This document shows, one piece after another, positions 1 to 64,000 of a stretch of 64,000 nt of DNA. The translations under genes and the position numbers were made by a program. The stretch's first letter is position 1, and the number at the start of each line of letters is the position of its first letter. The stretch is from the NCBI RefSeq assembly GCF_014202755.1, contig NZ_JACHHK010000004.1:124001-188000 (forward strand), in the 5' to 3' direction. The stretch is from Catenisphaera adipataccumulans. GTDB lineage: Bacteria; Bacillota_I; Bacilli_A; Erysipelotrichales; Erysipelotrichaceae. Under the pieces are notes generated by a model. The model had not been told where the DNA came from. It ran no database searches and saw only the letters and a program-made list of their open reading frames with translations.

Positions 1-1418
1 TCGAGGATGAATTCGGCGGCATCACGCAGCACATTGGTGCCTATCAGGTATCACTGCACGGCCGAAAGGTCACTTTCCTGGATACACCGGGACATGAAGC
101 CTTTACGGCGATGCGTGCCCGCGGAGCACAGGTAACCGATATTGTTATTATTGTAGTTGCTGCTGATGACGGTGTCATGCCGCAGACCAAGGAAGCCGTC
201 GACCATGCGAAAGCGGCCGGCGTGCCGATCGTCGTGGCCGTCAACAAGATCGATAAACCGGGTGCCAACCCGGATCGGGTCATGAATGAAATGGCTGAAT
301 TAGGCATCATGCCGGAAGAATGGGGCGGCGATACCATTTTTCAGCGCATCTCAGCGAAGACCGGCGAAGGCGTCAACGATCTGTTGGAAACGATGCTATT
401 AGTAGCTGATATGCAGGAACTGAAAGCCAACCCAGATGCATTGGCCAGCGGTACAGTGATCGAAGCAAAATTGGATAAAGGCCGCGGCCCGGTTGCTACG
501 CTGCTCGTACAGCGCGGTACGCTGCATACGGGGGACAGCGTCGTGGTCGGCACCAGCTACGGCCGTATCCGCCGCATGACCAATGATAAACACAAAGAAG
601 TCAAGAAAGCGACACCAAGCATGCCGGTGGAGATCATCGGTCTGAGCGAAGTGCCGCGTGCCGGAGATGTCTTCATGACCTATACCGACTATAAAAAAGC
701 CCAGACGATCGCTTCCCAGCGTCTGGAAAAACAGATCTTGAAAGAGCGCAATGCCTCAAGTGCGATGTCGCTGGAAGATCTGGCCCGCAAGATCGACGAA
801 GGTGATGTAAAGGAAATCAATGTCGTCATCAAAGCCGATGTGCAGGGCTCTGCCGAAGCGCTGAAGGCTTCCATGGAAAAACTGGAAGTCGAGAATGTCC
901 GTGTCAATGTCATCCGTTCAACGGTCGGTACGATCAGTGAATCGGATATCATGCTGGCGAGTGCTTCTGATGCGATCATCTACGGATTTAATATCCGCCC
1001 GAGCGCGGCGATCCGGAAGAAAGCCGAAGAAGAACATGTTGAGATCCGTCTTCACAACATCATCTACAAGGCATTGGAAGAATTGGAAAGTGCCATGAAA
1101 GGTATGTTGGCGCCGGTCTACGAAGAAGTTACGCTTGGTCAGGCAGAAGTCCGCAAGACGTACAAAGTTTCCCGCATTGGAACGATTGCCGGCTGTATGG
1201 TCACGGATGGTGTGGTCAAACGCGACTGCAAGGCCCGCGTGATCCGCGATGGTATCGTGATCTACGATGGTAAACTGGGTTCGCTGAAACGTTTCCAGGA
1301 CGATGTGAAAGAGGTAACGTCCGGCTTCGAATGCGGTCTGACCATCGAGAATTTCAATGATATCAAAGTTGACGATATCATCGAAACCTATGAGGACCAA
1401 GAGGTAGAACAGGAGTAA
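1..1418 (+). CDS. infB: Translation initiation factor IF-2, 5' end outside window
   Basis: This is the C-terminal part of IF-2, the GTPase that places initiator tRNA on the 30S subunit. The frame is open from base 3, so the ATG at 111 is internal and not a start. Visible GTPase motifs are the switch I region [10 protein letters not shown], the G3 box DTPGHEAF, the G4 box NKID and the SAK motif of G5. The elongation-factor-like domain II and the IF-2 C-terminal domains follow and the protein ends normally. The next gene, rbfA, starts 1 bp after the stop, as in the widespread nusA-infB-rbfA operon. The N-terminal domains lie upstream of the window. Confidence 0.97.
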
Positions 1419-1419
1419 C

Positions 1420-1767
1420 ATGTCTTTAAAACAAGAACGCCTGGACATGATCATGCAGCGTGAGATATCCAATATTCTGCAGTTTGAGATGAAAAATCCC
1501 AAACTTGGATTTGTGACCGTAACCGATGTCCAATGTACGCGTGACTTGTCACAGGCCAAAGTTTATGTGTCGTTTTTAGGCAAACAGGAACGAAACGATG
1601 CCGGTCTGCGGATCCTGAATTCTTCCAAAGGTTATATCCGGAGCAATTTGGCAAAAAAGCTGACCATCCGGAAAGTGCCGGAATTGATCTTTATTCAGGA
1701 TAAAAGTCTGGAGCAGGGCAATCGGATCGATCAGATCCTGCATGACATCGACGAACAGGAAAAGTAG
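1420..1767 (+). CDS. rbfA: Ribosome-binding factor A
   Basis: RbfA is a small KH-fold protein that helps mature the 5' end of 16S rRNA in the 30S subunit. The 115-residue protein has the usual length and family features, including an early NPKLGFVTVTDV stretch and a central block resembling KVYVSFLG. The start ATG lies one base after the infB stop, with an AGGAG ribosome-binding site inside the infB end. A strong intrinsic terminator follows, so rbfA closes this operon; truB, often next in other Bacillota, is not adjacent. Confidence 0.95.
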   Translation: MSLKQERLDMIMQREISNILQFEMKNPKLGFVTVTDVQCTRDLSQAKVYVSFLGKQERNDAGLRILNSSKGYIRSNLAKKLTIRKVPELIFIQDKSLEQGNRIDQILHDIDEQEK

Positions 1768-1773
1768 AAATAT

Positions 1774-1810
1774 ACGCATTTGTACAGTTGTGTGCAAATG
1801 CGTTTTTTTA
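1774..1810 (+). terminator. Intrinsic terminator after rbfA
   Basis: A near-perfect hairpin pairs 1774-1786 with 1791-1803 around a 4-base loop and runs into seven T residues. It ends the infB-rbfA transcript. Confidence 0.9.
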
Positions 1811-1867
1811 TATTATCTTGAATAAGCGGTTAAAAGAAAAAAAGATAAAAAATTATTTGTGAAATTT

Positions 1868-1896
1868 TTGACAACCTTATATTTTCATGATATGGT
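1868..1896 (+). promoter_or_regulatory. Promoter for thl
   Basis: A consensus -35 TTGACA (1868-1873) is separated by 17 bp from TATGGT (1891-1896). A GGAGG ribosome-binding site (1912-1916) sits just before the thl ATG at 1924. Confidence 0.7.
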
Positions 1897-1923
1897 ATAT
1901 CCGTAAATATTGGAGGTAAAAAC

Positions 1924-3147
1924 ATGGAAACAAAAGAAGTTGTAATTGTTAGTGCCTGCCGTACAGCCATTGGTAAATTCTTAGGGGAATTTAAAAATGT
2001 ATCGGCTCGTGATTTAGCAATTACGGTCGGAAAAGAAGCCATCAAACGTGCCGGTATCGATCCGAAACAAGTCGATGAGATCGTTATGGGTGAAGTTTAC
2101 ACCGGTATGCAAGGTTCTTTGCCGGCTCGTCAGGTATCGATGCGCATCGGTATGGACGAAACCAGCAACGCAGTCAACGTCAACCAGAACTGTGCATCTG
2201 GTATGCGTGCCTTGGAAATCGCATGCAACGATGTTCAGTTAGGCAAAACAGAGATCGGTCTGGTCATCGGTACAGAAAACATGACACAGGCACCGTTCCT
2301 GCTGCCGAAAGCTCGTATGGGTTATCGGATGGGAAGCATCCCTCAAGCCGGTGCAGCAGAAATGTACGATTCGCTGCTGCATGATGCATTGTACGATGAA
2401 TTAAGCGGCGGACATATGGGTTCCACAGCAGATAATGTTGCGAAATTATACAACATTACCCGTGAAGAATGCGATGAACTTGCAGTAATGTCCCACAGCC
2501 GTGCTGCCAAAGCAACTGCTGAAGGCAAATTCAAAGACGAGATCATTCCGGTCGTTGAGCACACTCGTAAAGGTGACGTCGTTCATGAAACCGATGAGCA
2601 CATCATTCCGGACTGCAACTTAGAAACCATTTCCAAGTTAAGAACTGTATTTAATAAAGATGGTGTAACGACCGCTGCCAACGCTTCCGGTATCAATGAT
2701 GCCGCTGCAGCAGTGATCATTATGTCAAAAGAAAAAGCTGAAGAATTAGGCATCAAGCCGATGGCAAAGATGCTGTACATCTGCGGCAAGGGCGTTGATG
2801 CAAGCGTTATGGGTCTTGGCCCTGCTGTATCCATTCCGAAGTGCTTGGATGCTGCCGGTGTGAAATTCGAAGACGTCGATTACTGGGAAATCAACGAAGC
2901 CTTTGCAGCACAGTTTATCGGCTGCGAACGCAAGCTGAAAGAAGACCACGGCTATATCGTTGACCGTAACAAGACTAACTTGAACGGTTCCGGTATTTCT
3001 CTGGGTCACCCGGTTGGATGCTCTGCTCTGCGTATCATTGTCACGCTGCTGTATGAAATGCAGCGCCAGGATGCGAAGATCGGCTGTGCATCGCTGTGCG
3101 TCGGCGGCGGACCTTCCATGGCATCGCTCTGGACAAGAGAAATCTAA
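1924..3147 (+). CDS. thlA: Acetyl-CoA acetyltransferase (thiolase)
   Basis: Biosynthetic thiolase condenses two acetyl-CoA to acetoacetyl-CoA, the first step of the butyrate pathway. The 407-residue protein has the nucleophile Cys90 in NQNCASGM, the active-site His362 in the GHPVGC motif, and a second active-site Cys392 in CVGGG. Family members usually have CxGGGxG there; here it reads GGGPSMA. The gene has its own promoter and terminator, so thiolase is transcribed separately from the acyl-CoA dehydrogenase operon that follows. Degradative thiolases are close relatives, but the neighbouring genes point to butyrate synthesis. Confidence 0.95.
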   Translation: METKEVVIVSACRTAIGKFLGEFKNVSARDLAITVGKEAIKRAGIDPKQVDEIVMGEVYTGMQGSLPARQVSMRIGMDETSNAVNVNQNCASGMRALEIACNDVQLGKTEIGLVIGTENMTQAPFLLPKARMGYRMGSIPQAGAAEMYDSLLHDALYDELSGGHMGSTADNVAKLYNITREECDELAVMSHSRAAKATAEGKFKDEIIPVVEHTRKGDVVHETDEHIIPDCNLETISKLRTVFNKDGVTTAANASGINDAAAAVIIMSKEKAEELGIKPMAKMLYICGKGVDASVMGLGPAVSIPKCLDAAGVKFEDVDYWEINEAFAAQFIGCERKLKEDHGYIVDRNKTNLNGSGISLGHPVGCSALRIIVTLLYEMQRQDAKIGCASLCVGGGPSMASLWTREI

Positions 3148-3158
3148 CAATCGAAAGG

Positions 3159-3191
3159 GGAAGACAGACAAAATTGCCTGCTTCCTTTTTT
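3159..3191 (+). terminator. Intrinsic terminator after thl
   Basis: GGAAG and CAG (3159-3167, one bulged A) pair with CTGCTTCC (3178-3185), followed by six T residues. Confidence 0.7.
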
Positions 3192-3269
3192 CATTTATAC
3201 ATTTGTGAAAATATGAACTTGTGAAAAAACGCGTTCTTTTCACCACTTGTAAATAATTTCACAAAGTCA

Positions 3270-3298
3270 TTGACGAGGTCAGATTCTCTTTGTATAAT
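3270..3298 (+). promoter_or_regulatory. Promoter of the acyl-CoA dehydrogenase-etf-hbd-crt-but operon
   Basis: TTGACG (3270-3275), a 17-bp spacer and a perfect TATAAT (3293-3298) lie about 75 bp before the acyl-CoA dehydrogenase start. Confidence 0.75.
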
Positions 3299-3372
3299 TT
3301 AAATTGTATGGAATCATTCTGTTTTCATGCAATAACTTGAAGTTAATAATATGGAAAGGAGAACTTCAATTT

Positions 3373-4512
3373 ATGGATTTCAATTTAACAGAACAACAAA
3401 AAATGATGCAGAAGTTGTTCAGAGAAGTCGCGCAGAATGAAGTAAAGGACAATGCTGCCGATGTCGATGAACAAGAACGCTTTCCGAAGGAAAACGTTGA
3501 AGTCATGCGTCAGGCAAAAATGCTGGGAATCCCTTTCCCGCGTGAATACGGCGGTGCAGGTGCAGATTATCTGAGCTATATCCTGGCAGTCGAAGAGATT
3601 TCCAAGGTTTGTGCAACGACCGGAACGGTTTTAAGTGCGCATACGTCTTTGGGTACTTGGCCGATCGCTAAGTTCGGTACGCCGGAACAGAAAGAAAAAT
3701 ATCTGCCGGATCTGACGACCGGAAAGAAAATTGCCGCTTTCGGTCTGACAGAGCCGAATGCCGGTACCGATGCTGCCGGACAGCAGACGACTGCTGTTTT
3801 TGACGGTGAAAACTACATCCTGAATGGTACGAAGATCTTCATCACCAACGCCGGTGAAGCAGATGTTTATATCATCTTTGCCATGACGGATAAATCCAAA
3901 GGAAACCACGGAATTTCCGCATTTATCGTTGAAAAAGGCTGGGAAGGATTTACTTTCGGTCTGCATGAAAAGAAATTAGGTATCCGCGGATCGGCTACCC
4001 GTGAGTTGATCTTTAACAACGTGAAGATCCCGAAGGAAAACTTATTAGGCCAGGAAGGAAAAGGTTTCAAGATCGCCATGATGACCTTGGACGGCGGCCG
4101 TATCGGTATCGCCGCACAGGCAGTGGGAATTGCACAGGGTGCCATTGATGAAGCCGTTGTATACGTTAAACAGCGTAAACAGTTCGGCCGTCCGATCGCC
4201 CGTTTCCAGAACACACAGTTCCAGCTGGCTACGATGCAGACAAAAGTTGATGCAGCCCGTTTGATGGTTTACCGTGCTGCTATGGCCAAAGAAAACGGTG
4301 AATCACATACTGTATTAGCTGCCGAAGCAAAATTGATCGCTTCCGAAACCGCAATGGAAGTCACCACAAAAGCAATTCAGCTGTTAGGCGGTTATGGTTA
4401 TACCCGTGATATGCCAGTTGAAAGAATGTTCAGAGATGCGAAGATTACTGAAATCTACGAAGGTACATCCGAAGTACAACGTATGGTCATTTCAGGATCT
4501 ATGTTGCGATAA
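3373..4512 (+). CDS. bcd: Butyryl-CoA (short-chain acyl-CoA) dehydrogenase
   Basis: This FAD enzyme reduces crotonyl-CoA to butyryl-CoA with electrons passed through the EtfAB pair encoded next. The ATG at 3373 is chosen over an upstream in-frame ATG at 3304: it follows an AAGGAGA site at a normal distance and gives the family N-terminus MDFNLTEQQ and length (379 residues). FAD and substrate motifs are visible (GLTEPNAGTDA, FITNAGEADVY, QLLGGYGYTRD), and the likely catalytic base is Glu363 in YEGTSEVQR. Co-transcription with etfB, etfA, hbd, crt and a CoA transferase supports the butyryl-CoA role. Exact chain-length preference cannot be read from sequence. Confidence 0.93.
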   Translation: MDFNLTEQQKMMQKLFREVAQNEVKDNAADVDEQERFPKENVEVMRQAKMLGIPFPREYGGAGADYLSYILAVEEISKVCATTGTVLSAHTSLGTWPIAKFGTPEQKEKYLPDLTTGKKIAAFGLTEPNAGTDAAGQQTTAVFDGENYILNGTKIFITNAGEADVYIIFAMTDKSKGNHGISAFIVEKGWEGFTFGLHEKKLGIRGSATRELIFNNVKIPKENLLGQEGKGFKIAMMTLDGGRIGIAAQAVGIAQGAIDEAVVYVKQRKQFGRPIARFQNTQFQLATMQTKVDAARLMVYRAAMAKENGESHTVLAAEAKLIASETAMEVTTKAIQLLGGYGYTRDMPVERMFRDAKITEIYEGTSEVQRMVISGSMLR

Positions 4513-4532
4513 GGAAAGGGTGGAAAACAGAT

Positions 4533-5330
4533 ATGAAAATCATCGTTCTTGAAAAACAAGTACCGGATTCAACTGAGATCAGTGTTGATAAGAAGACCGG
4601 AACATTGATTCGTGAAGGCGTTCCAAGCATCACGAACCCGGATGATATGGCAGGTTTGGAAGCTGCTTTACAAATCAAAGATAAAAACCCGGATACCGAA
4701 ATTACGGTTATGACAATGGGTATTCCGAAAGCAAAAGGTATGCTGGAGGAAGGCATCGCCCGCGGTGCTGACAAGGGTGTATTGATCACCGACCGTGCAT
4801 TCGCCGGTGCCGATACATGTGCAACCAGCCGTACCTTGGCTGATGCCATCAATAAAGTTGGTTATGACATTGTATTCGCCGGCCGTCAGGCAATCGATGG
4901 TGATACGGCGCAGGTCGGACCGCAGACCGCAGAACGTTTAGGTGTTCCGCAGGTTACTTACGTTGACGAGATCCTGGACGTTAAAGAAGACCAGATCACC
5001 GTTAAAAAATCCTTAGAAGATGTAGAACAAGTTGTTACTGTTAAATTGCCGTGCTTATTGACGTTCTTGTCCGACAGCGTATATAAACCGCGTTACATGA
5101 ACTGCAACGACATCGTTGATCTGCAGAAAGAAGATAAAGTTCAGGTTCTGACCAACGGCGACTTGAATATGGATCCGTCTTTGATCGGATTGGCCGGATC
5201 TCCGACTTCCGTAAAACGTACATTCACAAAGGATGTCAGTGATAAGACTGAAACTTTCACGTTATCTGAGCAGGAAACCGCAGATATGATTGCGAAGACT
5301 CTGAAAGAGAAACAAATCATTACGAAGTAG
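4533..5330 (+). CDS. etfB: Electron transfer flavoprotein, beta subunit
   Basis: EtfB forms a heterodimer with EtfA and shuttles electrons to butyryl-CoA dehydrogenase. The 265-residue protein has the family pattern, including an early VLEKQVPDST segment, the AGRQAIDGDTAQVGP nucleotide-binding loop and a PRYMN motif. It lies 20 bp after bcd and 10 bp before etfA. In anaerobes such Etf-Bcd complexes often bifurcate electrons between crotonyl-CoA and ferredoxin. The gene order fits that idea, but the sequence alone does not prove it. Confidence 0.95.
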   Translation: MKIIVLEKQVPDSTEISVDKKTGTLIREGVPSITNPDDMAGLEAALQIKDKNPDTEITVMTMGIPKAKGMLEEGIARGADKGVLITDRAFAGADTCATSRTLADAINKVGYDIVFAGRQAIDGDTAQVGPQTAERLGVPQVTYVDEILDVKEDQITVKKSLEDVEQVVTVKLPCLLTFLSDSVYKPRYMNCNDIVDLQKEDKVQVLTNGDLNMDPSLIGLAGSPTSVKRTFTKDVSDKTETFTLSEQETADMIAKTLKEKQIITK

Positions 5331-5340
5331 GAGGATAAAA

Positions 5341-6369
5341 ATGGCTAAATTTGAAGAATATAAAGACATTTATGTTTTCGTAGAACAAGAAAACGGAAAC
5401 ATCGCCGAAGTCGGATATGAACTGATCAGCGAAGCCCGCAAGCTGGTCGCTACGATTCCGGCTATGGGATACAAAGTTGTCGGCGTACTGCTGGGCAACG
5501 GTATCAAAGATAAAGCACAGGAAGTCATCGCACACGGTGCAGATAAAGTTATCGTTGTAGATGATGAACTGCTGAAAGATTACTCCACACAGTTCTATGC
5601 AGATGCATTGACTCAGTTGATCAACAAATATAAACCAGATTCATTCCTGACAGGTGCAACACCGTTAGGACGTGATTTAGCACCGCGTGTTGCAGCCCGC
5701 ATCAATGCAGGTCTGACTGCCGATGCTACAAAGATCGAAGTGGATCAGGAAGAAGCGGCCAACGGTGTCGCTCTGCTGGATGTTACCCGTCCGACTTTCG
5801 GCGGTAACTTATTCGGTACGATCGTATGTAAGAATACGCGCCCGCAGATGGCAACCATCCGTCCGAAAGTATTCGAACTGGCACCGGTTGACGAAAGCCG
5901 CACGGGTGAAGTAGAAGAATTTAAACCGACTTGGACAACAACAGAACCGGAAGTATTCGTTGAAAAAGTCATCGAAAAAGTCAAAGGTGATGTCGACATC
6001 ACGAAAGCAGACATCTTGGTTGGTGCCGGCCGTGGTGCAGAAGGCTGCCTGGATCTGGTTCAGCAGGTTGCCGATGAATTAGGCGGCGTTGTTTGCTGCA
6101 GCCGTGCCGTTGTCGAAGACGGATATATGGATAAAGACCGTCAGGTCGGACAGACTGGTAAGACGGTTCGTCCTTCGCTGTACTTAGCATGCGGTATCTC
6201 CGGAGCCGTTCAGCACTGTGCAGGTATGGATAAATCCGATATGATCATTTCCATCAACCGTGACCCGCAGGCAGAAATCTTCTCGATTTCCAACATGGGA
6301 TTCGTCGGTGATGTCAATAAAGTTCTGCCGCTGTTGGTAGAATCCATCAAGGCAGCAAAATCTGAGTAA
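5341..6369 (+). CDS. etfA: Electron transfer flavoprotein, alpha subunit
   Basis: EtfA is the large Etf subunit and carries FAD in its C-terminal domain. The 342-residue protein shows the C-terminal FAD-binding signature: GAGRGAEG, then VGQTGKTVRPSLYLACGISG and INRDPQAEIF. The N-terminal half contains the FLTGATPLGRDLAPRVAAR block. An AGGAGG ribosome-binding site precedes the ATG. It sits between etfB and hbd in the butyrate operon. Confidence 0.96.
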   Translation: MAKFEEYKDIYVFVEQENGNIAEVGYELISEARKLVATIPAMGYKVVGVLLGNGIKDKAQEVIAHGADKVIVVDDELLKDYSTQFYADALTQLINKYKPDSFLTGATPLGRDLAPRVAARINAGLTADATKIEVDQEEAANGVALLDVTRPTFGGNLFGTIVCKNTRPQMATIRPKVFELAPVDESRTGEVEEFKPTWTTTEPEVFVEKVIEKVKGDVDITKADILVGAGRGAEGCLDLVQQVADELGGVVCCSRAVVEDGYMDKDRQVGQTGKTVRPSLYLACGISGAVQHCAGMDKSDMIISINRDPQAEIFSISNMGFVGDVNKVLPLLVESIKAAKSE

Positions 6370-6390
6370 AAAAAGGAGGCAAAATACACT

Positions 6391-7227
6391 ATGAGTAAGA
6401 TCGGTGTCGTAGGTGCCGGAACGATGGGACAGGGCATTGCCCAGTCTTTCGCCAGCGCCGGAAACCAGGTAACCGTCTGCGATATCAAATTAGAATGGGC
6501 GCAGAACGGAATCAACAAGATCGGTGCGAAACTGGACAAACTGGTATCGCGCGGAAAAGTAGAACAAAGCTTTGCGGACGAAGTAAAAGGCAACTTAAAA
6601 GCCGGCGAATATGCTGACTTGGCTGATGCAGATTACATCGTCGAAGCCGTTCTGGAACAAGTATCCGTTAAACAGGATCTGTTCAAACAGTTGGATGACA
6701 TCTGCAAAGATTCGACGATCTTCTGCACGAATACATCCAGCCTGTCGATCACGGAGATCGCAAACGGAATCAAACATGAAGTCATCGGTATGCACTTCTT
6801 CAACCCGGCTGACCGCATGAAACTGATCGAAGTCATCCGCGGTGAGAATACTGCAGACGCAACCAATGATGCAGTCATCGAACTGTCGAAACAAATCGGC
6901 AAAACGCCGGTACAGGTCAACGAAGCCCCGGGCTTTGTGGTAAACCGTATCCTGGTGCCGATGATCAACGAAGGCATCTTCGTTCTGCAGGAGGGCGTTG
7001 CCAGTGCTGAAGATATCGATACCGCTATGAAGTTAGGCGCAAACCATCCGATGGGACCGTTGGCATTGGCTGACTTGATCGGCTTGGATATCGTATTGGA
7101 CGTAATGGAAGTTCTGTACACAGAAACCGGCGACTCGAAATATCGTCCGTGCACGCTGCTGAAGAAAATGGTACGTGCTGGTAAATTGGGCCGCAAGACC
7201 GGCGAAGGATTCTATAAATATAACTAA
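6391..7227 (+). CDS. hbd: 3-hydroxybutyryl-CoA dehydrogenase
   Basis: This NAD(P)H enzyme reduces acetoacetyl-CoA to 3-hydroxybutyryl-CoA. The N-terminal Rossmann motif is GVVGAGTMGQGIAQ (residues 5-18). The catalytic His135 is in GMHFFNPA and pairs with the Glu of the following segment. The C-terminal domain has PGFVVNRILVPMINE and ends in GRKTGEGFYKY. At 278 residues it is a stand-alone dehydrogenase, not a fused FadB-like protein. An AAGGAGG site precedes the ATG. Confidence 0.96.
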   Translation: MSKIGVVGAGTMGQGIAQSFASAGNQVTVCDIKLEWAQNGINKIGAKLDKLVSRGKVEQSFADEVKGNLKAGEYADLADADYIVEAVLEQVSVKQDLFKQLDDICKDSTIFCTNTSSLSITEIANGIKHEVIGMHFFNPADRMKLIEVIRGENTADATNDAVIELSKQIGKTPVQVNEAPGFVVNRILVPMINEGIFVLQEGVASAEDIDTAMKLGANHPMGPLALADLIGLDIVLDVMEVLYTETGDSKYRPCTLLKKMVRAGKLGRKTGEGFYKYN

Positions 7228-7240
7228 TTGCCGGAATTCA

Positions 7241-7274
7241 AGAAGTGGAACGCCATTGTTTCCACTTCTTTTTT
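7241..7274 (+). terminator. Terminator-like hairpin between hbd and crt
   Basis: AGAAGTGGA (7241-7249) pairs perfectly with TCCACTTCT (7261-7269), followed by T residues to 7274. It sits inside an otherwise continuous operon, 17 bp before the crt start, so it may be a partial terminator, an mRNA-processing or stability element, or the end of one unit. No clear promoter is visible between it and crt. Confidence 0.65.
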
Positions 7275-7290
7275 AGAAAGGAATACAATC

Positions 7291-8070
7291 ATGGAAAACG
7301 TATTATTTGAAAAACAAGGACATGTATCCATCATCACCATCAACCGCCCGAAAGCATTGAACGCTTTGGCAACGGAAGTTCTGCAGGACCTGGAAAAAGT
7401 TGTGAATCAGGTCGCAGAAGACAAAGACACTTATGTCGCAGTGATCACCGGAGCCGGTGAGAAGAGCTTTGTGGCCGGTGCCGATATTGTCGAAATGAAA
7501 GACAAGAGCGTAGAAGAAGCAGCAGAATACAGTGCATACGGAAATAAGATCTTCCGTCAGATCGAACAACTGCACTGTCCGGTCATCGCAGCGGTCAACG
7601 GTTTTGCGTTAGGCGGCGGCTGTGAGTTAGCAATGTGCTGTGATATTCGTATTGCCAGTGAAAATGCGGTATTCGGACAGCCGGAAGTTGGTTTGGGAAT
7701 CACACCAGGCTTCGGCGGTACGCAGCGTTTAGCACGTTTGGTGCCGACGGGTATTGCGAAGGAAATGATCTACACGGCACGCAACATCAAGGCCGATAAA
7801 GCATTGGAGATCGGTCTGGTCAATAAGGTCGTAGCGAAAGAAGAATTAATGCCGGCAGTCATGAAACTGGCCAATACCATTGCGAAGAATGCACCGATCG
7901 CGGTTGCTCAGTCGAAGAAATCGATCAACGATGGTCTGCAGATGAACATCGATGACGGTGTTGCAAATGAAGTCAAGAACTTTGCTGACTGCTTCGCGAC
8001 CGAAGATCAGACATATGGTATGGAATGCTTCGTCAACCGTGTAAAAGATAAGGAATTTAAAAACAAATAG
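7291..8070 (+). CDS. crt: 3-hydroxybutyryl-CoA dehydratase (crotonase)
   Basis: Crotonase dehydrates 3-hydroxybutyryl-CoA to crotonyl-CoA. The ATG at 7291 is preferred to the open frame beginning at 7228: it follows AGAAAGGA and gives the canonical start MENVLFEKQ and a 259-residue protein. The enoyl-CoA hydratase oxyanion-hole segments are present (AGADI at 62-66 and GGGCEL at 108-113). The catalytic pair Glu112 and Glu132 is kept, the latter in FGQPEVGLG. It lies between hbd and the CoA transferase. Confidence 0.95.
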
Positions 8071-8081
8071 GGGCGCAGATC

Positions 8082-9431
8082 ATGGATTATCGTTCCGAAT
8101 ATGAGAATAAAAAAATTACGGCTGCACAGGCCGCTGAATTGATCCACAGCGGCGATTGGGTCGACTATGGATGGTGCAGCGGTACGCCGCATGATATCGA
8201 TATTGAGGTCGCGAAACGCCTGCCGAAATTGGAAGATGTAAAATTCCGGGGCGGCATTCTGCTGACGCGTCCGGCCATCTTCGATGTCGAAAATGCTGCG
8301 GAACATATGACTTGGAACTCCTGGCATATGACAGGTGTTGAACGGGCGACGGTCAAAGCCGGCTTTGGTTTCTATGCGCCGGCCCGTTATTCCGAACTGC
8401 CGCGTTACTATCGTGAAAACGTCGAGCCGGGTGATGTCGCTTATCTGGTTGTTTCACCGATGGATAACTTTGGCTATTTCAGTTTTGGACCAAGTGCTTC
8501 GCATTTAGCCGATCTGTGTGATAAAGCGAAGAAAGTCGTTGTCGAAGTCAACGAGAACATGCCGCGCTGCCTGGGCGGATTCCGTACCGGAATCCACATT
8601 TCCCAAGTCGACTATATCGTTGAATCGACCAATACACCGATCCCGGAATTGCCGAGCGGCGGTGCGACCGAAGTGGATCAAAAGGTTGCCGAGCTGATCG
8701 TCAATGAAATTCCGGACGGTGCCTGCCTGCAGCTAGGAATCGGCGGTATGCCGAATGCGGTCGGTTCGCTGATCGCACGCAGTGACTTAAAGCACTTAGG
8801 TGTCCATACCGAGATGTATGTGGATGCGTATGTCGATATGGCGAAGGCCGGCAAGATCGACGGCATGAATAAAAGCCTGGATAAAGGACGTCAGGTTTAT
8901 GCCTTCGGTGCCGGAACCAAGAAACTGTACGATTACTTGAATGACAATCCGGAATGCATGTCGGCACCGGTCGATTACACCAATGATGTGCGCGTGATCG
9001 CCCAGCTGGACAACTTCATCTCCATCAATAACACCGTGGATGTGGATCTATACGGACAGGTCAGTGCTGAATCATCCGGAACCCGTCAAATCAGCGGTGC
9101 CGGCGGTCAGCAGGACTTTGTCATGGGTGCTTACTTATCCAAAGGCGGCAAGAGCTTTATCTGCTGCTCGTCAACGTATACGAACCACCAAGGAGAGACA
9201 TTCTCTCGGATCGTTCCGACGCTGAAGCCGGGATCTGCCGTAACGGATACGCGGCCGAATACACACTATGTGGTAACCGAATATGGCCTGGTCAATCTGA
9301 AAGGATTGAACACATGGCAGCGTGCCGAGGCATTGATCTCGATCGCACATCCTGACTTCCGTCAGCAGTTGGTTGAGCAGGCGGAAAAGATGCAGATCTG
9401 GAAGACACACAACAATCATTTTGAATTTTAA
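8082..9431 (+). CDS. but: Butyryl-CoA:acetate CoA-transferase
   Basis: This enzyme moves CoA from butyryl-CoA to acetate, releasing butyrate. The 449-residue protein belongs to the acetyl-CoA hydrolase/4-hydroxybutyrate CoA-transferase family. The likely catalytic Glu244 lies in the HTEMY motif. A later [19 protein letters not shown] stretch resembles butyryl-CoA:acetate transferases of gut butyrate producers. It is the last gene of the operon, with a strong terminator after it. A 4-hydroxybutyrate transferase is the main alternative, but the neighbouring bcd, hbd and crt favour butyrate. Confidence 0.88.
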
Positions 9432-9435
9432 AAAT

Positions 9436-9466
9436 ACGCTTCCTTCGGGAAGCGTTTTCTTTTTCT
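9436..9466 (+). terminator. Intrinsic terminator after but
   Basis: ACGCTTCC (9436-9443), loop TTCG, GGAAGCGT (9448-9455), then a T-rich tract. It closes the butyrate operon. Confidence 0.85.
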
Positions 9467-9561
9467 GATCGATCATGGAAAAAAGCAAGGATCAAAGAAT
9501 TTTTCGAATTTTTTCCCCGTATCACTAGATTCAATGATAAAATAACAGCGGAGGGATGAAT

Positions 9562-10596
9562 ATGCTAAACTTTCGAAATGATTACGGAGCAGGCTGTATT
9601 CCCGAAATTCTGGAAGAAATCAAGAATAACAACAATATCGTTCATACTGGCTACGGATTGGATGAACAGTGCGAAAAAGCCAAAGAGGTCATTCATTCGA
9701 AGATGCCGGATAACGATGTAGATATATATTTTGTGCAGGAAGGAACGCAAGCGAACATCGTGATGATCCGCTGTGCACTGAAAAGCTATGAGGCGGTCAT
9801 TGCGCCGGATACCGGTCATATTGTCCGTCATGAGACCGGCGCGATCGAAGCGACCGGACATAAAGTTATTATCGTACCAAATCACGACGGCAAGATCACA
9901 CCGGATGAAGTACAGAAAACGTACGAAAGCCATATGATCGACTCAGAAAAATGTGTTCTGCCGAAAATGGTGTATATTTCGAACTGTACTGAACTGGGTA
10001 CGGTTTATAAGCGCGAAGAGCTGGAAGCGCTGCATGCGAAATGTCAGGAACTGGGATTGTATTTGATCATGGACGGCGACCGCATGAACACGGTCTTGAT
10101 GTCCGGTGTGGATTACACGCTGAATGACTTACCGAAATGGTGTGATATGTTCAGTATCGGCGGCACCAAAGCCGGTGCTTTGTTCGGCGAGGCGGTCATT
10201 GTATCCAATCCGGAACTGAAGCCGAATTTCCGTTATGTGCTGCGGCAGTCTGCTGCTCTGATCGCCCGCGGCTGGCTGCTGGGCGTTCAGTTCCGTGCTT
10301 TGTTTGAAAACGATGCATTCTATAAGAATGCGGCACATGAAATTGAACTGGCGCAGCAGATCCAGAGTTTCCTGCATGACAACGGCTACTCGCTGCTGAT
10401 CCGCAGTGAAACGAATCTTGTATTCCCGGTACTGACCAAAGAACAGTTTGAGTATCTGGCAGAGTATGTCGATTTTGATGTGTGGGAAAAACGCGATGAT
10501 ATGCTGATCATCCGACTGGTGACCAGCTGGAGCACCACGCAGGAAGAAGTCGATCAATTGTGCACTTATTTAAAGAAGGCCAGTGAACTGGTATAA
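9562..10596 (+). CDS. PLP-dependent threonine aldolase/beta-eliminating lyase family protein
   Basis: The product is a fold-type I PLP enzyme of the low-specificity threonine aldolase type, expected to split L-threonine or allo-threonine to glycine and acetaldehyde. The PLP lysine is probably Lys203 in SIGGTKAGALFG. The family LDGxR motif appears as MDGDRMN, and HETGAIEATGHK is the substrate-side block. The ATG at 9562 is chosen because a GGAGGG site abuts the earlier ATG at 9556 and is at normal distance from 9562. Its last 10 codons overlap the convergent phosphoesterase gene. Another amino acid lyase activity cannot be excluded. Confidence 0.8.
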   Translation: MLNFRNDYGAGCIPEILEEIKNNNNIVHTGYGLDEQCEKAKEVIHSKMPDNDVDIYFVQEGTQANIVMIRCALKSYEAVIAPDTGHIVRHETGAIEATGHKVIIVPNHDGKITPDEVQKTYESHMIDSEKCVLPKMVYISNCTELGTVYKREELEALHAKCQELGLYLIMDGDRMNTVLMSGVDYTLNDLPKWCDMFSIGGTKAGALFGEAVIVSNPELKPNFRYVLRQSAALIARGWLLGVQFRALFENDAFYKNAAHEIELAQQIQSFLHDNGYSLLIRSETNLVFPVLTKEQFEYLAEYVDFDVWEKRDDMLIIRLVTSWSTTQEEVDQLCTYLKKASELV

Positions 10597-11648
10597 GTCC
10601 AGCCTAGGATACCGTTTTTCTTGATTTGAACCTGATCTCCATAGGGGAACACGATTTTGACGTGTTCTCCTTTTTTTAATGGCATCTGATAGTTGGTGTA
10701 TTCGGATACCTTATGATCACGGTAGAAAGCTTCATCGACCCAAAATGAACGATTTAAATGCTCATTGTACACATACAGCTGGCGGCCTTCACATTTCCGG
10801 ATCGTTACATGGCCTTCATTCCAATTGACGAAAAACGGCAGCACGGTTTGTGCCGGGACATCTTCAAGCACCGTGGTTTCCGGCAGGTCATCCCAGGATG
10901 CATAGGAAACCCGATTGCCCTCCAGGATCAGTGCGTTGAGCTGACCGCTGGATTTGACCACGTTGCCGCCGTCGATCGAGTAGATGTTCCTGCTGGCATC
11001 GTAAATGGGATTGAAGGAGGCGATCCGCCGGCAGTATTCTGTTACCGGCATATGGCCGACCACGACCCGTTTCTCAAAACGGGGAAGATCCTCCCGTAAA
11101 TAAAATGAATGATTGATGACTTCCCGAAAATCATCTCCATAGTGATCCGGTGATTGGATCGCACTGTGCGCAATGATCGTATCCGGCGTTTCGATGACAT
11201 GCGGCAGATCATTGACAAATGCCAGTTCCGCAAGAAAATGCCGGCGGATGGTCTGACAAAAAACCGCCATGTCGGTATCCGGCTTGATCTTCAGGCCCAG
11301 CTCGGCGCCCATTTCATTTAAGACCGAACCCGGCCGCATCAGCAGGATCTTGCGCAGAAAAGTCAGGCGATAGGAATACAAGGCGTTCTTGCAGACAAAA
11401 TCACAGTTTCCCATGATGCAGTGAACATCTTCGGTCTGGCTCTGACGCATCAGCTCATGCAGGATCGCGAGATTATCATGGCCTTTTTCAAGGAAATCGC
11501 CGTCGATGATCAAACGATCGATCTGCGGACGGTAGCCGACCTTTTTCAGCAGCGCATGGTAAGCTTTTAAGTTAGCGTGAATATCACTGATGATGATCGT
11601 TCGGCCGGCATGGGCATCAAGCGATCGGATGACGACATTTCGGTTCAT
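10566..11648 (-). CDS. Metallophosphoesterase with C-terminal SH3-like domain
   Basis: This 360-residue protein has the calcineurin-like dinuclear-metal motifs: SDIHAN near residue 21, GDFLEKG, GNCD in place of the usual GNHE/D, IIAHSA and VVGHMP. The layout is that of PPP-type protein phosphatases and diadenosine tetraphosphate hydrolases. After about residue 230 comes a beta-rich tail ending in KKGEHVKIVFPYGDQVQIKKNG, which looks like an SH3-type module. It is the last gene of a leftward five-gene operon, 12 bp after the esterase, with a good AGGAGG site. The substrate is unknown. The Cys in the GNCD motif is unusual but present in some members. Confidence 0.75.
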   Translation of the reverse strand: MNRNVVIRSLDAHAGRTIIISDIHANLKAYHALLKKVGYRPQIDRLIIDGDFLEKGHDNLAILHELMRQSQTEDVHCIMGNCDFVCKNALYSYRLTFLRKILLMRPGSVLNEMGAELGLKIKPDTDMAVFCQTIRRHFLAELAFVNDLPHVIETPDTIIAHSAIQSPDHYGDDFREVINHSFYLREDLPRFEKRVVVGHMPVTEYCRRIASFNPIYDASRNIYSIDGGNVVKSSGQLNALILEGNRVSYASWDDLPETTVLEDVPAQTVLPFFVNWNEGHVTIRKCEGRQLYVYNEHLNRSFWVDEAFYRDHKVSEYTNYQMPLKKGEHVKIVFPYGDQVQIKKNGILGWTYTSSLAFFK

Positions 11649-11660
11649 GGGTTCCTCCTG

Positions 11661-12422
11661 TTATCGATGAAATAAGAATTTCAGAATTTCCGGCACTTCC
11701 AGGCTCCAGTCTGCTTCACAATGACGGCCTGAGGGTTTGACATTAAAATACACCGGAAAGTTTTTCTCGATCAGCCGATTGGCCAGCTCCGTACACATTT
11801 TGGTCTCGTAGACAAAAAGATGATCGCCGTTCTCCTTGGCGCCCCAGGACAGATAGAACGCGGTATCCGGGCTGATCACTGTCTCTTTGGTGAGCTGCAG
11901 GAACTGCTCATACATCGGGGCAATGAACGGTGAAACACAGACCGCTTTGGAAAAGACGGCACTGTGCCGTATGCCCGCAAAGTAAGCCATCGTACCGCCG
12001 CAGCTGGATCCGCCGATCCATGTAAAACGACGGTCGCGAAGCGTCGGATAATGCGCATCAATATAAGGCTTCAGCGTCTGGACGAAAAACTGCATCGTCC
12101 GATCGCCTTGTCCTTTCACAGGTTCTTTTTTAAAAACGGCTTCTTCAAAATCAAACGGACTGTATTCACTGATGCGGTTATCTCCGACATGGCTGCATTC
12201 CTGTCCGACGACGATCAATTCCTTGTGCATTTTTTGGATCGTATCAGCCAGATGCCAGGATGTGCCGTAGGTGGCTTCGCTGTCTTCAAATAAATTGTGG
12301 CCGTCGAACATATAGAGCACCGGATAACAGCGGCCGGCTTCCCGCCAGTCATCCGGCAGATATAAATGGATACGCCGCTCTTCATCAAAGGGCGGCATAT
12401 ACAAGTTAAATTTTTCGATCAC
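11661..12422 (-). CDS. Alpha/beta-hydrolase, esterase family
   Basis: The 253-residue protein belongs to the enterochelin-esterase/esterase D-like group. It has the early YPVLYMFDGHNLFED block, a GGSSCGG nucleophile elbow (the second Ser is the likely nucleophile) and a late GRHCEADW segment supplying the catalytic His. No signal peptide is seen, so it should be cytoplasmic. The likely start is GTG at 12422 inside the end of the ATP-grasp gene (17-bp overlap); a later ATG at 12398 is possible. The overlap implies coupled translation with the ATP-grasp enzyme. The substrate is unknown. Confidence 0.75.
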   Translation of the reverse strand: MIEKFNLYMPPFDEERRIHLYLPDDWREAGRCYPVLYMFDGHNLFEDSEATYGTSWHLADTIQKMHKELIVVGQECSHVGDNRISEYSPFDFEEAVFKKEPVKGQGDRTMQFFVQTLKPYIDAHYPTLRDRRFTWIGGSSCGGTMAYFAGIRHSAVFSKAVCVSPFIAPMYEQFLQLTKETVISPDTAFYLSWGAKENGDHLFVYETKMCTELANRLIEKNFPVYFNVKPSGRHCEADWSLEVPEILKFLFHR

Positions 12423-13644
12423 TTACGTCAGACCTTTCTTCGTCCTGGCAGACATCGATCGTTTCCATCGCGGCATCAAAGAAGCGGCTGCGCTGCTTTT
12501 TGGATGTGAACAGTGCCAGGACGGCAACATCACCCATGGCGGAAGCAAAAGCCGGCGGCAGATAGATGGTGTCGATGATCTCATCCGAGAACATACTTTC
12601 AATTTCCTCTAAGGAATAGCGGTAATTCAGCTTGAAGCGGCGGCCCGCAAAACCGGCTGAAAAACGATGCAGCTTGGAGTAAGAGGCATTCTGCGTCAGC
12701 AGTACTTCTGCCCATAACTGATAGACATCCAGACTGCCGGCATAGTTCATCAGATCCGGCGAGAAGCCTCCGGGCGGCCGGAAGTTCATTTCCAGGCCAA
12801 TGACATCGCCTTTTTTGCCTAAGCCTTCTTTATCGGCTGTCAGGCGGAAGTATTCGCCGTGGAAGAAACGGTTTTTAATACCGAACGCACGGATGACCCG
12901 CTGGGCCAGATCGCGGTATTCCTGCTTGACCTGGAAGGCTGTGTAGCATCCGATGCTCAGCTGGTAAACGACACTGTCCATACAGTTGCCGACATATTCG
13001 AGTGAATTGATATAACGGATGATGCCGTTTTCATCAGCAATGCCGTCAATGGTAAAGACATCGCCTTCGACATACTCTTCAAGGATCATTTGATATTGTT
13101 TGGTCAGCTGATAGATCTTGGCCAGTTCCCGGTCGCTTTCGATCTCGTAGGTCGAACTGGCTCCGACGCCGTGATCGGGCTTCATGACCAGCGGATAACC
13201 GACTTCGCGGGCAAATGCCTGCGCTTGTTCCAACGATTCCACCAAGGTATACCGGGCGGTCGGCAGGCCGGCTTTCTGATAGTATTTTTTCATGGCAGCT
13301 TTGGATTGGAATTCACGGATGGTCGCATGATCGAAACCAGTGGTCACGTGGAAGTCATCCCGCAGTCTGGCATCCAAGTCCATCCAGGCTTCATTATTTG
13401 ACTCGATCCAGTCGATCTTGCCGTATTTGAAAGTGAAATAACCGCAGGCGCGGACCATGTCGTCGTAATTATAAAAACTTTTAACAACATAGATCTCATC
13501 ACAGTATTCTTTTAGTTCCGGCTTCAGTGAATCATAAGGCTGGTCGACAATGGCCAGCACGGTAGCGCCGTATTTCTTCAGTCCCCGCGCAAACATCCAG
13601 TAGCTTTCTGGATAATTCGGAGAAATCAACACAAAATTTGTCAT
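12406..13644 (-). CDS. ATP-grasp ligase-like enzyme
   Basis: The 412-residue protein has an N-terminal pre-ATP-grasp domain (FVLISPNYPESYW), then an ATP-grasp core: a lid/lysine region YPLVMKPDHGVGASST, an ATP-binding EEYVEGDVFTIDG and metal-binding GLEMNFRPPGGF. Such enzymes make amide or peptide bonds through acyl-phosphates. It resembles the carboxylate-amine ligase group, but the substrate cannot be named. It overlaps the NUDIX gene by 4 bp (ATGA) and the esterase gene by 17 bp, so these three proteins are probably made together. The C-terminal 100 residues are a less recognisable domain. Confidence 0.75.
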   Translation of the reverse strand: MTNFVLISPNYPESYWMFARGLKKYGATVLAIVDQPYDSLKPELKEYCDEIYVVKSFYNYDDMVRACGYFTFKYGKIDWIESNNEAWMDLDARLRDDFHVTTGFDHATIREFQSKAAMKKYYQKAGLPTARYTLVESLEQAQAFAREVGYPLVMKPDHGVGASSTYEIESDRELAKIYQLTKQYQMILEEYVEGDVFTIDGIADENGIIRYINSLEYVGNCMDSVVYQLSIGCYTAFQVKQEYRDLAQRVIRAFGIKNRFFHGEYFRLTADKEGLGKKGDVIGLEMNFRPPGGFSPDLMNYAGSLDVYQLWAEVLLTQNASYSKLHRFSAGFAGRRFKLNYRYSLEEIESMFSDEIIDTIYLPPAFASAMGDVAVLALFTSKKQRSRFFDAAMETIDVCQDEERSDVSDRKI

Positions 13645-14159
13645 GAGTTTATCCTTTCCATACCAATACGTAAGATCGCAATAACAGTTTTCGCATCATC
13701 GATCGTCCCGTCCTTGACTTGACGGAGGGCTTCATCGATCGGCATCCAGACCAAGTCGATGAATTCATCGTCATCACAGGCCAAACGCTTGTCCGCCGGC
13801 TTGGGATCGACGGCTTCAAACAGCCAGATGCGCTCATCGCAGAATCCCGGCGTCGTCAAAAAAGAGGTGGCTGGCTGCAGATGTTCGCAGGTGAGCCCGG
13901 TTTCTTCATTTAATTCCCGCAGGCCGGCCGTTTCCGGATCTTCGCCGGGACGGCGTTTGCCGGCCGGGATCTCCAGGGTTTTTTGATCGATCGCATGACG
14001 ATACTGACGCACAAGCAGGAGCTTGCCGTCCTGGATCACGATCACGCCGACCCCGCCGGGGTGCTTGAAGACCTCTTTGGTCAGGGTCATGCCTTCCAGA
14101 TCGAAGGTACGTTCGTAAAGTACACCGGCCGTCCCTTGATAGATTTTTACATCTTTCAT
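13641..14159 (-). CDS. NUDIX hydrolase (ADP-ribose pyrophosphatase-like)
   Basis: The 172-residue protein carries a full NUDIX box: Gly and Glu spaced as GX5E in GKRRPGE, then RELNEETGL. The surrounding sequence (VRQYRHAIDQKTLEIPAG before it) is typical of ADP-ribose pyrophosphatases, which split ADP-ribose to AMP and ribose 5-phosphate. The start overlaps the amidase-like gene's stop (TGATG) and the stop overlaps the ATP-grasp start, so it lies mid-operon. A related nucleotide-sugar substrate is possible. Confidence 0.88.
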   Translation of the reverse strand: MKDVKIYQGTAGVLYERTFDLEGMTLTKEVFKHPGGVGVIVIQDGKLLLVRQYRHAIDQKTLEIPAGKRRPGEDPETAGLRELNEETGLTCEHLQPATSFLTTPGFCDERIWLFEAVDPKPADKRLACDDDEFIDLVWMPIDEALRQVKDGTIDDAKTVIAILRIGMERINS

Positions 14160-14860
14160 CAGTTCACCGCCTTTACAAAAGCTTTTGTGATGGCTTTGGC
14201 GATGGTCTGCTGATAGGACTCATCGGTCATTTTTTTATAGTCATCCGCATTGGTTATATATCCTAAATCGATCAGAATAGCTGGTGTGCTGCTGTCAAGG
14301 ATCGCAAAATTATCGTAGTGATCACTGTCGGCTCCCAGAAACTGGGAATAGCTGATCGAATTCAGTTCGTCGGATAGGTCACCCGCCAGCTCGATCATCT
14401 GATCGTCATTTTGGGTGAAGATAGAATATCCTTTGACAAAAGGATTGGAATCATGGTTCAAAGAGATGCTCAAAATATAATCCGCATCATTTTTTTCGGC
14501 AATTTCAAGCCGCTCACTATCCGACAATGTCGTGTCGTTGTCCTCACGGGTATAAACGACTTTATAGCCGGCATTGCTTAACTGACTGCCGATTGCCTGA
14601 GAGAGATCCAGCACCAGTTCTTTTTCTGGTGTGGTATCATCGGATGTATATCCCGCATCATCGCCGCCGTAAGTCGGGTCGATGCAGATGGTCGCTTTTG
14701 ATTTACATTTCTTTATATCGATATTTTCATTGGTGGTCGGCGTTCCGTTTGTATTCGTCGGGACCCGGCTGCTGCCGTAGCGTAAAGAAACATTCAGATT
14801 CGGCTGAATGACGAGTGCCAGAAAGATGGCGATACAAAGATAAATCACTGCTTTTTTCAT
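14159..14860 (-). CDS. Membrane-anchored amidase-3-fold protein, probable pseudoenzyme
   Basis: The 233-residue protein has an N-terminal hydrophobic segment (residues 4-19, signal or anchor), a low-complexity Thr/Asn linker, and an N-acetylmuramoyl-L-alanine amidase (Amidase_3) fold from about residue 55. The usual zinc and catalytic residues are changed. The DPGHGG motif reads DPTYGG (Tyr64 for His), the SIHAN motif reads SLNHD (Asn135 for His) and the late ELGF motif reads DLGY (Asp198 for Glu). Glu79 remains. It is therefore unlikely to cut peptidoglycan in the usual way and may be a binding or regulatory protein. No clear ribosome-binding site precedes the ATG. It is first in the leftward operon and divergent from scpA. 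Confidence 0.75.
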   Translation of the reverse strand: MKKAVIYLCIAIFLALVIQPNLNVSLRYGSSRVPTNTNGTPTTNENIDIKKCKSKATICIDPTYGGDDAGYTSDDTTPEKELVLDLSQAIGSQLSNAGYKVVYTREDNDTTLSDSERLEIAEKNDADYILSISLNHDSNPFVKGYSIFTQNDDQMIELAGDLSDELNSISYSQFLGADSDHYDNFAILDSSTPAILIDLGYITNADDYKKMTDESYQQTIAKAITKAFVKAVN

Positions 14861-14914
14861 AAAATAATCATATCACAAAAGGCCTTCTTTATATATTTTT
14901 AATTCAAGATTTGT

Positions 14915-14920
14915 TATACT
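14915..14920 (+). promoter_or_regulatory. Possible -10 element for scpA
   Basis: TATACT is placed 16 bp before the scpA ATG in a short divergent intergenic region. No good -35 was found, and the transcript would have a very short leader. Confidence 0.35.
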
Positions 14921-14936
14921 GTGAAACGGTGATAAA

Positions 14937-15671
14937 ATGGAATTTAATGTATCCATCGAACAATTTGACGGACCTTTGGATCTGATGCTGCATCTGATCA
15001 AAGAAAACAAATTGGATTTAATGGATTTGAATCTCGATGTACTGGCCGAGCAGTATATCGATTATATTCATCAGATGCAGGAAATGCATCTGGAAATTGC
15101 CAGTGAATATTTAACCGAGCTGGCTGGTTTGATCGAATACAAGTCGCGGAAACTGCTGCCGCGGGAAAAACCCGAACTGGAAGATGAATATGAGGAAGAT
15201 CAGCGTGAAAAGCTGGTACGACGTTTATTGGAATATCAACAGTTCAAGGATGCATCGCAGACCTTGCGTACGCAGTTTGACCGCCGGCAGAAACAGTACA
15301 CACGGCCGCAGGCTTCGATGGTCGAATCGTGGATGCAGATAAAATCCGACGGTACGATCGAACCGCAGTCGGTCTATGAACTGCTCAAAGCGATGGACCG
15401 GGTGTTAAAACGGCATGCGATCCTGCAGCCGTATGAAACGAAGGTCACGATCAAAGAGTTATCGGTCGAAGAACGGCTGGAACAAGTGAAAGCACGGATG
15501 AAAAATGAAACCCAAGCCATCCTGTTTGAAACCTTATGTGAGGACTGCACTTCGCTGCATATGATCATCGTGACATTTCTGGCGGTCCTGGACTTGGTCC
15601 ATCAAAATGATTTGATTTGTTATATGGATGAAAACGAAGCCATTTGGATCCGGAAAGGAGCGGCACTATGA
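14937..15671 (+). CDS. scpA: Segregation and condensation protein A
   Basis: ScpA is the kleisin that bridges SMC heads in the bacterial condensin complex, together with ScpB. The 244-residue protein begins with the diagnostic FDGPLDLMLHLIKENKLDLMD block. It has the ITEQYIDYIHQM-like and LLEYQQFKDA helices and a C-terminal winged-helix region. Its stop overlaps the scpB start by ATGA, so the two partners are translationally coupled. Confidence 0.95.
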   Translation: MEFNVSIEQFDGPLDLMLHLIKENKLDLMDLNLDVLAEQYIDYIHQMQEMHLEIASEYLTELAGLIEYKSRKLLPREKPELEDEYEEDQREKLVRRLLEYQQFKDASQTLRTQFDRRQKQYTRPQASMVESWMQIKSDGTIEPQSVYELLKAMDRVLKRHAILQPYETKVTIKELSVEERLEQVKARMKNETQAILFETLCEDCTSLHMIIVTFLAVLDLVHQNDLICYMDENEAIWIRKGAAL

Positions 15672-16216
15672 AACAGAAAACCATCATTGAAGGGTTGATT
15701 TTTTTGGCCGGGGAAGAAGGACTGACCTTTGAACAAATTTGTTCGGCACTGGATCATCCGGTCAACGATGCGGTCGTGGAAGATCTGGAAACGCTGAAAA
15801 AACAATATGACGATCCGGATTCCGGCATCGAACTGACCGAGTTTTCCAATCGCTATAAATTCATCACCAAAGAAGCGATCTACCCGTACGGACAGCGGAT
15901 CTTCGAACATGCCAAACCGGCTTCCTTGTCGCAGGCAGCGCTGGAAACGCTGGCCATCGTCGCATACAAACAGCCGATCACGCGGGTGGAGATCGAAGAG
16001 ATCCGCGGCGTCAACTGTGAAGTGATGCTTAAAAAACTGCAGGCACAGGGACTGATCGAAGCCAAAGACCGTCTGGATACCGTCGGTAAACCGCTTTTAT
16101 ATACGGTGACCGATGAATTTCTGGATGCCTTTGAACTGAATACGCTGGCGGAACTGCCGGAACTGCCGCAGCACGACGGTGAAGAAGATCTATTCGGAAA
16201 TGAGGAAGAAGAATAA
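15668..16216 (+). CDS. scpB: Segregation and condensation protein B
   Basis: ScpB dimerises and binds ScpA in the SMC complex. The start ATG at 15668 overlaps the scpA stop and has a GGAAAGGAG site, giving the typical N-terminus MKQKTIIEGLIFLAGEEG and 182 residues. An upstream in-frame ATG at 15644 would add eight residues without an SD. The second winged helix contains ALETLAIVAYKQPITR and IRGVNCEVML, which are hallmarks of ScpB. An acidic tail (EEDLFGNEEEE) ends the protein. Confidence 0.95.
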   Translation: MKQKTIIEGLIFLAGEEGLTFEQICSALDHPVNDAVVEDLETLKKQYDDPDSGIELTEFSNRYKFITKEAIYPYGQRIFEHAKPASLSQAALETLAIVAYKQPITRVEIEEIRGVNCEVMLKKLQAQGLIEAKDRLDTVGKPLLYTVTDEFLDAFELNTLAELPELPQHDGEEDLFGNEEEE

Positions 16217-16218
16217 AT

Positions 16219-16932
16219 ATGGAACGTTTACAGAAAGTCATTGCGCAGGCAGGGGTCTGCTCGCGGCGCAAAGCGGAAGAATATATAACGGCCGGCAAGG
16301 TCAAAGTCAACGGCAAGGTCTGCACTACCTTGGGCACGAAGGTCTCGGGTAATGATTTGATCGAAGTCAACGGCACGCCGATCGAACGGGAAGATGCCGT
16401 CTATTATGTTTTTTATAAACCCAAAGGCTGTGTATGCACCGTATCCGATGATCTGGGCCGGAAAACGGTGATGGATTATCTGCCTAAGGACAAACGCATC
16501 TATCCGGTCGGACGGCTGGATTATGACACCAGCGGGGTGCTGCTGATGACCAACGACGGGGCGTTCACGAATTTGATGACGCATCCGCGCTATCATATTC
16601 CGAAAACATATGTCGTGAACTTACAGGGAAGACTGGAAAAAGAAGACGTTAAAAAGATCCGCAAAGGATTCAATGGCTATCAGCCGGCCAAGATCTTCTT
16701 TTTGGACAACGATCCGGAACGGGACCGGATGCGGTTTGAACTGACGATTTATGAAGGAAAGAATCATGAAGTCAAAAATATGATGAAAGAACTGGGCTAT
16801 GAGGTGCGCCGTCTGCATCGGAAAACATTCGGTACGATCACGGCAGATGATCTGCGCCCGGGGCAATATCGTCGTTTAAAACCGCATGAGATCAAAGAAC
16901 TCAAACGGCTGGCACAGGAGGGATCACGATGA
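16219..16932 (+). CDS. rluB: 23S rRNA pseudouridine synthase, RluB/RsuA family
   Basis: This enzyme converts specific uridines to pseudouridine, probably in 23S rRNA (U2605-like position). The 237-residue protein has an N-terminal S4 RNA-binding domain (LQKVIAQAGVCSRRKAEEYI, residues 4-23) and the catalytic motif GRLDYDTSGVLLMTNDG with the essential Asp. Placement after scpA-scpB is common in Bacillota and favours RluB over RsuA. It overlaps rsmE by ATGA. Confidence 0.88.
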   Translation: MERLQKVIAQAGVCSRRKAEEYITAGKVKVNGKVCTTLGTKVSGNDLIEVNGTPIEREDAVYYVFYKPKGCVCTVSDDLGRKTVMDYLPKDKRIYPVGRLDYDTSGVLLMTNDGAFTNLMTHPRYHIPKTYVVNLQGRLEKEDVKKIRKGFNGYQPAKIFFLDNDPERDRMRFELTIYEGKNHEVKNMMKELGYEVRRLHRKTFGTITADDLRPGQYRRLKPHEIKELKRLAQEGSR

Positions 16933-17648
16933 AACAAGTGTTTATCGATGAAATCGGTCATACAGGCAGCCGGGTCGTCTTGAATGAAGAACAGGCCCAT
17001 CATTTGTTTGATGTGCTGCGGATCCAGAAAAAGGAAGTCGTACGGGTCGTCGACAATCATTCGCAGGTCTTTTTGGCCCATCCGGAAGACCGTCCATATT
17101 TGTATTTGTTCAATGAAATTGAAGTGCTCAGCCGCCTGCAGCACGTGACCTTATGCGCCGCCTTGATCAAAGGCGACCGCTGGGAATGGATGCTGCAGAA
17201 AGCCTGTGAGCTGGGCGTGACCCGCATCGTTCCGTTCACGTCCCGTTTTACGGTCGTGCATATCGATGAAACAAAAGAAAAACGCAAACTGGAACGTTGG
17301 ACGGCCATCTGCCGGAACGCCTGTGAGCAATGCAACCGCAGCGATCTGCCGGCCATTGAGCCGATCCAGACCGTCGAAACACTGCGGAACTTCCAGGGCG
17401 TGATGAATTTGGTCGCTTACGAAAAAGAAAGCGAGCACCATTTGGCGGAATTTCTGGCACAGGATCCGGAGTCGATCACATTCTGTATCGGTCCGGAAGG
17501 CGGATTTGCACCGGAAGAAATCGACTTGCTGAAAAACGATCACTTTCAGACTTGTTCCCTGGGGAATCAGATCCTGCGCGCGGAAACCGCGGTCTGCTAC
17601 GTGTTGTCTGCCATTGAATATCAGCGCCATATCAAGGGGGAAAACTAA
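16929..17648 (+). CDS. rsmE: 16S rRNA m3U1498 methyltransferase
   Basis: RsmE is a SPOUT methyltransferase that uses SAM to methylate U1498 of 16S rRNA. The 239-residue protein has an N-terminal PUA-like domain and the C-terminal knot with IGPEGGFAPEEIDLL and LGNQILRAETAVCYVLSAI, which form the SAM pocket. It overlaps rluB by four bases and mtaB by one base (TAATG). Confidence 0.93.
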   Translation: MKQVFIDEIGHTGSRVVLNEEQAHHLFDVLRIQKKEVVRVVDNHSQVFLAHPEDRPYLYLFNEIEVLSRLQHVTLCAALIKGDRWEWMLQKACELGVTRIVPFTSRFTVVHIDETKEKRKLERWTAICRNACEQCNRSDLPAIEPIQTVETLRNFQGVMNLVAYEKESEHHLAEFLAQDPESITFCIGPEGGFAPEEIDLLKNDHFQTCSLGNQILRAETAVCYVLSAIEYQRHIKGEN

Positions 17649-18928
17649 TGCGTTTTCATATCGAGACATTGGGCTGTAAGGTCAATGCCTATGAATCTGA
17701 ATATTATATTGAAGGTCTGAAACAGCTCGGTTATCAAGAAGTCGGTGCCCATGAACCATGTGATATCTGCATCATCAATACATGTGCTGTCACCAACACC
17801 GCGGCTCATAAATCCCGTCAGAAGATCCATCAGGCAAAAAAAGACAATCCCGATGCGTACTGTGTCGTGGTCGGCTGCCTGCCGCAGTTTGTCAGTCGGG
17901 AACAGCGGGAAGCCCTAGGCGCGGATCTGATCATCGGCGCTGATCATAAAAATGAAGTTCCGCAGCGCATCGACCGACTGGTCAAGACGGGCCGGCCGGA
18001 TGACTTGGTCGAAGAAGTCAGCACGTTTCATCATTTTGAAGCGATGCCCATCCGCACCTTTGAAAATCAGCACCGTGCATTTCTGAAAGTACAGGATGGA
18101 TGCAACCAGTTTTGTTCCTATTGTGCGATTCCGTTTGCGCGCGGCAGGGAACGAAGTCTGCCGGCCAAGCAGGCCGTGCAGGTCGCAAAGCAGCTGGCCG
18201 ATGCCCATCATTTGGAAATTGTGCTGACCGGCATTCATACCGGACGGTATCATGACGGCAGCACCGATCTGGCCGGCTTGCTGAAGGAAATGCTTGCTGT
18301 GACACCGGCATCTGTGCATTTCCGCATTTCAAGCATCGAGATGACGGAGGTCAGCGATGAACTGATCGAATTGATGCGGGAAAATCAACGGATCTGCCGC
18401 CATCTGCACATTCCGATCCAATCCGGCTGCGATGCAACGCTGCAGCGGATGAACCGGCCGTATACTGTCGAACAGTTTCAGTCCCGCATCGATCAGATCC
18501 GAAGCGCATTGCCGGACGTATCGATTTCAACCGATGTGATCGCCGGTTTTGTGCAGGAAAGCGAAGCTGAATTTGAAACAACGATGCGAAATCTCGAAGC
18601 CCTGCAGTTTTCGTTCATGCATGTCTTCCCATACTCGAAACGTTCCGGTACGAAGGCAAGCACCATGTCTGGGGAGATCAACGGGAAGATCGCCAAGGCA
18701 CGGGTCAGCAAGCTGCTGGCCTTATCCCAGGCGCTGCGTCTAAAAGACATGGCACGCTTTGATACGCTCGAAGTTCTCATTGAAAGAAAACAGGGAAATT
18801 ATTATACTGGATATACGAGTCAGTACCATCCGGTACGGATCAAATCGGATCAGCCGCTGAGCGGCAGGCTGATCGTACATCCGGATTCATTGGATGAAAA
18901 CGGATATCTCGTGACATTAAAGAGGTGA
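17648..18928 (+). CDS. mtaB: tRNA t6A37 methylthiotransferase MtaB
   Basis: MtaB is a radical-SAM enzyme that converts t6A37 to ms2t6A37 in tRNAs reading ANN codons. The 426-residue protein has the N-terminal UPF0004 domain with three cysteines (LGCKVN, INTCAV, VGCLPQ) for the auxiliary cluster. The radical-SAM motif is CNQFCSYC, and a C-terminal TRAM-like domain follows. The LGCKVNAYES start is typical of MtaB rather than MiaB or RimO. It follows rsmE directly, a widely conserved pair. Confidence 0.93.
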   Translation: MRFHIETLGCKVNAYESEYYIEGLKQLGYQEVGAHEPCDICIINTCAVTNTAAHKSRQKIHQAKKDNPDAYCVVVGCLPQFVSREQREALGADLIIGADHKNEVPQRIDRLVKTGRPDDLVEEVSTFHHFEAMPIRTFENQHRAFLKVQDGCNQFCSYCAIPFARGRERSLPAKQAVQVAKQLADAHHLEIVLTGIHTGRYHDGSTDLAGLLKEMLAVTPASVHFRISSIEMTEVSDELIELMRENQRICRHLHIPIQSGCDATLQRMNRPYTVEQFQSRIDQIRSALPDVSISTDVIAGFVQESEAEFETTMRNLEALQFSFMHVFPYSKRSGTKASTMSGEINGKIAKARVSKLLALSQALRLKDMARFDTLEVLIERKQGNYYTGYTSQYHPVRIKSDQPLSGRLIVHPDSLDENGYLVTLKR

Positions 18929-18932
18929 AACT

Positions 18933-20399
18933 ATGCGATTGAGTAAATTGTTTAAAAACGCACCGACCACCAATGTGACCGGGCTGTGTTTTGATTCGCG
19001 TAAAGTCAAACAAGGAAATATTTACTTCTGCCTGCCGGGCATGACGCATGACGGACATGAGTATATCGGCCAGGCCATTGAACGGGGTGCCATCTGTATC
19101 GTTCATTCCAGAGAACTGACGCCGGAGGAAATGCCGACCGGTGCGATTTATATTCGGGTCAACGATGTGATGGCAGCCATGAATCAGTGTGCCCGCATCT
19201 ACTATTCTTCCCCGAGCGATAAGTTGCTGATGTACGGCATTACCGGCACCAACGGGAAAAGCTCGATTGCCAATATCATCCGCAACATCCGGAACTTGAA
19301 AGAACCATGCGGCTACATCGGTACGATTGCGATCGAATACGGCAATGTGCGTCTGCAGCCGGATCTGACGACACCGGATGCGATCTTCCTGCAGGAAAAG
19401 TTATCAGATATGGTCCGCTGCGGCATGAAAGCCTGTGCACTGGAGGTTTCCAGCCATGGACTGGCGCAGCACCGGGTCGATGCGATTGATTTCGATGTGG
19501 CTGTTTTTACCAATCTGACGTATGATCACTTAGATTATCATGGTACGATGGAAAGCTACTTCAATGCCAAAAGCATCTTGTTCAAGGACCGTGTAAAAGC
19601 CGACGGTGTTTCGATCCTGAATATTGATGATCCGAAATTTCCGGAACTGAAGAAGTTATCCAAAGCCAGAGTGATCAGCTACGGGGTCAATACCGAGTGC
19701 GACTACCGGGCCATCAATGTGGAGATCCTGCCGAATCAGACGAATTTCGATCTGATTTACGAAGGGATGGCGTATCCGGTCAAGACCAACTTGGTCGCAA
19801 CATATAATGTATATAACTTGCTGGCGGCGATCGCTGCTTTGCATGAAACAGGTATGGACCTGGAAACGATCCTGCCGGCTTGTGAAAATCTGCCGCAGAT
19901 CGACGGCCGTTTGGAGCAGATCAACCTGGGACAGGATTTCCATGTGATCGTCGATTTTGCGCATACGCCGGATGGTATGGAACAAATGATGCAGTTCGGC
20001 CGTAAGATCGCCGGTAATCATCAGGTCATCGCGGTGTTCGGGTCGGCCGGCAAGCGCGATGTCGCGAAACGAAAAGTGTTCGGACAAATTGCCGATCAGT
20101 ATTGTGATTCGATCATTTTAACGGAAGACGATCCGCGGGATGAAGATCCGAAAGAGATTGCCGATCAAATCAAAGAAGGCATTAAGACGAAACCGCATAT
20201 CTTTATTCAGGATCGTTATGAAGCCATCCGCCAGGCCGTCGAGAGCGCAAACAAGGGCGATGTGGTGCTGCTGCTGGGCAAAGGTGACGAACCATATATC
20301 TATCGGGAGAACGGCCGGGCGCCGTATAAAGGCGATAACGTGATCGTCAAGGAGTGCATTGAAAAGTATGCTCTGGATCACGAGGACGATGAAAAATAA
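18933..20399 (+). CDS. murE: UDP-N-acetylmuramoyl-tripeptide synthetase
   Basis: MurE adds the third amino acid to UDP-MurNAc-L-Ala-D-Glu in peptidoglycan synthesis. The 488-residue protein has the ATP loop GITGTNGKSS, the TTPDA motif, the EVSSHGL motif and the central NLTYDHLDYHG region. The amino-acid-selecting motif is DDPR (residues 399-402). The Arg is shared with diaminopimelate enzymes, but Thermotoga-type DDPR enzymes also take lysine, so the substrate is not settled. It lies 4 bp after mtaB, away from mraY-murD at 28.9 kb. Confidence 0.93.
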   Translation: MRLSKLFKNAPTTNVTGLCFDSRKVKQGNIYFCLPGMTHDGHEYIGQAIERGAICIVHSRELTPEEMPTGAIYIRVNDVMAAMNQCARIYYSSPSDKLLMYGITGTNGKSSIANIIRNIRNLKEPCGYIGTIAIEYGNVRLQPDLTTPDAIFLQEKLSDMVRCGMKACALEVSSHGLAQHRVDAIDFDVAVFTNLTYDHLDYHGTMESYFNAKSILFKDRVKADGVSILNIDDPKFPELKKLSKARVISYGVNTECDYRAINVEILPNQTNFDLIYEGMAYPVKTNLVATYNVYNLLAAIAALHETGMDLETILPACENLPQIDGRLEQINLGQDFHVIVDFAHTPDGMEQMMQFGRKIAGNHQVIAVFGSAGKRDVAKRKVFGQIADQYCDSIILTEDDPRDEDPKEIADQIKEGIKTKPHIFIQDRYEAIRQAVESANKGDVVLLLGKGDEPYIYRENGRAPYKGDNVIVKECIEKYALDHEDDEK

Positions 20400-20402
20400 A
20401 CG

Positions 20403-20431
20403 TTGCATTTTCATAGTTGAACAGATATAAT
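20403..20431 (+). promoter_or_regulatory. Promoter for rpsU
   Basis: TTGCAT (20403-20408), a 17-bp spacer and a perfect TATAAT (20426-20431) lie just after murE. Confidence 0.65.
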
Positions 20432-20466
20432 AGTAACGGTATCTCGGGAAGGGAGGTTTGTTTGTA

Positions 20467-20646
20467 ATGCCGAAAGTCGTTGTTAAGGAAAACGAGCAAT
20501 TGGATGACGCATTAAGAAGATTTAAACGTCAAGTTTCTCGTAACGGTACCCTTGCTGAGGCGCGTAAAAGAGAGTTTTACGTAAAACCAGGTGTGCGCAG
20601 AAAGTTAAAGCCTGAAGCAGCACGTAAAGCACGTAGAGGAAAGTAA
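20467..20646 (+). CDS. rpsU: Ribosomal protein S21
   Basis: S21 is a small basic 30S protein. The ATG at 20467 follows a GGGAGG site by 10 bases and gives [20 protein letters not shown], the normal S21 start; a TTG three codons upstream is less likely. At 59 residues it has the family length, with the [15 protein letters not shown] segment and a basic tail. It has its own promoter and terminator. Confidence 0.97.
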
Positions 20647-20648
20647 CG

Positions 20649-20674
20649 AATCTGCATTTTATGCAGATTTTTTC
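20649..20674 (+). terminator. Intrinsic terminator after rpsU
   Basis: AATCTGCAT (20649-20657) pairs with ATGCAGATT (20661-20669) around a TTT loop, then T residues. Confidence 0.85.
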
Positions 20675-20691
20675 TTTCGCAGGAGGTCGTC

Positions 20692-21657
20692 GTGGCATAT
20701 AGAACCATAGATATTTCGCAGCATTCCATTGAAGAGATCCAGATCTTTGCCGGTGCGCAGGATGCAAATCTGGATGTATTTGAAAAGCATTTTAAGACGC
20801 GTTTTTCCATGCGCAGTTCAACATTACGTTTTGAAGAAACCGCAGAAGCGGATCTGATCGAACAGGTGGTGGATGTCTGCTTTCAAATTGTAGATACGTA
20901 TTATAAATTAAGCGGTCAGGATATCGCCTATATCATTCAGCTGGGACGCAAAGGACAGCTGTCCAAATTCAAAGTCCATCAGCTGATCCCGGTGGGCAAG
21001 ACCCGTTCCGGAAAGATGATCTATCCCAAGACATTGGGACAGGCAGAATTGTGCGATGCGTTCCGATCGAACGATATTGTTTTTGCGACCGGTGTAGCCG
21101 GAACCGGGAAAACGTATCTGGCCGTTTGCTATGCCGTGGATCTGCTGCGGCAGGAAAAAATCGAAAAGATCATTTTAACGCGGCCGGCGGTGGAAGCCGG
21201 CGAGTCGCTGGGCTTTCTGCCGGGCGATCTGAAAGAAAAAGTCGATCCTTATCTGCGGCCGCTGTACGATGCGCTCTATGAAATGCTCGGTACCGAAACG
21301 GTAGAACGGATGATCGAAAAACAAATCATTGAAATTGCGCCGTTAGCTTTCATGCGCGGACGCACTTTGTCTCATGCCGCTGTGATCCTGGATGAAGCCC
21401 AGAATACGACCCGGGCACAGATGAAGATGTTTCTGACCCGAATGGGCGATCATACGCAGATGATCATCAACGGGGATGTCACGCAGATCGACTTGATCCG
21501 TAAACAGGACAGCGGTTTGATCGAAGCCTGCCGGATCCTGAAAGGCATTGAGGGAATCGGGATGGTGCAGCTGCAGGCCGGGGATGTGGTCCGTCATCCG
21601 TTGGTACAGAAGATCATCGAGCGCTACGCAGAGATTGAAAAAGAGAGCTCAAACTGA
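20692..21657 (+). CDS. phoH: PhoH-like ATPase
   Basis: PhoH-like proteins are cytoplasmic ATPases thought to act in RNA metabolism and ribosome maturation. The 321-residue protein starts at GTG 20692 behind a strong AGGAGG site. It has an N-terminal KH-like region and the ATPase core with Walker A GVAGTGKT (about residues 134-141), Walker B VILDEAQNTT, and an ALMRGRT-like motif (AFMRGRT). The usual partner ybeY does not follow; yebC comes next. Confidence 0.93.
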   Translation: MAYRTIDISQHSIEEIQIFAGAQDANLDVFEKHFKTRFSMRSSTLRFEETAEADLIEQVVDVCFQIVDTYYKLSGQDIAYIIQLGRKGQLSKFKVHQLIPVGKTRSGKMIYPKTLGQAELCDAFRSNDIVFATGVAGTGKTYLAVCYAVDLLRQEKIEKIILTRPAVEAGESLGFLPGDLKEKVDPYLRPLYDALYEMLGTETVERMIEKQIIEIAPLAFMRGRTLSHAAVILDEAQNTTRAQMKMFLTRMGDHTQMIINGDVTQIDLIRKQDSGLIEACRILKGIEGIGMVQLQAGDVVRHPLVQKIIERYAEIEKESSN

Positions 21658-21692
21658 TATACTAAATAAGAAATTTTGGAAGGTGAAAAACG

Positions 21693-22424
21693 ATGGGTAG
21701 ACATTTTGAAGTACGCGCGGCGTCGATGCAGAAGACTGCCAACGCCAAAGCGAAAGTATATTCTAGATATTCAAAGGAGATCCTGGTCGCCGCTAAGAAC
21801 GGCGATCCGGATCCGGACATGAACCAGGCTTTGAAAAAGGCCATCGAACGTGCAAAAGCAAACAATGTTCCGAATGACGTCATCAAAAGAGCCATTGATA
21901 AAGCAAAATCCAACACGAGCGAAAACTATTCCAGTGCCCGCTATGAAGGATTCGGCAACGGCGGCTCGACGATCATCATCGACTGTCTGACGGACAATCC
22001 GAACCGTACGATTGCTTATTTGAGAGCCTGCTTCAATAAGTCCCATGCAAAACTGGGCGTTTCCGGATCGGTTTCCTTCGGTTACGAGCATTTAGGCGTG
22101 ATCGTCATTCAGTACGATGACGAAGATGCGATGATGGAAGCGCTGTTGGATGCGGACATTGATTTGCATGATATTGAAGTCGAAGAAGGCTATATGACCA
22201 TTACTGTCGATCCGACACAGCTGGACGATGCCAAGAAGGTCATTGAAAAATTGATCCCGGATGTCAAATTTGAAGTCTTTGAAGATAAGATGGTTGCCAA
22301 TGACATGGTCAATCTGCAGGGAGAAGATCTGGAACTGTTCCAGCGTCTGGTCAAACTGCTGGATGATGTTGACGATGTGCAGCACGTATACCATAACGTA
22401 GAAAACATTAACGAAGCCGCTTAA
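21693..22424 (+). CDS. yebC: YebC/PmpR-family protein
   Basis: YebC/PmpR (TACO1-like) proteins were named as transcription regulators, and more recent work links members to translation of difficult sequences. The 243-residue protein matches the family along its length, with an N-terminal helical domain (ALKKAIERAKANNVPNDVIKRAIDKA) and the YEGFGNGGSTIIIDCLTDNPNRT core. The usual start MAGHSKW is replaced by MGRHFEVRAASMQKT, as in the YeeN-type subgroup. The last bases hold a possible promoter for the T-box leader. Confidence 0.9.
   Translation: MGRHFEVRAASMQKTANAKAKVYSRYSKEILVAAKNGDPDPDMNQALKKAIERAKANNVPNDVIKRAIDKAKSNTSENYSSARYEGFGNGGSTIIIDCLTDNPNRTIAYLRACFNKSHAKLGVSGSVSFGYEHLGVIVIQYDDEDAMMEALLDADIDLHDIEVEEGYMTITVDPTQLDDAKKVIEKLIPDVKFEVFEDKMVANDMVNLQGEDLELFQRLVKLLDDVDDVQHVYHNVENINEAA
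22369..22397 (+). promoter_or_regulatory. Possible promoter for the T-box/hisS-aspS unit, inside yebC
   Basis: TTGACG (22369-22374), a 17-bp spacer and CATAAC (22392-22397) lie in the 3' end of yebC. A start near 22404 would place the T-box leader at the transcript's 5' end. Confidence 0.4.
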
Positions 22425-22427
22425 TCC

Positions 22428-22632
22428 GTTGAAAAAGAGGGAACGCAGACCGAGCAGCACAGAGAGAAACAGGTTGGTGCGATGTTTCATGTGAGGATGC
22501 GCTCAGACACTTTGGAGGAGTCAGGTGTCCAAGCCTGACCGTTCGTCGCGTTAAGACGTCAAGCGTACAGAGCAATCTGTAAAATAAGGTGGTACCGCGT
22601 TTCAAACGTCCTTATAGAGGGCGTTTTTTTAT
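22428..22632 (+). promoter_or_regulatory. T-box leader of hisS-aspS
   Basis: This is a tRNA-sensing T-box riboswitch. Stem I shows the usual AGAGA...GGTTGGTGCGA features. The 3' side of the specifier region reads GACAC directly before TTTGGAG. The T-box antiterminator sequence AAGGTGGTACCGCG is at 22586-22599. A terminator pairs 22604-22611 with 22619-22626, followed by a T run. Uncharged tRNA should favour the antiterminator and read-through into hisS and aspS. The specifier can be read as GAC (Asp, 22506-22508) or CAC (His, 22508-22510), both of which match genes in the operon. Confidence 0.93.
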
Positions 22633-22651
22633 TTATAGGAGGAAAAGAAAC

Positions 22652-23932
22652 ATGAGCTACAAGATCCCGCGCGGCTGTCAGGATATCTACGGCGAGAAGT
22701 CGTATCAATGGCAGTCACTGGAGCGAACCATTCGCGAATTCTGCTATTTGTATAACTATGATGAGATCCGCACCCCGATTTTTGAACATACAAATGTGTT
22801 CAAGAGGGAAAATGACTCGAGTGATATGGTCAATAAAGAAATGTATACTTTTCAGCTGGCCAACTCGAAGACTTCGCTGACCATCCGGCCGGAGGGCACT
22901 GCCGGGGTCGTGCGCAGTTTTGTCGAAAATAAAATGTATGCCAATCCGGATCTGCCGGTCAAATTATTCTATATGGGCCCGATGGCCCGTCATGAACGGC
23001 CGCAGAAAGGACGTCTGCGCATTTTTAATCAGTTCGGTGTCGAGGCGCTGGGCAACAAATCGCCGTTTGTCGATGTTGAAACGATCACGCTGGCTTTTTC
23101 GATCTTATCGACATTGGGCCTGCAGGATATCAAAGTCTGCATCAATACACTAGGCGACGATGCTTCCCGTCAGGCATATCATGATGCGTTGAAGGAATAT
23201 TTTAAACCATACCTGCCGGAACTTTGTTCCGACTGTAAGCGCCGGTATGAGCAGAATCCGCTGCGTATCCTCGACTGCAAGGTCGATCATGATCAGCCGT
23301 TTATGAAAGACGTACCGGTCATGAAAGATTATCTGACCGATGAGGCACGGGAATACTTTGAGACCGTGCTGAACTTGCTCGATCGTCTGGAAATCCCGTA
23401 CGAGGTCGATGACAAGCTGGTCCGCGGATTGGATTACTATACACATACGGTCTTTGAGATTGTTTCCATGAACAAAGAAATGGGTTCCCAGGCAACCGTA
23501 TTGGCCGGCGGCCGCTATGACAATTTGATTCCATATTTCGGCGGACCGAAAGGCATGTCCGGCATCGGCTGGGCATTGGGAATGGAACGTCTGCTGATCG
23601 CACTGGAAGCCGAAGGCGCTGATCTGGGCGGTAAACCGGACCTGGACTGCTATGTCATGTGCCTGGGAGAAGATGTACGTATGTATGCATTTGAGGCAAT
23701 GACCGAACTGCGGGCCGGCGGCTATCGCTGTGAAATGGATATGATGAATCGTTCGTTCAAAGCCCAGTTCAAAGCGGTTGACCGGGCGCATGCGAAGATG
23801 GTGCTGATCTTAGGCGAGGATGAGATGAAAGCCGGTCAGGTGACGATCAAAAATATCAAAACACAAGAACAGAAAACAATGGACCGCGACAAACTGTTGG
23901 AGTATGTCGATTCGGTTTTATGGGAGGAATAG
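22652..23932 (+). CDS. hisS: Histidyl-tRNA synthetase
   Basis: HisRS charges tRNA-His. The ATG at 22652 follows AGGAGG and gives the typical start MSYKIPRGCQDIYG; the longer open frame upstream is inside the T-box terminator. The 426-residue class II enzyme shows motif 2 with the FNQFGVEALG region, the His-specific motif LVRGLDYYTHTVFE, and the motif 3 GIGWALGMERL. A C-terminal anticodon-binding domain follows. It is controlled by the T-box leader and co-transcribed with aspS, 3 bp downstream. Confidence 0.96.
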   Translation: MSYKIPRGCQDIYGEKSYQWQSLERTIREFCYLYNYDEIRTPIFEHTNVFKRENDSSDMVNKEMYTFQLANSKTSLTIRPEGTAGVVRSFVENKMYANPDLPVKLFYMGPMARHERPQKGRLRIFNQFGVEALGNKSPFVDVETITLAFSILSTLGLQDIKVCINTLGDDASRQAYHDALKEYFKPYLPELCSDCKRRYEQNPLRILDCKVDHDQPFMKDVPVMKDYLTDEAREYFETVLNLLDRLEIPYEVDDKLVRGLDYYTHTVFEIVSMNKEMGSQATVLAGGRYDNLIPYFGGPKGMSGIGWALGMERLLIALEAEGADLGGKPDLDCYVMCLGEDVRMYAFEAMTELRAGGYRCEMDMMNRSFKAQFKAVDRAHAKMVLILGEDEMKAGQVTIKNIKTQEQKTMDRDKLLEYVDSVLWEE

Positions 23933-23935
23933 ATT

Positions 23936-25717
23936 ATGGAAAGAACACATCATAACGGTGAGCTGCGTGCGCAGCACGTCGGCCAGCATGTTGCACTGGT
24001 CGGCTGGGTCGCGAAGAAACGGAACTTCGGACAGCTGGTTTTTATCGATCTGCGTGATCGCTCCGGTATCGTTCAGCTGGTTTTCAATGAAACGTTTGCG
24101 GAACTGACCAAGAAGATCCGTAATGAATATGTGATTCATGTGACTGGTACCGTTGTAAAGCGTCAGGAAGCAAATCCGGATCTGCCGACCGGAGAAATTG
24201 AGGTCAAGGTCGAAACGGCCGAGATCATCAACGCAGCCAAAACGACACCGCTGATCATTGCCGATGAGACCGATGCGTTAGAAGATACCCGGCTGACCTA
24301 TCGTTATCTTGATCTGCGCCGGCCGATCATGCAGAAACGGCTGATGATGCGCCATCAGATCTGCCGCAGCATTCGTGATTATCTGGATCATCATGATTTT
24401 GTGGAGATCGAAACGCCGATGTTGGGCAAGAGCACGCCGGAAGGCGCCCGTGATTATTTGGTACCCAGCCGTGTGCATCCGGGCAGTTTCTATGCGCTGC
24501 CGCAGTCTCCGCAGCTGTATAAACAATTATTGATGATTTCCGGTTTTGAGCGGTACTATCAGTTTGCGCGCTGCTTCCGGGATGAGGATCTGCGGGCCGA
24601 CCGTCAGACGGATTTCACACAGGTGGATATCGAAACGTCGTTTTTGACCGAAACCGAAATTCAGGAAATGATGGAAGAGATGCTCGTCAAGCTGATGAAA
24701 GAAGTCAAAGGCATCGACATCAAACGACCGTTTTTGCGCCTGACCTATGATGAAGCGATGAATACGTATGGCAGCGATAAACCGGACAACCGCTTCGGCA
24801 TGAAGCTGCAGGATCTCTCGGATCTCTTCGCTGATTCCGAATTTAAGGTCTTCCGCAGCGTGTTGGCTGACCATGGCGTGATCAAAGCCATCGTCGTGCC
24901 GGGCTTCGGCGGGATCTCCCGCAAGAAGATCGACCGCTATACCAACCTGGCGAAAAAGAACGGTGCTAAAGGACTGGTCGTTCTGAAGGAAAAAGACGGC
25001 GATCTTGCTGGATCCGCCCGTAAATTCTTAAGTGATAACGAAGTACAGGCACTCTTTGAACGATTGACCATTCAGTCAAACGATGCGGTCTTCATCGTCA
25101 GCGATGCCTGGGATACGGCTTGTACCGTATTGGGGGCGCTGCGCAATGAGATCGGCCGTGAACTTGGTTTGAAGAAGAAGGATGAATTCTCGTTCTTGTG
25201 GGTCGTGGATTTCCCGATGTTCGAATGGAGCGAAGAACAAAACCGCTACATGTCGATGCATCACCCCTTTACGCAGCCGAAGGAAGAAGATCTGCCGAAG
25301 CTGGATCCGGCACTGACCAAAGTCAAGGGCAGTGCGTTAGGCGAGATCCGGGCCAATGCTTACGATATCGTATTGAACGGATATGAACTGGGCGGCGGCA
25401 GCCTGCGTATTTATGACAATGATCTGCAGACGAAGATCTTCGAATGTCTGGGCTTCACCGATGAAGATATCCGGCAGAAGTTTGGTTTCTTTATCGATGC
25501 GTTCCAGTACGGCACACCGCCGCACGGCGGCCTGGCATTCGGTCTGGACCGGATCGCGATGATCCTGACGGAATCTGATTCGATCCGCGATGTGATCGCA
25601 TTCCCAAAAAATGCCAAAGCAACGTGCATGATGTCCAAAGCGCCGGCACCGGTCGATCCGGCCCAGCTGGAAGAACTGCACATTGCGATTACCGAAAAAG
25701 AAGAAGAGTCATGTTGA
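23936..25717 (+). CDS. aspS: Aspartyl-tRNA synthetase
   Basis: AspRS charges tRNA-Asp. The 593-residue class II enzyme has an N-terminal OB-fold anticodon domain ([22 protein letters not shown]), the motif 2 block [15 protein letters not shown], a bacterial GAD insert domain and motif 3 [13 protein letters not shown]. It follows hisS with a GGGAGG site. Whether it is discriminating (Asp only) or also charges tRNA-Asn is not clear from sequence. Confidence 0.96.
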
Positions 25718-25734
25718 AAATGCATGACTTTTTT
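25707..25734 (+). terminator. Intrinsic terminator overlapping the aspS stop
   Basis: AGTCATG (25707-25713) pairs with CATGACT (25723-25729), followed by T residues. The left arm is in the last aspS codons. Confidence 0.8.
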
Positions 25735-25743
25735 CATTTCCTC

Positions 25744-25772
25744 TTTTCAAATTGTTTCTTTTCGCTTATGAT
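25744..25772 (+). promoter_or_regulatory. Possible promoter for the NSS transporter
   Basis: TTTTCA (25744-25749), a 17-bp spacer and TATGAT (25767-25772) lie ahead of an AAGGAG ribosome-binding site. Confidence 0.45.
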
Positions 25773-25799
25773 ATTTACATTGGACTATAAGGAGAGAGC

Positions 25800-27203
25800 A
25801 TGAACAAGAAGAAAAGTGAAAGCGGCTTTACCGGTCAGCTCGGTTTTGTGCTGGCAGCCGCGGGCAGTGCTGTCGGTGTCGGGAATATATGGCGATTTCC
25901 ATATTTAGCGGCAAAGGACGGCGGCGGTCTTTTTATTTTGATTTATTTGATTTTGGTTGTCACGTTCGGATTCACGCTGCTGACATCCGATATTGCGATC
26001 GGCCGGAAAACGAAACAAAGTTCGATCAAAGCGTATGAAACGATGAAACCAGGATGGGGCTTTTTAGGTAAGCTGACCTTCCTGGTCCCCGTATTGATCA
26101 TGACCTACTATGCGGTCATCGGCGGCTGGATCACACGGTATATCCTGGTCTATGTGACCGGCATGATGCATGCGGCAGCCGGGGATACCTTCTTTTCCGA
26201 CTTTATCACCTCGACGACTTCGCCGGTGATCTATTCCTTGTTTTTCATGTTATTGACGGCATGGATCATCTACCGCGGTGTGCAGGACGGGATCGAAAAG
26301 ATCTCCCGGATCGTCATGCCGATCTTATTGGTGATGATCATCGGCATTGCCGTCTACGCGATGACGCTGTCATATACTTCAAACGGTGCGACGCGCACCG
26401 GTCTGGATGGACTGCGGGTATATTTGACCGTGGATCTGTCCGGCATGACAGTCCAGAAATTCCTGCAGGTGATGCTGGATGCGATGAGTCAGTTGTTTTT
26501 CTCACTGAGCGTTTCCATGGGCATCATGATCACCTATGGTTCGTATGTAAAAAATGATGTCAATTTGGGCAAGGCAGTCACGCAGATCGAAGTCTTTGAT
26601 ACGGTGGTTGCGCTGCTGGCCGGCATGATGATCATTCCTTCGATCTATGTCTTTTCCGGCATGGCAGGCATGCAGGCCGGACCAGGTTTGATGTTCGTTT
26701 CGCTGCCGAAGGTTTTTGATGCGATGGGCACGCCCGGCATCTTTGTCGGTCTGGCATTTTTTATCATGTCGGCCTTTGCCGCATTGACGAGCTGCATTTC
26801 TGTATTAGAGGCCATCACGGCCAACTGCATCCAGATCTTTGATAAGCCGCGGGAATCGGTCACCAAAGTCCTGGCAGTCATTTATTCGATTGCTTCGGTG
26901 ATCGTTACGCTGGGCTACAGTATTTTCTATTTTGATGTGACGCTGCCGACCGGAGCACATGGTCAGCTGTTGGATGTAATGGATTACATCAGCAATAGTT
27001 TTTTGATGCCGCTGATCTCGTTCTTATCTGCGATCTTGATCGGCTGGATCGTTAAACCAGAATGGATCATTGGTGAAATGGAACGCAACGGGGAAAAATT
27101 CCGCCGAAAAAAACTATATGCCTTTATGATTAAATACATCGTACCGGTCATCATGATGGTTCTGTTTTTGGAGTCGGCCGGTTTCTTCAACCTCATTTTC
27201 TGA
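25800..27203 (+). CDS. Sodium-dependent neurotransmitter-symporter (NSS/SNF) family transporter
   Basis: The 467-residue integral membrane protein has the LeuT-type start: LGFVLAAAGSAVGVGNIWRFPYLAAKDGGG, the conserved TM1 sodium and substrate site. It has about 11 to 12 hydrophobic segments. Bacterial family members import amino acids or related compounds with Na+; the substrate here is unknown. It has its own promoter and terminator and follows the hisS-aspS operon without being part of it. Confidence 0.9.
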   Translation: MNKKKSESGFTGQLGFVLAAAGSAVGVGNIWRFPYLAAKDGGGLFILIYLILVVTFGFTLLTSDIAIGRKTKQSSIKAYETMKPGWGFLGKLTFLVPVLIMTYYAVIGGWITRYILVYVTGMMHAAAGDTFFSDFITSTTSPVIYSLFFMLLTAWIIYRGVQDGIEKISRIVMPILLVMIIGIAVYAMTLSYTSNGATRTGLDGLRVYLTVDLSGMTVQKFLQVMLDAMSQLFFSLSVSMGIMITYGSYVKNDVNLGKAVTQIEVFDTVVALLAGMMIIPSIYVFSGMAGMQAGPGLMFVSLPKVFDAMGTPGIFVGLAFFIMSAFAALTSCISVLEAITANCIQIFDKPRESVTKVLAVIYSIASVIVTLGYSIFYFDVTLPTGAHGQLLDVMDYISNSFLMPLISFLSAILIGWIVKPEWIIGEMERNGEKFRRKKLYAFMIKYIVPVIMMVLFLESAGFFNLIF

Positions 27204-27222
27204 TGGTCAATTTGACCGTTCT

Positions 27223-27247
27223 GCCGGACTTTTCGGTCCGGCTTTTT
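27223..27247 (+). terminator. Intrinsic terminator after the NSS transporter
   Basis: GCCGGAC (27223-27229) pairs with GTCCGGC (27236-27242), then five T residues. A small second hairpin (GGTCAA/TTGACC at 27205-27216) precedes it. Confidence 0.85.
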
Positions 27248-27264
27248 GTTTGTTTCGGGCAATC

Positions 27265-27293
27265 TTGAAAAAGAAATCAAAACCAGTTATTAT
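27265..27293 (+). promoter_or_regulatory. Promoter of the structured RNA at 27300
   Basis: TTGAAA (27265-27270), a 17-bp spacer and TATTAT (27288-27293) predict a transcription start near 27300, exactly where the RNA's closing stem begins. Confidence 0.65.
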
Positions 27294-27299
27294 AAAAAT

Positions 27300-27459
27300 G
27301 GTCAAGGAGAACATACATTTTTCCTACACTTAGAGATAAGGGAGACCGGACGTTGCTTCTCTGTGTTGAATACCTTTGCATCGCTTAGGGATCCTAAGGT
27401 TGAGCACAGGTCACCCACCTGTACACACAGGGAAAGATCTCTGCCTCCTTGGCTTTTTT
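27300..27459 (+). ncRNA. ssrS: Structured RNA, probable 6S RNA
   Basis: No coding frame occupies this 160-base stretch. The two ends pair to close the molecule: CAAGGAG (27303-27309) with CTCCTTG (27445-27451), followed by six T residues. An inner pair AGAGAT/ATCTCT is separated from it by unpaired bases. Inner hairpins include CTTAGG-GAT-CCTAAG and ACAGGT/ACCTGT. A long rod with a central open region fits 6S RNA, which binds the housekeeping RNA polymerase. In Bacillus one 6S gene also lies next to aspS, as I recall. It is a little short for 6S RNA, and a riboswitch for the following HD gene is the main alternative. Confidence 0.6.
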
Positions 27460-27475
27460 CTATGGGAGAAAATCA

Positions 27476-28066
27476 ATGACAAATCAGGAACGTTTCAATG
27501 AAATTTTTCAGGATAAGATCAAAAGGCCGGGCAGCGAAGAGCTGTTGGCTTTTCTGAACGGCCCGCATTCGGATTTCTTTACTGCACCGGCCAGCACGCG
27601 GTTTCACGGCAATTACGAAGGCGGCTTGGTCGAGCATAGTCTGCATGTTTATGAATGCCTGACCGATTATCTGGCACGGGAACGTGTAAAGCAGATTTAT
27701 GACATGCACTACAGTGAGGATACGATCGCGACGGTAGCCTTGCTTCATGATATCTGCAAGATCAACTGCTATACGGTCGGTAAACGCAACCGGAAGATCA
27801 ACGGCAGCTGGCAGGAAGTGCCGTTTTATCAGTTCAATGATGAGATGCCGTACGGACATGGGGAAAAGAGCGTGTACATGATCACACCGTTCATGAAGCT
27901 TTCCCGTGAAGAAGCGTTTGCGATCCGTTACCATATGGGATTTTCAAATGATGATCCAAAAAACAATGTCGGATATGCGTTTGAGCATTTTCCGCTGGCG
28001 TTTGCGCTGAGCACGGCTGATATGGAAGCAACATATTTTTTGGATGAGGTGAGATCCTATGAATAG
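27476..28066 (+). CDS. HD-domain phosphohydrolase
   Basis: The 196-residue protein has the HD metal-binding pattern: EHSLHVYE, then LLHDICK with the His-Asp pair, a later HGEKS, RYHMG and a terminal STADMEATYF Asp. Such proteins hydrolyse phosphate esters of nucleotides. The sequence resembles the hydrolase part of YhaM-like proteins, but no OB domain is present. The start ATG at 27476 follows GGGAG right after the RNA terminator. Its 3' end overlaps the nitroreductase start by 8 bp. Substrate unknown. Confidence 0.8.
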   Translation: MTNQERFNEIFQDKIKRPGSEELLAFLNGPHSDFFTAPASTRFHGNYEGGLVEHSLHVYECLTDYLARERVKQIYDMHYSEDTIATVALLHDICKINCYTVGKRNRKINGSWQEVPFYQFNDEMPYGHGEKSVYMITPFMKLSREEAFAIRYHMGFSNDDPKNNVGYAFEHFPLAFALSTADMEATYFLDEVRSYE

Positions 28067-28553
28067 CATTTTTCACCGTACGAGCATCCGTCAATATAAA
28101 AATAAGCCGGTGGAAAAGGGGAAGATCATCAAACTGCTGCAGGCGGGCATGCAGGCACCTTCTGCCGGCAATCAGCAGCCGTGGCAGTTTTATCTGGTAA
28201 CCAATCCCCATGCACGGGAAGAACTGGCAGCAGCCAGTCCGTATGCGGGCTGTGCCGAAGATGCACCCTTGGTGATCGTGATCGCCATGGAAAAAGCTGT
28301 GCGCTTTGCGGAATTTGAACAGATCGATTGTGCGATGGCCGCTCAGAATATTTTATTGGAGGCCGATGCGCTGGGACTGGGCGCGGTCTTCCTGGGTCTT
28401 GCCCCGATCTATCAGCGGGTCCGCCGCGTCAATGCGATCCTGCGCCTGCCGCATACTTTGGATGCTTTCGGAATGATCGCGGTCGGCTATCCGGATGAGT
28501 ACGCCGATGCACACAGTCGGTATAATGTCGAAAAGATACATATTGTGAAGTGA
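28059..28553 (+). CDS. Nitroreductase-family flavoprotein
   Basis: The 164-residue protein matches the FMN-dependent nitroreductase family. It begins with RTSIRQYKNKPVEKGKI, followed by the FMN-contacting APSAGNQQPWQF and a late GLGAVFLGL segment. These enzymes use NAD(P)H to reduce nitro compounds, quinones or flavins; the substrate is not known. It overlaps the HD gene and is probably co-translated with it. Confidence 0.88.
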   Translation: MNSIFHRTSIRQYKNKPVEKGKIIKLLQAGMQAPSAGNQQPWQFYLVTNPHAREELAAASPYAGCAEDAPLVIVIAMEKAVRFAEFEQIDCAMAAQNILLEADALGLGAVFLGLAPIYQRVRRVNAILRLPHTLDAFGMIAVGYPDEYADAHSRYNVEKIHIVK

Positions 28554-28573
28554 TCATGCGGTCACTTTTTTTC
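28547..28573 (+). terminator. Intrinsic terminator at the nitroreductase stop
   Basis: AAGTGA (28548-28553) pairs with TCACTT (28562-28567), then a T run; the left arm contains the stop codon. Confidence 0.7.
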
Positions 28574-28583
28574 ATTTGGGCAT

Positions 28584-28607
28584 AAAAAAAGCGGATGTTC
28601 ATCCGCA
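28584..28607 (-). terminator. Intrinsic terminator after rpmB
   Basis: GCGGAT (28591-28596) pairs with ATCCGC (28601-28606); the A run at 28584-28590 becomes a U run on the leftward transcript. Confidence 0.85.
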
Positions 28608-28799
28608 TTAAATGGCATTCTTCTTTTTAAGGGTTCTCAGAGCACGGGCGCTGACGCGTACGGTCTGTTCTTTTCCGTTGATGTTCATACGAACCTTCTG
28701 CAGGTTGGCATCCCATTTGCGGCGTGAAGCACGCATAGAGTGAGAACGTTTATTTCCGTATAAAGGACCCTTACCAGATACTGCACAAACTTTTGACAT
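28608..28799 (-). CDS. rpmB: Ribosomal protein L28
   Basis: L28 is a small basic 50S protein. The 63-residue sequence starts MSKVCAVSGKGPLYGNKRSHSM and ends with the VRVSARALRTLKK segment typical of L28. Of the four cysteines found in zinc-binding L28 forms only one remains. It is a single-gene unit with its own promoter and terminator, divergent from mraY. Confidence 0.96.
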   Translation of the reverse strand: MSKVCAVSGKGPLYGNKRSHSMRASRRKWDANLQKVRMNINGKEQTVRVSARALRTLKKKNAI

Positions 28800-28841
28800 C
28801 TTGTGGCCTCCTTACTTTTCATGTTACGCAATCGCTTAATT

Positions 28842-28870
28842 ATCTTATCATGAGAGGAAATTGTTTTCAA
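28842..28870 (-). promoter_or_regulatory. Promoter for rpmB
   Basis: On the minus strand TTGAAA (28865-28870), a 17-bp spacer and TAAGAT (28842-28847) precede rpmB. Confidence 0.6.
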
Positions 28871-28903
28871 GCGAAAGTTGATATTTGTGTAAATATAGTT
28901 TCA

Positions 28904-28912
28904 TGATATAAT
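28904..28912 (+). promoter_or_regulatory. Extended -10 promoter for mraY-murD-uppP
   Basis: TGATATAAT is an extended -10 element (TGn plus perfect TATAAT) about 25 bp before the mraY ATG. The -35 is weak (TTTGTG at 28884-28889). Confidence 0.6.
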
Positions 28913-28936
28913 ATTTCAGTTGAATGGAGCGATAAG

Positions 28937-29914
28937 ATGTTTGATCACAAAGTTTTATATATTGTCGGATTTCTGCTGAGCGTCGGCTGCATGCTTGCGA
29001 TCATGCCGCGGCTGATCGCCTATCTGCATAAAATTAATTTCGGTCAGACCGAACGCGAAGAAGGACTGGCCAGCCACAAGAAGAAAAACGGGACGCCGAC
29101 GATGGGCGGCATTGCTTTTATCCTGGTGCCGGTCATCTTGTATTTATTGTTTGCTGTTATCGGATTCTTTCCGCTGGATACCAATATCGGGATCATCCTG
29201 CTGGCATATCTAGGGTATGGACTGATTGGTTTTATTGATGACTATATCATTGTTGTTAAGAAAGATAATACCGGACTGAAACCATGGGTAAAATTTTTGA
29301 TGCAGTCGGTATTGGCGGTTGCCTTCTTTCTATTATACGCATCCCGGGAACCGATGGATATCTGGATCCCGATCGCCAATATTCGGCTGAATCTGGGTAA
29401 TTTCTATTTTATCCTGGTGTTCCTGATGTTCACGGCCGAAACCAATGCGGTCAATCTGACCGACGGATTGGATGGTCTTTGTGCCGGGCAGATGATCATT
29501 GCCTTGGTGCCGTTCTTTATTTTCTCGATCCGGCAGGGGTTTGACAATATTGCTTTTCTGATCATCATCGTGATCGGGGCGCTTTTAGGCTATTTGCGGT
29601 TCAATAAACATCCTGCACAGATCTTTATGGGGGATACCGGTTCTTTGGCCTTAGGCGGCTTTATATCGGCTGTGGCGATGGTTTTAAAACAGGAAATACT
29701 GCTGGTTTTGATCGGCGGAGTATTTGTGGCCGAAGTGCTGAGCGTTGTCATTCAGGTCACACATTATAAGCGGACGCATAAACGGATCTTCCGTATGGCG
29801 CCGCTGCATCATCATTTTGAAAAAGGCGGCATGCCGGAAACACAGGTGGTCCATCGTTTCTGGTTTGCCGGTGTGATCTTATCCGCATTGGGCTTATGGT
29901 TAGGAGTGATGTAG
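28937..29914 (+). CDS. mraY: Phospho-N-acetylmuramoyl-pentapeptide-transferase
   Basis: MraY attaches UDP-MurNAc-pentapeptide to undecaprenyl phosphate, making lipid I at the cytoplasmic membrane. The 325-residue protein has about ten membrane segments. Family motifs are KKNGTPTMGGIAF, FIDDYI, NLTDGLDGL, FMGDTGSLALGG and HHHFEKGGMPE. It is followed one base later by murD. The rest of a classical division-and-wall cluster (ftsW, murG) is not here; uppP follows instead. Confidence 0.96.
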   Translation: MFDHKVLYIVGFLLSVGCMLAIMPRLIAYLHKINFGQTEREEGLASHKKKNGTPTMGGIAFILVPVILYLLFAVIGFFPLDTNIGIILLAYLGYGLIGFIDDYIIVVKKDNTGLKPWVKFLMQSVLAVAFFLLYASREPMDIWIPIANIRLNLGNFYFILVFLMFTAETNAVNLTDGLDGLCAGQMIIALVPFFIFSIRQGFDNIAFLIIIVIGALLGYLRFNKHPAQIFMGDTGSLALGGFISAVAMVLKQEILLVLIGGVFVAEVLSVVIQVTHYKRTHKRIFRMAPLHHHFEKGGMPETQVVHRFWFAGVILSALGLWLGVM

Positions 29915-29915
29915 C

Positions 29916-31238
29916 ATGAAAACAGTCCTGGTGATCGGTGCTGCCCGCAGCGGCATCGCTGTAAGTAAATTGTTAATGAAGCATGATTATCAAGTGCTCT
30001 TAACCGATATGAAAGAGGTCCCGGAAAAAACCGAGCTGGAACAAGCCGGCATTCAAGTGTATGACGGCGGCCATCCGGATGAGCTGAAACGGACCGATTA
30101 TGCCTTTGTCGTCAAAAATCCGGGCATCCGTTATCAGGTGCCGTTTGTGCATTATTTCGTGGAACACCACGTGCCGATCTATACGGAAATTGAGATTGCC
30201 TACCGGTATGCCCCGGAATTTACTTTCGCGGCCGTGACCGGAACCGACGGCAAGACCACGGTCACAACGATGCTGCACTTGATGTTAGAGAAAAAAGCCC
30301 CGAGCCTGGCAGCCGGCAATATTGGTATTCCGCTCAGTGAGCAGGTTTTACAAAGCGACGGCACCAAAAAAGATGTGGCCATTGAGCTGAGCAACTTCCA
30401 GCTGCTCGGAGTGGATACCTTCAGGCCGCATGTATCGGTGGTCACCAATTTGGCGCCGGATCATCTGGATTATATGGATACCTTGGAAGATTACTACCGC
30501 TCCAAGATGAATATCTATAAGAATGAAACCAAAGACGATTATTTCATCCGCAATGTCGATGATGAAAACATCATGAAATATGCACAGAATATTCCATGTA
30601 CGGTCATTGATTTTTCTTTAAAACGGGATGATGTCGATTTATACCGCAAAGGGCATTATGCCTACTATCACGATATCTGTCTGTTTGATACGGATACATT
30701 GAAGATCGTCGGGGATTTTAACTGCGGTGATGCGATGATGGCTGCATGTATGGCCTATCTCATGGGCGTCGATGTCAAAGATATTCAGGATGTCATCGAG
30801 CATTTCAAAGGGGTCGAGCACCGGATCGAATATGTGGAAACCATCAACGGTGTACGCATCTACAACGATACGAAGGCGACCAATACCCACAGTGCCTGTG
30901 CAGCGCTGAGCGCATTTGATAAAAACGTGATCCTGCTGTGCGGCGGGAAAGACAAGCACATTTCCTTCGATGATATGAAGCAGTTTGATCAGGAGGTCAA
31001 ATACTGTATCTCATTCGGAGAGACAAAGAACCATTTCAAATCGATCTTCACACATTGGAAAGCCGTCGAGACCATGGAGGAAGCCCTGAAGGAAGCACTC
31101 AAGATGGCCGAACCGGGTGATACCATCCTGTTAAGTCCGGCATGTTCCAGTTTTGACCAGTTTAAGAACTATGAAGTCCGCGGAGAGATCTTTAAGGACT
31201 TGGTTCACAAATATGCCGAAGCAGAAAGAGAGGACTAA
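29916..31238 (+). CDS. murD: UDP-N-acetylmuramoylalanine--D-glutamate ligase
   Basis: MurD adds D-Glu to UDP-MurNAc-L-Ala. The 440-residue protein has the N-terminal nucleotide-binding start VLVIGAARSGIAVSKLL, the ATP loop VTGTDGKTT (Asp in place of the common Asn), NLAPDHLDYM, and the C-terminal NDTKATN and LSPACSSFDQF motifs. It lies between mraY and uppP in one operon. Confidence 0.95.
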   Translation: MKTVLVIGAARSGIAVSKLLMKHDYQVLLTDMKEVPEKTELEQAGIQVYDGGHPDELKRTDYAFVVKNPGIRYQVPFVHYFVEHHVPIYTEIEIAYRYAPEFTFAAVTGTDGKTTVTTMLHLMLEKKAPSLAAGNIGIPLSEQVLQSDGTKKDVAIELSNFQLLGVDTFRPHVSVVTNLAPDHLDYMDTLEDYYRSKMNIYKNETKDDYFIRNVDDENIMKYAQNIPCTVIDFSLKRDDVDLYRKGHYAYYHDICLFDTDTLKIVGDFNCGDAMMAACMAYLMGVDVKDIQDVIEHFKGVEHRIEYVETINGVRIYNDTKATNTHSACAALSAFDKNVILLCGGKDKHISFDDMKQFDQEVKYCISFGETKNHFKSIFTHWKAVETMEEALKEALKMAEPGDTILLSPACSSFDQFKNYEVRGEIFKDLVHKYAEAERED

Positions 31239-31241
31239 TCC

Positions 31242-32066
31242 ATGAGCTTTATCGCTGATTTGATCAAAACCATTCTCCTGGGAATCATTCAAGGTATTAC
31301 GGAATGGCTGCCCATCAGCAGTACCGGCCACTTGATCATTTTCAACAGTATTTGGCCGCTTTTACCCCCGGAATTTTTCGAAGTCTTTAAAGTCGTTATT
31401 CAGTTCGGCAGTATCTTGGCCGTTTGTGTTCTGTATTTCCATCGGCTGAATCCGTGGGATAAAAAGAAAACACCGGAGAAAAAGAAAGAAACGTTTGAAC
31501 TGTGGGGCAAAGTCATCATTGGTGTGATCCCAGCCTGTATTTTAGGGTTTTTGTTCGATAATATCATCGAAGATTATTTATCAGCCAATTTTGTCATTGC
31601 CGTCACGCTGATCGCATATGGTATTATTTTTATTGTTGTTTCCAATCATCCCAAGCGGCCGACGATCAAACATGTCAAAGATCTCGATTATAAAACAGCC
31701 TTTGAGATCGGCTGCTTCCAGTGTCTGGCATTGATTCCAGGTACGTCCCGCAGCGGTGCGACGATCTTAGGCGGTCTGTATGAAGGCTGCAGCCGGACCG
31801 TTGCCAGTGAGTTCAGTTTCTTCCTGGCGATCCCGGTGATGCTCGGGGCCAGCGTTCTGAAAATTGTGAAGTTCCTGATCGGTTCGGGTTCTTTTACCGG
31901 TACGCAGATCATCCTGCTGATCGTAGGAACCTTGGTTTCCTTTATTGTCAGTATGTTCTCGATCCGGGCCTTGCTGAATTACGTGAAAAAGCATGACTTC
32001 CGCTCTTTCGGTATTTACCGTATCGTTCTGGGTGTGATCGTCATCCTGCTGTTTTATATCTTATAA
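31242..32066 (+). CDS. uppP: Undecaprenyl-diphosphatase
   Basis: UppP (BacA) removes a phosphate from undecaprenyl pyrophosphate to recycle the lipid carrier. The 274-residue membrane protein has both active-site motifs: EWLPISSTGHLI near the N-terminus and PGTSRSGATILGG in the middle. It follows murD by 3 bp, so lipid I synthesis, MurD and carrier recycling share a transcript. Overproduction of this family is known to raise bacitracin tolerance. Confidence 0.95.
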   Translation: MSFIADLIKTILLGIIQGITEWLPISSTGHLIIFNSIWPLLPPEFFEVFKVVIQFGSILAVCVLYFHRLNPWDKKKTPEKKKETFELWGKVIIGVIPACILGFLFDNIIEDYLSANFVIAVTLIAYGIIFIVVSNHPKRPTIKHVKDLDYKTAFEIGCFQCLALIPGTSRSGATILGGLYEGCSRTVASEFSFFLAIPVMLGASVLKIVKFLIGSGSFTGTQIILLIVGTLVSFIVSMFSIRALLNYVKKHDFRSFGIYRIVLGVIVILLFYIL

Positions 32067-32094
32067 AAAAGGAGCGGATCTTCCGCTCCTTTCC
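32065..32094. terminator. Bidirectional terminator between uppP and gldA
   Basis: AGGAGCGGA (32070-32078) pairs with TCCGCTCCT (32082-32090) with A residues on the left and T-rich sequence on the right, so it can serve both converging genes. Confidence 0.8.
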
Positions 32095-33198
32095 TTATTT
32101 CAGAAAACTCAATGCCTGACGTCCGTAGGCATCGGCTGCATAAATGGCGTTCTTGACCAGTTCCGGTGTAACTTCAAACGGCATATTGTGAATGGTGTCG
32201 TTTTCCGCACAAGCTGCCTTGGCGACGGCCATGATCTTTTCTGGGGAGGCATTCTCGATGCCGAGCTGCTTCAATGTGACCGGCAGACCGAGCTGAACGC
32301 AGAAGTCCAGGATCTCATCCAGTTCATCGGCATCTACATCTTCCATGACCAGCTGCGTCAAGGTACCGAAGGCAACCTTTTCGCCATGATACATCAAGTG
32401 GCAGTCTTCCAAAACGGTCAGTCCGTTATGGATGGCATGGGCACCGGCTAATCCGGCACTTTCAAAACCGATGCCGGAAAGCAGGGTATTGGCTTCGATG
32501 ATTTTTTCCACGGCCGGTGTGCAGGCACCCGCTTCCAGTGCGATCTTCGCTTTGATGCCGTTTTCCATCAACGTATCGAAGCAAAGCTCCGCCATGGCCA
32601 TTGCAGCCTGCGTCACTTTGCCGCCGGCACAAGTCAGTGCATCACTGCGTTGGCAGGCACGGGCCTCAAAATAGGTTGCCAATGCATCGCCCATTCCGGA
32701 AACCGTCAGACGGACCGGCGATTTGGAAATGATGGTCGTATCCATCATGACCAGGTTTGGGTTGGCTTTCAGATATAAGTAATCCTCAAATTGTCCTTGA
32801 TCGGTATAGATGACGGACAAGGCACTGCACGGGGCATCGGTCGATGCGATGGTCGGACAGATGATGACCGGATGATCGGTATAGTAGGCAACGGCTTTCG
32901 CGGTATCAAAGATCTTGCCGCCGCCGATGCCGATGATGACATCGCATTGTTTTTCGCGGACCACGCCTTCTAAACGCTTGATTTCGGTCATGCAGCATTC
33001 GCCGTTGAAATAATCGAAGACAAAATCCATCTTTGCATCCGCAAACGATGCTTCGATCTGCTCGCCGCTGCGTTTATAACCGCCGCGACTGATAATGATG
33101 AGCGCTTTGTTTCCATATCGTTTGGCATATTCACCGACATGGTTCATTTCGCCCGGGCCCTGGACATAGCGGCTGGGGCTGATAAAGATTTTTGACAT
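32095..33198 (-). CDS. gldA: Glycerol dehydrogenase
   Basis: GldA is a metal-dependent NAD enzyme converting glycerol and dihydroxyacetone. The 367-residue protein has the NAD loop GIGGGKIFDTAKAVA, the family PTIASTDAPCSALSVIY block, and zinc ligands in SGMGDALATYFEA (Asp), GAHAIHNGL (His) and YHGEKVAFG (His). It is transcribed alone from an extended -10 promoter with a strong AGGAGG site. Related diols could also be substrates. Confidence 0.93.
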   Translation of the reverse strand: MSKIFISPSRYVQGPGEMNHVGEYAKRYGNKALIIISRGGYKRSGEQIEASFADAKMDFVFDYFNGECCMTEIKRLEGVVREKQCDVIIGIGGGKIFDTAKAVAYYTDHPVIICPTIASTDAPCSALSVIYTDQGQFEDYLYLKANPNLVMMDTTIISKSPVRLTVSGMGDALATYFEARACQRSDALTCAGGKVTQAAMAMAELCFDTLMENGIKAKIALEAGACTPAVEKIIEANTLLSGIGFESAGLAGAHAIHNGLTVLEDCHLMYHGEKVAFGTLTQLVMEDVDADELDEILDFCVQLGLPVTLKQLGIENASPEKIMAVAKAACAENDTIHNMPFEVTPELVKNAIYAADAYGRQALSFLK

Positions 33199-33229
33199 AA
33201 CGATTCCTCCTTTGTTACTTATTTCACAT

Positions 33230-33238
33230 ATTATAACA
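33230..33238 (-). promoter_or_regulatory. Extended -10 promoter for gldA
   Basis: On the minus strand TGTTATAAT gives a TGn plus a perfect TATAAT, about 30 bp before the gldA start. No good -35 is seen; its expected position falls in the trpS terminator. Confidence 0.5.
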
Positions 33239-33245
33239 TGGATAA

Positions 33246-33270
33246 GAAAAAAGGTATCGAAGGATACCTA
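33246..33270 (-). terminator. Intrinsic terminator at the trpS stop
   Basis: The arms 33252-33258 and 33263-33269 pair around a 4-base loop, and the A run at 33247-33252 is a U run in the leftward transcript. The hairpin includes the trpS stop codon. Confidence 0.8.
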
Positions 33271-34257
33271 TTTCGTGATCGTAAAGCCGACTTTTTTGTA
33301 GACTTTGCGGATTTTTTTGTTTGCGATGTAATTGGCTTTTTCCGCACCGTTCTGTAAGACTTCGTTGATTTGTCCGCTGGCCATGATGTCTTTGTATCTG
33401 GCCTGCAGATCGGTCAGGAAATCGAAAACGGTTTGGCCGATGGCTTTTTTCAGTTCGCCGTAGCCTTTGCCTTCAAAACGGGCAACGATGCTTTCAATGG
33501 ATTCTCCGGTCAATGCGGATTCAATGGTCAGCAAGTTGGCGATGCCGGGCTGATTTTCCGGATCATATTGAATGATACCGACGGAATCCGTGACGGCAGA
33601 CATGATCTTTTTGCGGGCTGCAGCCGGCGGATCAAGCAGATCGATGGTGCCTTTGGGATTTTCCTCTGATTTACTCATCTTTTTGGTCGGATCCTGCAGG
33701 GAATAAATTTTTTGTCCGACAGTGGTCATCAGCGGTTCCGGCAGCACGAAGGTGTCGCTGTAGCGATTGTTGAAACGTTCAGCCAGATCGCGGGTCAGTT
33801 CCACATGCTGCTTCTGGTCAATACCGACCGGCACGTATTTAGGATCATACAGCAGGATATCTGCTGCCATCAGGCAGGGATACGTAAATAAACCAGCGGT
33901 GATCCCGGTTTCGCCGTTGGCGGTCTTACTTTTGTACTGCGTCATGCGCTGCAGTTCGCCCATATAGGACATACAAGTCATGACCCAGCCAAGTTTCGCA
34001 TGAGCATCCACATCACTTTGTAAAAAGAGGGTCGTCTTTTCCGGGTCGATGCCGCTGGCTAGATACAAGGCAATCAGATCTTTCGTATTCTGCCGGAGCT
34101 CTTTGGCCTCGATCGGTACCGTAATGGCATGTTCATTGGCAATAAAGATGTACATTTCGTATTCGTCCTGAAATTTGACGAACTGTCGGATCGCTCCGAT
34201 ATAATTTCCGAGGGTCAGACGGCCCGTCGGTTTGATGGCACTAAGCATTCTCTCCAT
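33268..34257 (-). CDS. trpS: Tryptophanyl-tRNA synthetase
   Basis: TrpRS charges tRNA-Trp. The start is placed at the ATG 34257, which follows GGAAG and gives MERMLSAIKPTGRLTLGNYIGA and the family length of 329 residues; the open frame continues far upstream but through the spx promoter region. The HIGH-like motif is TLGNYIG and the KMSKS motif is intact (KKMSKSEENP). No T-box or trp leader is seen. It is divergent from spx. Confidence 0.95.
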   Translation of the reverse strand: MERMLSAIKPTGRLTLGNYIGAIRQFVKFQDEYEMYIFIANEHAITVPIEAKELRQNTKDLIALYLASGIDPEKTTLFLQSDVDAHAKLGWVMTCMSYMGELQRMTQYKSKTANGETGITAGLFTYPCLMAADILLYDPKYVPVGIDQKQHVELTRDLAERFNNRYSDTFVLPEPLMTTVGQKIYSLQDPTKKMSKSEENPKGTIDLLDPPAAARKKIMSAVTDSVGIIQYDPENQPGIANLLTIESALTGESIESIVARFEGKGYGELKKAIGQTVFDFLTDLQARYKDIMASGQINEVLQNGAEKANYIANKKIRKVYKKVGFTITK

Positions 34258-34295
34258 AATTGTTTCACTTCCTTTGCCTTCTATTTTACTTGCTA

Positions 34296-34323
34296 TTGAC
34301 ATTATATACAAGTGCGATATAAT
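34296..34323 (+). promoter_or_regulatory. Consensus promoter for spx, overlapping a divergent -10
   Basis: A perfect TTGACA (34296-34301), a 16-bp spacer and a perfect TATAAT (34318-34323) form the best promoter in the window. A minus-strand TATAAT (34301-34306), possibly the trpS -10, lies within it, so the two genes may compete for polymerase. Confidence 0.8.
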
Positions 34324-34353
34324 AAACTGAACACAGTAAAGGAGGTTTATAGT

Positions 34354-34854
34354 ATGGTTATTATTTATACATCTCCGGGGTGCGCAAGCTGCCGTAAAGC
34401 AAAACAATGGCTGAAAAACAACCACATCGAATTTGTGGAAAAAAACATTTTCAAAAGCATCCTGAACGAAGACGAGATCAAATACATTCTGTCCCGCAGT
34501 GAAAACGGAACCGAAGATGTGATTTCCGTTCGTTCCAAGGCTTTCCAAGCCTTAAAAAAACAGGACAAAGACATTGATGATTTATCGATGAAAGAACTGG
34601 CCCAGCTGATCCAGGAAAATCCTTCGATCCTGCGCCGGCCGATCATGATCAGTGAAAAGAGTTTCGTTGTCGGCTATGATGATGATGAGATCACGACGAT
34701 GATGACGCCGTCGATGCGCAGAGCGATCGATGACAGCTGCAACCCAAGCTGCCCGAATTACGCAGTCTGCGGCAGTGTTCGGAAAGACTGTGATGAAAAG
34801 GCCGGTCAGCTGCATTTGGAAACACAAAATGAAAAGACTCGCATTCCTGCGTAG
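34354..34854 (+). CDS. spx: Spx-family transcriptional regulator with C-terminal Cys tail
   Basis: Spx binds the RNA polymerase alpha C-terminal domain and redirects transcription under thiol stress. The start ATG 34354 follows AAAGGAGG. The CxxC redox switch is Cys10-Cys13 in SPGCASCRKA, and the ILRRPIMISEKSFVVGYDDDEI block is typical of Spx. The usual length is about 130 residues; this one has 166, with an extra tail carrying four cysteines (129, 133, 139, 146; pattern C-x3-C-x5-C-x6-C). The tail could bind metal or act as a second redox sensor. It has a strong own promoter. Confidence 0.88.
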   Translation: MVIIYTSPGCASCRKAKQWLKNNHIEFVEKNIFKSILNEDEIKYILSRSENGTEDVISVRSKAFQALKKQDKDIDDLSMKELAQLIQENPSILRRPIMISEKSFVVGYDDDEITTMMTPSMRRAIDDSCNPSCPNYAVCGSVRKDCDEKAGQLHLETQNEKTRIPA

Positions 34855-34864
34855 TCTTTTTTTG
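34832..34864 (+). terminator. Intrinsic terminator at the spx stop
   Basis: AAAAGACT plus CGCA (34832-34843) pairs with TGCG, a bulged T, and AGTCTTTT (34848-34860), with T residues to 34864. Confidence 0.75.
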
Positions 34865-34865
34865 T

Positions 34866-36290
34866 TTATAAGATCTTCTTCCAGTAGACATCGGACTGTT
34901 TTCGTAGTTCTTGATCCAGTTTTTCCAGACCGACGGTTTCTGCCAATGTTTTCTGTCCGGAAAATAAATCGGTGCCCAGTCCTAAGCGGTGGCCGGGTAT
35001 CTTGACGCCCATCGCAGAAAGGGTGGTCGGGAACAGGTCCATTGTCGTAAAGAGCCGGCGGTGCGTATATTCGGTCTTGTTTTTTGCATGCAGGAATACG
35101 TTGTACACCGTGCGGTCATAATCTTTCTCATAAGTATGACGGATGTAGTCTTCTGCCATGCTCGTATGATCGCCGCTGATCATCACCGTCGTGTTCGCAT
35201 AGAATGGCTGCTGCTGGATCCATTCGACCAGCTCGCCGATCCGTGCGGAACTGATGCGGATGATATTGCTGAGCCGTTCCGGATAGATATCTTGATAGTC
35301 GTGTCCTTTATATCCTTTGGGATGATGGGTATCCACGGTCAGCAGGGTAAAGTGAAAAGGCTGATCGCCGGCAGCCAGACGGGTAAGCTCCTGCTTGGCA
35401 AATTCGACCAGTTTTTCATCTTCGAATCCCCAGAAGACATGATAACCTTCCGGCAGGAATGCCTTGGCTTTTTCATAATCAAAGATCTCCGTATGACCAT
35501 GCTGTTCATAATAATATCGCCGGCCGCCGAAGGTCGCATCGCTGCCGATGCACAATTCCTGTTGGTATCCTTGTTCTTCAAGAATATCGCCCAATGTTTT
35601 CGAATGGCCGAGAAACGGCGTATTTTCTTTAAAGCGGTGGCTGACGGTCGGAACGGTCAGGCCGACGCCTGCAGTCTGGGCCACCATGCCGCCGGTCGTC
35701 CAGCCGGTGCCGGCAACCACATGAGCACCGCCCATGCGGTCCGTATGGGAAAAATGGACGTTGTCCGGATCTTTGGCCAGTTTCGATAATTCGGGGATCA
35801 AGTCTTCCGGATAATCGCCGCCGTTTTCTTTTGAAGTATAGGTCGTTTCCATGGACTCCATAAAAATATGGATCAGGTTCTGCTTCTGTTCCGGAAATTC
35901 CAGATGGACATCATGCGGATCGGTATAATACTGATCATATAGACCGGTATGCCGGAATTGATTGATGACCCATTCAAAGAAACCGACACGATGCGCGGCA
36001 ATGATCAAAAACAACAGACAAAGCCAGGCGCTGATATAACCGGATTCTATGCGAATGATCGGTACACAGAGGATCAGCAGCAGAAAAATGACAGTCGCGG
36101 CGATGGCTTTCGAAAAGCATAGGCGGACCCAGTCATGGAGAAATTCTGTATTTGTGCCTTCCAGCGGAACTTTTAAGTGGAAGACAATTTGTTCAAAGCA
36201 CGAAAGACCGAAATAATTCATGGCCCATTTGGCCGAAAAGGCCAGTGCAGATGTAATTAAAACGCCTAGTAAACTAAAAAAATATCCCAT
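34866..36290 (-). CDS. LtaS/MdoB-like phosphoglycerol transferase (sulfatase-fold membrane protein)
   Basis: The 474-residue protein has three predicted N-terminal membrane segments (about residues 5-25, 59-79 and 85-105) and an extracellular alkaline-phosphatase-superfamily domain. Metal and catalytic elements include FMESMETTY, a GTGWTTGGMVAQ block likely holding the nucleophilic Thr, TVDTHHPKGY and SGDHTSM. Family members transfer glycerol phosphate to make lipoteichoic acid or decorate glycans. The start ATG 36290 follows AAAGGAATTC; an earlier ATG at 36323 has no site. LtaS proteins usually have five membrane segments, so the exact polymer is open. Confidence 0.8.
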   Translation of the reverse strand: MGYFFSLLGVLITSALAFSAKWAMNYFGLSCFEQIVFHLKVPLEGTNTEFLHDWVRLCFSKAIAATVIFLLLILCVPIIRIESGYISAWLCLLFLIIAAHRVGFFEWVINQFRHTGLYDQYYTDPHDVHLEFPEQKQNLIHIFMESMETTYTSKENGGDYPEDLIPELSKLAKDPDNVHFSHTDRMGGAHVVAGTGWTTGGMVAQTAGVGLTVPTVSHRFKENTPFLGHSKTLGDILEEQGYQQELCIGSDATFGGRRYYYEQHGHTEIFDYEKAKAFLPEGYHVFWGFEDEKLVEFAKQELTRLAAGDQPFHFTLLTVDTHHPKGYKGHDYQDIYPERLSNIIRISSARIGELVEWIQQQPFYANTTVMISGDHTSMAEDYIRHTYEKDYDRTVYNVFLHAKNKTEYTHRRLFTTMDLFPTTLSAMGVKIPGHRLGLGTDLFSGQKTLAETVGLEKLDQELRKQSDVYWKKIL

Positions 36291-36306
36291 TCGAATTCCT
36301 TTCAAT

Positions 36307-36323
36307 GTGTGATTATAACACAC
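36307..36323 (-). promoter_or_regulatory. Promoter with inverted repeat over the -10, LtaS-like gene
   Basis: GTGTG (36307-36311) and CACAC (36319-36323) form a perfect inverted repeat. On the minus strand its centre gives TGTTATAAT, an extended -10. A regulator or a simple chance palindrome is possible. Confidence 0.5.
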
Positions 36324-36448
36324 TCGGTCACAATTGCGTACAACGAAGCCGGCTAAATAGTTAATGGATTTGAAATATTTTCATCGGTGTAAATTTTTTG
36401 AAAACATGTGAAAGAAAATCGGGAAAAATCCCTTTATATAAAATATGT

Positions 36449-36476
36449 TTGTATCAGCGGTAAACTATGTTATAAT
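36449..36476 (+). promoter_or_regulatory. Promoter for ppdK
   Basis: TTGTAT (36449-36454), a 16-bp spacer and a TGT-TATAAT extended -10 (TATAAT 36471-36476). Confidence 0.6.
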
Positions 36477-36514
36477 TTCTCCGGGAATGGAATCGTTTAC
36501 ATAAAGGAGGAACT

Positions 36515-39142
36515 ATGGGAAAGAAGTATACCTATTTATTCCGCGAAGGAAACGAAAACATGCGTGAGCTTTTGGGCGGCAAGGGTGCCAACCTGGCCGA
36601 AATGAGCAATCTTGGCATGCCGGTTCCTTACGGATTTACGATCACGACCGAAGCTTGTACACAATATTACAAGGACGGCGAAAAAATTAACGACGAAATC
36701 AAAGAACAAATCTTTGAATATTTGGATAAGCTGGAAAAACAGAGCGGCAAGAAGCTGGGCGATAAAGAAAATCCGCTGTTAGTCAGCGTGCGTTCCGGTG
36801 CCCGCGCCAGCATGCCAGGTATGATGGATACAATTTTGAACCTTGGTTTGAACGATGAGGTCGTAGAGACAGTTGCAGAATTAACGAAAAACGAACGGTT
36901 TGCGTATGATTCGTACCGCCGTTTTATTCAAATGTTCTCCGATGTCGTCATGGGTCTGAATAAAGCCCGTTTTGAAAAGATCATCGATGATTTGAAAGCA
37001 AAACGCGGCATCGAAAGTGATCTGGATCTGACGGCTGATGATATGAAAGAACTGGTTGTTTTGTTCAAACAGTTCTATGAAAGCGAATTGCTGGAAAGTT
37101 TCCCGCAGGAACCAAAAGAACAGTTGATGCGTGCCATCGAAGCCGTTTTTAAATCTTGGGACAACCCGCGTGCCATTTATTACCGCCGGATGAATAACAT
37201 TCCGTCCAGCTGGGGCACAGCGGTCAACGTACAGATGATGGTCTTCGGCAACATGGGCAACGACTGCGGCACCGGTGTTGCATTTACCCGCAACCCAAGT
37301 ACCGGAGAAAAGAAACTTTACGGTGAGTTTTTGATGAACGCACAGGGCGAGGATGTTGTCGCCGGTGTGCGCACCCCGAATAAAATTGATGAATTAAAAG
37401 AGATCGCACCGGATGCGTACGATCAATTTGTGAATATCTGCAGTACGTTGGAAAAGCATTACCGTAACATGCAGGATATGGAGTTTACCATTGAAAAGGG
37501 CAAACTGTTCATGCTGCAGACGCGCAATGGTAAACGGACAGCACAGGCGGCACTGAAGATTGCCTGCGATATGGTCGACGAAGGCATGATCACGACGGAT
37601 GAGGCCTTGATGATGGTCGAGCCGCAGCAATTGGATTCGCTGCTGCACCCGATGTTTGATGAAAAAGCGCTGAAGAAGGCAGAGCCGATCGCTTCTGCTT
37701 TGCCGGCCAGCCCAGGCGCTGCCTGCGGTGAGATCGTCTTCTCTGCAGATGAAGCCATCCAACAAACAGAAGCCGGACATAAAGTTGTCCTGGTTCGTTT
37801 GGAAACCAGTCCGGAAGATATTGAAGGCATGCACGTTGCCGAAGGTGTGCTGACGGTGCGCGGCGGTATGACCAGCCACGCTGCAGTTGTCGCCCGCGGT
37901 ATGGGCGCCTGCTGTGTTGCCGGCTGCGGTGTCCTGAACATGCACGAAGAGGAAGGATATTTTTCGGTCGGCAATAAAAAATATTTCCGCGGCGATGTCA
38001 TCTCCATCGATGGATCGACGGGAAATGTTTACGGCGAAGCTATTAAGACCGTGCCGGCAACGATTTCCGGCAACTTCGAACGTTTCATGCGCTGGGCCGA
38101 TGAACGCCGCACGCTGGAAGTGCGCACGAATGCCGATACGCCGCGGGATGCCAAACAAGCCTACGACTTCGGCGCACAGGGAATCGGTCTGGTTCGTACG
38201 GAGCATATGTTCTTTGACGGCGACCGCATCAAAGCCATGCGGGAAATGATCGTTGCCAAGACGGCCGAACAACGCCGCAAAGCATTGGATAAGATCCTGC
38301 CGATGCAGCGCAACGATTTTGTCGGTATCTATGAAGCGATGAACGGCAATCCGGTCACGATCCGTTATTTGGATCCGCCGCTTCACGAATTCCTGCCGAA
38401 AACCAAAGAGGATATCGTTGCTTTGGCTCATGAGATGAATATGCGCCCGCAGGATCTGGAACAGGTGGTTGCGGATCTGCATGAATTCAACCCGATGTTA
38501 GGTCACCGCGGTGTCCGTCTGGCGGTTACGTATCCGGAAATTGCCGAAATGCAGACGAAAGCCGTGATCGAGGCTGCGATCCTGGTACAAAAGGAACATT
38601 CCGAATGGAATCTGGAACCGGAGATCATGATCCCGCTGGTTGGTGATTTAAATGAGTTCAAATATGTCAAAAAAGTTGTCGTACGGACAGCGGATGACCT
38701 GCTGAAGAAAGCGAATATGAAACTGAACTATCATGTTGGTACGATGATCGAGATCCCACGTGCCGCTCTGCTGAGCGATCAGATTGCGGAAGAAGCCGAA
38801 TTCTTCTGCTTCGGTACAAACGATCTGACCCAGCTGACATATGGTTTCTCCCGTGATGATGCCGGTGCATTCCTGTCGGATTACTATGATAAACGAATCT
38901 TTGAACAAGATCCGTTCGTGCATTTGGACCAGCAGGGTGTCGGTCGCTTGATCCGTTACTCGGTCAAGAAGGGCAAGGAAACACGTCCGGATATCCATCT
39001 GGGTATCTGCGGTGAACACGGCGGCGATCCAGAATCGATCGAGTTCTGCCATCGAGTCGGTTTGAACTATGTATCCTGCTCACCGTTCCGGGTACCAATT
39101 GCCCGTCTGGCAGCTGCACAGGCTGCAATCAAAAACGACTGA
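36515..39142 (+). CDS. ppdK: Pyruvate, phosphate dikinase
   Basis: PPDK interconverts pyruvate, ATP and phosphate with PEP, AMP and pyrophosphate, and works in glycolysis or gluconeogenesis in many anaerobes. The 875-residue protein has the N-terminal nucleotide domain (LLGGKGANLAEMSNLGMPVPYGFTI), the phospho-histidine motif GGMTSHAAVVARGMG and the C-terminal PEP domain with GTNDLTQLTYGFSRDD and CGEHGGDP. It has its own promoter, an AAAGGAGG site and a strong terminator. Confidence 0.97.
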   Translation: MGKKYTYLFREGNENMRELLGGKGANLAEMSNLGMPVPYGFTITTEACTQYYKDGEKINDEIKEQIFEYLDKLEKQSGKKLGDKENPLLVSVRSGARASMPGMMDTILNLGLNDEVVETVAELTKNERFAYDSYRRFIQMFSDVVMGLNKARFEKIIDDLKAKRGIESDLDLTADDMKELVVLFKQFYESELLESFPQEPKEQLMRAIEAVFKSWDNPRAIYYRRMNNIPSSWGTAVNVQMMVFGNMGNDCGTGVAFTRNPSTGEKKLYGEFLMNAQGEDVVAGVRTPNKIDELKEIAPDAYDQFVNICSTLEKHYRNMQDMEFTIEKGKLFMLQTRNGKRTAQAALKIACDMVDEGMITTDEALMMVEPQQLDSLLHPMFDEKALKKAEPIASALPASPGAACGEIVFSADEAIQQTEAGHKVVLVRLETSPEDIEGMHVAEGVLTVRGGMTSHAAVVARGMGACCVAGCGVLNMHEEEGYFSVGNKKYFRGDVISIDGSTGNVYGEAIKTVPATISGNFERFMRWADERRTLEVRTNADTPRDAKQAYDFGAQGIGLVRTEHMFFDGDRIKAMREMIVAKTAEQRRKALDKILPMQRNDFVGIYEAMNGNPVTIRYLDPPLHEFLPKTKEDIVALAHEMNMRPQDLEQVVADLHEFNPMLGHRGVRLAVTYPEIAEMQTKAVIEAAILVQKEHSEWNLEPEIMIPLVGDLNEFKYVKKVVVRTADDLLKKANMKLNYHVGTMIEIPRAALLSDQIAEEAEFFCFGTNDLTQLTYGFSRDDAGAFLSDYYDKRIFEQDPFVHLDQQGVGRLIRYSVKKGKETRPDIHLGICGEHGGDPESIEFCHRVGLNYVSCSPFRVPIARLAAAQAAIKND

Positions 39143-39145
39143 TTG

Positions 39146-39171
39146 AGAGGGACTTTTGTCCCTCTTTTTTT
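39146..39171 (+). terminator. Intrinsic terminator after ppdK
   Basis: GAGGGAC (39147-39153), loop TTTT, GTCCCTC (39158-39164), then seven T residues. Confidence 0.9.
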
Positions 39172-39218
39172 CGGGCGGGAAACAGAGTAAAATAAAACCA
39201 TAGAATAGGAGTGAACAC

Positions 39219-40403
39219 ATGAAATACGATTTTGATCAGGAAATTATCCGTAAAAATACCGATTCATTAAAATGGGATTCAGAAAATGCGAAACTGCCGA
39301 TGTGGGTAGCTGACATGGATTTTGAAGTTGCGCCATGCATCCGTAAAGCGCTTCAAAACCGCGTGAATGTCGGCGCATACGGCTACAGCTTGATCCCGGA
39401 TGGTTTTTATAAAACGATCCAGCGCTGGTGGCTGGAACGGCACGGTATCGGCTTTGATTCCGAGATGATGCAGTTCTGCATCGGCGTGCTGCCGGGCATC
39501 ACTTCGGCGATCCGTCGTTTTACTGCACCGGGCGAATCGATCTTGATCCAGTCACCCGTCTACCACATGTTTTATCATCTAGTCGAGCAGGCCGGCCGTC
39601 GTGTCGTGGAAAATCCGCTTCGGTATACCAATCATCAGTATGCGATCGATTTTGAGGATCTGGAAAGTAAATTAGCCCGTCCGGATGTGACAATGATGAT
39701 CTTATGCAACCCGCAGAATCCGACCGGAACCATCTGGGAAAGGGACGATCTTGCTAAGATCGGCGAGCTTTGCCAGCGTTATCATGTATTGGTGATCAGT
39801 GATGAGATCCACTGCGATATCGTGCAGCCAGGCTTCTCGTATATTCCGTTTGCGAAAGTCAACGAAACGTGCAAGAACAACAGTATCACGTTGGTCTCTG
39901 CCACCAAGGCTTTTAACATTGCCGGCATTGAGTCGGCATGTGCCATTGTTCCGGATCCGGCGATCCGCGAACGTTTTCAGCGGCAGGTACAGGTCGATGG
40001 TTTCTCACAGCCAAATTTCTTCTCTGCAGATGCATCGATCGCGGCATTTGAAGCGGGGGATGACTGGCTGGATCAGATGAATGCGTACGTGTTTGAAAAC
40101 AAGAAGACGGTCGTAGAATTCTGCCAGGAATCGCTGCCGAAACTGCACATCATTGATAGTCATGCGACCTATCTCCTGTGGGTTGATTGTTCGCAGATTA
40201 CGGATAATACCGATGATTTATGCGATCTGCTGCTGAAAAAATATGGATTGTATGTTTCCAAAGGAAGCGACTTCGGTGAAAACGGCCGACCGTTCTTCCG
40301 CATGAACATCGCCTGTCCGACACAGCAGGTCCTGGAATCGCTGCTTGCGCTGCGTAAAGGCCTGCAGGCATATAAGATCCGCAAAGCAGATTCGATCGAA
40401 TAA
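39219..40403 (+). CDS. patB: MalY/PatB-type PLP C-S lyase (aminotransferase fold)
   Basis: The 394-residue fold-type I PLP enzyme matches cystathionine beta-lyases of the MalY/PatB group, which split C-S bonds of cystathionine or cysteine to a keto acid, ammonia and a thiol. Diagnostic segments are LPMWVADMDFEVAP near the start, NPQNPTGTIW, ISDEIHCDIV and the PLP lysine in SATKAFNIAG. A transaminase activity is possible. It is a single gene with a shared terminator facing gltD. Confidence 0.85.
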   Translation: MKYDFDQEIIRKNTDSLKWDSENAKLPMWVADMDFEVAPCIRKALQNRVNVGAYGYSLIPDGFYKTIQRWWLERHGIGFDSEMMQFCIGVLPGITSAIRRFTAPGESILIQSPVYHMFYHLVEQAGRRVVENPLRYTNHQYAIDFEDLESKLARPDVTMMILCNPQNPTGTIWERDDLAKIGELCQRYHVLVISDEIHCDIVQPGFSYIPFAKVNETCKNNSITLVSATKAFNIAGIESACAIVPDPAIRERFQRQVQVDGFSQPNFFSADASIAAFEAGDDWLDQMNAYVFENKKTVVEFCQESLPKLHIIDSHATYLLWVDCSQITDNTDDLCDLLLKKYGLYVSKGSDFGENGRPFFRMNIACPTQQVLESLLALRKGLQAYKIRKADSIE

Positions 40404-40436
40404 AAAAATGCTCCGAAAATTCGGAGCATTTTTTTA
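40401..40436. terminator. Bidirectional terminator between the C-S lyase and gltD
   Basis: AAATGCTCCGA (40406-40416) pairs with TCGGAGCATTT (40421-40431), with A and T tracts on both sides. It ends both the rightward lyase gene and the leftward nitrogen operon. Confidence 0.9.
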
Positions 40437-41888
40437 TAGATTTGTATAACCCATCAACCAGCGGTCGATTGCTTTGGCAGCTTCTTTGCCTTCATGGATC
40501 GCCCAGACGACCAACGACTGGCCGCGGCGGGCATCGCCGGCCGCAAAGACTTGTTCATCAGCGGTTTGATACTGATGGGTGACAATGGTATTGCGCGGTG
40601 TGGTTTCCAGCTGGAAAGCCTTCTGAACATAATCCTCAATGCCGACAAAACCAGCCGCGATCAGCAGCAGATCGCATGGCAGGGTCTGTTCGCTGCCGGC
40701 TACTTCCTGCAGCTTGCCGTCTTTGAAGCCGACTTTCACGGTCTTGACCGCTGTCAGCTGATTGTCTTTGGAAATAAATTCCTTGATCGTGGTTTCATAA
40801 ATGCGCGGATCTTTGCCGAATCGGAAAATGCTTTCCTGCTGGCCGTAGTCGGTCTTGCAGACTTTCGGCCACTCTGGCCAAGGATTGTCGGCTGCCCGGG
40901 TGTCCGGGGCTTTCGGCATCATTTCCAGCTGCGTCACGGACGCACAGCCTTGGCGGATCGCAGTGCCGGTGCAGTCGTTGCCGGTATCGCCGCCGCCGAC
41001 AATGATGACATTTTTATCTTTGGCATTGATATAGTCGGTATCATCCAGCAGATGTTTGGTCATCTGGGTGAGATAATCGACCGCAAAGTAGATGCCGCGG
41101 ATGTTGCGGTTTTTGGCATTTAGATCACGGGCTTTTTTCGAACCGGTGCAGAGCAGAATAACATCGTAGTCTTTTTTCAGCTGTTTTTCGGAAAGATCTT
41201 GTCCGACATTGACGTTGGTTTTAAATTCTACGCCTTCTGCTTCCAGGATCTCGATCCGGCGCTTGATGTATTTTTTATTCAATTTCATGTTCGGAATTCC
41301 GTACATCAGCAGACCGCCCGGCCGGTTTTCGCGTTCAAAGACCGTGACGTGATGACCGCGTTGATTTAAATCATGCGCAGCTGCCAGTCCGGAAGGACCG
41401 GAACCAATGATCGCAATGCGCTTGTCGGTATGGATCTGCGGCAGGACTGGTTTGACCCAGCCGTTGGCATAAGCCGTCTCGATGATGAACAGTTCATCAT
41501 CATGAATGGTCACGGATTGACCGTCATAACCGTTCAGGCAGGCTTTCTCGCACAGGGCAGGGCACACCCGGCCGGTGAATTCCGGATACGGGTTGGTCTT
41601 GCTTAAACGTTCATATGCTTCTTTCAAGTGATTTTTATAGATCGCATCGTTCCATTCCGGCACAAGATTGTGCAGCGGACAGCCGGTGACCATGCGGTTT
41701 AGTTCCAGTGCGGACTGACAGAACGGTACCCCGCAGTTCATACAGCGGGCCGCTTGTTTTCTCCGCTCTTCCGCATCATGCGGAAGTTTAAATTCTTCAA
41801 AATCCTGAATACGATCGGAAGGCGACTTCCATGTGTTTTCATTGCGTTCATATTCTAAGAATCCGGTAGGTTTTCCCATGTCTGTCAC
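40434..41888 (-). CDS. gltD: Glutamate synthase (NADPH), small subunit
   Basis: GltD is the FAD and NADPH subunit that feeds electrons to GltB for glutamate formation. The 484-residue protein has the N-terminal cysteine-rich iron-sulfur region ([22 protein letters not shown]), a FAD-binding [10 protein letters not shown] motif and the NADPH-binding GGGDTGNDC motif. It is the last gene of a four-gene leftward operon, 3 bp after gltB. Confidence 0.95.
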
Positions 41889-41891
41889 CTC

Positions 41892-44800
41892 CTAATGGTA
41901 TTTGGCGCGGAATGCTTTCAGACGCGCCTCATCCGGTGTATATCCTTTGTCTTCCAATTCTTTGATGGCATTGTTCATCATCTCATAATCACGCGGGACG
42001 ATCTTTTTGAAGTTCGCAAGATTGTTTTCGAAATCCGCCAGGATCCGTTCAGCGATCGCCGATCCAGTTGCCTGATAATGGTTATCCAGCAATTCTTGTA
42101 CTTTTTCTTTATCTTTCTTCGATTGGACAGCTTCCATCTTCACCAGGGATTTATTCAAATGCAGATACAAATCATGATCTTTATCCCAGACATATGCAAT
42201 GCCGCCGGACATGCCGGATGCAAAGTTTTTACCGGTCTTGCCTAAGATCATCGCAATACCGCCGGTCATGTATTCCAGACCGTGATCGCCGCAGCCTTCT
42301 GCGACTGCGACCGCACCGGAATTCCGGACGCAGAAGCGTTCGCCGGCAATGCCGCGGATATATGCCGTACCGCCGGTCGCCCCGAACAAGGCGACGTTGC
42401 CGACGATCACATTTTCCTCGGCTTTGAAGATCGAGTTTTTCGGCGGATATAAGATCAGTTTGCCGCCGGACAGACCTTTGCCGAAATAATCATTGGCATC
42501 CCCGGCAACTTCCAGGGTAATGCCTTTCGGCAGGAAGGCACCGAATGACTGGCCGGCGCCGCCTTGGCAATGCACCGTAAAGGTATCATCATCAAATGTT
42601 TTGCCGGACTGTGTGACGACGCTGCCCAAGATCGTACCCAGTGTCCGGTTGGTACTGGAGATCTTGATGGACGTTTCTTTTTTCTGATTCTTCTGGATCG
42701 CTTTTTCAAAAGTTGGCAGCAGGATCTTTTCATCGATGGTCTTTTCCAGATGGAAATCATATGGTTTCTCAAAATGAACCGGTGCCGGCGTGCGTAAAAT
42801 GGCTTGATAATTCAGCATATTCTGACGCGGTAAATTCGAGTCGCGCACTTCCAGACAGTCGGTGTGACCGACCATTTCGGCTAAGGTCTTGAAGCCAAGT
42901 TTTGCCATGATCTCACGCACTTCTTCGGCAATAAACAACATAAAGTTTTCGACGTATTCTGGTTTGCCTTTGAAGCGTTTGCGAAGAGTTTCATTTTGAG
43001 TCGCAATGCCGAACGGGCATGTATCCTTGTTGCAGACACGCATCATCCTGCAGCCCATGGAGATCAGCGGTGCGGTCGCAAAGCCGAATTCTTCGGCTCC
43101 CAGCAATGCGGCAATCGCCACATCACGGCCGGTCATTAATTTACCGTCCGTTTCCAGACGGACTCGATCGCGCAGGCCTTCCTGCACCAGCGCTTGATGC
43201 GTCTGGGAAAGACCCAGCTCCCACGGCAGACCGGCATTGTGGATGCTGCTGAGCGGGGCAGCACCGGTACCGCCGTCATAGCCGGAAATCAGAATGACGG
43301 TCGCGCCGGCTTTGGCAACACCGCAGGCAACCGTACCAACGCCGTTTTCACTGACTAATTTAACTGAAATATCGGCAGCGCGGTTGGCATTCTTTAGATC
43401 GTAGATCAGCTGAGCCAGATCTTCGATCGAATAGATATCGTGATGCGGCGGCGGGGAGATCAATGTGACGCCCGGCGTCGAGTATCTTGTTTTTGCGACC
43501 CACGGATAAACTTTCTGTCCCGGCAGATGGCCGCCTTCGCCTGGCTTAGCGCCTTGTGCCATTTTGATCTGGATCTCTTTGGCGCTGACTAAATATTCAC
43601 TGGTTACACCGAAACGGCCGCTGGCGACCTGTTTGATGGCACTGTTTTTGATCGTGCCGAATCGTTCTGGTTTTTCGCCGCCTTCACCGGTGTTGGATTT
43701 ACCGCCTAATGTATTCATCGCGATCGCCATGCAGGTATGGGCTTCTTCAGAGATCGATCCATATGACATGGCACCGGTCTTGAAACGTTTGACGATTTCA
43801 CTGGCCGGTTCGACTTCTTCGATCGGGATCGGTTTGCGTTTGGATACAAATTCAAAGTTGCTTCGCAGCGTGTGCGGATGGTCTTTGTCATTGACCAGGG
43901 CCGAGTATTCTTTGAACGCCTGATAGTCGCCGTTCTGTGTTGCTTTCTGCAGCGTGACGATGGTTTTCGGATCATATAAGTGGTCTTCTTTATCTTCGCC
44001 GCTGCGCAGCTTGTGGAAGCCGATCGAATCTAAGGTTTCGTCGGTATTTAATCCCAACGGATCAAATGCTTTATTGTGATGATATTCCAGATCTTCTTCG
44101 ATTTCTTTTAAGCCGATGCCGCCGACTTCATTGACCGTACCGGTAAAGTACTCATCGACCACATCCTGCGCCAGACCGATCGCTTCGAAGATCTGCGCAG
44201 ACTGATAGGACTGCAGCGTGGAGATGCCCATTTTCGAGGCAATCTTAACGATGCCTTCCAGGATCGCGCGGTTGTAGTCTTCGATGGCCTTGCTTGGTTC
44301 CTCATCGAGCATGTCTTTGTCAATCATTTCTTCGATGCATTCATGGGCCAGATATGGATAGATGGCGGAAGCACCGTAGCCTAACAGGCAGGCAAATTGA
44401 TGAACTGTGCGCGGTTCTCCGGATTCCAAAACGATGGAAATCGCAGTCTTCTTCTTCGTGCGGACAAAATACTGTTCGACAGCGGAAACAGCCAACAGGC
44501 TCGGGATGGCCATGTGGTTTTCATCAACGCCGCGGTCTGAAAGGATCAAGATCGAACAGCCACGATGATAGGCACGTTCACATTCGATGAACAAATGATC
44601 CAGTGCATCTTTCAGCGGCATGCCGCGGTAAAAGAGCAGGGAAACCGTCGCATTTTTAAAACCGTCCTGATCCAGTTTGCGGATCTTGTCCATATCCCGT
44701 GCATCCAGGATCGGATTGGTGATTTCCAGCATACGGCAGTTTTCGGCTTCTTCCTGCAGAACGTTGCCGGCTGCACCTAAATATACGGTCGTATCGGTGA

Positions 44801-46364
44801 CAACTTCTTCCCGTAGGCTGTCCATCGGCGGGTTGGTGACCTGCGCAAATAATTGTTTGAAATAATTGTCCAGGGTCGGGTGCTGCTTGGATAAAACGGC
44901 CAGCGGCACATCGACGCCCATCGCACCGATCGGTTCTTTTTTCTGCTGGACCATCGGCACGATCGAATCCATGACATCTTCATACGTATAGGCAAAGGCT
45001 TTGTATAAGCGGTTGCGTTCTTCCTGCGTGTACATCCGGGTCTTGCGGTCCGGGGCATCTAATTTATTGAGATGCAGCAGATATTGGTCCAGCCATTCGC
45101 CGTATGGGTTCTGATGGGCAAATTCTGCTTTCAGTTCTTCATTCGGGATCAGCTTTTTCTGCTTGAGATCGACCAGCAGCATCTGTCCCGGTTTCAGGCG
45201 GTCTTTGCGTAAGATATCTTCATTGCGGATATCGAGCACGCCGACTTCGCTGGCTAAGATCAGCTGATTTTGTTTCGTAATATAGTAGCGGCACGGGCGC
45301 AGTCCGTTGCGGTCCAATACCGCGCCGGCATAATCACCGTCACTGTACAGAATGGCGGCCGGGCCGTCCCATGGTTCCATGACCGTCGCATAATAATGAT
45401 AAAAGTCTTTTAACGACTGCGGCATCGGAACTTGTTTCCAAGGTTCCGGAATGGTGATCATGACCGCTTTGGCCAGATCCATGCCGTTCATGACCATGAA
45501 TTCCAGCGTATTATCCAGCATGGCGCTGTCAGAACCCGAGTTATTTAAAGCCGGCAGGATACTGTCCTTGTATTTGTCCATAAACGGACTGTACATACTT
45601 TCTTCCCGGGCCAGCATTCGTTTATAGTTGCCGCGGATCGTGTTGATTTCGCCGTTGTGGGCAATAAAACGATTCGGATGGGCCCTTGACCAGGATGGTG
45701 TCGTATTGGTCGAGAAACGGGAATGCACGATGGCAATGGCAGATTGATAGTTTGGGTCCTGCAGATCCGGATAAAAAGAGCGCAGCTGATTGACCAGGAA
45801 CATGCCTTTATAGACAATGGTCCGGCACGATAAGCTGGCCACATACGTTTTTGGCGAACTTTTTTCAAATTCCCGGCGGATCACATACAAATAACGGTCA
45901 AAATCCAAATCGGATTTCATTTCTTCCGGCCGGTCAATGAAGACTTGTTCAATGTACGGCATGCAGTCGCGGGCTTTTTCACCGAGGATCTCGGGATGGC
46001 ATTCAACCTTCCGCCAGCCTAAGATCTTCGCTCCATGGGTCTCGGCAATCGTGGTAAAGGTCCGTTTCGATAAGTTGCGTGCTAAATAGTCTTGTTCAAA
46101 GAAAAACATGCCGACGCCGTAGCCGCGTTCTTTGGTCAAAGGAAAGGGAACTTTCTTGGCAAAGAAGGAATGGGAAATCTGAAGTAAGATTCCCACGCCG
46201 TCGCCGACTTTTCCGGTGGCATCTTTTCCGGCCCGGTGATCGAGCCGTTCTACAATTTGAAGCGCCTGATTGACAACTTGGTGGCTTTTCTTGCCGTCCA
46301 TGTTGACGATCATACCGATGCCGCAGGCATCGTGTTCGCGCTGTTGGGGGAATGAATTCTGCAT
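41892..46364 (-). CDS. gltB: Glutamate synthase, large subunit
   Basis: GltB transfers the amide of glutamine to 2-oxoglutarate, giving two glutamates. The 1490-residue protein has a class II amidotransferase domain whose N-terminal Cys is residue 14 (HDACGIGM) after a short propeptide. The central domain, FMN domain (GAKPGEGGHLPGQKV, SGYDGGTGAAP) and 3Fe-4S cysteines (CRMMRVCNKDTCPFG) follow, then the C-terminal GXGXG beta-helix (GDANDYFGKGLSGG). It is 9 bp after asnB and 3 bp before gltD. Confidence 0.97.
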   Translation of the reverse strand: MQNSFPQQREHDACGIGMIVNMDGKKSHQVVNQALQIVERLDHRAGKDATGKVGDGVGILLQISHSFFAKKVPFPLTKERGYGVGMFFFEQDYLARNLSKRTFTTIAETHGAKILGWRKVECHPEILGEKARDCMPYIEQVFIDRPEEMKSDLDFDRYLYVIRREFEKSSPKTYVASLSCRTIVYKGMFLVNQLRSFYPDLQDPNYQSAIAIVHSRFSTNTTPSWSRAHPNRFIAHNGEINTIRGNYKRMLAREESMYSPFMDKYKDSILPALNNSGSDSAMLDNTLEFMVMNGMDLAKAVMITIPEPWKQVPMPQSLKDFYHYYATVMEPWDGPAAILYSDGDYAGAVLDRNGLRPCRYYITKQNQLILASEVGVLDIRNEDILRKDRLKPGQMLLVDLKQKKLIPNEELKAEFAHQNPYGEWLDQYLLHLNKLDAPDRKTRMYTQEERNRLYKAFAYTYEDVMDSIVPMVQQKKEPIGAMGVDVPLAVLSKQHPTLDNYFKQLFAQVTNPPMDSLREEVVTDTTVYLGAAGNVLQEEAENCRMLEITNPILDARDMDKIRKLDQDGFKNATVSLLFYRGMPLKDALDHLFIECERAYHRGCSILILSDRGVDENHMAIPSLLAVSAVEQYFVRTKKKTAISIVLESGEPRTVHQFACLLGYGASAIYPYLAHECIEEMIDKDMLDEEPSKAIEDYNRAILEGIVKIASKMGISTLQSYQSAQIFEAIGLAQDVVDEYFTGTVNEVGGIGLKEIEEDLEYHHNKAFDPLGLNTDETLDSIGFHKLRSGEDKEDHLYDPKTIVTLQKATQNGDYQAFKEYSALVNDKDHPHTLRSNFEFVSKRKPIPIEEVEPASEIVKRFKTGAMSYGSISEEAHTCMAIAMNTLGGKSNTGEGGEKPERFGTIKNSAIKQVASGRFGVTSEYLVSAKEIQIKMAQGAKPGEGGHLPGQKVYPWVAKTRYSTPGVTLISPPPHHDIYSIEDLAQLIYDLKNANRAADISVKLVSENGVGTVACGVAKAGATVILISGYDGGTGAAPLSSIHNAGLPWELGLSQTHQALVQEGLRDRVRLETDGKLMTGRDVAIAALLGAEEFGFATAPLISMGCRMMRVCNKDTCPFGIATQNETLRKRFKGKPEYVENFMLFIAEEVREIMAKLGFKTLAEMVGHTDCLEVRDSNLPRQNMLNYQAILRTPAPVHFEKPYDFHLEKTIDEKILLPTFEKAIQKNQKKETSIKISSTNRTLGTILGSVVTQSGKTFDDDTFTVHCQGGAGQSFGAFLPKGITLEVAGDANDYFGKGLSGGKLILYPPKNSIFKAEENVIVGNVALFGATGGTAYIRGIAGERFCVRNSGAVAVAEGCGDHGLEYMTGGIAMILGKTGKNFASGMSGGIAYVWDKDHDLYLHLNKSLVKMEAVQSKKDKEKVQELLDNHYQATGSAIAERILADFENNLANFKKIVPRDYEMMNNAIKELEDKGYTPDEARLKAFRAKYH

Positions 46365-46373
46365 ATTGAACCT

Positions 46374-47957
46374 CTACTTTCCACTGTCTCCGTAATTGGA
46401 TAATACCCGTGCGGATGGGTCGTTGACGTTGCATCCAGGCCAGGTTTTGTTCGGCATCCAGAAATCAACGATCATATCGCCCTGTCCAGGGTAGTATTTT
46501 TCAAATATTTCACGATACAATAAGGATTCTTTACTGATGGGCGGCACATGGGTGTATTGTTTCCGCTTGGTTTCGAATTCCTCATCGCTGTAGCATGTCT
46601 CCGCATAATCGCAGAGATCATCTTTCAGAGAATGTCCTACCGCATCCGAGAAGGCGGCTTTTTCCCGCATCAGAATGCTTTCCGGCAGGATCTTGTCGGC
46701 TTCAAATGCATGCCGGAGCAAGTACTTGCCTTTGCCGTACGTGTTCATTTTCATGGCCGGATCGATGGACATGACATACTGCACAAAATCCAGATCGCCG
46801 AACGGCACGCGGGCTTCCATTGAATGGCTGGCAATGCAGCGGTCGGCACGCAGCACATCGTACATATACAATTCGCGGATGCGCTTTTCGCTTTCGGTCT
46901 GGAACTCTTCCGGGCTCGGTGCGAAATCGGTGTATTTATAGCCGAATAATTCATCGCTGATCTCACCGGTCAGCAGTACGCGGATGTCGGTGTGCTCGTG
47001 GATGTATTTGCAGACCAGATACATCCCGATGGATGCCCGGATGGTCGTGATGTCAAAGGTGCCCAGCGCATAAATGACCGGTTCTAAGGCTTGGATGACA
47101 TCGTCTTTCGTGATGATGACTTCGGTGTGGTCGCTGTGAATATAATCGGCAACTTGCCGTGCGTATTTTAAATCGATGGCATCGATGTCCATACCGATGG
47201 CGAAAGTGCGGATCGGTTTGTTCAGCAATTTTTGTGAAATCGCGCAGACCAGACTGGAGTCCAAACCGCCGGACAGCAGGAAGCCAAGCGGCGCATCGGA
47301 ATCCAGACGTTTTTCAACACCGGCTGTCAGTTTGTCATGGATCTTACGGCAGGTAGTTTCTAAATCATCATGGGATACGGCTTTGACTTTGGTCATGTCG
47401 CGGTAGCAGGTGAATTCTCCGTTTTTATAGTAATATCCCGGAGGGAAAGGCAGAATTCTTTGAACAAGACCACTTAGGTTTTTGGCTTCGGAAGCAAAGA
47501 CGATGGCACCGTCTTTGTCATAGCCATAGAACAAGGGGCGGATGCCGATCGGATCGCGGGCGGCAATGATCGTATCGTTTTTTTCATCATACATCACCAT
47601 CGCGAATTCGGCATCCATTTTTGCGAAAATCGCACATCCTTCTTGTTCATACCAGGGAATCAGAATTTCGCAGTCACTGTCACTTTGGAAACTATATCCC
47701 TGTTTTTCTAAGCGCTCTTTAATAGGGCGAAATCCGTAGATTTCGCCGTTACAAACCAGATGAATACCATTTCGCTCAAAGGGCTGCATGCCTTCCGGCG
47801 TCAGGCCCATGATCGACAGGCGCTGAAACGCCATCTTTCCATTTGTCAGATCGATGATCCGGGTGTCGTCCGGACCGCGGGTTATAGTCGGAGCCAGCGC
47901 TTTCTGAACTTGATCGGCAGTCACTCCTTTTTTAAAGTAAGCAAATATGGTACACAT
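46374..47957 (-). CDS. asnB: Asparagine synthetase B (glutamine-hydrolysing)
   Basis: AsnB makes asparagine from aspartate, glutamine and ATP. The 527-residue protein has the N-terminal nucleophile Cys2 (MCTIFAY), the amidotransferase motifs RGPDDTR and CNGEIYG, and the pyrophosphate loop SGGLDSSLVCA of the synthetase domain. It is the second gene of the GSIII-AsnB-GltB-GltD operon, so one leader would control glutamine, asparagine and glutamate production together. Confidence 0.95.
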   Translation of the reverse strand: MCTIFAYFKKGVTADQVQKALAPTITRGPDDTRIIDLTNGKMAFQRLSIMGLTPEGMQPFERNGIHLVCNGEIYGFRPIKERLEKQGYSFQSDSDCEILIPWYEQEGCAIFAKMDAEFAMVMYDEKNDTIIAARDPIGIRPLFYGYDKDGAIVFASEAKNLSGLVQRILPFPPGYYYKNGEFTCYRDMTKVKAVSHDDLETTCRKIHDKLTAGVEKRLDSDAPLGFLLSGGLDSSLVCAISQKLLNKPIRTFAIGMDIDAIDLKYARQVADYIHSDHTEVIITKDDVIQALEPVIYALGTFDITTIRASIGMYLVCKYIHEHTDIRVLLTGEISDELFGYKYTDFAPSPEEFQTESEKRIRELYMYDVLRADRCIASHSMEARVPFGDLDFVQYVMSIDPAMKMNTYGKGKYLLRHAFEADKILPESILMREKAAFSDAVGHSLKDDLCDYAETCYSDEEFETKRKQYTHVPPISKESLLYREIFEKYYPGQGDMIVDFWMPNKTWPGCNVNDPSARVLSNYGDSGK

Positions 47958-47978
47958 ATGATTCCTCCTGTTGATTGA

Positions 47979-50069
47979 TTAAATGATACCGAATAACAGC
48001 TTGCCGTAAGTTGGGAACGGCCAGATCTCATCGTCGCAGATTTCTTCCAGCTTGTCACACGGTGCCCGCAGGGCATCCATGGCCGGCAGGATCTCGTCGC
48101 GCACATAATAGGCAGCCTTGTCGAATTCGGTGATGCTATGCAGCGTTTTGATCTTTTCATCCAAGGTGCTGCAGGCAGTCATCGCTTCGGTTAAATAGGC
48201 AGAAATTTCTTTGACGTTGGCTTCTTCATATTCGGTTTCAATTCCTAATTCTTTCTTCGATAGTGCCGTTTCGGTCAAGGTCTTGGAGTAACCCATGACG
48301 GCCGGCATGATTTGTTTGCGGGCCATATTGACCATTGTCAGCGCTTCGATGTTCACGATCTTGGTGTATTCTTCCATCGTGATTTCATAACGTGAACGGG
48401 CTTCTTCTTCACTTAAGACACCTTGACGTTTGAACAATGCGATGTTTTCCGGTTTGATGGAATACGGCAGGGCATCCGGGGTCGTGCGTAAATTCAGCAA
48501 GCCGCGTTTTTCGGCTTCTGCGATCCAGGAATCGTCGTAGCCGTTGCCGTTGAAGATGATGCGTTTGTGTTCCTTGATCGTTGTTTTGATCAGCTGATGC
48601 AGGGCATCTTCAAAGTTTTCCGCGCCTTCGAGCTGGTCGGCAAATCCTTCCAGAACATCCGCAACAGCCGTATTCAGCATGATGTTGCAGCCAGCGATGG
48701 AATTGGAGCTGCCAAGCATACGGAACTCAAATTTATTGCCGGTAAACGCAAACGGCGAAGTACGGTTGCGGTCCGTCGCATCTTTCTTGATCTTCGGCAG
48801 GATATCGACGCCGATCCGCATGACTTCTGTACCGCTTTCTTCGATCGGTTCATCGTTTTCGATTGCCTTCAATACTTCGGTCAGCTGTTCGCCTAAGAAG
48901 ATCGAAATGATGGCCGGCGGGGCTTCGTTGGCGCCCAAACGGTGATCGTTGGCAGCGGTAGCAACGCTTAACCGCAGAATATCCTGATGTTCATCGACAG
49001 CTTTGATGACGGCAGCCAGGAACAATAAGAACTGGGCGTTGTCCTGCGGGGTATTGCCTGGATCCAGCAGGTTGATGCCGGTATTGGTGGAGATGGACCA
49101 GTTGTTATGTTTACCGGAACCGTTGATACCGTCAAACGGTTTTTCATGCAGCAGCGCGACCAATCCATGTTCTTTGGCAATGCGCTGGATCATTTCCATG
49201 GTCAGCTGGTTGTGATCGTTGGCAATGTTGGTGGTGGAGAAGACCGGAGCCAGCTCAAACTGTGCCGGGGCAACTTCGTTGTGCTCCGTTTTTGCTTCAA
49301 TACCCAGTTTCCATAACTGGCGGTTCAGGTCCTGCATAAATTCCTGCACACGGTCTTTGATCGTTCCGAAGTAATGATCTTCCATTTCCTGACCTTTCGG
49401 GCACGGTGCACCAAATAAAGTACGGCCGGTGTAGATCAGGTCTTTACGCTGTTCGTAATATTTTTTGTCGACCAGGAAATATTCCTGTTCCGGTCCGACG
49501 GTCGTCTTGACCGATGTCACTTCGTCATGTCCAAATAAACGCAGCACGCGCAGTGCCTGTTTATTGATGGCGTCCATACTGCGCAGCAGCGGAATTTTTT
49601 TATCCAGTGCATGGCCGGTATAGGAATAGAAGGCCGTCGGGATACAGAGGACTTTGTTTTTGATAAATACAAAGCTGGTCGGATCCCAGGCAGTGTAGCC
49701 GCGGGCTTCAAAAGTGGCGCGTAATCCGCCGCTTGGGAAACTGGACGCATCCGGTTCGCCGCGGACCAATTCTTTGCCGGAAAATTCCATGTCGATGCTG
49801 CCGTTCTTACCTATATTCAAGAAACTATCGTGTTTCTCGGCCGTGACGCCGGTCAGCGGCTGGAACCAGTGGGTAAAGTGTGTCGCGCCGTTTTCCAATG
49901 CCCATTCTTTCATGGCGTGAGCAACGGCTTCGGCAATTTTTGGATTCAATGGTTTGCCTTCCTGAATGGTTTTTTCCAGTTCACGGAAGGTATCTTTGGC
50001 CAGGTAGTCTTTCATTTTTTTCTCGTCGAAGACTTGACAGCCGAAGATTTCTTTAATGTCGGTTTTCAT
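47979..50069 (-). CDS. glnN: Glutamine synthetase type III
   Basis: GSIII joins ammonia and glutamate with ATP. The 696-residue protein is far larger than type I enzymes and has the GSIII sequence FPSGGLRATFEARGYTAWDP, TVGPEQEYFLVD, EVAPAQFELAPVF, HEKPFDGINGSGKHNNWS and RNRTSPFAFTGNKFEFR. The start ATG 50069 is at a good distance from AGGGAGG; another in-frame ATG two codons upstream abuts that site, and a longer frame opens at 50162 within the leader. It heads the nitrogen operon. Confidence 0.96.
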   Translation of the reverse strand: MKTDIKEIFGCQVFDEKKMKDYLAKDTFRELEKTIQEGKPLNPKIAEAVAHAMKEWALENGATHFTHWFQPLTGVTAEKHDSFLNIGKNGSIDMEFSGKELVRGEPDASSFPSGGLRATFEARGYTAWDPTSFVFIKNKVLCIPTAFYSYTGHALDKKIPLLRSMDAINKQALRVLRLFGHDEVTSVKTTVGPEQEYFLVDKKYYEQRKDLIYTGRTLFGAPCPKGQEMEDHYFGTIKDRVQEFMQDLNRQLWKLGIEAKTEHNEVAPAQFELAPVFSTTNIANDHNQLTMEMIQRIAKEHGLVALLHEKPFDGINGSGKHNNWSISTNTGINLLDPGNTPQDNAQFLLFLAAVIKAVDEHQDILRLSVATAANDHRLGANEAPPAIISIFLGEQLTEVLKAIENDEPIEESGTEVMRIGVDILPKIKKDATDRNRTSPFAFTGNKFEFRMLGSSNSIAGCNIMLNTAVADVLEGFADQLEGAENFEDALHQLIKTTIKEHKRIIFNGNGYDDSWIAEAEKRGLLNLRTTPDALPYSIKPENIALFKRQGVLSEEEARSRYEITMEEYTKIVNIEALTMVNMARKQIMPAVMGYSKTLTETALSKKELGIETEYEEANVKEISAYLTEAMTACSTLDEKIKTLHSITEFDKAAYYVRDEILPAMDALRAPCDKLEEICDDEIWPFPTYGKLLFGII

Positions 50070-50088
50070 AGGCATCCTCCCTTGCTGA

Positions 50089-50160
50089 TAAAAAAAGGCA
50101 AAGATACAAAAAAATTCAGCAGATGAACTGCTTCCTTCTTTTGGCATCTTTGCCTTTTTC
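50089..50160 (-). promoter_or_regulatory. Leader attenuator of the glnN-asnB-gltB-gltD operon
   Basis: On the leftward transcript, the 5' arm (50146-50159) pairs over 14 bases with the 3' arm (50092-50105), followed by a U run, forming an intrinsic terminator before glnN. Between the arms is a hairpin AGCAG/CTGCT (50118-50132). The 5' arm can instead fold into GGC-AAAGAU-GCC (50143-50154), whose six-base loop has A at position 1 and G at position 4, as in loops bound by ANTAR regulators. A second matching loop was not found. An ANTAR protein gene lies 1.4 kb away. Confidence 0.75.
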
Positions 50161-50168
50161 ATACTCCC

Positions 50169-50196
50169 ATTGTAGTATTTTTCACGAGATTGTCAA
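50169..50196 (-). promoter_or_regulatory. Promoter of the nitrogen operon
   Basis: On the minus strand a perfect TTGACA (50191-50196), a 16-bp spacer and TACAAT (50169-50174) predict a start near 50162, at the very beginning of the attenuator. Confidence 0.75.
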
Positions 50197-50253
50197 CTGA
50201 AAATGAAAGAAATTTTCGAAAGAATGTAAATTTTTCAGAATTTATTGGCTTGT

Positions 50254-50282
50254 TTTGCATCCGCGCCGACTTTCGATATAAT
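50254..50282 (+). promoter_or_regulatory. Promoter for the short glutamine synthetase operon
   Basis: TTTGCA (50254-50259), a 17-bp spacer and a perfect TATAAT (50277-50282). The resulting leader is too short for an attenuator. Confidence 0.6.
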
Positions 50283-50302
50283 AAATCCGAAGGAGGTCAA
50301 TT

Positions 50303-51472
50303 ATGTACTCTGAACAAGATGTATTTGATTTTATAGAAGAAGAAGACGTCCGTTTTATTCGTCTTTCTTATTTTGATGTATTCGGCCATCAAAAAAATGT
50401 TTCCATTCAGCCTAGCGTGATGGAACGGGCATTCAAGGAAGGGATCCTGATCGACGGCAGTGCGATCGCCGGATTTGAACCGATCGAAAAGAGCGATTTA
50501 TTTTTAAGGCCGGATCCGAATACATTAGCGATCCTGCCGTGGCGTTCTTTTGACGGTTCGGTCATTCGTCTGTACTGTGATATCTACGATGCCGACGGCA
50601 ATCTTTACCAAAATAATACGCGGTATTTATTAAAGCAAGTGATCGATGAAGCAAGACACCTGCAGGTACCGATCCAGATCCGCAGTGAATTTGAGTTTTA
50701 TTTATTCCAGCTGGATGAAAATGGGGAACCGACGAAAAAGCCTTTGGACCATGCCGGATATATGGATATTGCTCCGGAAGACATGGGGGAAGATATTCGC
50801 CGGCAGATCTGCGGTTATTTAAGTGAGATGGGCGTAGAGCCGATGGCCAGCCATCATGAAGAAGGGCCGGGCCAAAATGAAATTGACTTTCAGTTCAATG
50901 AGCCTTTGGCTTCTGCCGACAGCTGTGCCACTTTCCGCTGGGTCGTAAAGGCGACTGCCCAGTCGATGGGTCTATATGCCGATTTTTCTCCAAAACCGAT
51001 TCCGGATGCACCGGGCAGCGGCACGCACATTCACATTCAAGTCGATCCGCTGGAACCATTTTTAGCCGGCATTCTGGATCACATTCGCGAATTGACGTTG
51101 TTTTTAAATCCGACCGCGGCTTCATACGATCGGTTAGGGGAACATAAAGCACCAAAGTATGTCACATGGGATTATGCGAACCGTTCGCAGCTGGTGCGCA
51201 TTCCGGCGGGTTCCCGTCAGATCGAGCTGCGTTCGCCGGATGGGTATGCCAATTCTTATCTGGCTTATACGTTGTTGATCTATGCCGGTCTGGACGGTGT
51301 GCGCCGCGGACTGGAATTGATGCCGAACTGCGATGAAAATTTATGCGGCCGGCTGATGACTTGTGAAGAATTACCGGCGTCTTTCAAAGCGGCAAAGGAA
51401 ATTGCCGCCAAGAGTGAATGGATCCGTCACTATGTTCCGGCAGGCATATTAGAGGCTTATTTAGAACGATGA
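50303..51472 (+). CDS. glnA: Short type I glutamine synthetase
   Basis: The 389-residue protein has a GSI layout: beta-grasp N-domain (DGSAIAGFEP), metal-binding EFEFYLF, HHEEGPGQNEID and GSGTHIHIQ, ATP and glutamate-binding NRSQLVRIP and RQIELRSPDGYANSYLAY. Bacterial GSI is normally about 440 to 470 residues; the reduction is in the C-terminal region, and the adenylylation segment is absent. The main catalytic residues appear kept, so it may be active, or it may sense glutamine. It overlaps the ANTAR regulator gene by ATGA, and a GS-regulator pair of this kind is known in some clostridia, as I recall. Confidence 0.88.
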   Translation: MYSEQDVFDFIEEEDVRFIRLSYFDVFGHQKNVSIQPSVMERAFKEGILIDGSAIAGFEPIEKSDLFLRPDPNTLAILPWRSFDGSVIRLYCDIYDADGNLYQNNTRYLLKQVIDEARHLQVPIQIRSEFEFYLFQLDENGEPTKKPLDHAGYMDIAPEDMGEDIRRQICGYLSEMGVEPMASHHEEGPGQNEIDFQFNEPLASADSCATFRWVVKATAQSMGLYADFSPKPIPDAPGSGTHIHIQVDPLEPFLAGILDHIRELTLFLNPTAASYDRLGEHKAPKYVTWDYANRSQLVRIPAGSRQIELRSPDGYANSYLAYTLLIYAGLDGVRRGLELMPNCDENLCGRLMTCEELPASFKAAKEIAAKSEWIRHYVPAGILEAYLER

Positions 51473-52047
51473 AAGAAACGAAAAAGGTCATTGTCGTCTC
51501 CCGCAGCAATGATACTTTGAAGGTCATGAAAGAGGTCTTGCCTGCTCATCAATTTCAGATCATCCATTCGTTTGCGACGATCGCAGATACGAAAAAGGCG
51601 CTGCGTTCACGGCACTGCGACTTGTTGATCGTACAGGCACCGCTGAAGGATGAGCAGGGGGTCCGCGCCTGTCTGCAGATCAAGAATGCGTTGCCGATCG
51701 AGATCTTGTTGTTGGTGAAAGCGGATATCTATGATCAGGTCTTGTATCAGTGCGATGATTCCGGGATCTGCGTGCTGTCGCTGCCTTGTAAGAAAAGCAT
51801 GGTCTATCAGTCGTGTTCATTGTTGATGATGCTGGCGGCACAGAAAAGAAAATACGAAGCTGAAATTGCCCGTCTAAAACAAAAGATGCAGAATGAAAAG
51901 GTCATCAATCGGGCCAAGCTGGTTCTGATCGAGGATTATCATTGGACCGAAGATCAGGCGCATAAATATATTGAACATGCTGCAATGGATACTTCGAAGA
52001 CAAAGTTTGAAATTGCCCGGGATATATTAGAGGGGGTCACAAAGTGA
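51469..52047 (+). CDS. ANTAR-domain RNA-binding antiterminator with pseudo-receiver
   Basis: The 192-residue protein has an N-terminal receiver-like domain (1-120), a coiled linker (125-145) and a C-terminal ANTAR helix bundle (about 145-188; INRAKLVLIEDYHWTEDQAHKYIEHAAM). ANTAR proteins bind paired RNA hairpins and prevent termination. The receiver lacks the phosphoacceptor: DLLIVQAPL has Gln56 where Asp is expected, and the acidic pair is missing, so control is probably not by phosphorylation. The start ATG 51469 overlaps the glnA stop. The obvious target is the attenuator before glnN. Confidence 0.87.
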   Translation: MKETKKVIVVSRSNDTLKVMKEVLPAHQFQIIHSFATIADTKKALRSRHCDLLIVQAPLKDEQGVRACLQIKNALPIEILLLVKADIYDQVLYQCDDSGICVLSLPCKKSMVYQSCSLLMMLAAQKRKYEAEIARLKQKMQNEKVINRAKLVLIEDYHWTEDQAHKYIEHAAMDTSKTKFEIARDILEGVTK

Positions 52048-52529
52048 AACAGGTAAAAACCAATGCGATGCGTCTGCTGGATGAAGCCGGCATTGAGTAT
52101 ACAGCGCATTCGTATACACATAAGCACAATGATCCGGTGGACGGCATCAGCGTTGCTGAAAAAATGGGACAGCCGCTGGAACAAGTCTACAAAACATTGG
52201 TGACACAAACGCATGATAACGAATATGTGGTCTTCATGCTGCCGGTGGCGGAGGAACTGGATCTGAAAAAATGTGCCCGCGCTGCCGGAACGAAAAGTTT
52301 GGAAATGATCCATGTGAAAGATATTCATAAAATTACCGGTTATATCCGGGGCGGCTGTTCGCCGCTGGGCATGAAAAAAGATTATCGGACATTTATCGAT
52401 GAAAATGTCATTTTACAAGATCGGATTTATTTCAGCGGCGGCAAGATCGGAGTTCAGATCGAGATGGATCCGGAAGATCTGATCCGCTTCCGTCACATTG
52501 AAACAGCCGATCTGATCAAGGAGAAATGA
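52044..52529 (+). CDS. ybaK: YbaK/EbsC-family aminoacyl-tRNA deacylase
   Basis: YbaK-type proteins hydrolyse mischarged Cys-tRNA(Pro). The 161-residue protein starts at GTG 52044, overlapping the ANTAR gene stop (GTGA), behind AGGGGG. The signature TGYIRGGCSPLGMKK holds the catalytic Lys region of the family. Its link to the nitrogen regulator is by operon position only. Confidence 0.88.
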   Translation: MKQVKTNAMRLLDEAGIEYTAHSYTHKHNDPVDGISVAEKMGQPLEQVYKTLVTQTHDNEYVVFMLPVAEELDLKKCARAAGTKSLEMIHVKDIHKITGYIRGGCSPLGMKKDYRTFIDENVILQDRIYFSGGKIGVQIEMDPEDLIRFRHIETADLIKEK

Positions 52530-52537
52530 GGAATACT

Positions 52538-53842
52538 ATGTGGACAAATCAGTCAGTGATTTATCAAATTTATCCGTTGGGTGCGTTCGGCGCACCGTTT
52601 GAAAATGACGGAAAGCTTCAGCACCGTCTGTTGAAGATGAAGAAATGGATCCCGCAGTTGAAGAAGCTGGGCGTGGATGCTGTGCTGTTTAATCCATTGT
52701 TTCAGTCGGTCTCGCATGGCTATGACACAACGGATTATTTTCAGGTGGATGTCCGGCTGGGGACCAATGAAGATCTGCAGGAAATTGCTGAATTGCTTCA
52801 TAAAAACGGGATCCGTTTTCTGTTTGACGGGGTCTTCAATCATGTGGGACGGCAGTTTGCGCCGTTTCAGGATGTATTGAAAAACCGGGAAGCAAGTCCG
52901 TATAAGGATTGGTTCTACATTGATTTTAACGGCAACAATCGCTTTAATGATGGCTTGTGGTATCAGGATTGGGAAGGGGCCGATATTCTGGTCAAGCTCA
53001 ATCTGCAGAATCCGGCGGTCGTTGAATATTTACTGAAGGTCATTGATTTCTGGATGGAAACATTTGGCGTGGACGGCATTCGTTTTGATGTTGCTTATTT
53101 ATTGGATCATGATTTTCTGAAGACGGTCCATCGTCATACAAAATCCAAAAATCCGGATTTTTTCCTATTGGGGGAAACGCTGCACGGAGACTACAATCAG
53201 TGGGTGAATGAAGAAATGCTGGATTCCTGTACGAATTATGAATGCTATAAGGGACTTTACAGCAGTTTCAATTCGAAGAACTTTTTTGAGATCTTGTACT
53301 CGTTCAACCGGCAGTTCGGCAAAGATCCTTGGTGTCTGTATACCGGCAAGATGCTGCTGAACTTTGTGGATAATCACGATGTGCCGCGGATCGCCAGTCA
53401 GCTGGAAGAGCCGAAGCATTTGCCGCTGATTTATACGATGCTGATGACGATGCCGGGCATTCCTTGTATTTATTACGGCAGTGAGTGGGGCATTGAAGGC
53501 AAGAAAAATTTCAATGACACGGATCTGCGGCCGGAAGTACCGGAATTAAAAGAGAATGAACTGACCAAACACATTGAAAAATTGATTCAGATCAAACATG
53601 AACAAAAAGCACTGCATGATGCGGACTATGCCCAGATTGCTATTACGAATACAGCCTGCATCTATCAGCGCAATGATTTATGGATCGCGGTGAATATGGC
53701 CGATGCGCCGCATACATTTACGGTGGACCGACAGGCAAAGATGACCGATCTTTTGAGCGGGGAAACAATTGCACTCGATGGTGCGCTGACAATTCCAGCA
53801 TTTACATCGATGATCCTAAAGGAACAAAAGGAGCCATCATGA
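52538..53842 (+). CDS. Glycoside hydrolase family 13 (alpha-amylase-like)
   Basis: The 434-residue protein has the four GH13 regions: DGVFNHVG (I), GIRFDVAYLL with the nucleophile Asp (II), LGETLHG with the acid/base Glu (III) and FVDNHD (IV). No signal peptide is seen, so it acts inside the cell on imported oligosaccharides. The ATG at 52538 is preferred because GAGG lies 6 bases before it; an ATG at 52526 overlapping the ybaK stop is possible. The exact specificity (amylase, cyclomaltodextrinase or neopullulanase type) is not clear. Confidence 0.87.
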   Translation: MWTNQSVIYQIYPLGAFGAPFENDGKLQHRLLKMKKWIPQLKKLGVDAVLFNPLFQSVSHGYDTTDYFQVDVRLGTNEDLQEIAELLHKNGIRFLFDGVFNHVGRQFAPFQDVLKNREASPYKDWFYIDFNGNNRFNDGLWYQDWEGADILVKLNLQNPAVVEYLLKVIDFWMETFGVDGIRFDVAYLLDHDFLKTVHRHTKSKNPDFFLLGETLHGDYNQWVNEEMLDSCTNYECYKGLYSSFNSKNFFEILYSFNRQFGKDPWCLYTGKMLLNFVDNHDVPRIASQLEEPKHLPLIYTMLMTMPGIPCIYYGSEWGIEGKKNFNDTDLRPEVPELKENELTKHIEKLIQIKHEQKALHDADYAQIAITNTACIYQRNDLWIAVNMADAPHTFTVDRQAKMTDLLSGETIALDGALTIPAFTSMILKEQKEPS

Positions 53843-54807
53843 CAACGATGAAAGCCATCGTGATCGAACGACCCGGCGGTCCGGAACAGCTGAAGCTGCG
53901 CGAGATCGACCGGCCGATGATCAAGCCAGGCTGGTCCTTGGTGAAGGTGCAGAGCTTTGGTATCAATCGCTCCGAGATCTTTACTCGTTTAGGTCTTTCT
54001 CCAAGCGTTTCCTTCCCGCGGGTGCTGGGGATCGAATGTACGGGTGTCATTGTTGAAACAAGTGATGCCAAGCGGCTGCCGAAAGGACAGCGCATCATTT
54101 CGATCATGGGGGAAATGGGCCGGGCATTTGACGGCAGTTATGCGGAGTATGTCCTGCTTCCGAATACGCAGATCTATCCGGTACAGACGGACCTAAAACG
54201 GGGCGATCTGGCAGCGATTCCGGAAACGGGTTATACGGCGTATGGCTCCTTGGTCAATATGCGGCTGTATGAAGGCGCGAAAATATTGATCCGCGGTGCG
54301 ACCAGCGGTGTTGGGATCACAGCGCTAAAAATGATCCGGAAGTTATATCCATCTGCGCATTTGACCGGTACGACCCGTAAACCGGAAAAGGCGGGAAGTC
54401 TGTTCAAAGCGGGTTTTGATGAAGTCGTCCTGGATCAAGAGGGCACGCTGAAAACTGCCGAAAAATATGAACGGATCCTGGAATTGATCGGACCGGCCAC
54501 GTTGAAGGATTCTTTCCGGCACATTGCGCCGGGCGGTATCGTGTGCAGCACCGGTCAGCTGGGCGGCCAATGGACGATGAATGATTTTGATCCGATCATG
54601 GATATTCCGGACGGTGCTCTGTTGACGTCGTTTTATTCCGGCAATGTGACAGACCAGCGGATCCAAGGCATGCTGGATTTCATCAAACGGGAGCGTATCG
54701 ATATGCGGCCGGAGAAAGTGTTCCATGGATTGGAAGCAGTACCGGATGCCCATCGCTACCTGGAGAGTGCGAAGAGCTTCGGCAAGGTCGTCATTGTGCT
54801 TGATTGA
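53839..54807 (+). CDS. MDR-family quinone oxidoreductase/alcohol dehydrogenase-like protein
   Basis: The 322-residue protein belongs to the zinc-free branch of the medium-chain dehydrogenase family, which uses NADPH to reduce quinones or enones. It begins MKAIVIERPGGPEQLKLREI, has GINRSEIFTRLG, and a nucleotide-binding IRGATSGVGITALKM loop. The structural zinc cysteines are missing. The ATG at 53839 overlaps the glycosidase stop by ATGA, making this the last gene of a chain of overlapping genes that starts at glnA. Confidence 0.83.
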   Translation: MTTMKAIVIERPGGPEQLKLREIDRPMIKPGWSLVKVQSFGINRSEIFTRLGLSPSVSFPRVLGIECTGVIVETSDAKRLPKGQRIISIMGEMGRAFDGSYAEYVLLPNTQIYPVQTDLKRGDLAAIPETGYTAYGSLVNMRLYEGAKILIRGATSGVGITALKMIRKLYPSAHLTGTTRKPEKAGSLFKAGFDEVVLDQEGTLKTAEKYERILELIGPATLKDSFRHIAPGGIVCSTGQLGGQWTMNDFDPIMDIPDGALLTSFYSGNVTDQRIQGMLDFIKRERIDMRPEKVFHGLEAVPDAHRYLESAKSFGKVVIVLD

Positions 54808-54810
54808 ATG

Positions 54811-54838
54811 AAACACCGAGAGTGATTTTCGGTGTTTT
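54811..54838 (+). terminator. Intrinsic terminator after the MDR gene
   Basis: AAACACCGA (54811-54819) pairs with TCGGTGTTT (54829-54837), then T-rich sequence. It marks the right edge of the nitrogen region. Confidence 0.75.
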
Positions 54839-54946
54839 CATTTGTAAAATAGATCTGTTCTGTAACAATATCCGAACCAGAATCTAGAGGAACCAGATTA
54901 AAAGATTTATAAGAAAAGTGAAAATCAGCGGAAAGTAGGAAATACA

Positions 54947-55744
54947 ATGAATTCATTTTCAGAAAAAAGTTTACTAGCTTTGGGAGAATATTATGTTTAT
55001 GGATTGATTGACCCGAGAGATAATACAATTTTTTATATTGGAAAGGGAAGCGGCAATCGTATCTTTCAACACGAACAAGAAAGCTTGAAACATCCAGATC
55101 GTAAGAAATTGAAATTAGATCGAATCGCACAAATTCATGAACAAGGACTCGAAGTTAGGAAAATCATCATAAATGACCAGTTGACAGAAACAGAAGCTTT
55201 TGCTTCAGAAGCCTCATTGATCAACATCTATAACTACTTCTCATCTGATCAACTGACCAATGTAGTTCAGGGACATCATACGAAGGGTGTCCTAACCGTT
55301 GAAGAATATGAACAAATATATGCAGCTGAAGCATTACAAACAAAAGATATCCATCACAACTTAATGGTTATTAAAATTAACCGTCTATATCATCGTGGAA
55401 TGAATCCCAATGATTTATACAATACAGTACGTGGAATTTGGTTCGCTTCAATGTCAAAAACAAAAAACGTTGACTATGTTTTAGGCGTCTATCATTCACT
55501 GGTTGTTGCTGTATATAAACCAACAAAGTGGTATAAATTCGGTGAAACACCTGAAAAGATGGAAAGAGAAGATTTATTTGTCACTCCGGGGAATCAGAAT
55601 CGTTTGTTTTTTGTGGATGATCACTTTGAAAATGGGGAACCAATGGATCAAGCGCAAATCTATTATTATGGAAAATCAATTGCAGAGCTTCCGATGAATC
55701 AAAAAGCCCAAAATCCAGTTACATATCTCAAACCGATGCAGTAA
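54947..55744 (+). CDS. LEM3-like GIY-YIG nuclease-domain protein
   Basis: The 265-residue protein opens with a GIY-YIG domain of the LEM3/Ankle1 type: YYVYGLIDPRDNTIFYIGKG (residues 14-33), a conserved Arg in GNRIFQH and a Glu in the EAFASEASLI helix. This fold cuts DNA or RNA. The second half (from about residue 120) has LGVYHSLVVAVYKPTKWYKF, which looks like a separate unassigned domain. Base and codon use are more AT-rich than the genes before it, and a decayed gene follows, so it looks acquired. It may belong to a defence or mobile module, but no partner is intact here. Confidence 0.75.
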   Translation: MNSFSEKSLLALGEYYVYGLIDPRDNTIFYIGKGSGNRIFQHEQESLKHPDRKKLKLDRIAQIHEQGLEVRKIIINDQLTETEAFASEASLINIYNYFSSDQLTNVVQGHHTKGVLTVEEYEQIYAAEALQTKDIHHNLMVIKINRLYHRGMNPNDLYNTVRGIWFASMSKTKNVDYVLGVYHSLVVAVYKPTKWYKFGETPEKMEREDLFVTPGNQNRLFFVDDHFENGEPMDQAQIYYYGKSIAELPMNQKAQNPVTYLKPMQ

Positions 55745-55822
55745 ATATCTTATTCAGCTTTAGTTTCCGACAAATTAATATTAACAAAAAAAGTAAAGTT
55801 TAAATTGAATCGAGGTATGTAT

Positions 55823-56044
55823 ATGAAATCACTCATGTTTTTTGATGTGGAGACACCAAATAGGAGAAATGATAGAATCTGTGCCTTGGAACATGTGTAT
55901 GTGAAATTTGATTGTTGGTGAAGCTGGAATCGATGTATGGGCTTATGGAAATTAGGACACAAAAGAAAAAAAGCTTTAGATCTAAAAGAGAAGGGATTTT
56001 CAATTCAGATTGTTAAAGAAAATGATTTTTTTCAGCGTCTTTGA
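55823..56044 (+). pseudogene. Remnant of a DnaQ-like exonuclease/BRCT gene
   Basis: The first codons give MKSLMFFDVETPNRRNDRICAL, matching the start of DEDD 3'-5' exonucleases with the FDVETP metal motif. The frame stops at 55919-55921. In the same frame the sequence resumes as KRKKALDLKEKGFSIQIVKENDFFQRL, like the end of the BRCT domain found at the C-terminus of such exonucleases. The middle (over 150 residues) is missing. This looks like a gene reduced by internal deletion. Confidence 0.65.
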
Positions 56045-56223
56045 TCAAAAAATAATTAAACCTGCAAATTATTAGTGAATTTTAAAAGATATCTATTCTC
56101 ATTTCATAGTGCATAATATTGCTGAATTTTGGGATTTGATTATGTAGATATGATCATTGACACTGATCTTGTTAATAAAAATGGTCAGATTGATATCATA
56201 TCAAAATGAATTTATTTTTATAT
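56045..56223. other. Unassigned AT-rich sequence
   Basis: No intact gene is seen. A short open stretch near 56138-56205 reads FDYVDMIIDTDLVNKNGQ, which looks like part of a protein but was not recognised. It may be another decayed fragment. Confidence 0.4.
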
Positions 56224-56259
56224 AAAAAAGAACCGGTTGATGTTTATCAACCGGTTTTT
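56224..56259. terminator. Strong bidirectional hairpin terminator
   Basis: AACCGGTTGA (56231-56240) pairs with TCAACCGGTT (56247-56256), with A residues before and T residues after. It lies downstream of the leftward PRD regulator and the rightward decayed genes. Confidence 0.85.
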
Positions 56260-56342
56260 ACAGGGAGACATTTGGATCATTTAGCAATCTAATTTCATAG
56301 ATACTATGTATTTTTAATTCGATTTTTAAGTATTAACAGGAA

Positions 56343-58442
56343 TCAATAATCACTCAATGTATATTCAAATTTCTCAATAATTTTATTTGCTTCTTTCGGT
56401 GTTACAGCATTGTCTAATTCATTTAAGAATTTATCATTTTGCCAAAGGCTTAATAAATGGAAGAGGGCGCGCAAGTGATTTTTTTGATTGATTGATGATA
56501 AAGTTACAACATATCGGACAGGATCCAACTCTTCAATACCAAATGGAATCGGTTTTGATAGACGAATCATACTCATACCGATTTTGTAGCTTCCATCATT
56601 TAGTCCTGCATGCGGAATGGCCAATCCTGGTGCAATTTCTATATAAGGTCCATATTCTTCTACGCTGCGAATCATACTGGCTACGTATCGATTTTCAATG
56701 TATCCAAATTTCAATAAGGATTGCGCCGATTTACGGATAGCACTGCGCCAGTCTTCACATTTAACATCCAAAGTAATAAAATCGGGTGTTAATAAGTGAT
56801 GTAAAAACGGTGAGGCACTTTCATTATCAAGCGGTGGCTGCACCTTATTAAAATATCGTCGGACAGCTCTCTTTATCTCTTCATAAACGTCTTCTGCTTG
56901 ATCAGGAACAGAGTTCAGTAATACTGGACGAATAGCATCTAAGATGCCTAATTCAGATACTTCTGTATTATGCAGATTTACAGGCGTGTGATTGTGCAGG
57001 CGTAGTTCGGTCAATTTATTTCCAATCAATATATAGTCATCTTCCGTTAAATAAGCGGAAATATTGATGAATTCAATGGGCGCATCATAGATCGGAATGA
57101 CGGAAATCAACAGATCAGCGCTGTTCGGCTTTAAACTTTGTATTTCATAACTAGAAATGATACCAACAACGTTTACGTGAAAATATTTCACCAACTTGGC
57201 TTGTATGAGCTGCGAAGTACCAATGCCGGCATTGCAGACCAATATTACATTGTAGTTGATTTTTGTGGTTTTATAACGTTCAATGGCAGCACAAAAATGA
57301 ATAACAATGTACATGATATCTATATCGCTTAGTGGACGTTCAAAAAATTCACGGACGATGCCAATGTTATTATTGACGGCTTGTATAACTGTTTTTTGTG
57401 TTTTTCGAATATCTTGGATCACTGGGTTTTCTGTGGTTTCCACGATAGATTCATGATAAATCGAATTCAGATGATTCGATAAATTCTCGTAAAGTTGGTA
57501 GTCTCTTGTCAAATCCATATTTAAATCATTGCTGACGTATTCGATGAGTTTTCGTGTCAGAACTTGGATAGCAATGGTTTCGCGATCATTTGAAACCAAA
57601 AGCGTATAATGTAACATGTTTTTAGTCCAATAACCGAGAGCATTTGCTTCTTTTTCGTTGGGCTGGATATCACAGTATTGGCATAAATAGCGAAGAATAT
57701 CTTGTGCATAGTGGTATTCGTCACCAAAAGAAGTATAGTGTTCGGTAACATACATCCCTCGCATGTTCCGCTCGACCATAAGACAGAGATAATCGTTTAA
57801 TATTTGAAAAGAGTCATTTGTGAACTGGATATGGTATTCATTTTCAATTTCACTAATGATATTGTGTACGATGCTCCGATTGCTTTCGTGTTTAAAAACA
57901 ACTGTATTTAATAAGAATGATATAAAAAGATCATTTGGATCATTATCAAGCGTTAACATCCGAAGAAGAGCTTCACGGATAGCCATTTCATCATTTTGTA
58001 TACAGAGGCCTTTGTTTTGATGAGTATGTAAAATTATTTGAAATGATTGAAGGTATCGCTTGATTTCGACTAAGTCATTTGTGATTGTTGTTCGAGAGAC
58101 ATACAATGCTTCAGCTAAATCGGATATTGTAATATATGTACTTTCCATGAGTAAAATACAAGATACGGCAATAACACGTTCTCGTTGGTTCGGTTTATAA
58201 TCATATAAATTATCGATTTTTAAGTATTTTTGGCATGAGGAAAAATCACGGCTTACGTGAATCATGCTGTTTTTTTCAATTGAAATATTATCAAAACCAT
58301 ATTTTGAAAGAAAGTCGTTAATTGCTTTTATATCATTGCGAATGGTTCGCTCAGTTACATGATAAGTATTCGCCAATTCGGATAATGAATGATCAGAAGG
58401 TTTTGATAATTCTTTAATAAGATTGAGTGTTCTCCTTTTCAT
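56343..58442 (-). CDS. PRD and PTS-domain transcription regulator (LicR/MtlR-like)
   Basis: The 699-residue protein has an N-terminal helix-turn-helix (YHVTERTIRNDIKAIN, about residues 27-42), two PTS regulation domains (about 180-290 and 300-390, with His in YHESIVE and VIHFCAA), an EIIB-like domain with Cys403 in VCNAGIGTSQ, and a C-terminal EIIA-like domain with His611 in AIPHAG. Phosphorylation by the PTS should report sugar availability. It is divergent from the galactitol-type PTS operon and is the likely activator. The ATG 58442 gives a normal N-terminus; the ribosome-binding site is weak. Confidence 0.88.
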   Translation of the reverse strand: MKRRTLNLIKELSKPSDHSLSELANTYHVTERTIRNDIKAINDFLSKYGFDNISIEKNSMIHVSRDFSSCQKYLKIDNLYDYKPNQRERVIAVSCILLMESTYITISDLAEALYVSRTTITNDLVEIKRYLQSFQIILHTHQNKGLCIQNDEMAIREALLRMLTLDNDPNDLFISFLLNTVVFKHESNRSIVHNIISEIENEYHIQFTNDSFQILNDYLCLMVERNMRGMYVTEHYTSFGDEYHYAQDILRYLCQYCDIQPNEKEANALGYWTKNMLHYTLLVSNDRETIAIQVLTRKLIEYVSNDLNMDLTRDYQLYENLSNHLNSIYHESIVETTENPVIQDIRKTQKTVIQAVNNNIGIVREFFERPLSDIDIMYIVIHFCAAIERYKTTKINYNVILVCNAGIGTSQLIQAKLVKYFHVNVVGIISSYEIQSLKPNSADLLISVIPIYDAPIEFINISAYLTEDDYILIGNKLTELRLHNHTPVNLHNTEVSELGILDAIRPVLLNSVPDQAEDVYEEIKRAVRRYFNKVQPPLDNESASPFLHHLLTPDFITLDVKCEDWRSAIRKSAQSLLKFGYIENRYVASMIRSVEEYGPYIEIAPGLAIPHAGLNDGSYKIGMSMIRLSKPIPFGIEELDPVRYVVTLSSINQKNHLRALFHLLSLWQNDKFLNELDNAVTPKEANKIIEKFEYTLSDY

Positions 58443-58835
58443 ATCACATCTAGCCTTCCTATAAATACGAATCCACTTAATATCATACCAACCAAAATTA
58501 TTAATAAAAGTCAATTAATTTTCACAATGTTGAAAAAATTAACATTTTATAGTGTATAGCTCTTAGAATACCGAATATGAAAATATTTTTCCATAAGTTT
58601 CATTAAATAATAATTCAAGAAGCTTTTCATTTTTTATTCCATTTATTTTATTAATCGTGTTTGTTACTGGCTGTTTCAGGACTTTTCATAAGATTATATA
58701 ACCAAATTCTATACGTTTAAAAAGTACATTTAATTTCTAGTTTTGAAAGAATTACTTCTTTTAATAAAGATTGTTATGACTTAAATTGAAAGCGTATACA
58801 AAAGACCTTGGTCATAGATTGGAAGGAGATGTGAA
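58443..58835. other. AT-rich divergent control region
   Basis: This 393-bp region between the regulator and the PTS operon has no gene. It is rich in A and T. It holds a cre-like site near its right end, a short palindrome GACCTTGGTC (58804-58813) and several weak promoter-like boxes (TTGAAA at 58743-58748, TATGAC at 58775-58780). The binding sites of the PRD regulator are presumably here, but no clear repeat was found. Confidence 0.5.
58787..58800 (+). promoter_or_regulatory. Probable cre site (CcpA) upstream of the polyol operon
   Basis: TGAAAGCGTATACA matches the catabolite-response consensus TGWAANCGNTNWCA at 13 of 14 positions. It lies 36 bp before the aldolase start, so CcpA-type repression by preferred sugars is likely. 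Confidence 0.7.
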
Positions 58836-59495
58836 ATGAGCGAAAAGGTGGGACACTTTGAGTCAATTCATATGTCAGATGAAAAAATAAAACAAGAAGT
58901 TGCGCAATATGCTAAAATTCTGGATCGGAAAGGCCTGGTGAATTCGCTGGAAGGGAATATTTCCATTTATAATCGGGAAAAAGATTTATTGTACATTACA
59001 CCAACAAGTACAAGAAAAGAATTCTTAACACCAGATGATATTGCTGTCATGCGCGGTGATAAGCAAGTAGATGGAAACAAACGAAGATCAAGTGAATATT
59101 TATTACATAGAGTTGCTTTAGAAGCACGGCCAGAATGCAATGCAGTTGTTCATTTGCATGCGCCGTTTCTAACAGCTTACGCATATTGCAATAAGAGCAT
59201 TGATATAAAATGCTCGACCACGTTTTCAATTTTACATGATGGTATTCCATGCATTCCTTATGGTCTGCCTGGAAGCATGGATATTACGAATGGATTGGCA
59301 GATGCATTAAAAAAACACGACATGGTTTTATTAGCAAATCATGGATTAGTTTGTGTAGCGACAACTTTGGAACATGCTTGTGCAGTTGTAGAAGCTACAG
59401 AAGAAGTAATGAAGATTTATTATTTAGCAAAGGATATGGGAATTTCGAATATATCAGATTCTGATCTGGATGCTTTGAAACAAGCAAAACGATAA
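58836..59495 (+). CDS. Class II aldolase (FucA/AraD family)
   Basis: The 219-residue protein is of the L-fuculose-phosphate aldolase/ribulose-phosphate 4-epimerase family. It has SLEGNISIY near residue 37, a Ser-rich ITPTSTRKEFL phosphate site, and the zinc ligands in VVHLHAPFLTAYA and LLANHGLVC. Aldolases of this family split ketose 1-phosphates to dihydroxyacetone phosphate and an aldehyde. It is the first gene of the PTS operon, behind GGAAGGAG. The substrate stereochemistry cannot be fixed from sequence. Confidence 0.85.
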   Translation: MSEKVGHFESIHMSDEKIKQEVAQYAKILDRKGLVNSLEGNISIYNREKDLLYITPTSTRKEFLTPDDIAVMRGDKQVDGNKRRSSEYLLHRVALEARPECNAVVHLHAPFLTAYAYCNKSIDIKCSTTFSILHDGIPCIPYGLPGSMDITNGLADALKKHDMVLLANHGLVCVATTLEHACAVVEATEEVMKIYYLAKDMGISNISDSDLDALKQAKR

Positions 59496-59507
59496 AAGGA
59501 GAGAAAA

Positions 59508-60587
59508 ATGAAAGCTGCATTAATGTATGGCCCAAATGATATTCGAGTCGAAGAAATAGATAAGCCGGTTTGTCCGGAAGATGGGCTGCTGATCAATGTA
59601 CGTGCTGTAGGGCTCTGTGGTTCTGATATTCGAAATTTAACGACTGATTCCCGTAAAGGAAAGTATCCACATGTGTACGGCCATGAGGTAGTCGGACAGG
59701 TTACAGAAATTGGTCCGAAAGTCGAAGGCTATGCGATTGGAGATAAGTTATATGTGTATCCTGTCGGACATTGTGGTCGCTGTGAAGCGTGTCGGTCCGG
59801 TCATTCTGAAATGTGTCAATATGGTGATGATTATACAGGGCGCATGGGCGGATTTACTGACTACTATGTTGTGACGGGCCAACAGCTGTCGAGAGATTCT
59901 GTTTTCAAATTGAATCCTGGTCAAGATGAAATTGCAGCAACTTTAGCCGAACCGCTTTCGTCTGTTTATGCTTGCCAAGACAATATTGATGTACGTTTTG
60001 GAGATACTGTCGTTGTAATTGGTGCTGGTCCTATCGGGTGTTTTCATGTTCAGTTAGCGCGAATGCGCGGTGCGACAAAAATTGCCATGGTCGAACTGAA
60101 TGAAAAACGTTTGGAAATGGCCCAACGCTTTGGCGCAGATTTGTATATTAATTCTTCAAAGGAAGATCCTGTCGAAGCTATTCGTAAATGGACAAATGGC
60201 AGAGGCGCAGATAAAGTGATATCTGCTACACCTGTTACGGCCACGCAAAATCAAGCCATATATATGACAAAAAACAATGGAATTACGGTTTGGTTTGGGG
60301 GTGTTGCAAAAGGTAAGCTAGCAGAAATCGACTCCAACTATGTTCATTATCATGGTTTATGGATTTATGGTCATTTTGGAGCAAATAGTATTCAGGTAGA
60401 ACAGTCTTTCCATTTAGCTTTATCGGATGCATTTCAAGCGGATAAGTTTATTACCCATGTCCTACCTTTGAGTGAGATCAATAAGGGTATTCATCTGACA
60501 AAAACAGGTGAAGCAATTAAAGTGGTTTTAATTCCGAATGAAGAATTAAATAAAGATTTGCTTTCAAGAAAGGTTAAGGAGGAATAA
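59508..60587 (+). CDS. Zinc-dependent polyol (phosphate) dehydrogenase
   Basis: The 359-residue medium-chain dehydrogenase has the catalytic zinc region GLCGSDIRN and GHEVVGQV, and the structural-zinc cysteines CGRCEACRSGHSEMC. The NAD loop is VIGAGPIGCFHVQLA. It resembles sorbitol and galactitol-1-phosphate dehydrogenases. Next to a galactitol-type PTS it probably oxidises the imported polyol phosphate to a ketose phosphate. Confidence 0.87.
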   Translation: MKAALMYGPNDIRVEEIDKPVCPEDGLLINVRAVGLCGSDIRNLTTDSRKGKYPHVYGHEVVGQVTEIGPKVEGYAIGDKLYVYPVGHCGRCEACRSGHSEMCQYGDDYTGRMGGFTDYYVVTGQQLSRDSVFKLNPGQDEIAATLAEPLSSVYACQDNIDVRFGDTVVVIGAGPIGCFHVQLARMRGATKIAMVELNEKRLEMAQRFGADLYINSSKEDPVEAIRKWTNGRGADKVISATPVTATQNQAIYMTKNNGITVWFGGVAKGKLAEIDSNYVHYHGLWIYGHFGANSIQVEQSFHLALSDAFQADKFITHVLPLSEINKGIHLTKTGEAIKVVLIPNEELNKDLLSRKVKEE

Positions 60588-60589
60588 AT

Positions 60590-60901
60590 ATGTCAGAAAA
60601 ACCAATTGAAATTCTTGTAGCGTGTGGAAGTGGAATTGCATCGAGTTCTGTTGCTGCTGAGGCAGTAAAGAAAATTTGTAAAGAGGCGAATATTCCAGTT
60701 AATGTTCATAAAGGAACGGTTCAGACTATTCAGTCATCATCAAAAAATATGGATATTGTTATGACGACTTCGAATTTTCGCGGCACTATTGATAAACCTC
60801 TTATTAAGGTTTTTGGTCTTATTTCCGGTATTGGAAAGGATAAAGTCGAAAAGCAGATCATCGATACGTGTAAAGAAATTATGGCCAATCGGTCTGAATA
60901 A
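60590..60901 (+). CDS. gatB: PTS system galactitol-type EIIB
   Basis: EIIB accepts phosphate from EIIA and passes it to the sugar. The 103-residue protein begins EILVACGSGIASSSVAAE, with Cys12 as the phosphorylation site followed by the P-loop typical of GatB/UlaB-type EIIB. It lies 2 bp after the dehydrogenase and 24 bp before EIIC. Confidence 0.92.
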   Translation: MSEKPIEILVACGSGIASSSVAAEAVKKICKEANIPVNVHKGTVQTIQSSSKNMDIVMTTSNFRGTIDKPLIKVFGLISGIGKDKVEKQIIDTCKEIMANRSE

Positions 60902-60925
60902 TTAGATTAGAAAAAGGAGAGAAAC

Positions 60926-62182
60926 ATGGATGTATTAATGAATATTGTCCAAACTTTATTGGGCATGGGAGCAACGGCGTTATTGCCGATCATGATTTTA
61001 ATTTTAGGCTTGGTCTTCCGTATGAAATTCGGAGACGCATTAAAAGCTGGTTTACTAGTTGGTATTGGTTTCAACGGATTAGGTTTGGTAATCAATTTAT
61101 TGTTTACGACGATTCAGCCGGCGATTGATTACTATTCTGCATTGGGACACGGTTATACAGTAACAGATATGGGATGGGCAGCCGTCGGTGCGGCTTCTTG
61201 GTCGGTTCCATTTGCACCGTTAGTAGTTCCTGTTATTTTTTTGATCAACGTTATCATGATTCGCTTAAAAAAGACAAATGTCATGAATGTTGATATCTGG
61301 AATTTCATCCATATGTTGATTCCAGGTGCGCTGGCATATGCATTGTTCGATAACATGTTAATTGGTATCGTTGTTACTTTGATTATGGCAATCATTGCCA
61401 TCAAGTTTGGTGAACATGTTGCACCGGCTTGGCAGGATTACTACGGTCTAGAGGGTACTACTTGTACAACTGCATCTTATATCATGATGTATCCAATCTT
61501 TGAATTGTTGGATAAATTGTATGATAAGATACCAGGATTGAACAAAGCAAATATTAATGTTGATCAATTATCTCAGAAATTGGGTGTTTTCGGAGAATCT
61601 TCTTTTATCGGTGTTGTTGTTGGAATTATTTTAGCATTGCTGACAAAACAGGATATTACTGGTATTTTCCAGATGGCGATTGGTTTTGCATCGGTATTGG
61701 TTTTAATTCCACGCATGGTTGCCGTCATGATGGAAGGTATCACGCCGATCGGCGGTGCTGCCAACGAATTTATGTCGAAGTGGGTCGGTGAGGATGATAC
61801 TTTGCTGATTGGTATGGATGTTTGCTTAGGATTAGGTGATCCGACTTGTATCGTTGTTACAGCAATCATGATTCCATATACAATTCTTTGTGCCTTTATT
61901 ATTCCAAATATGAGTTACTTCCCGGTTGGTATTCTGTCTGTTGTATGCTATACCGTTGTCATGCCGACTTTGGCTCACCGAGGAAACTTTGTTCGTACCA
62001 TTATCTCTTGTATCCTCATGATTACTTTTATTGCTTGGGCAACGAATGTCTTTGCTCCGGAAGCAACTATGATGGTTTCGACAACCGGATTGAAAGTCGA
62101 TGGCATGGTAACCGACTCGTTCTTTGGTTACAACTTGATGAACGTATTGCTTGAAGTCATTCACCGTGTATTCATGATGTAA
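60926..62182 (+). CDS. gatC: PTS system galactitol-type EIIC
   Basis: EIIC is the membrane channel of the PTS. The 418-residue protein has about ten hydrophobic segments and the galactitol-family features: LMNIVQTLLGMGATALLPIMI at the start, EHVAPAWQDYYGLEGTT in the middle and MMEGITPIGGAANEFM later. It sits between EIIB and EIIA. The imported polyol is unknown; galactitol is one candidate. Confidence 0.92.
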   Translation: MDVLMNIVQTLLGMGATALLPIMILILGLVFRMKFGDALKAGLLVGIGFNGLGLVINLLFTTIQPAIDYYSALGHGYTVTDMGWAAVGAASWSVPFAPLVVPVIFLINVIMIRLKKTNVMNVDIWNFIHMLIPGALAYALFDNMLIGIVVTLIMAIIAIKFGEHVAPAWQDYYGLEGTTCTTASYIMMYPIFELLDKLYDKIPGLNKANINVDQLSQKLGVFGESSFIGVVVGIILALLTKQDITGIFQMAIGFASVLVLIPRMVAVMMEGITPIGGAANEFMSKWVGEDDTLLIGMDVCLGLGDPTCIVVTAIMIPYTILCAFIIPNMSYFPVGILSVVCYTVVMPTLAHRGNFVRTIISCILMITFIAWATNVFAPEATMMVSTTGLKVDGMVTDSFFGYNLMNVLLEVIHRVFMM

Positions 62183-62206
62183 TGATGTTTGGAAGGATGT
62201 GAGCCA

Positions 62207-62665
62207 ATGAGCCAGATGAAATATTTTGCCATTGAGGGACATGCAAAAAGTGATTTTGAAGCTATTTCTCTTTGCGCACAGAAATTAAAAAAAGAAGGGT
62301 ATGTAACCGATCAGTTTGAAAGCAACTGCATCAATCGAGAAAAGCAATATCCTACTGGTCTGCCGACCGTTGTTCCGGTCGCAATGCCACATTCAGAAGC
62401 GTCAGGAGTAATTGATAATGCAATCTGCATGCTGAAGCTGGATCAACCAGTAGATTTCCGACGCATGGATGATGAAACGCAGCTGATCAATGCAAAAATG
62501 GTATTTAATTTGGCACTGAAAGATACAAGCCATATGTCTGTCCTGCAACATTTAATGGGATTATTTGCCGATACAAATAAAATGGAGGACATTTATAATA
62601 CTGACGTTGAAGATTTACCACGTAAATTAGAGGCTTACATCAATCAAGGTGAACAAGCAGATTAG
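62207..62665 (+). CDS. gatA: PTS EIIA, fructose/galactitol type
   Basis: EIIA takes phosphate from HPr and gives it to EIIB. The 152-residue protein has the phospho-histidine in VPVAMPHSEASGV. The ATG at 62207 follows GGAAGG; a TTG at 62189 is less likely. The order EIIB-EIIC-EIIA is complete here, with the EIIA last. A hairpin follows. Confidence 0.9.
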   Translation: MSQMKYFAIEGHAKSDFEAISLCAQKLKKEGYVTDQFESNCINREKQYPTGLPTVVPVAMPHSEASGVIDNAICMLKLDQPVDFRRMDDETQLINAKMVFNLALKDTSHMSVLQHLMGLFADTNKMEDIYNTDVEDLPRKLEAYINQGEQAD

Positions 62666-62679
62666 AAATAGATTGTAGG

Positions 62680-62700
62680 AGCCACAGCTGAATTGTGGCT
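62680..62700 (+). terminator. Hairpin after EIIA, possible partial terminator
   Basis: AGCCACA (62680-62686) pairs with TGTGGCT (62694-62700), but the following sequence (TCTGCTTATT) is a poor U run, so it may only trim or stabilise the message. Confidence 0.5.
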
Positions 62701-62725
62701 TCTGCTTATTATAAGGAGCGTATAT

Positions 62726-63322
62726 ATGTCTTTAAAGAAAATAGAATGTCGTTATACGAATAGTGAAGCAATTATTCAAGAATACATTCAAACAACAAAT
62801 AAACAGAATGATATTCCTATCATTAGTGTAATGATATTAGGAATTCTAATTGGAATTCGCGGCATGTATGCGAACCCGAATTCTGCAACAAACTATGTGT
62901 GGTTTGGTATTGCAGCCTTGATGGCTTTTAGTGAGTTGTTTTCGACGAAGTCGCGTATTGCGAAACGGCAAATGAATCGATATCAAAAAAAATATGGCCG
63001 CATTAATAATAAGGTTGAAGTGACTTTGGGTGATAAAGTATATTATTCGATAGATGGTCACAGTATTAGTTACAAATGGCGATCGATTATTGGTGTGAAT
63101 GAAACGGAAAATTTATTAATTTTATCGTATCCAAGTGAAATGATTCCTCTAAAAAAAGCAGGAATCCGTAATGTAGAGATCGATCAAGTTCGTGCTTTTA
63201 TCAAGGATCATATCGCACAGGATAAAGAACTGATGGAAGAAGAAAAAGTGAACAGGAAATCGGTCCGAAAACAAATTCGTAAAGAAAAAAGAATGAACAG
63301 AATGAAACAAGAGAAAAGGTGA
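62726..63322 (+). CDS. YcxB-like membrane protein, function unknown
   Basis: The 198-residue protein has two likely membrane segments near the N-terminus (about residues 28-45 and 55-75), then a soluble domain with VYYSIDGHSISYKWRSIIGVNE and LLILSYPSEMIPLKKAGI, which matches the YcxB-like C-terminal domain pattern. The last 30 residues are very basic (RKSVRKQIRKEKRM). A GGAG site precedes ATG 62726. Its presence in a PTS operon is unexplained. Confidence 0.65.
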   Translation: MSLKKIECRYTNSEAIIQEYIQTTNKQNDIPIISVMILGILIGIRGMYANPNSATNYVWFGIAALMAFSELFSTKSRIAKRQMNRYQKKYGRINNKVEVTLGDKVYYSIDGHSISYKWRSIIGVNETENLLILSYPSEMIPLKKAGIRNVEIDQVRAFIKDHIAQDKELMEEEKVNRKSVRKQIRKEKRMNRMKQEKR

Positions 63323-63326
63323 GAAT

Positions 63327-64000
63327 ATGAAAATAGATGTAAATAAGATTCGTGCACTCTGTGATCCAGAAAAGAATCAGAAAATTGAGGTTGATGATTT
63401 GATCATTGAGCGCGGTGCACTTCAAAAATTACCTCAAGTTCTGAAGGAAAGGTATCCGCAATATAAAAATATTGTGATGATCTGTGATCAAAATACGTAT
63501 AAAGCTGCTGGCCAAAAAGTTGAAAAATTACTGCCAGATGTACATACGATTATCTTAGATCCGACGAATTTACATGCGGATGAGCACGGTGTTGGGTTAG
63601 CGGAAGATGGATTGAAGCAGTATCCGGACGTAGATTTCATGATTGCATGCGGTTCTGGCACAGTCCATGATATTACACGCTATCATGCTTATAATAAGAA
63701 GATCAACTTCTTATCAATCCCGACCGCAGCATCAGTTGATGGCTTTGTATCGACTATGGCAGCGATGACGTGGAAAGGTATGAAAAAGACGTTTACTGCC
63801 GTAAGTCCGATCTTTGTTTTAGCAGATACAGATATCTTTGCCAATGCGCCGAAACGTCTGACAGCCAGCGGAGTCGGTGATTTATTAGGAAAGTATACAG
63901 CACTTTGTGATTGGCGCATTGCTTCAGCAGTGACGGGGGAATACATCAGCTGGCCGATCGTAAACTGGGAATATGAGATCTTACAAGATCTGGTGAACAA
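63327..64000 (+). CDS. sn-Glycerol-1-phosphate dehydrogenase-like protein, 3' end outside window
   Basis: The visible 224 residues (from ATG 63327, 4 bp after the previous stop) match the AraM/EgsA family of NAD(P)-dependent glycerol-1-phosphate dehydrogenases. Features are VDDLIIERGALQKLPQVL, the NAD loop ACGSGTVHDITRY, PTAASVDGFVSTMAAMT and a metal-ligand SGVGDLLGKYTAL (Asp). In Bacillus AraM makes G1P from DHAP. Here it could connect DHAP from the aldolase to another product, or act on a polyol. The C-terminal metal ligands are beyond the window. Confidence 0.85.
   Translation, partial: MKIDVNKIRALCDPEKNQKIEVDDLIIERGALQKLPQVLKERYPQYKNIVMICDQNTYKAAGQKVEKLLPDVHTIILDPTNLHADEHGVGLAEDGLKQYPDVDFMIACGSGTVHDITRYHAYNKKINFLSIPTAASVDGFVSTMAAMTWKGMKKTFTAVSPIFVLADTDIFANAPKRLTASGVGDLLGKYTALCDWRIASAVTGEYISWPIVNWEYEILQDLVN

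Follow-up and report, generated by a model that had tools for sequence, protein, structure and literature searches.

A predicted single-hexaloop ANTAR-type attenuator at the head of the glnN-asnB-gltB-gltD operon of Catenisphaera adipataccumulans

The window, a 64,000-nucleotide stretch of the Catenisphaera adipataccumulans genome, carries on its minus strand four nitrogen assimilation genes in a row: glnN (glutamine synthetase type III, 47979..50069; Pfam GSIII_N and Gln-synt_C), asnB (asparagine synthase, 46374..47957; Asn_synthase and GATase_7), gltB (glutamate synthase large subunit, 41892..46364; Glu_synthase, GATase_2 and GXGXG) and gltD (small subunit, 40434..41879, named from sequence and position). 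A bidirectional terminator at 40400..40437 ends the operon, consistent with the four-gene unit proposed in a sequence-only reading of this DNA. Divergently, on the plus strand, a promoter at 50254..50282 opens onto a leader of about 20 nt that holds no attenuator, followed by glnA (glutamine synthetase type I, 50303..51472; Gln-synt_C and Gln-synt_N) and by the gene of a NitR-like ANTAR regulator (51469..52047), whose start overlaps the glnA stop codon (ATGA). The same reading had placed an ANTAR regulator 1.4 kb from the glnN leader on the opposite strand; it lies there, 1.3-1.4 kb away, and its gene is the only ANTAR gene in the genome. The pair glnA-ANTAR is kept in most relatives. A gene with an aminoacyl-tRNA editing domain (52044-52529, plus strand) overlaps the end of the ANTAR gene, and elsewhere in the window there is a T-box leader (22420-22616, plus strand; RF00230, 101 bits). 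Outside the window, the genome has a second GSIII gene (L003, G000:C4:202972-205041, minus strand), 55% identical, which has no hexaloop leader; the two glnN copies are therefore probably under different control.

The operon has a sigma-70 promoter at 50169..50196 on the minus strand (TTGACA-16-TACAAT, 11/12 consensus matches; -35 at 50196-50191, -10 at 50174-50169), found at an identical position in every aligned relative. The 12-nt ANTAR-type hairpin GGC[AAAGAU]GCC (50143..50154, minus strand), the proposed antiterminator, starts 14 nt past the -10 box, a few bases from the predicted start; its stem is 50154-50152/50145-50143 and its loop 50151-50146, with A1 at 50151 and G4 at 50148. An intrinsic terminator that excludes this hairpin spans 50090..50159 on the same strand: all 14 positions of its 5′ arm AAAAAGGCAAAGAU (50159-50146) pair with the 3′ arm AUCUUUGCCUUUUU (50105-50092), and the U-tract lies at 50096-50090. 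The hairpin's loop and 5′ arm are shared with the 5′ arm of the terminator. Both the 14-bp stem formed from the first bases of the transcript and the refolding of its 5′ arm around the loop AAAGAU had been noticed earlier, and both are present in the sequence. Inside the terminator sits a further hairpin, AGCAG/CUGCU (50132-50118, minus strand), which was ruled out as a second ANTAR loop on its five-base loop, UUCAU. At the predicted start of transcription there is an ATG in frame with glnN, and reading from it adds 31 codons that cross the attenuator (50162-50070, minus strand).

The leader folds with a minimum free energy of -36.9 kcal/mol, against -22.8 ± 3.4 kcal/mol in shuffled sequences (z -4.2; 0/200 shuffles). 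Folded up to the U-tract, the terminator reaches -34.7 kcal/mol and the leader with the hairpin enforced -14.3, so that the two states are mutually exclusive and the terminator is favoured unless the hairpin is held. When both strands of the window were scanned for an A1/G4 hexaloop re-paired by a downstream arm and followed by a U-run, the glnN leader was the sole match without mismatch or G-U. The sequence supports an attenuator at this position; the mechanism that we propose for it is supported by comparison.

We searched 245 genomes of the family for glnN orthologues. The hexaloop AANGNN on a GC..GY stem occurs in 22/22 orthologues of at least 66% identity, a count taken from raw leaders of which none was discarded. 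The leaders L005, L025 and L031, in which the pairing of the terminator arms is shifted, carry the hexaloop as well. The hairpin comes right after the promoter in 19/22 of these orthologues and about 100 nt further downstream in the other three, all of one genus (L018, L019 and L020). In that genus the attenuator follows a short conserved ORF, starting MND(E/G)GD and sitting directly past the promoter, which could be a leader peptide or an extra control. More distant glnN genes of ANTAR-bearing genomes also have the hairpin, as AGC[AAAGGC]GCU and similar forms, and it is missing from all six glnN leaders examined from genomes that lack an ANTAR protein.

The stem covaries, as the sequence-only reading had suggested checking: over 44 elements, including those at other genes, the covariation score of the hairpin is 0.309 against 0.186 ± 0.020 (0/500 shuffles), and slid registers come nowhere near it. 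In a set of 24 glnN leaders, GC makes up 18 of the third pairs and AU 5, and the second pair is GC in 22 and GU in 2. Across the 44 elements, the closing pair is always CG; the second is GC in 38 and GU in 6, the third GC in 23, AU in 18 and GU in 2, and the fourth AU in 15, CG in 8, UA in 2 and UG in 2. Loop bases 3, 5 and 6 vary together with compensating partners in the terminator arm (AU/UA/GC/CG), whereas positions 1, 2 and 4 are fixed. A1, A2 and G4 are invariant although the terminator does not need them, and since the patterns used to pick leaders required A2, G4 and the closing GC..GY, the invariance of these bases is meaningful only in the 22 unfiltered leaders.

The known dual-hairpin targets have two hexaloop hairpins joined by a short linker, and here we find one. 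The uncertainty of the sequence-only reading over a second hairpin was well placed: none turned up on searching, in this leader or convincingly in 46 glnN leaders that include Clostridia and Spirochaetes. In none of the 46 does a loop of the form RC[ANNGNN]GY, even on a 2-bp stem, lie between the hairpin and the U-tract; the single upstream match, in L255, overlaps the -10 region, and a looser 3-bp scan found one other A1/G4 loop, inside the terminator stem of L233. The terminator does overlap the hairpin that is present, and G4 is sequestered in the terminator fold in 44/46 leaders, with the terminator favoured by a median of 13.7 kcal/mol.

The strongest alternative is an ordinary dual target whose other hexaloop, upstream or downstream, was missed for its weak stem or unusual loop. 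It has precedent: the ANTAR antitermination targets in the literature have two hairpins (PMC3369931, PMC8164766), and in two other families of the same class the glnA leaders of G583 and G293 appear to be genuine dual targets. However, the loop test that came up empty in the 46 leaders recovers both loops in these two controls, and the hairpin core begins 9-16 nt past the -10 box throughout, which leaves no room for a second hexaloop upstream. We consider a missed second loop improbable. The suggestion that recognition might not follow the known mode was borne out in this respect, as one hexaloop and not two. Tandem hexaloop hairpins were observed at some glnN genes (L228, L236 and L250) and amtB genes (L137, L142, L146 and L188); such leaders hold two single-hexaloop attenuators one after the other, and where checked by eye each seems to have a terminator to itself.

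The element follows the regulator across the family. A model of promoter plus hairpin (R1; matches at E 0.0015 or better) hit 36/245 genomes: 33 of the 55 with a genuine ANTAR domain and 3 of the 190 without (Fisher p 8e-23). Relatedness of the genomes inflates this value, and some of the R1 training sequences had been picked from ANTAR-bearing genomes. The three exceptions are assemblies 66-78% complete; 22 ANTAR-bearing genomes of the family give no match at the strict cut-off, some of them having displaced or weaker elements. Another model (R3), built without either sequence of the genome itself, places the window leader at the top of the 2-Mb genome, with 44.1 bits and E 4.8e-5. An amtB leader comes second at E 0.009; there CAAGC[AAAGGU]GCUUUC precedes a terminator of its own. 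The match after that has E 0.6. R3 also matches most clostridial glnN leaders tested. Low-scoring matches of R1 and R2, near E 0.01-1, were rejected: they have no terminator or lie upstream of unrelated genes. The second predicted target in the genome is at G000:C5:94107-95868 (minus strand, L151/L152), an amtB frame whose far end matches a P-II domain, apparently an AmtB-GlnB fusion under the same kind of one-hairpin attenuator.

In relatives, the unit of promoter, hairpin and terminator precedes amtB, gdhA, gltB, carA, purC, pyrG, ilvE and a gene for a probable amino-acid transporter. Pfam named the ammonium transporter, the carbamoyl-phosphate synthase small chain, the SAICAR synthetase and the glutamate dehydrogenase; protein sequence alone served to name pyrG, ilvE, the transporter and gltB, which here is the amidotransferase gene of glutamate synthase that runs divergently from glnN. 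These positions support a predicted regulon of nitrogen or glutamine-using functions. Many Clostridia also have a copy of the element for the gene that diverges from glnN, on the minus strand and 100-150 nt from the glnN element (L226, L229, L230, L232, L237, L250 and others). Taken with the covariation and the co-occurrence in 245 genomes, the regulon supports the ANTAR-linked attenuation of a nitrogen operon put forward in the sequence-only reading.

The attenuator could be real but under another control, whether by a ligand-binding RNA, by a BglG/LicT-type antiterminator or through translation of a leader peptide. The design of a terminator with an alternative hairpin is generic, and a BglG-type cis element can be scored in the leader, far under threshold (19.9 bits against 80). 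On the other hand, neither this leader nor those of six relatives matches any Rfam family at its threshold; the hairpin has only 12 nt, with an invariant A1, A2 and G4 that the terminator would not call for; and the presence of the element tracks the ANTAR gene. Translation of a leader peptide from the ATG at 50162 was rejected, given that this ATG is not conserved in relatives and that glnN has a good ribosome-binding site. We regard a different controller as quite unlikely. mRNA can be stabilised by 5′ hairpins, and the stem sequence does double as a terminator arm, but a hairpin that is merely a stabiliser or a by-product of a strong terminator, with no regulator, is very hard to reconcile with outer pairs that covary, with A1, A2 and G4 fixed while other loop bases vary, with the absence of the element where ANTAR is missing and with its recurrence at unrelated nitrogen genes.

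The ANTAR domain of the regulator (PF03861) scores 56.0 bits against a curated cut-off of 27.3, and the AlphaFold model (pLDDT 94.9) has the order receiver, coiled coil and ANTAR with the three-helix ANTAR fold; the best PDB matches are Rv1626, RNA-bound EutV (TM 0.80), EutV and AmiR. The receiver is a pseudo-receiver lacking the phospho-acceptor Asp: Gln56 aligns with EutV Asp54, and relatives have Gln, Asn or Asp at this position. The family does not require a phospho-acceptor Asp, as AmiR has none. Across 24 relatives, K150, L153, E161, A164, H165, M173 and A183 are invariant; M173 corresponds to EutV Met172 and H165 to EutV Tyr164, the residue that stacks on G4 in EutV (PMC8934654). His at the G4-stacking position is shared with AmiR.

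We hypothesize that the leader is a single-hexaloop variant of NitR/ANTAR antitermination acting as the attenuator of the glnN-asnB-gltB-gltD operon, a reading to which we give a probability of about 0.8. The controller would be the product of the ANTAR gene that follows glnA, either an orthologue of NitR or a protein closely related to it. RNA polymerase would initiate a few bases upstream and make the one hairpin; if active NitR is absent, the loop and 5′ arm would re-pair with the 3′ arm and transcription would stop. Under nitrogen limitation, NitR would bind the hexaloop through A1, G4 and the closing C-G/G-C pairs and hold the hairpin, and polymerase would read into the four genes. Because there is a single hexaloop only, recruitment and antitermination would both take place on one hairpin. 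The start site, the binding, the antitermination and the nitrogen signal are what we infer, and by this reading the regulator needs no kinase. GlnA or another partner may relay the nitrogen signal to the pseudo-receiver, in the way that AmiC acts on AmiR; since glnA is the constant neighbour of the ANTAR gene, one may reasonably guess, but only guess, that glutamine synthetase controls the regulator directly.

In Clostridium saccharobutylicum, the ANTAR gene nitR adjoins glnA. The locus described here likewise pairs an ANTAR regulator of nitrogen assimilation with glnA, and has predicted targets (glnN, amtB, gdhA and gltB) that fit a NitR regulon; unlike there, glnN is the first controlled gene and the glnA-ANTAR unit has no attenuator of its own. 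As summarised in a later paper, C. saccharobutylicum NitR induces the GS/GOGAT genes by antitermination under nitrogen limitation (PMC6316151, citing Stutz et al. 2007). With Pseudomonas aeruginosa AmiR-AmiC, our system shares a pseudo-receiver ANTAR protein and the loop-stacking His, and control by a partner protein is plausible by analogy, although the partner there is AmiC and the conserved neighbour here is glutamine synthetase I; the amiE leader has been modelled as a dual hairpin (PMC3369931). Enterococcus faecalis EutV offers the A1/G4 hexaloop with its C-G closing pair, the terminator overlapping the hairpin and the same protein architecture, but it is phosphorylated at Asp54 and requires both P1 and P2, spaced by a linker of 5-12 nt, in contrast to the one hexaloop found here (PMC3369931, PMC8934654). 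As EutV needs both, a single hairpin might bind without antiterminating. At any one time EutV binds a single hexaloop; the authors of its structure asked why both hairpins are needed if the dimer binds one, anticipated single hexaloops in settings free of the polymerase time limit and called for single-hexaloop bioinformatics (PMC8934654).

Within the freely readable literature considered, the regulator and its purpose are already known (NitR); the one-hairpin architecture is new. Published searches for ANTAR targets took a dual stem-loop as the definition (PMC3369931, PMC8164766), and single hexaloops would therefore not have been catalogued. It seems somewhat probable that single-hexaloop ANTAR attenuators at the very 5′ end of transcripts form a large overlooked class in Erysipelotrichaceae, many Clostridia and some Spirochaetes, and that one NitR dimer on one hairpin suffices, in which case the two-step model of a recruitment and an antitermination hairpin would not be general. 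Dozens of one-hexaloop terminators and apparently true dual glnA leaders occur in the same class, so the need for a second hairpin is open to direct experiment. The element also predicts a nitrogen regulon of common gut Bacillota.
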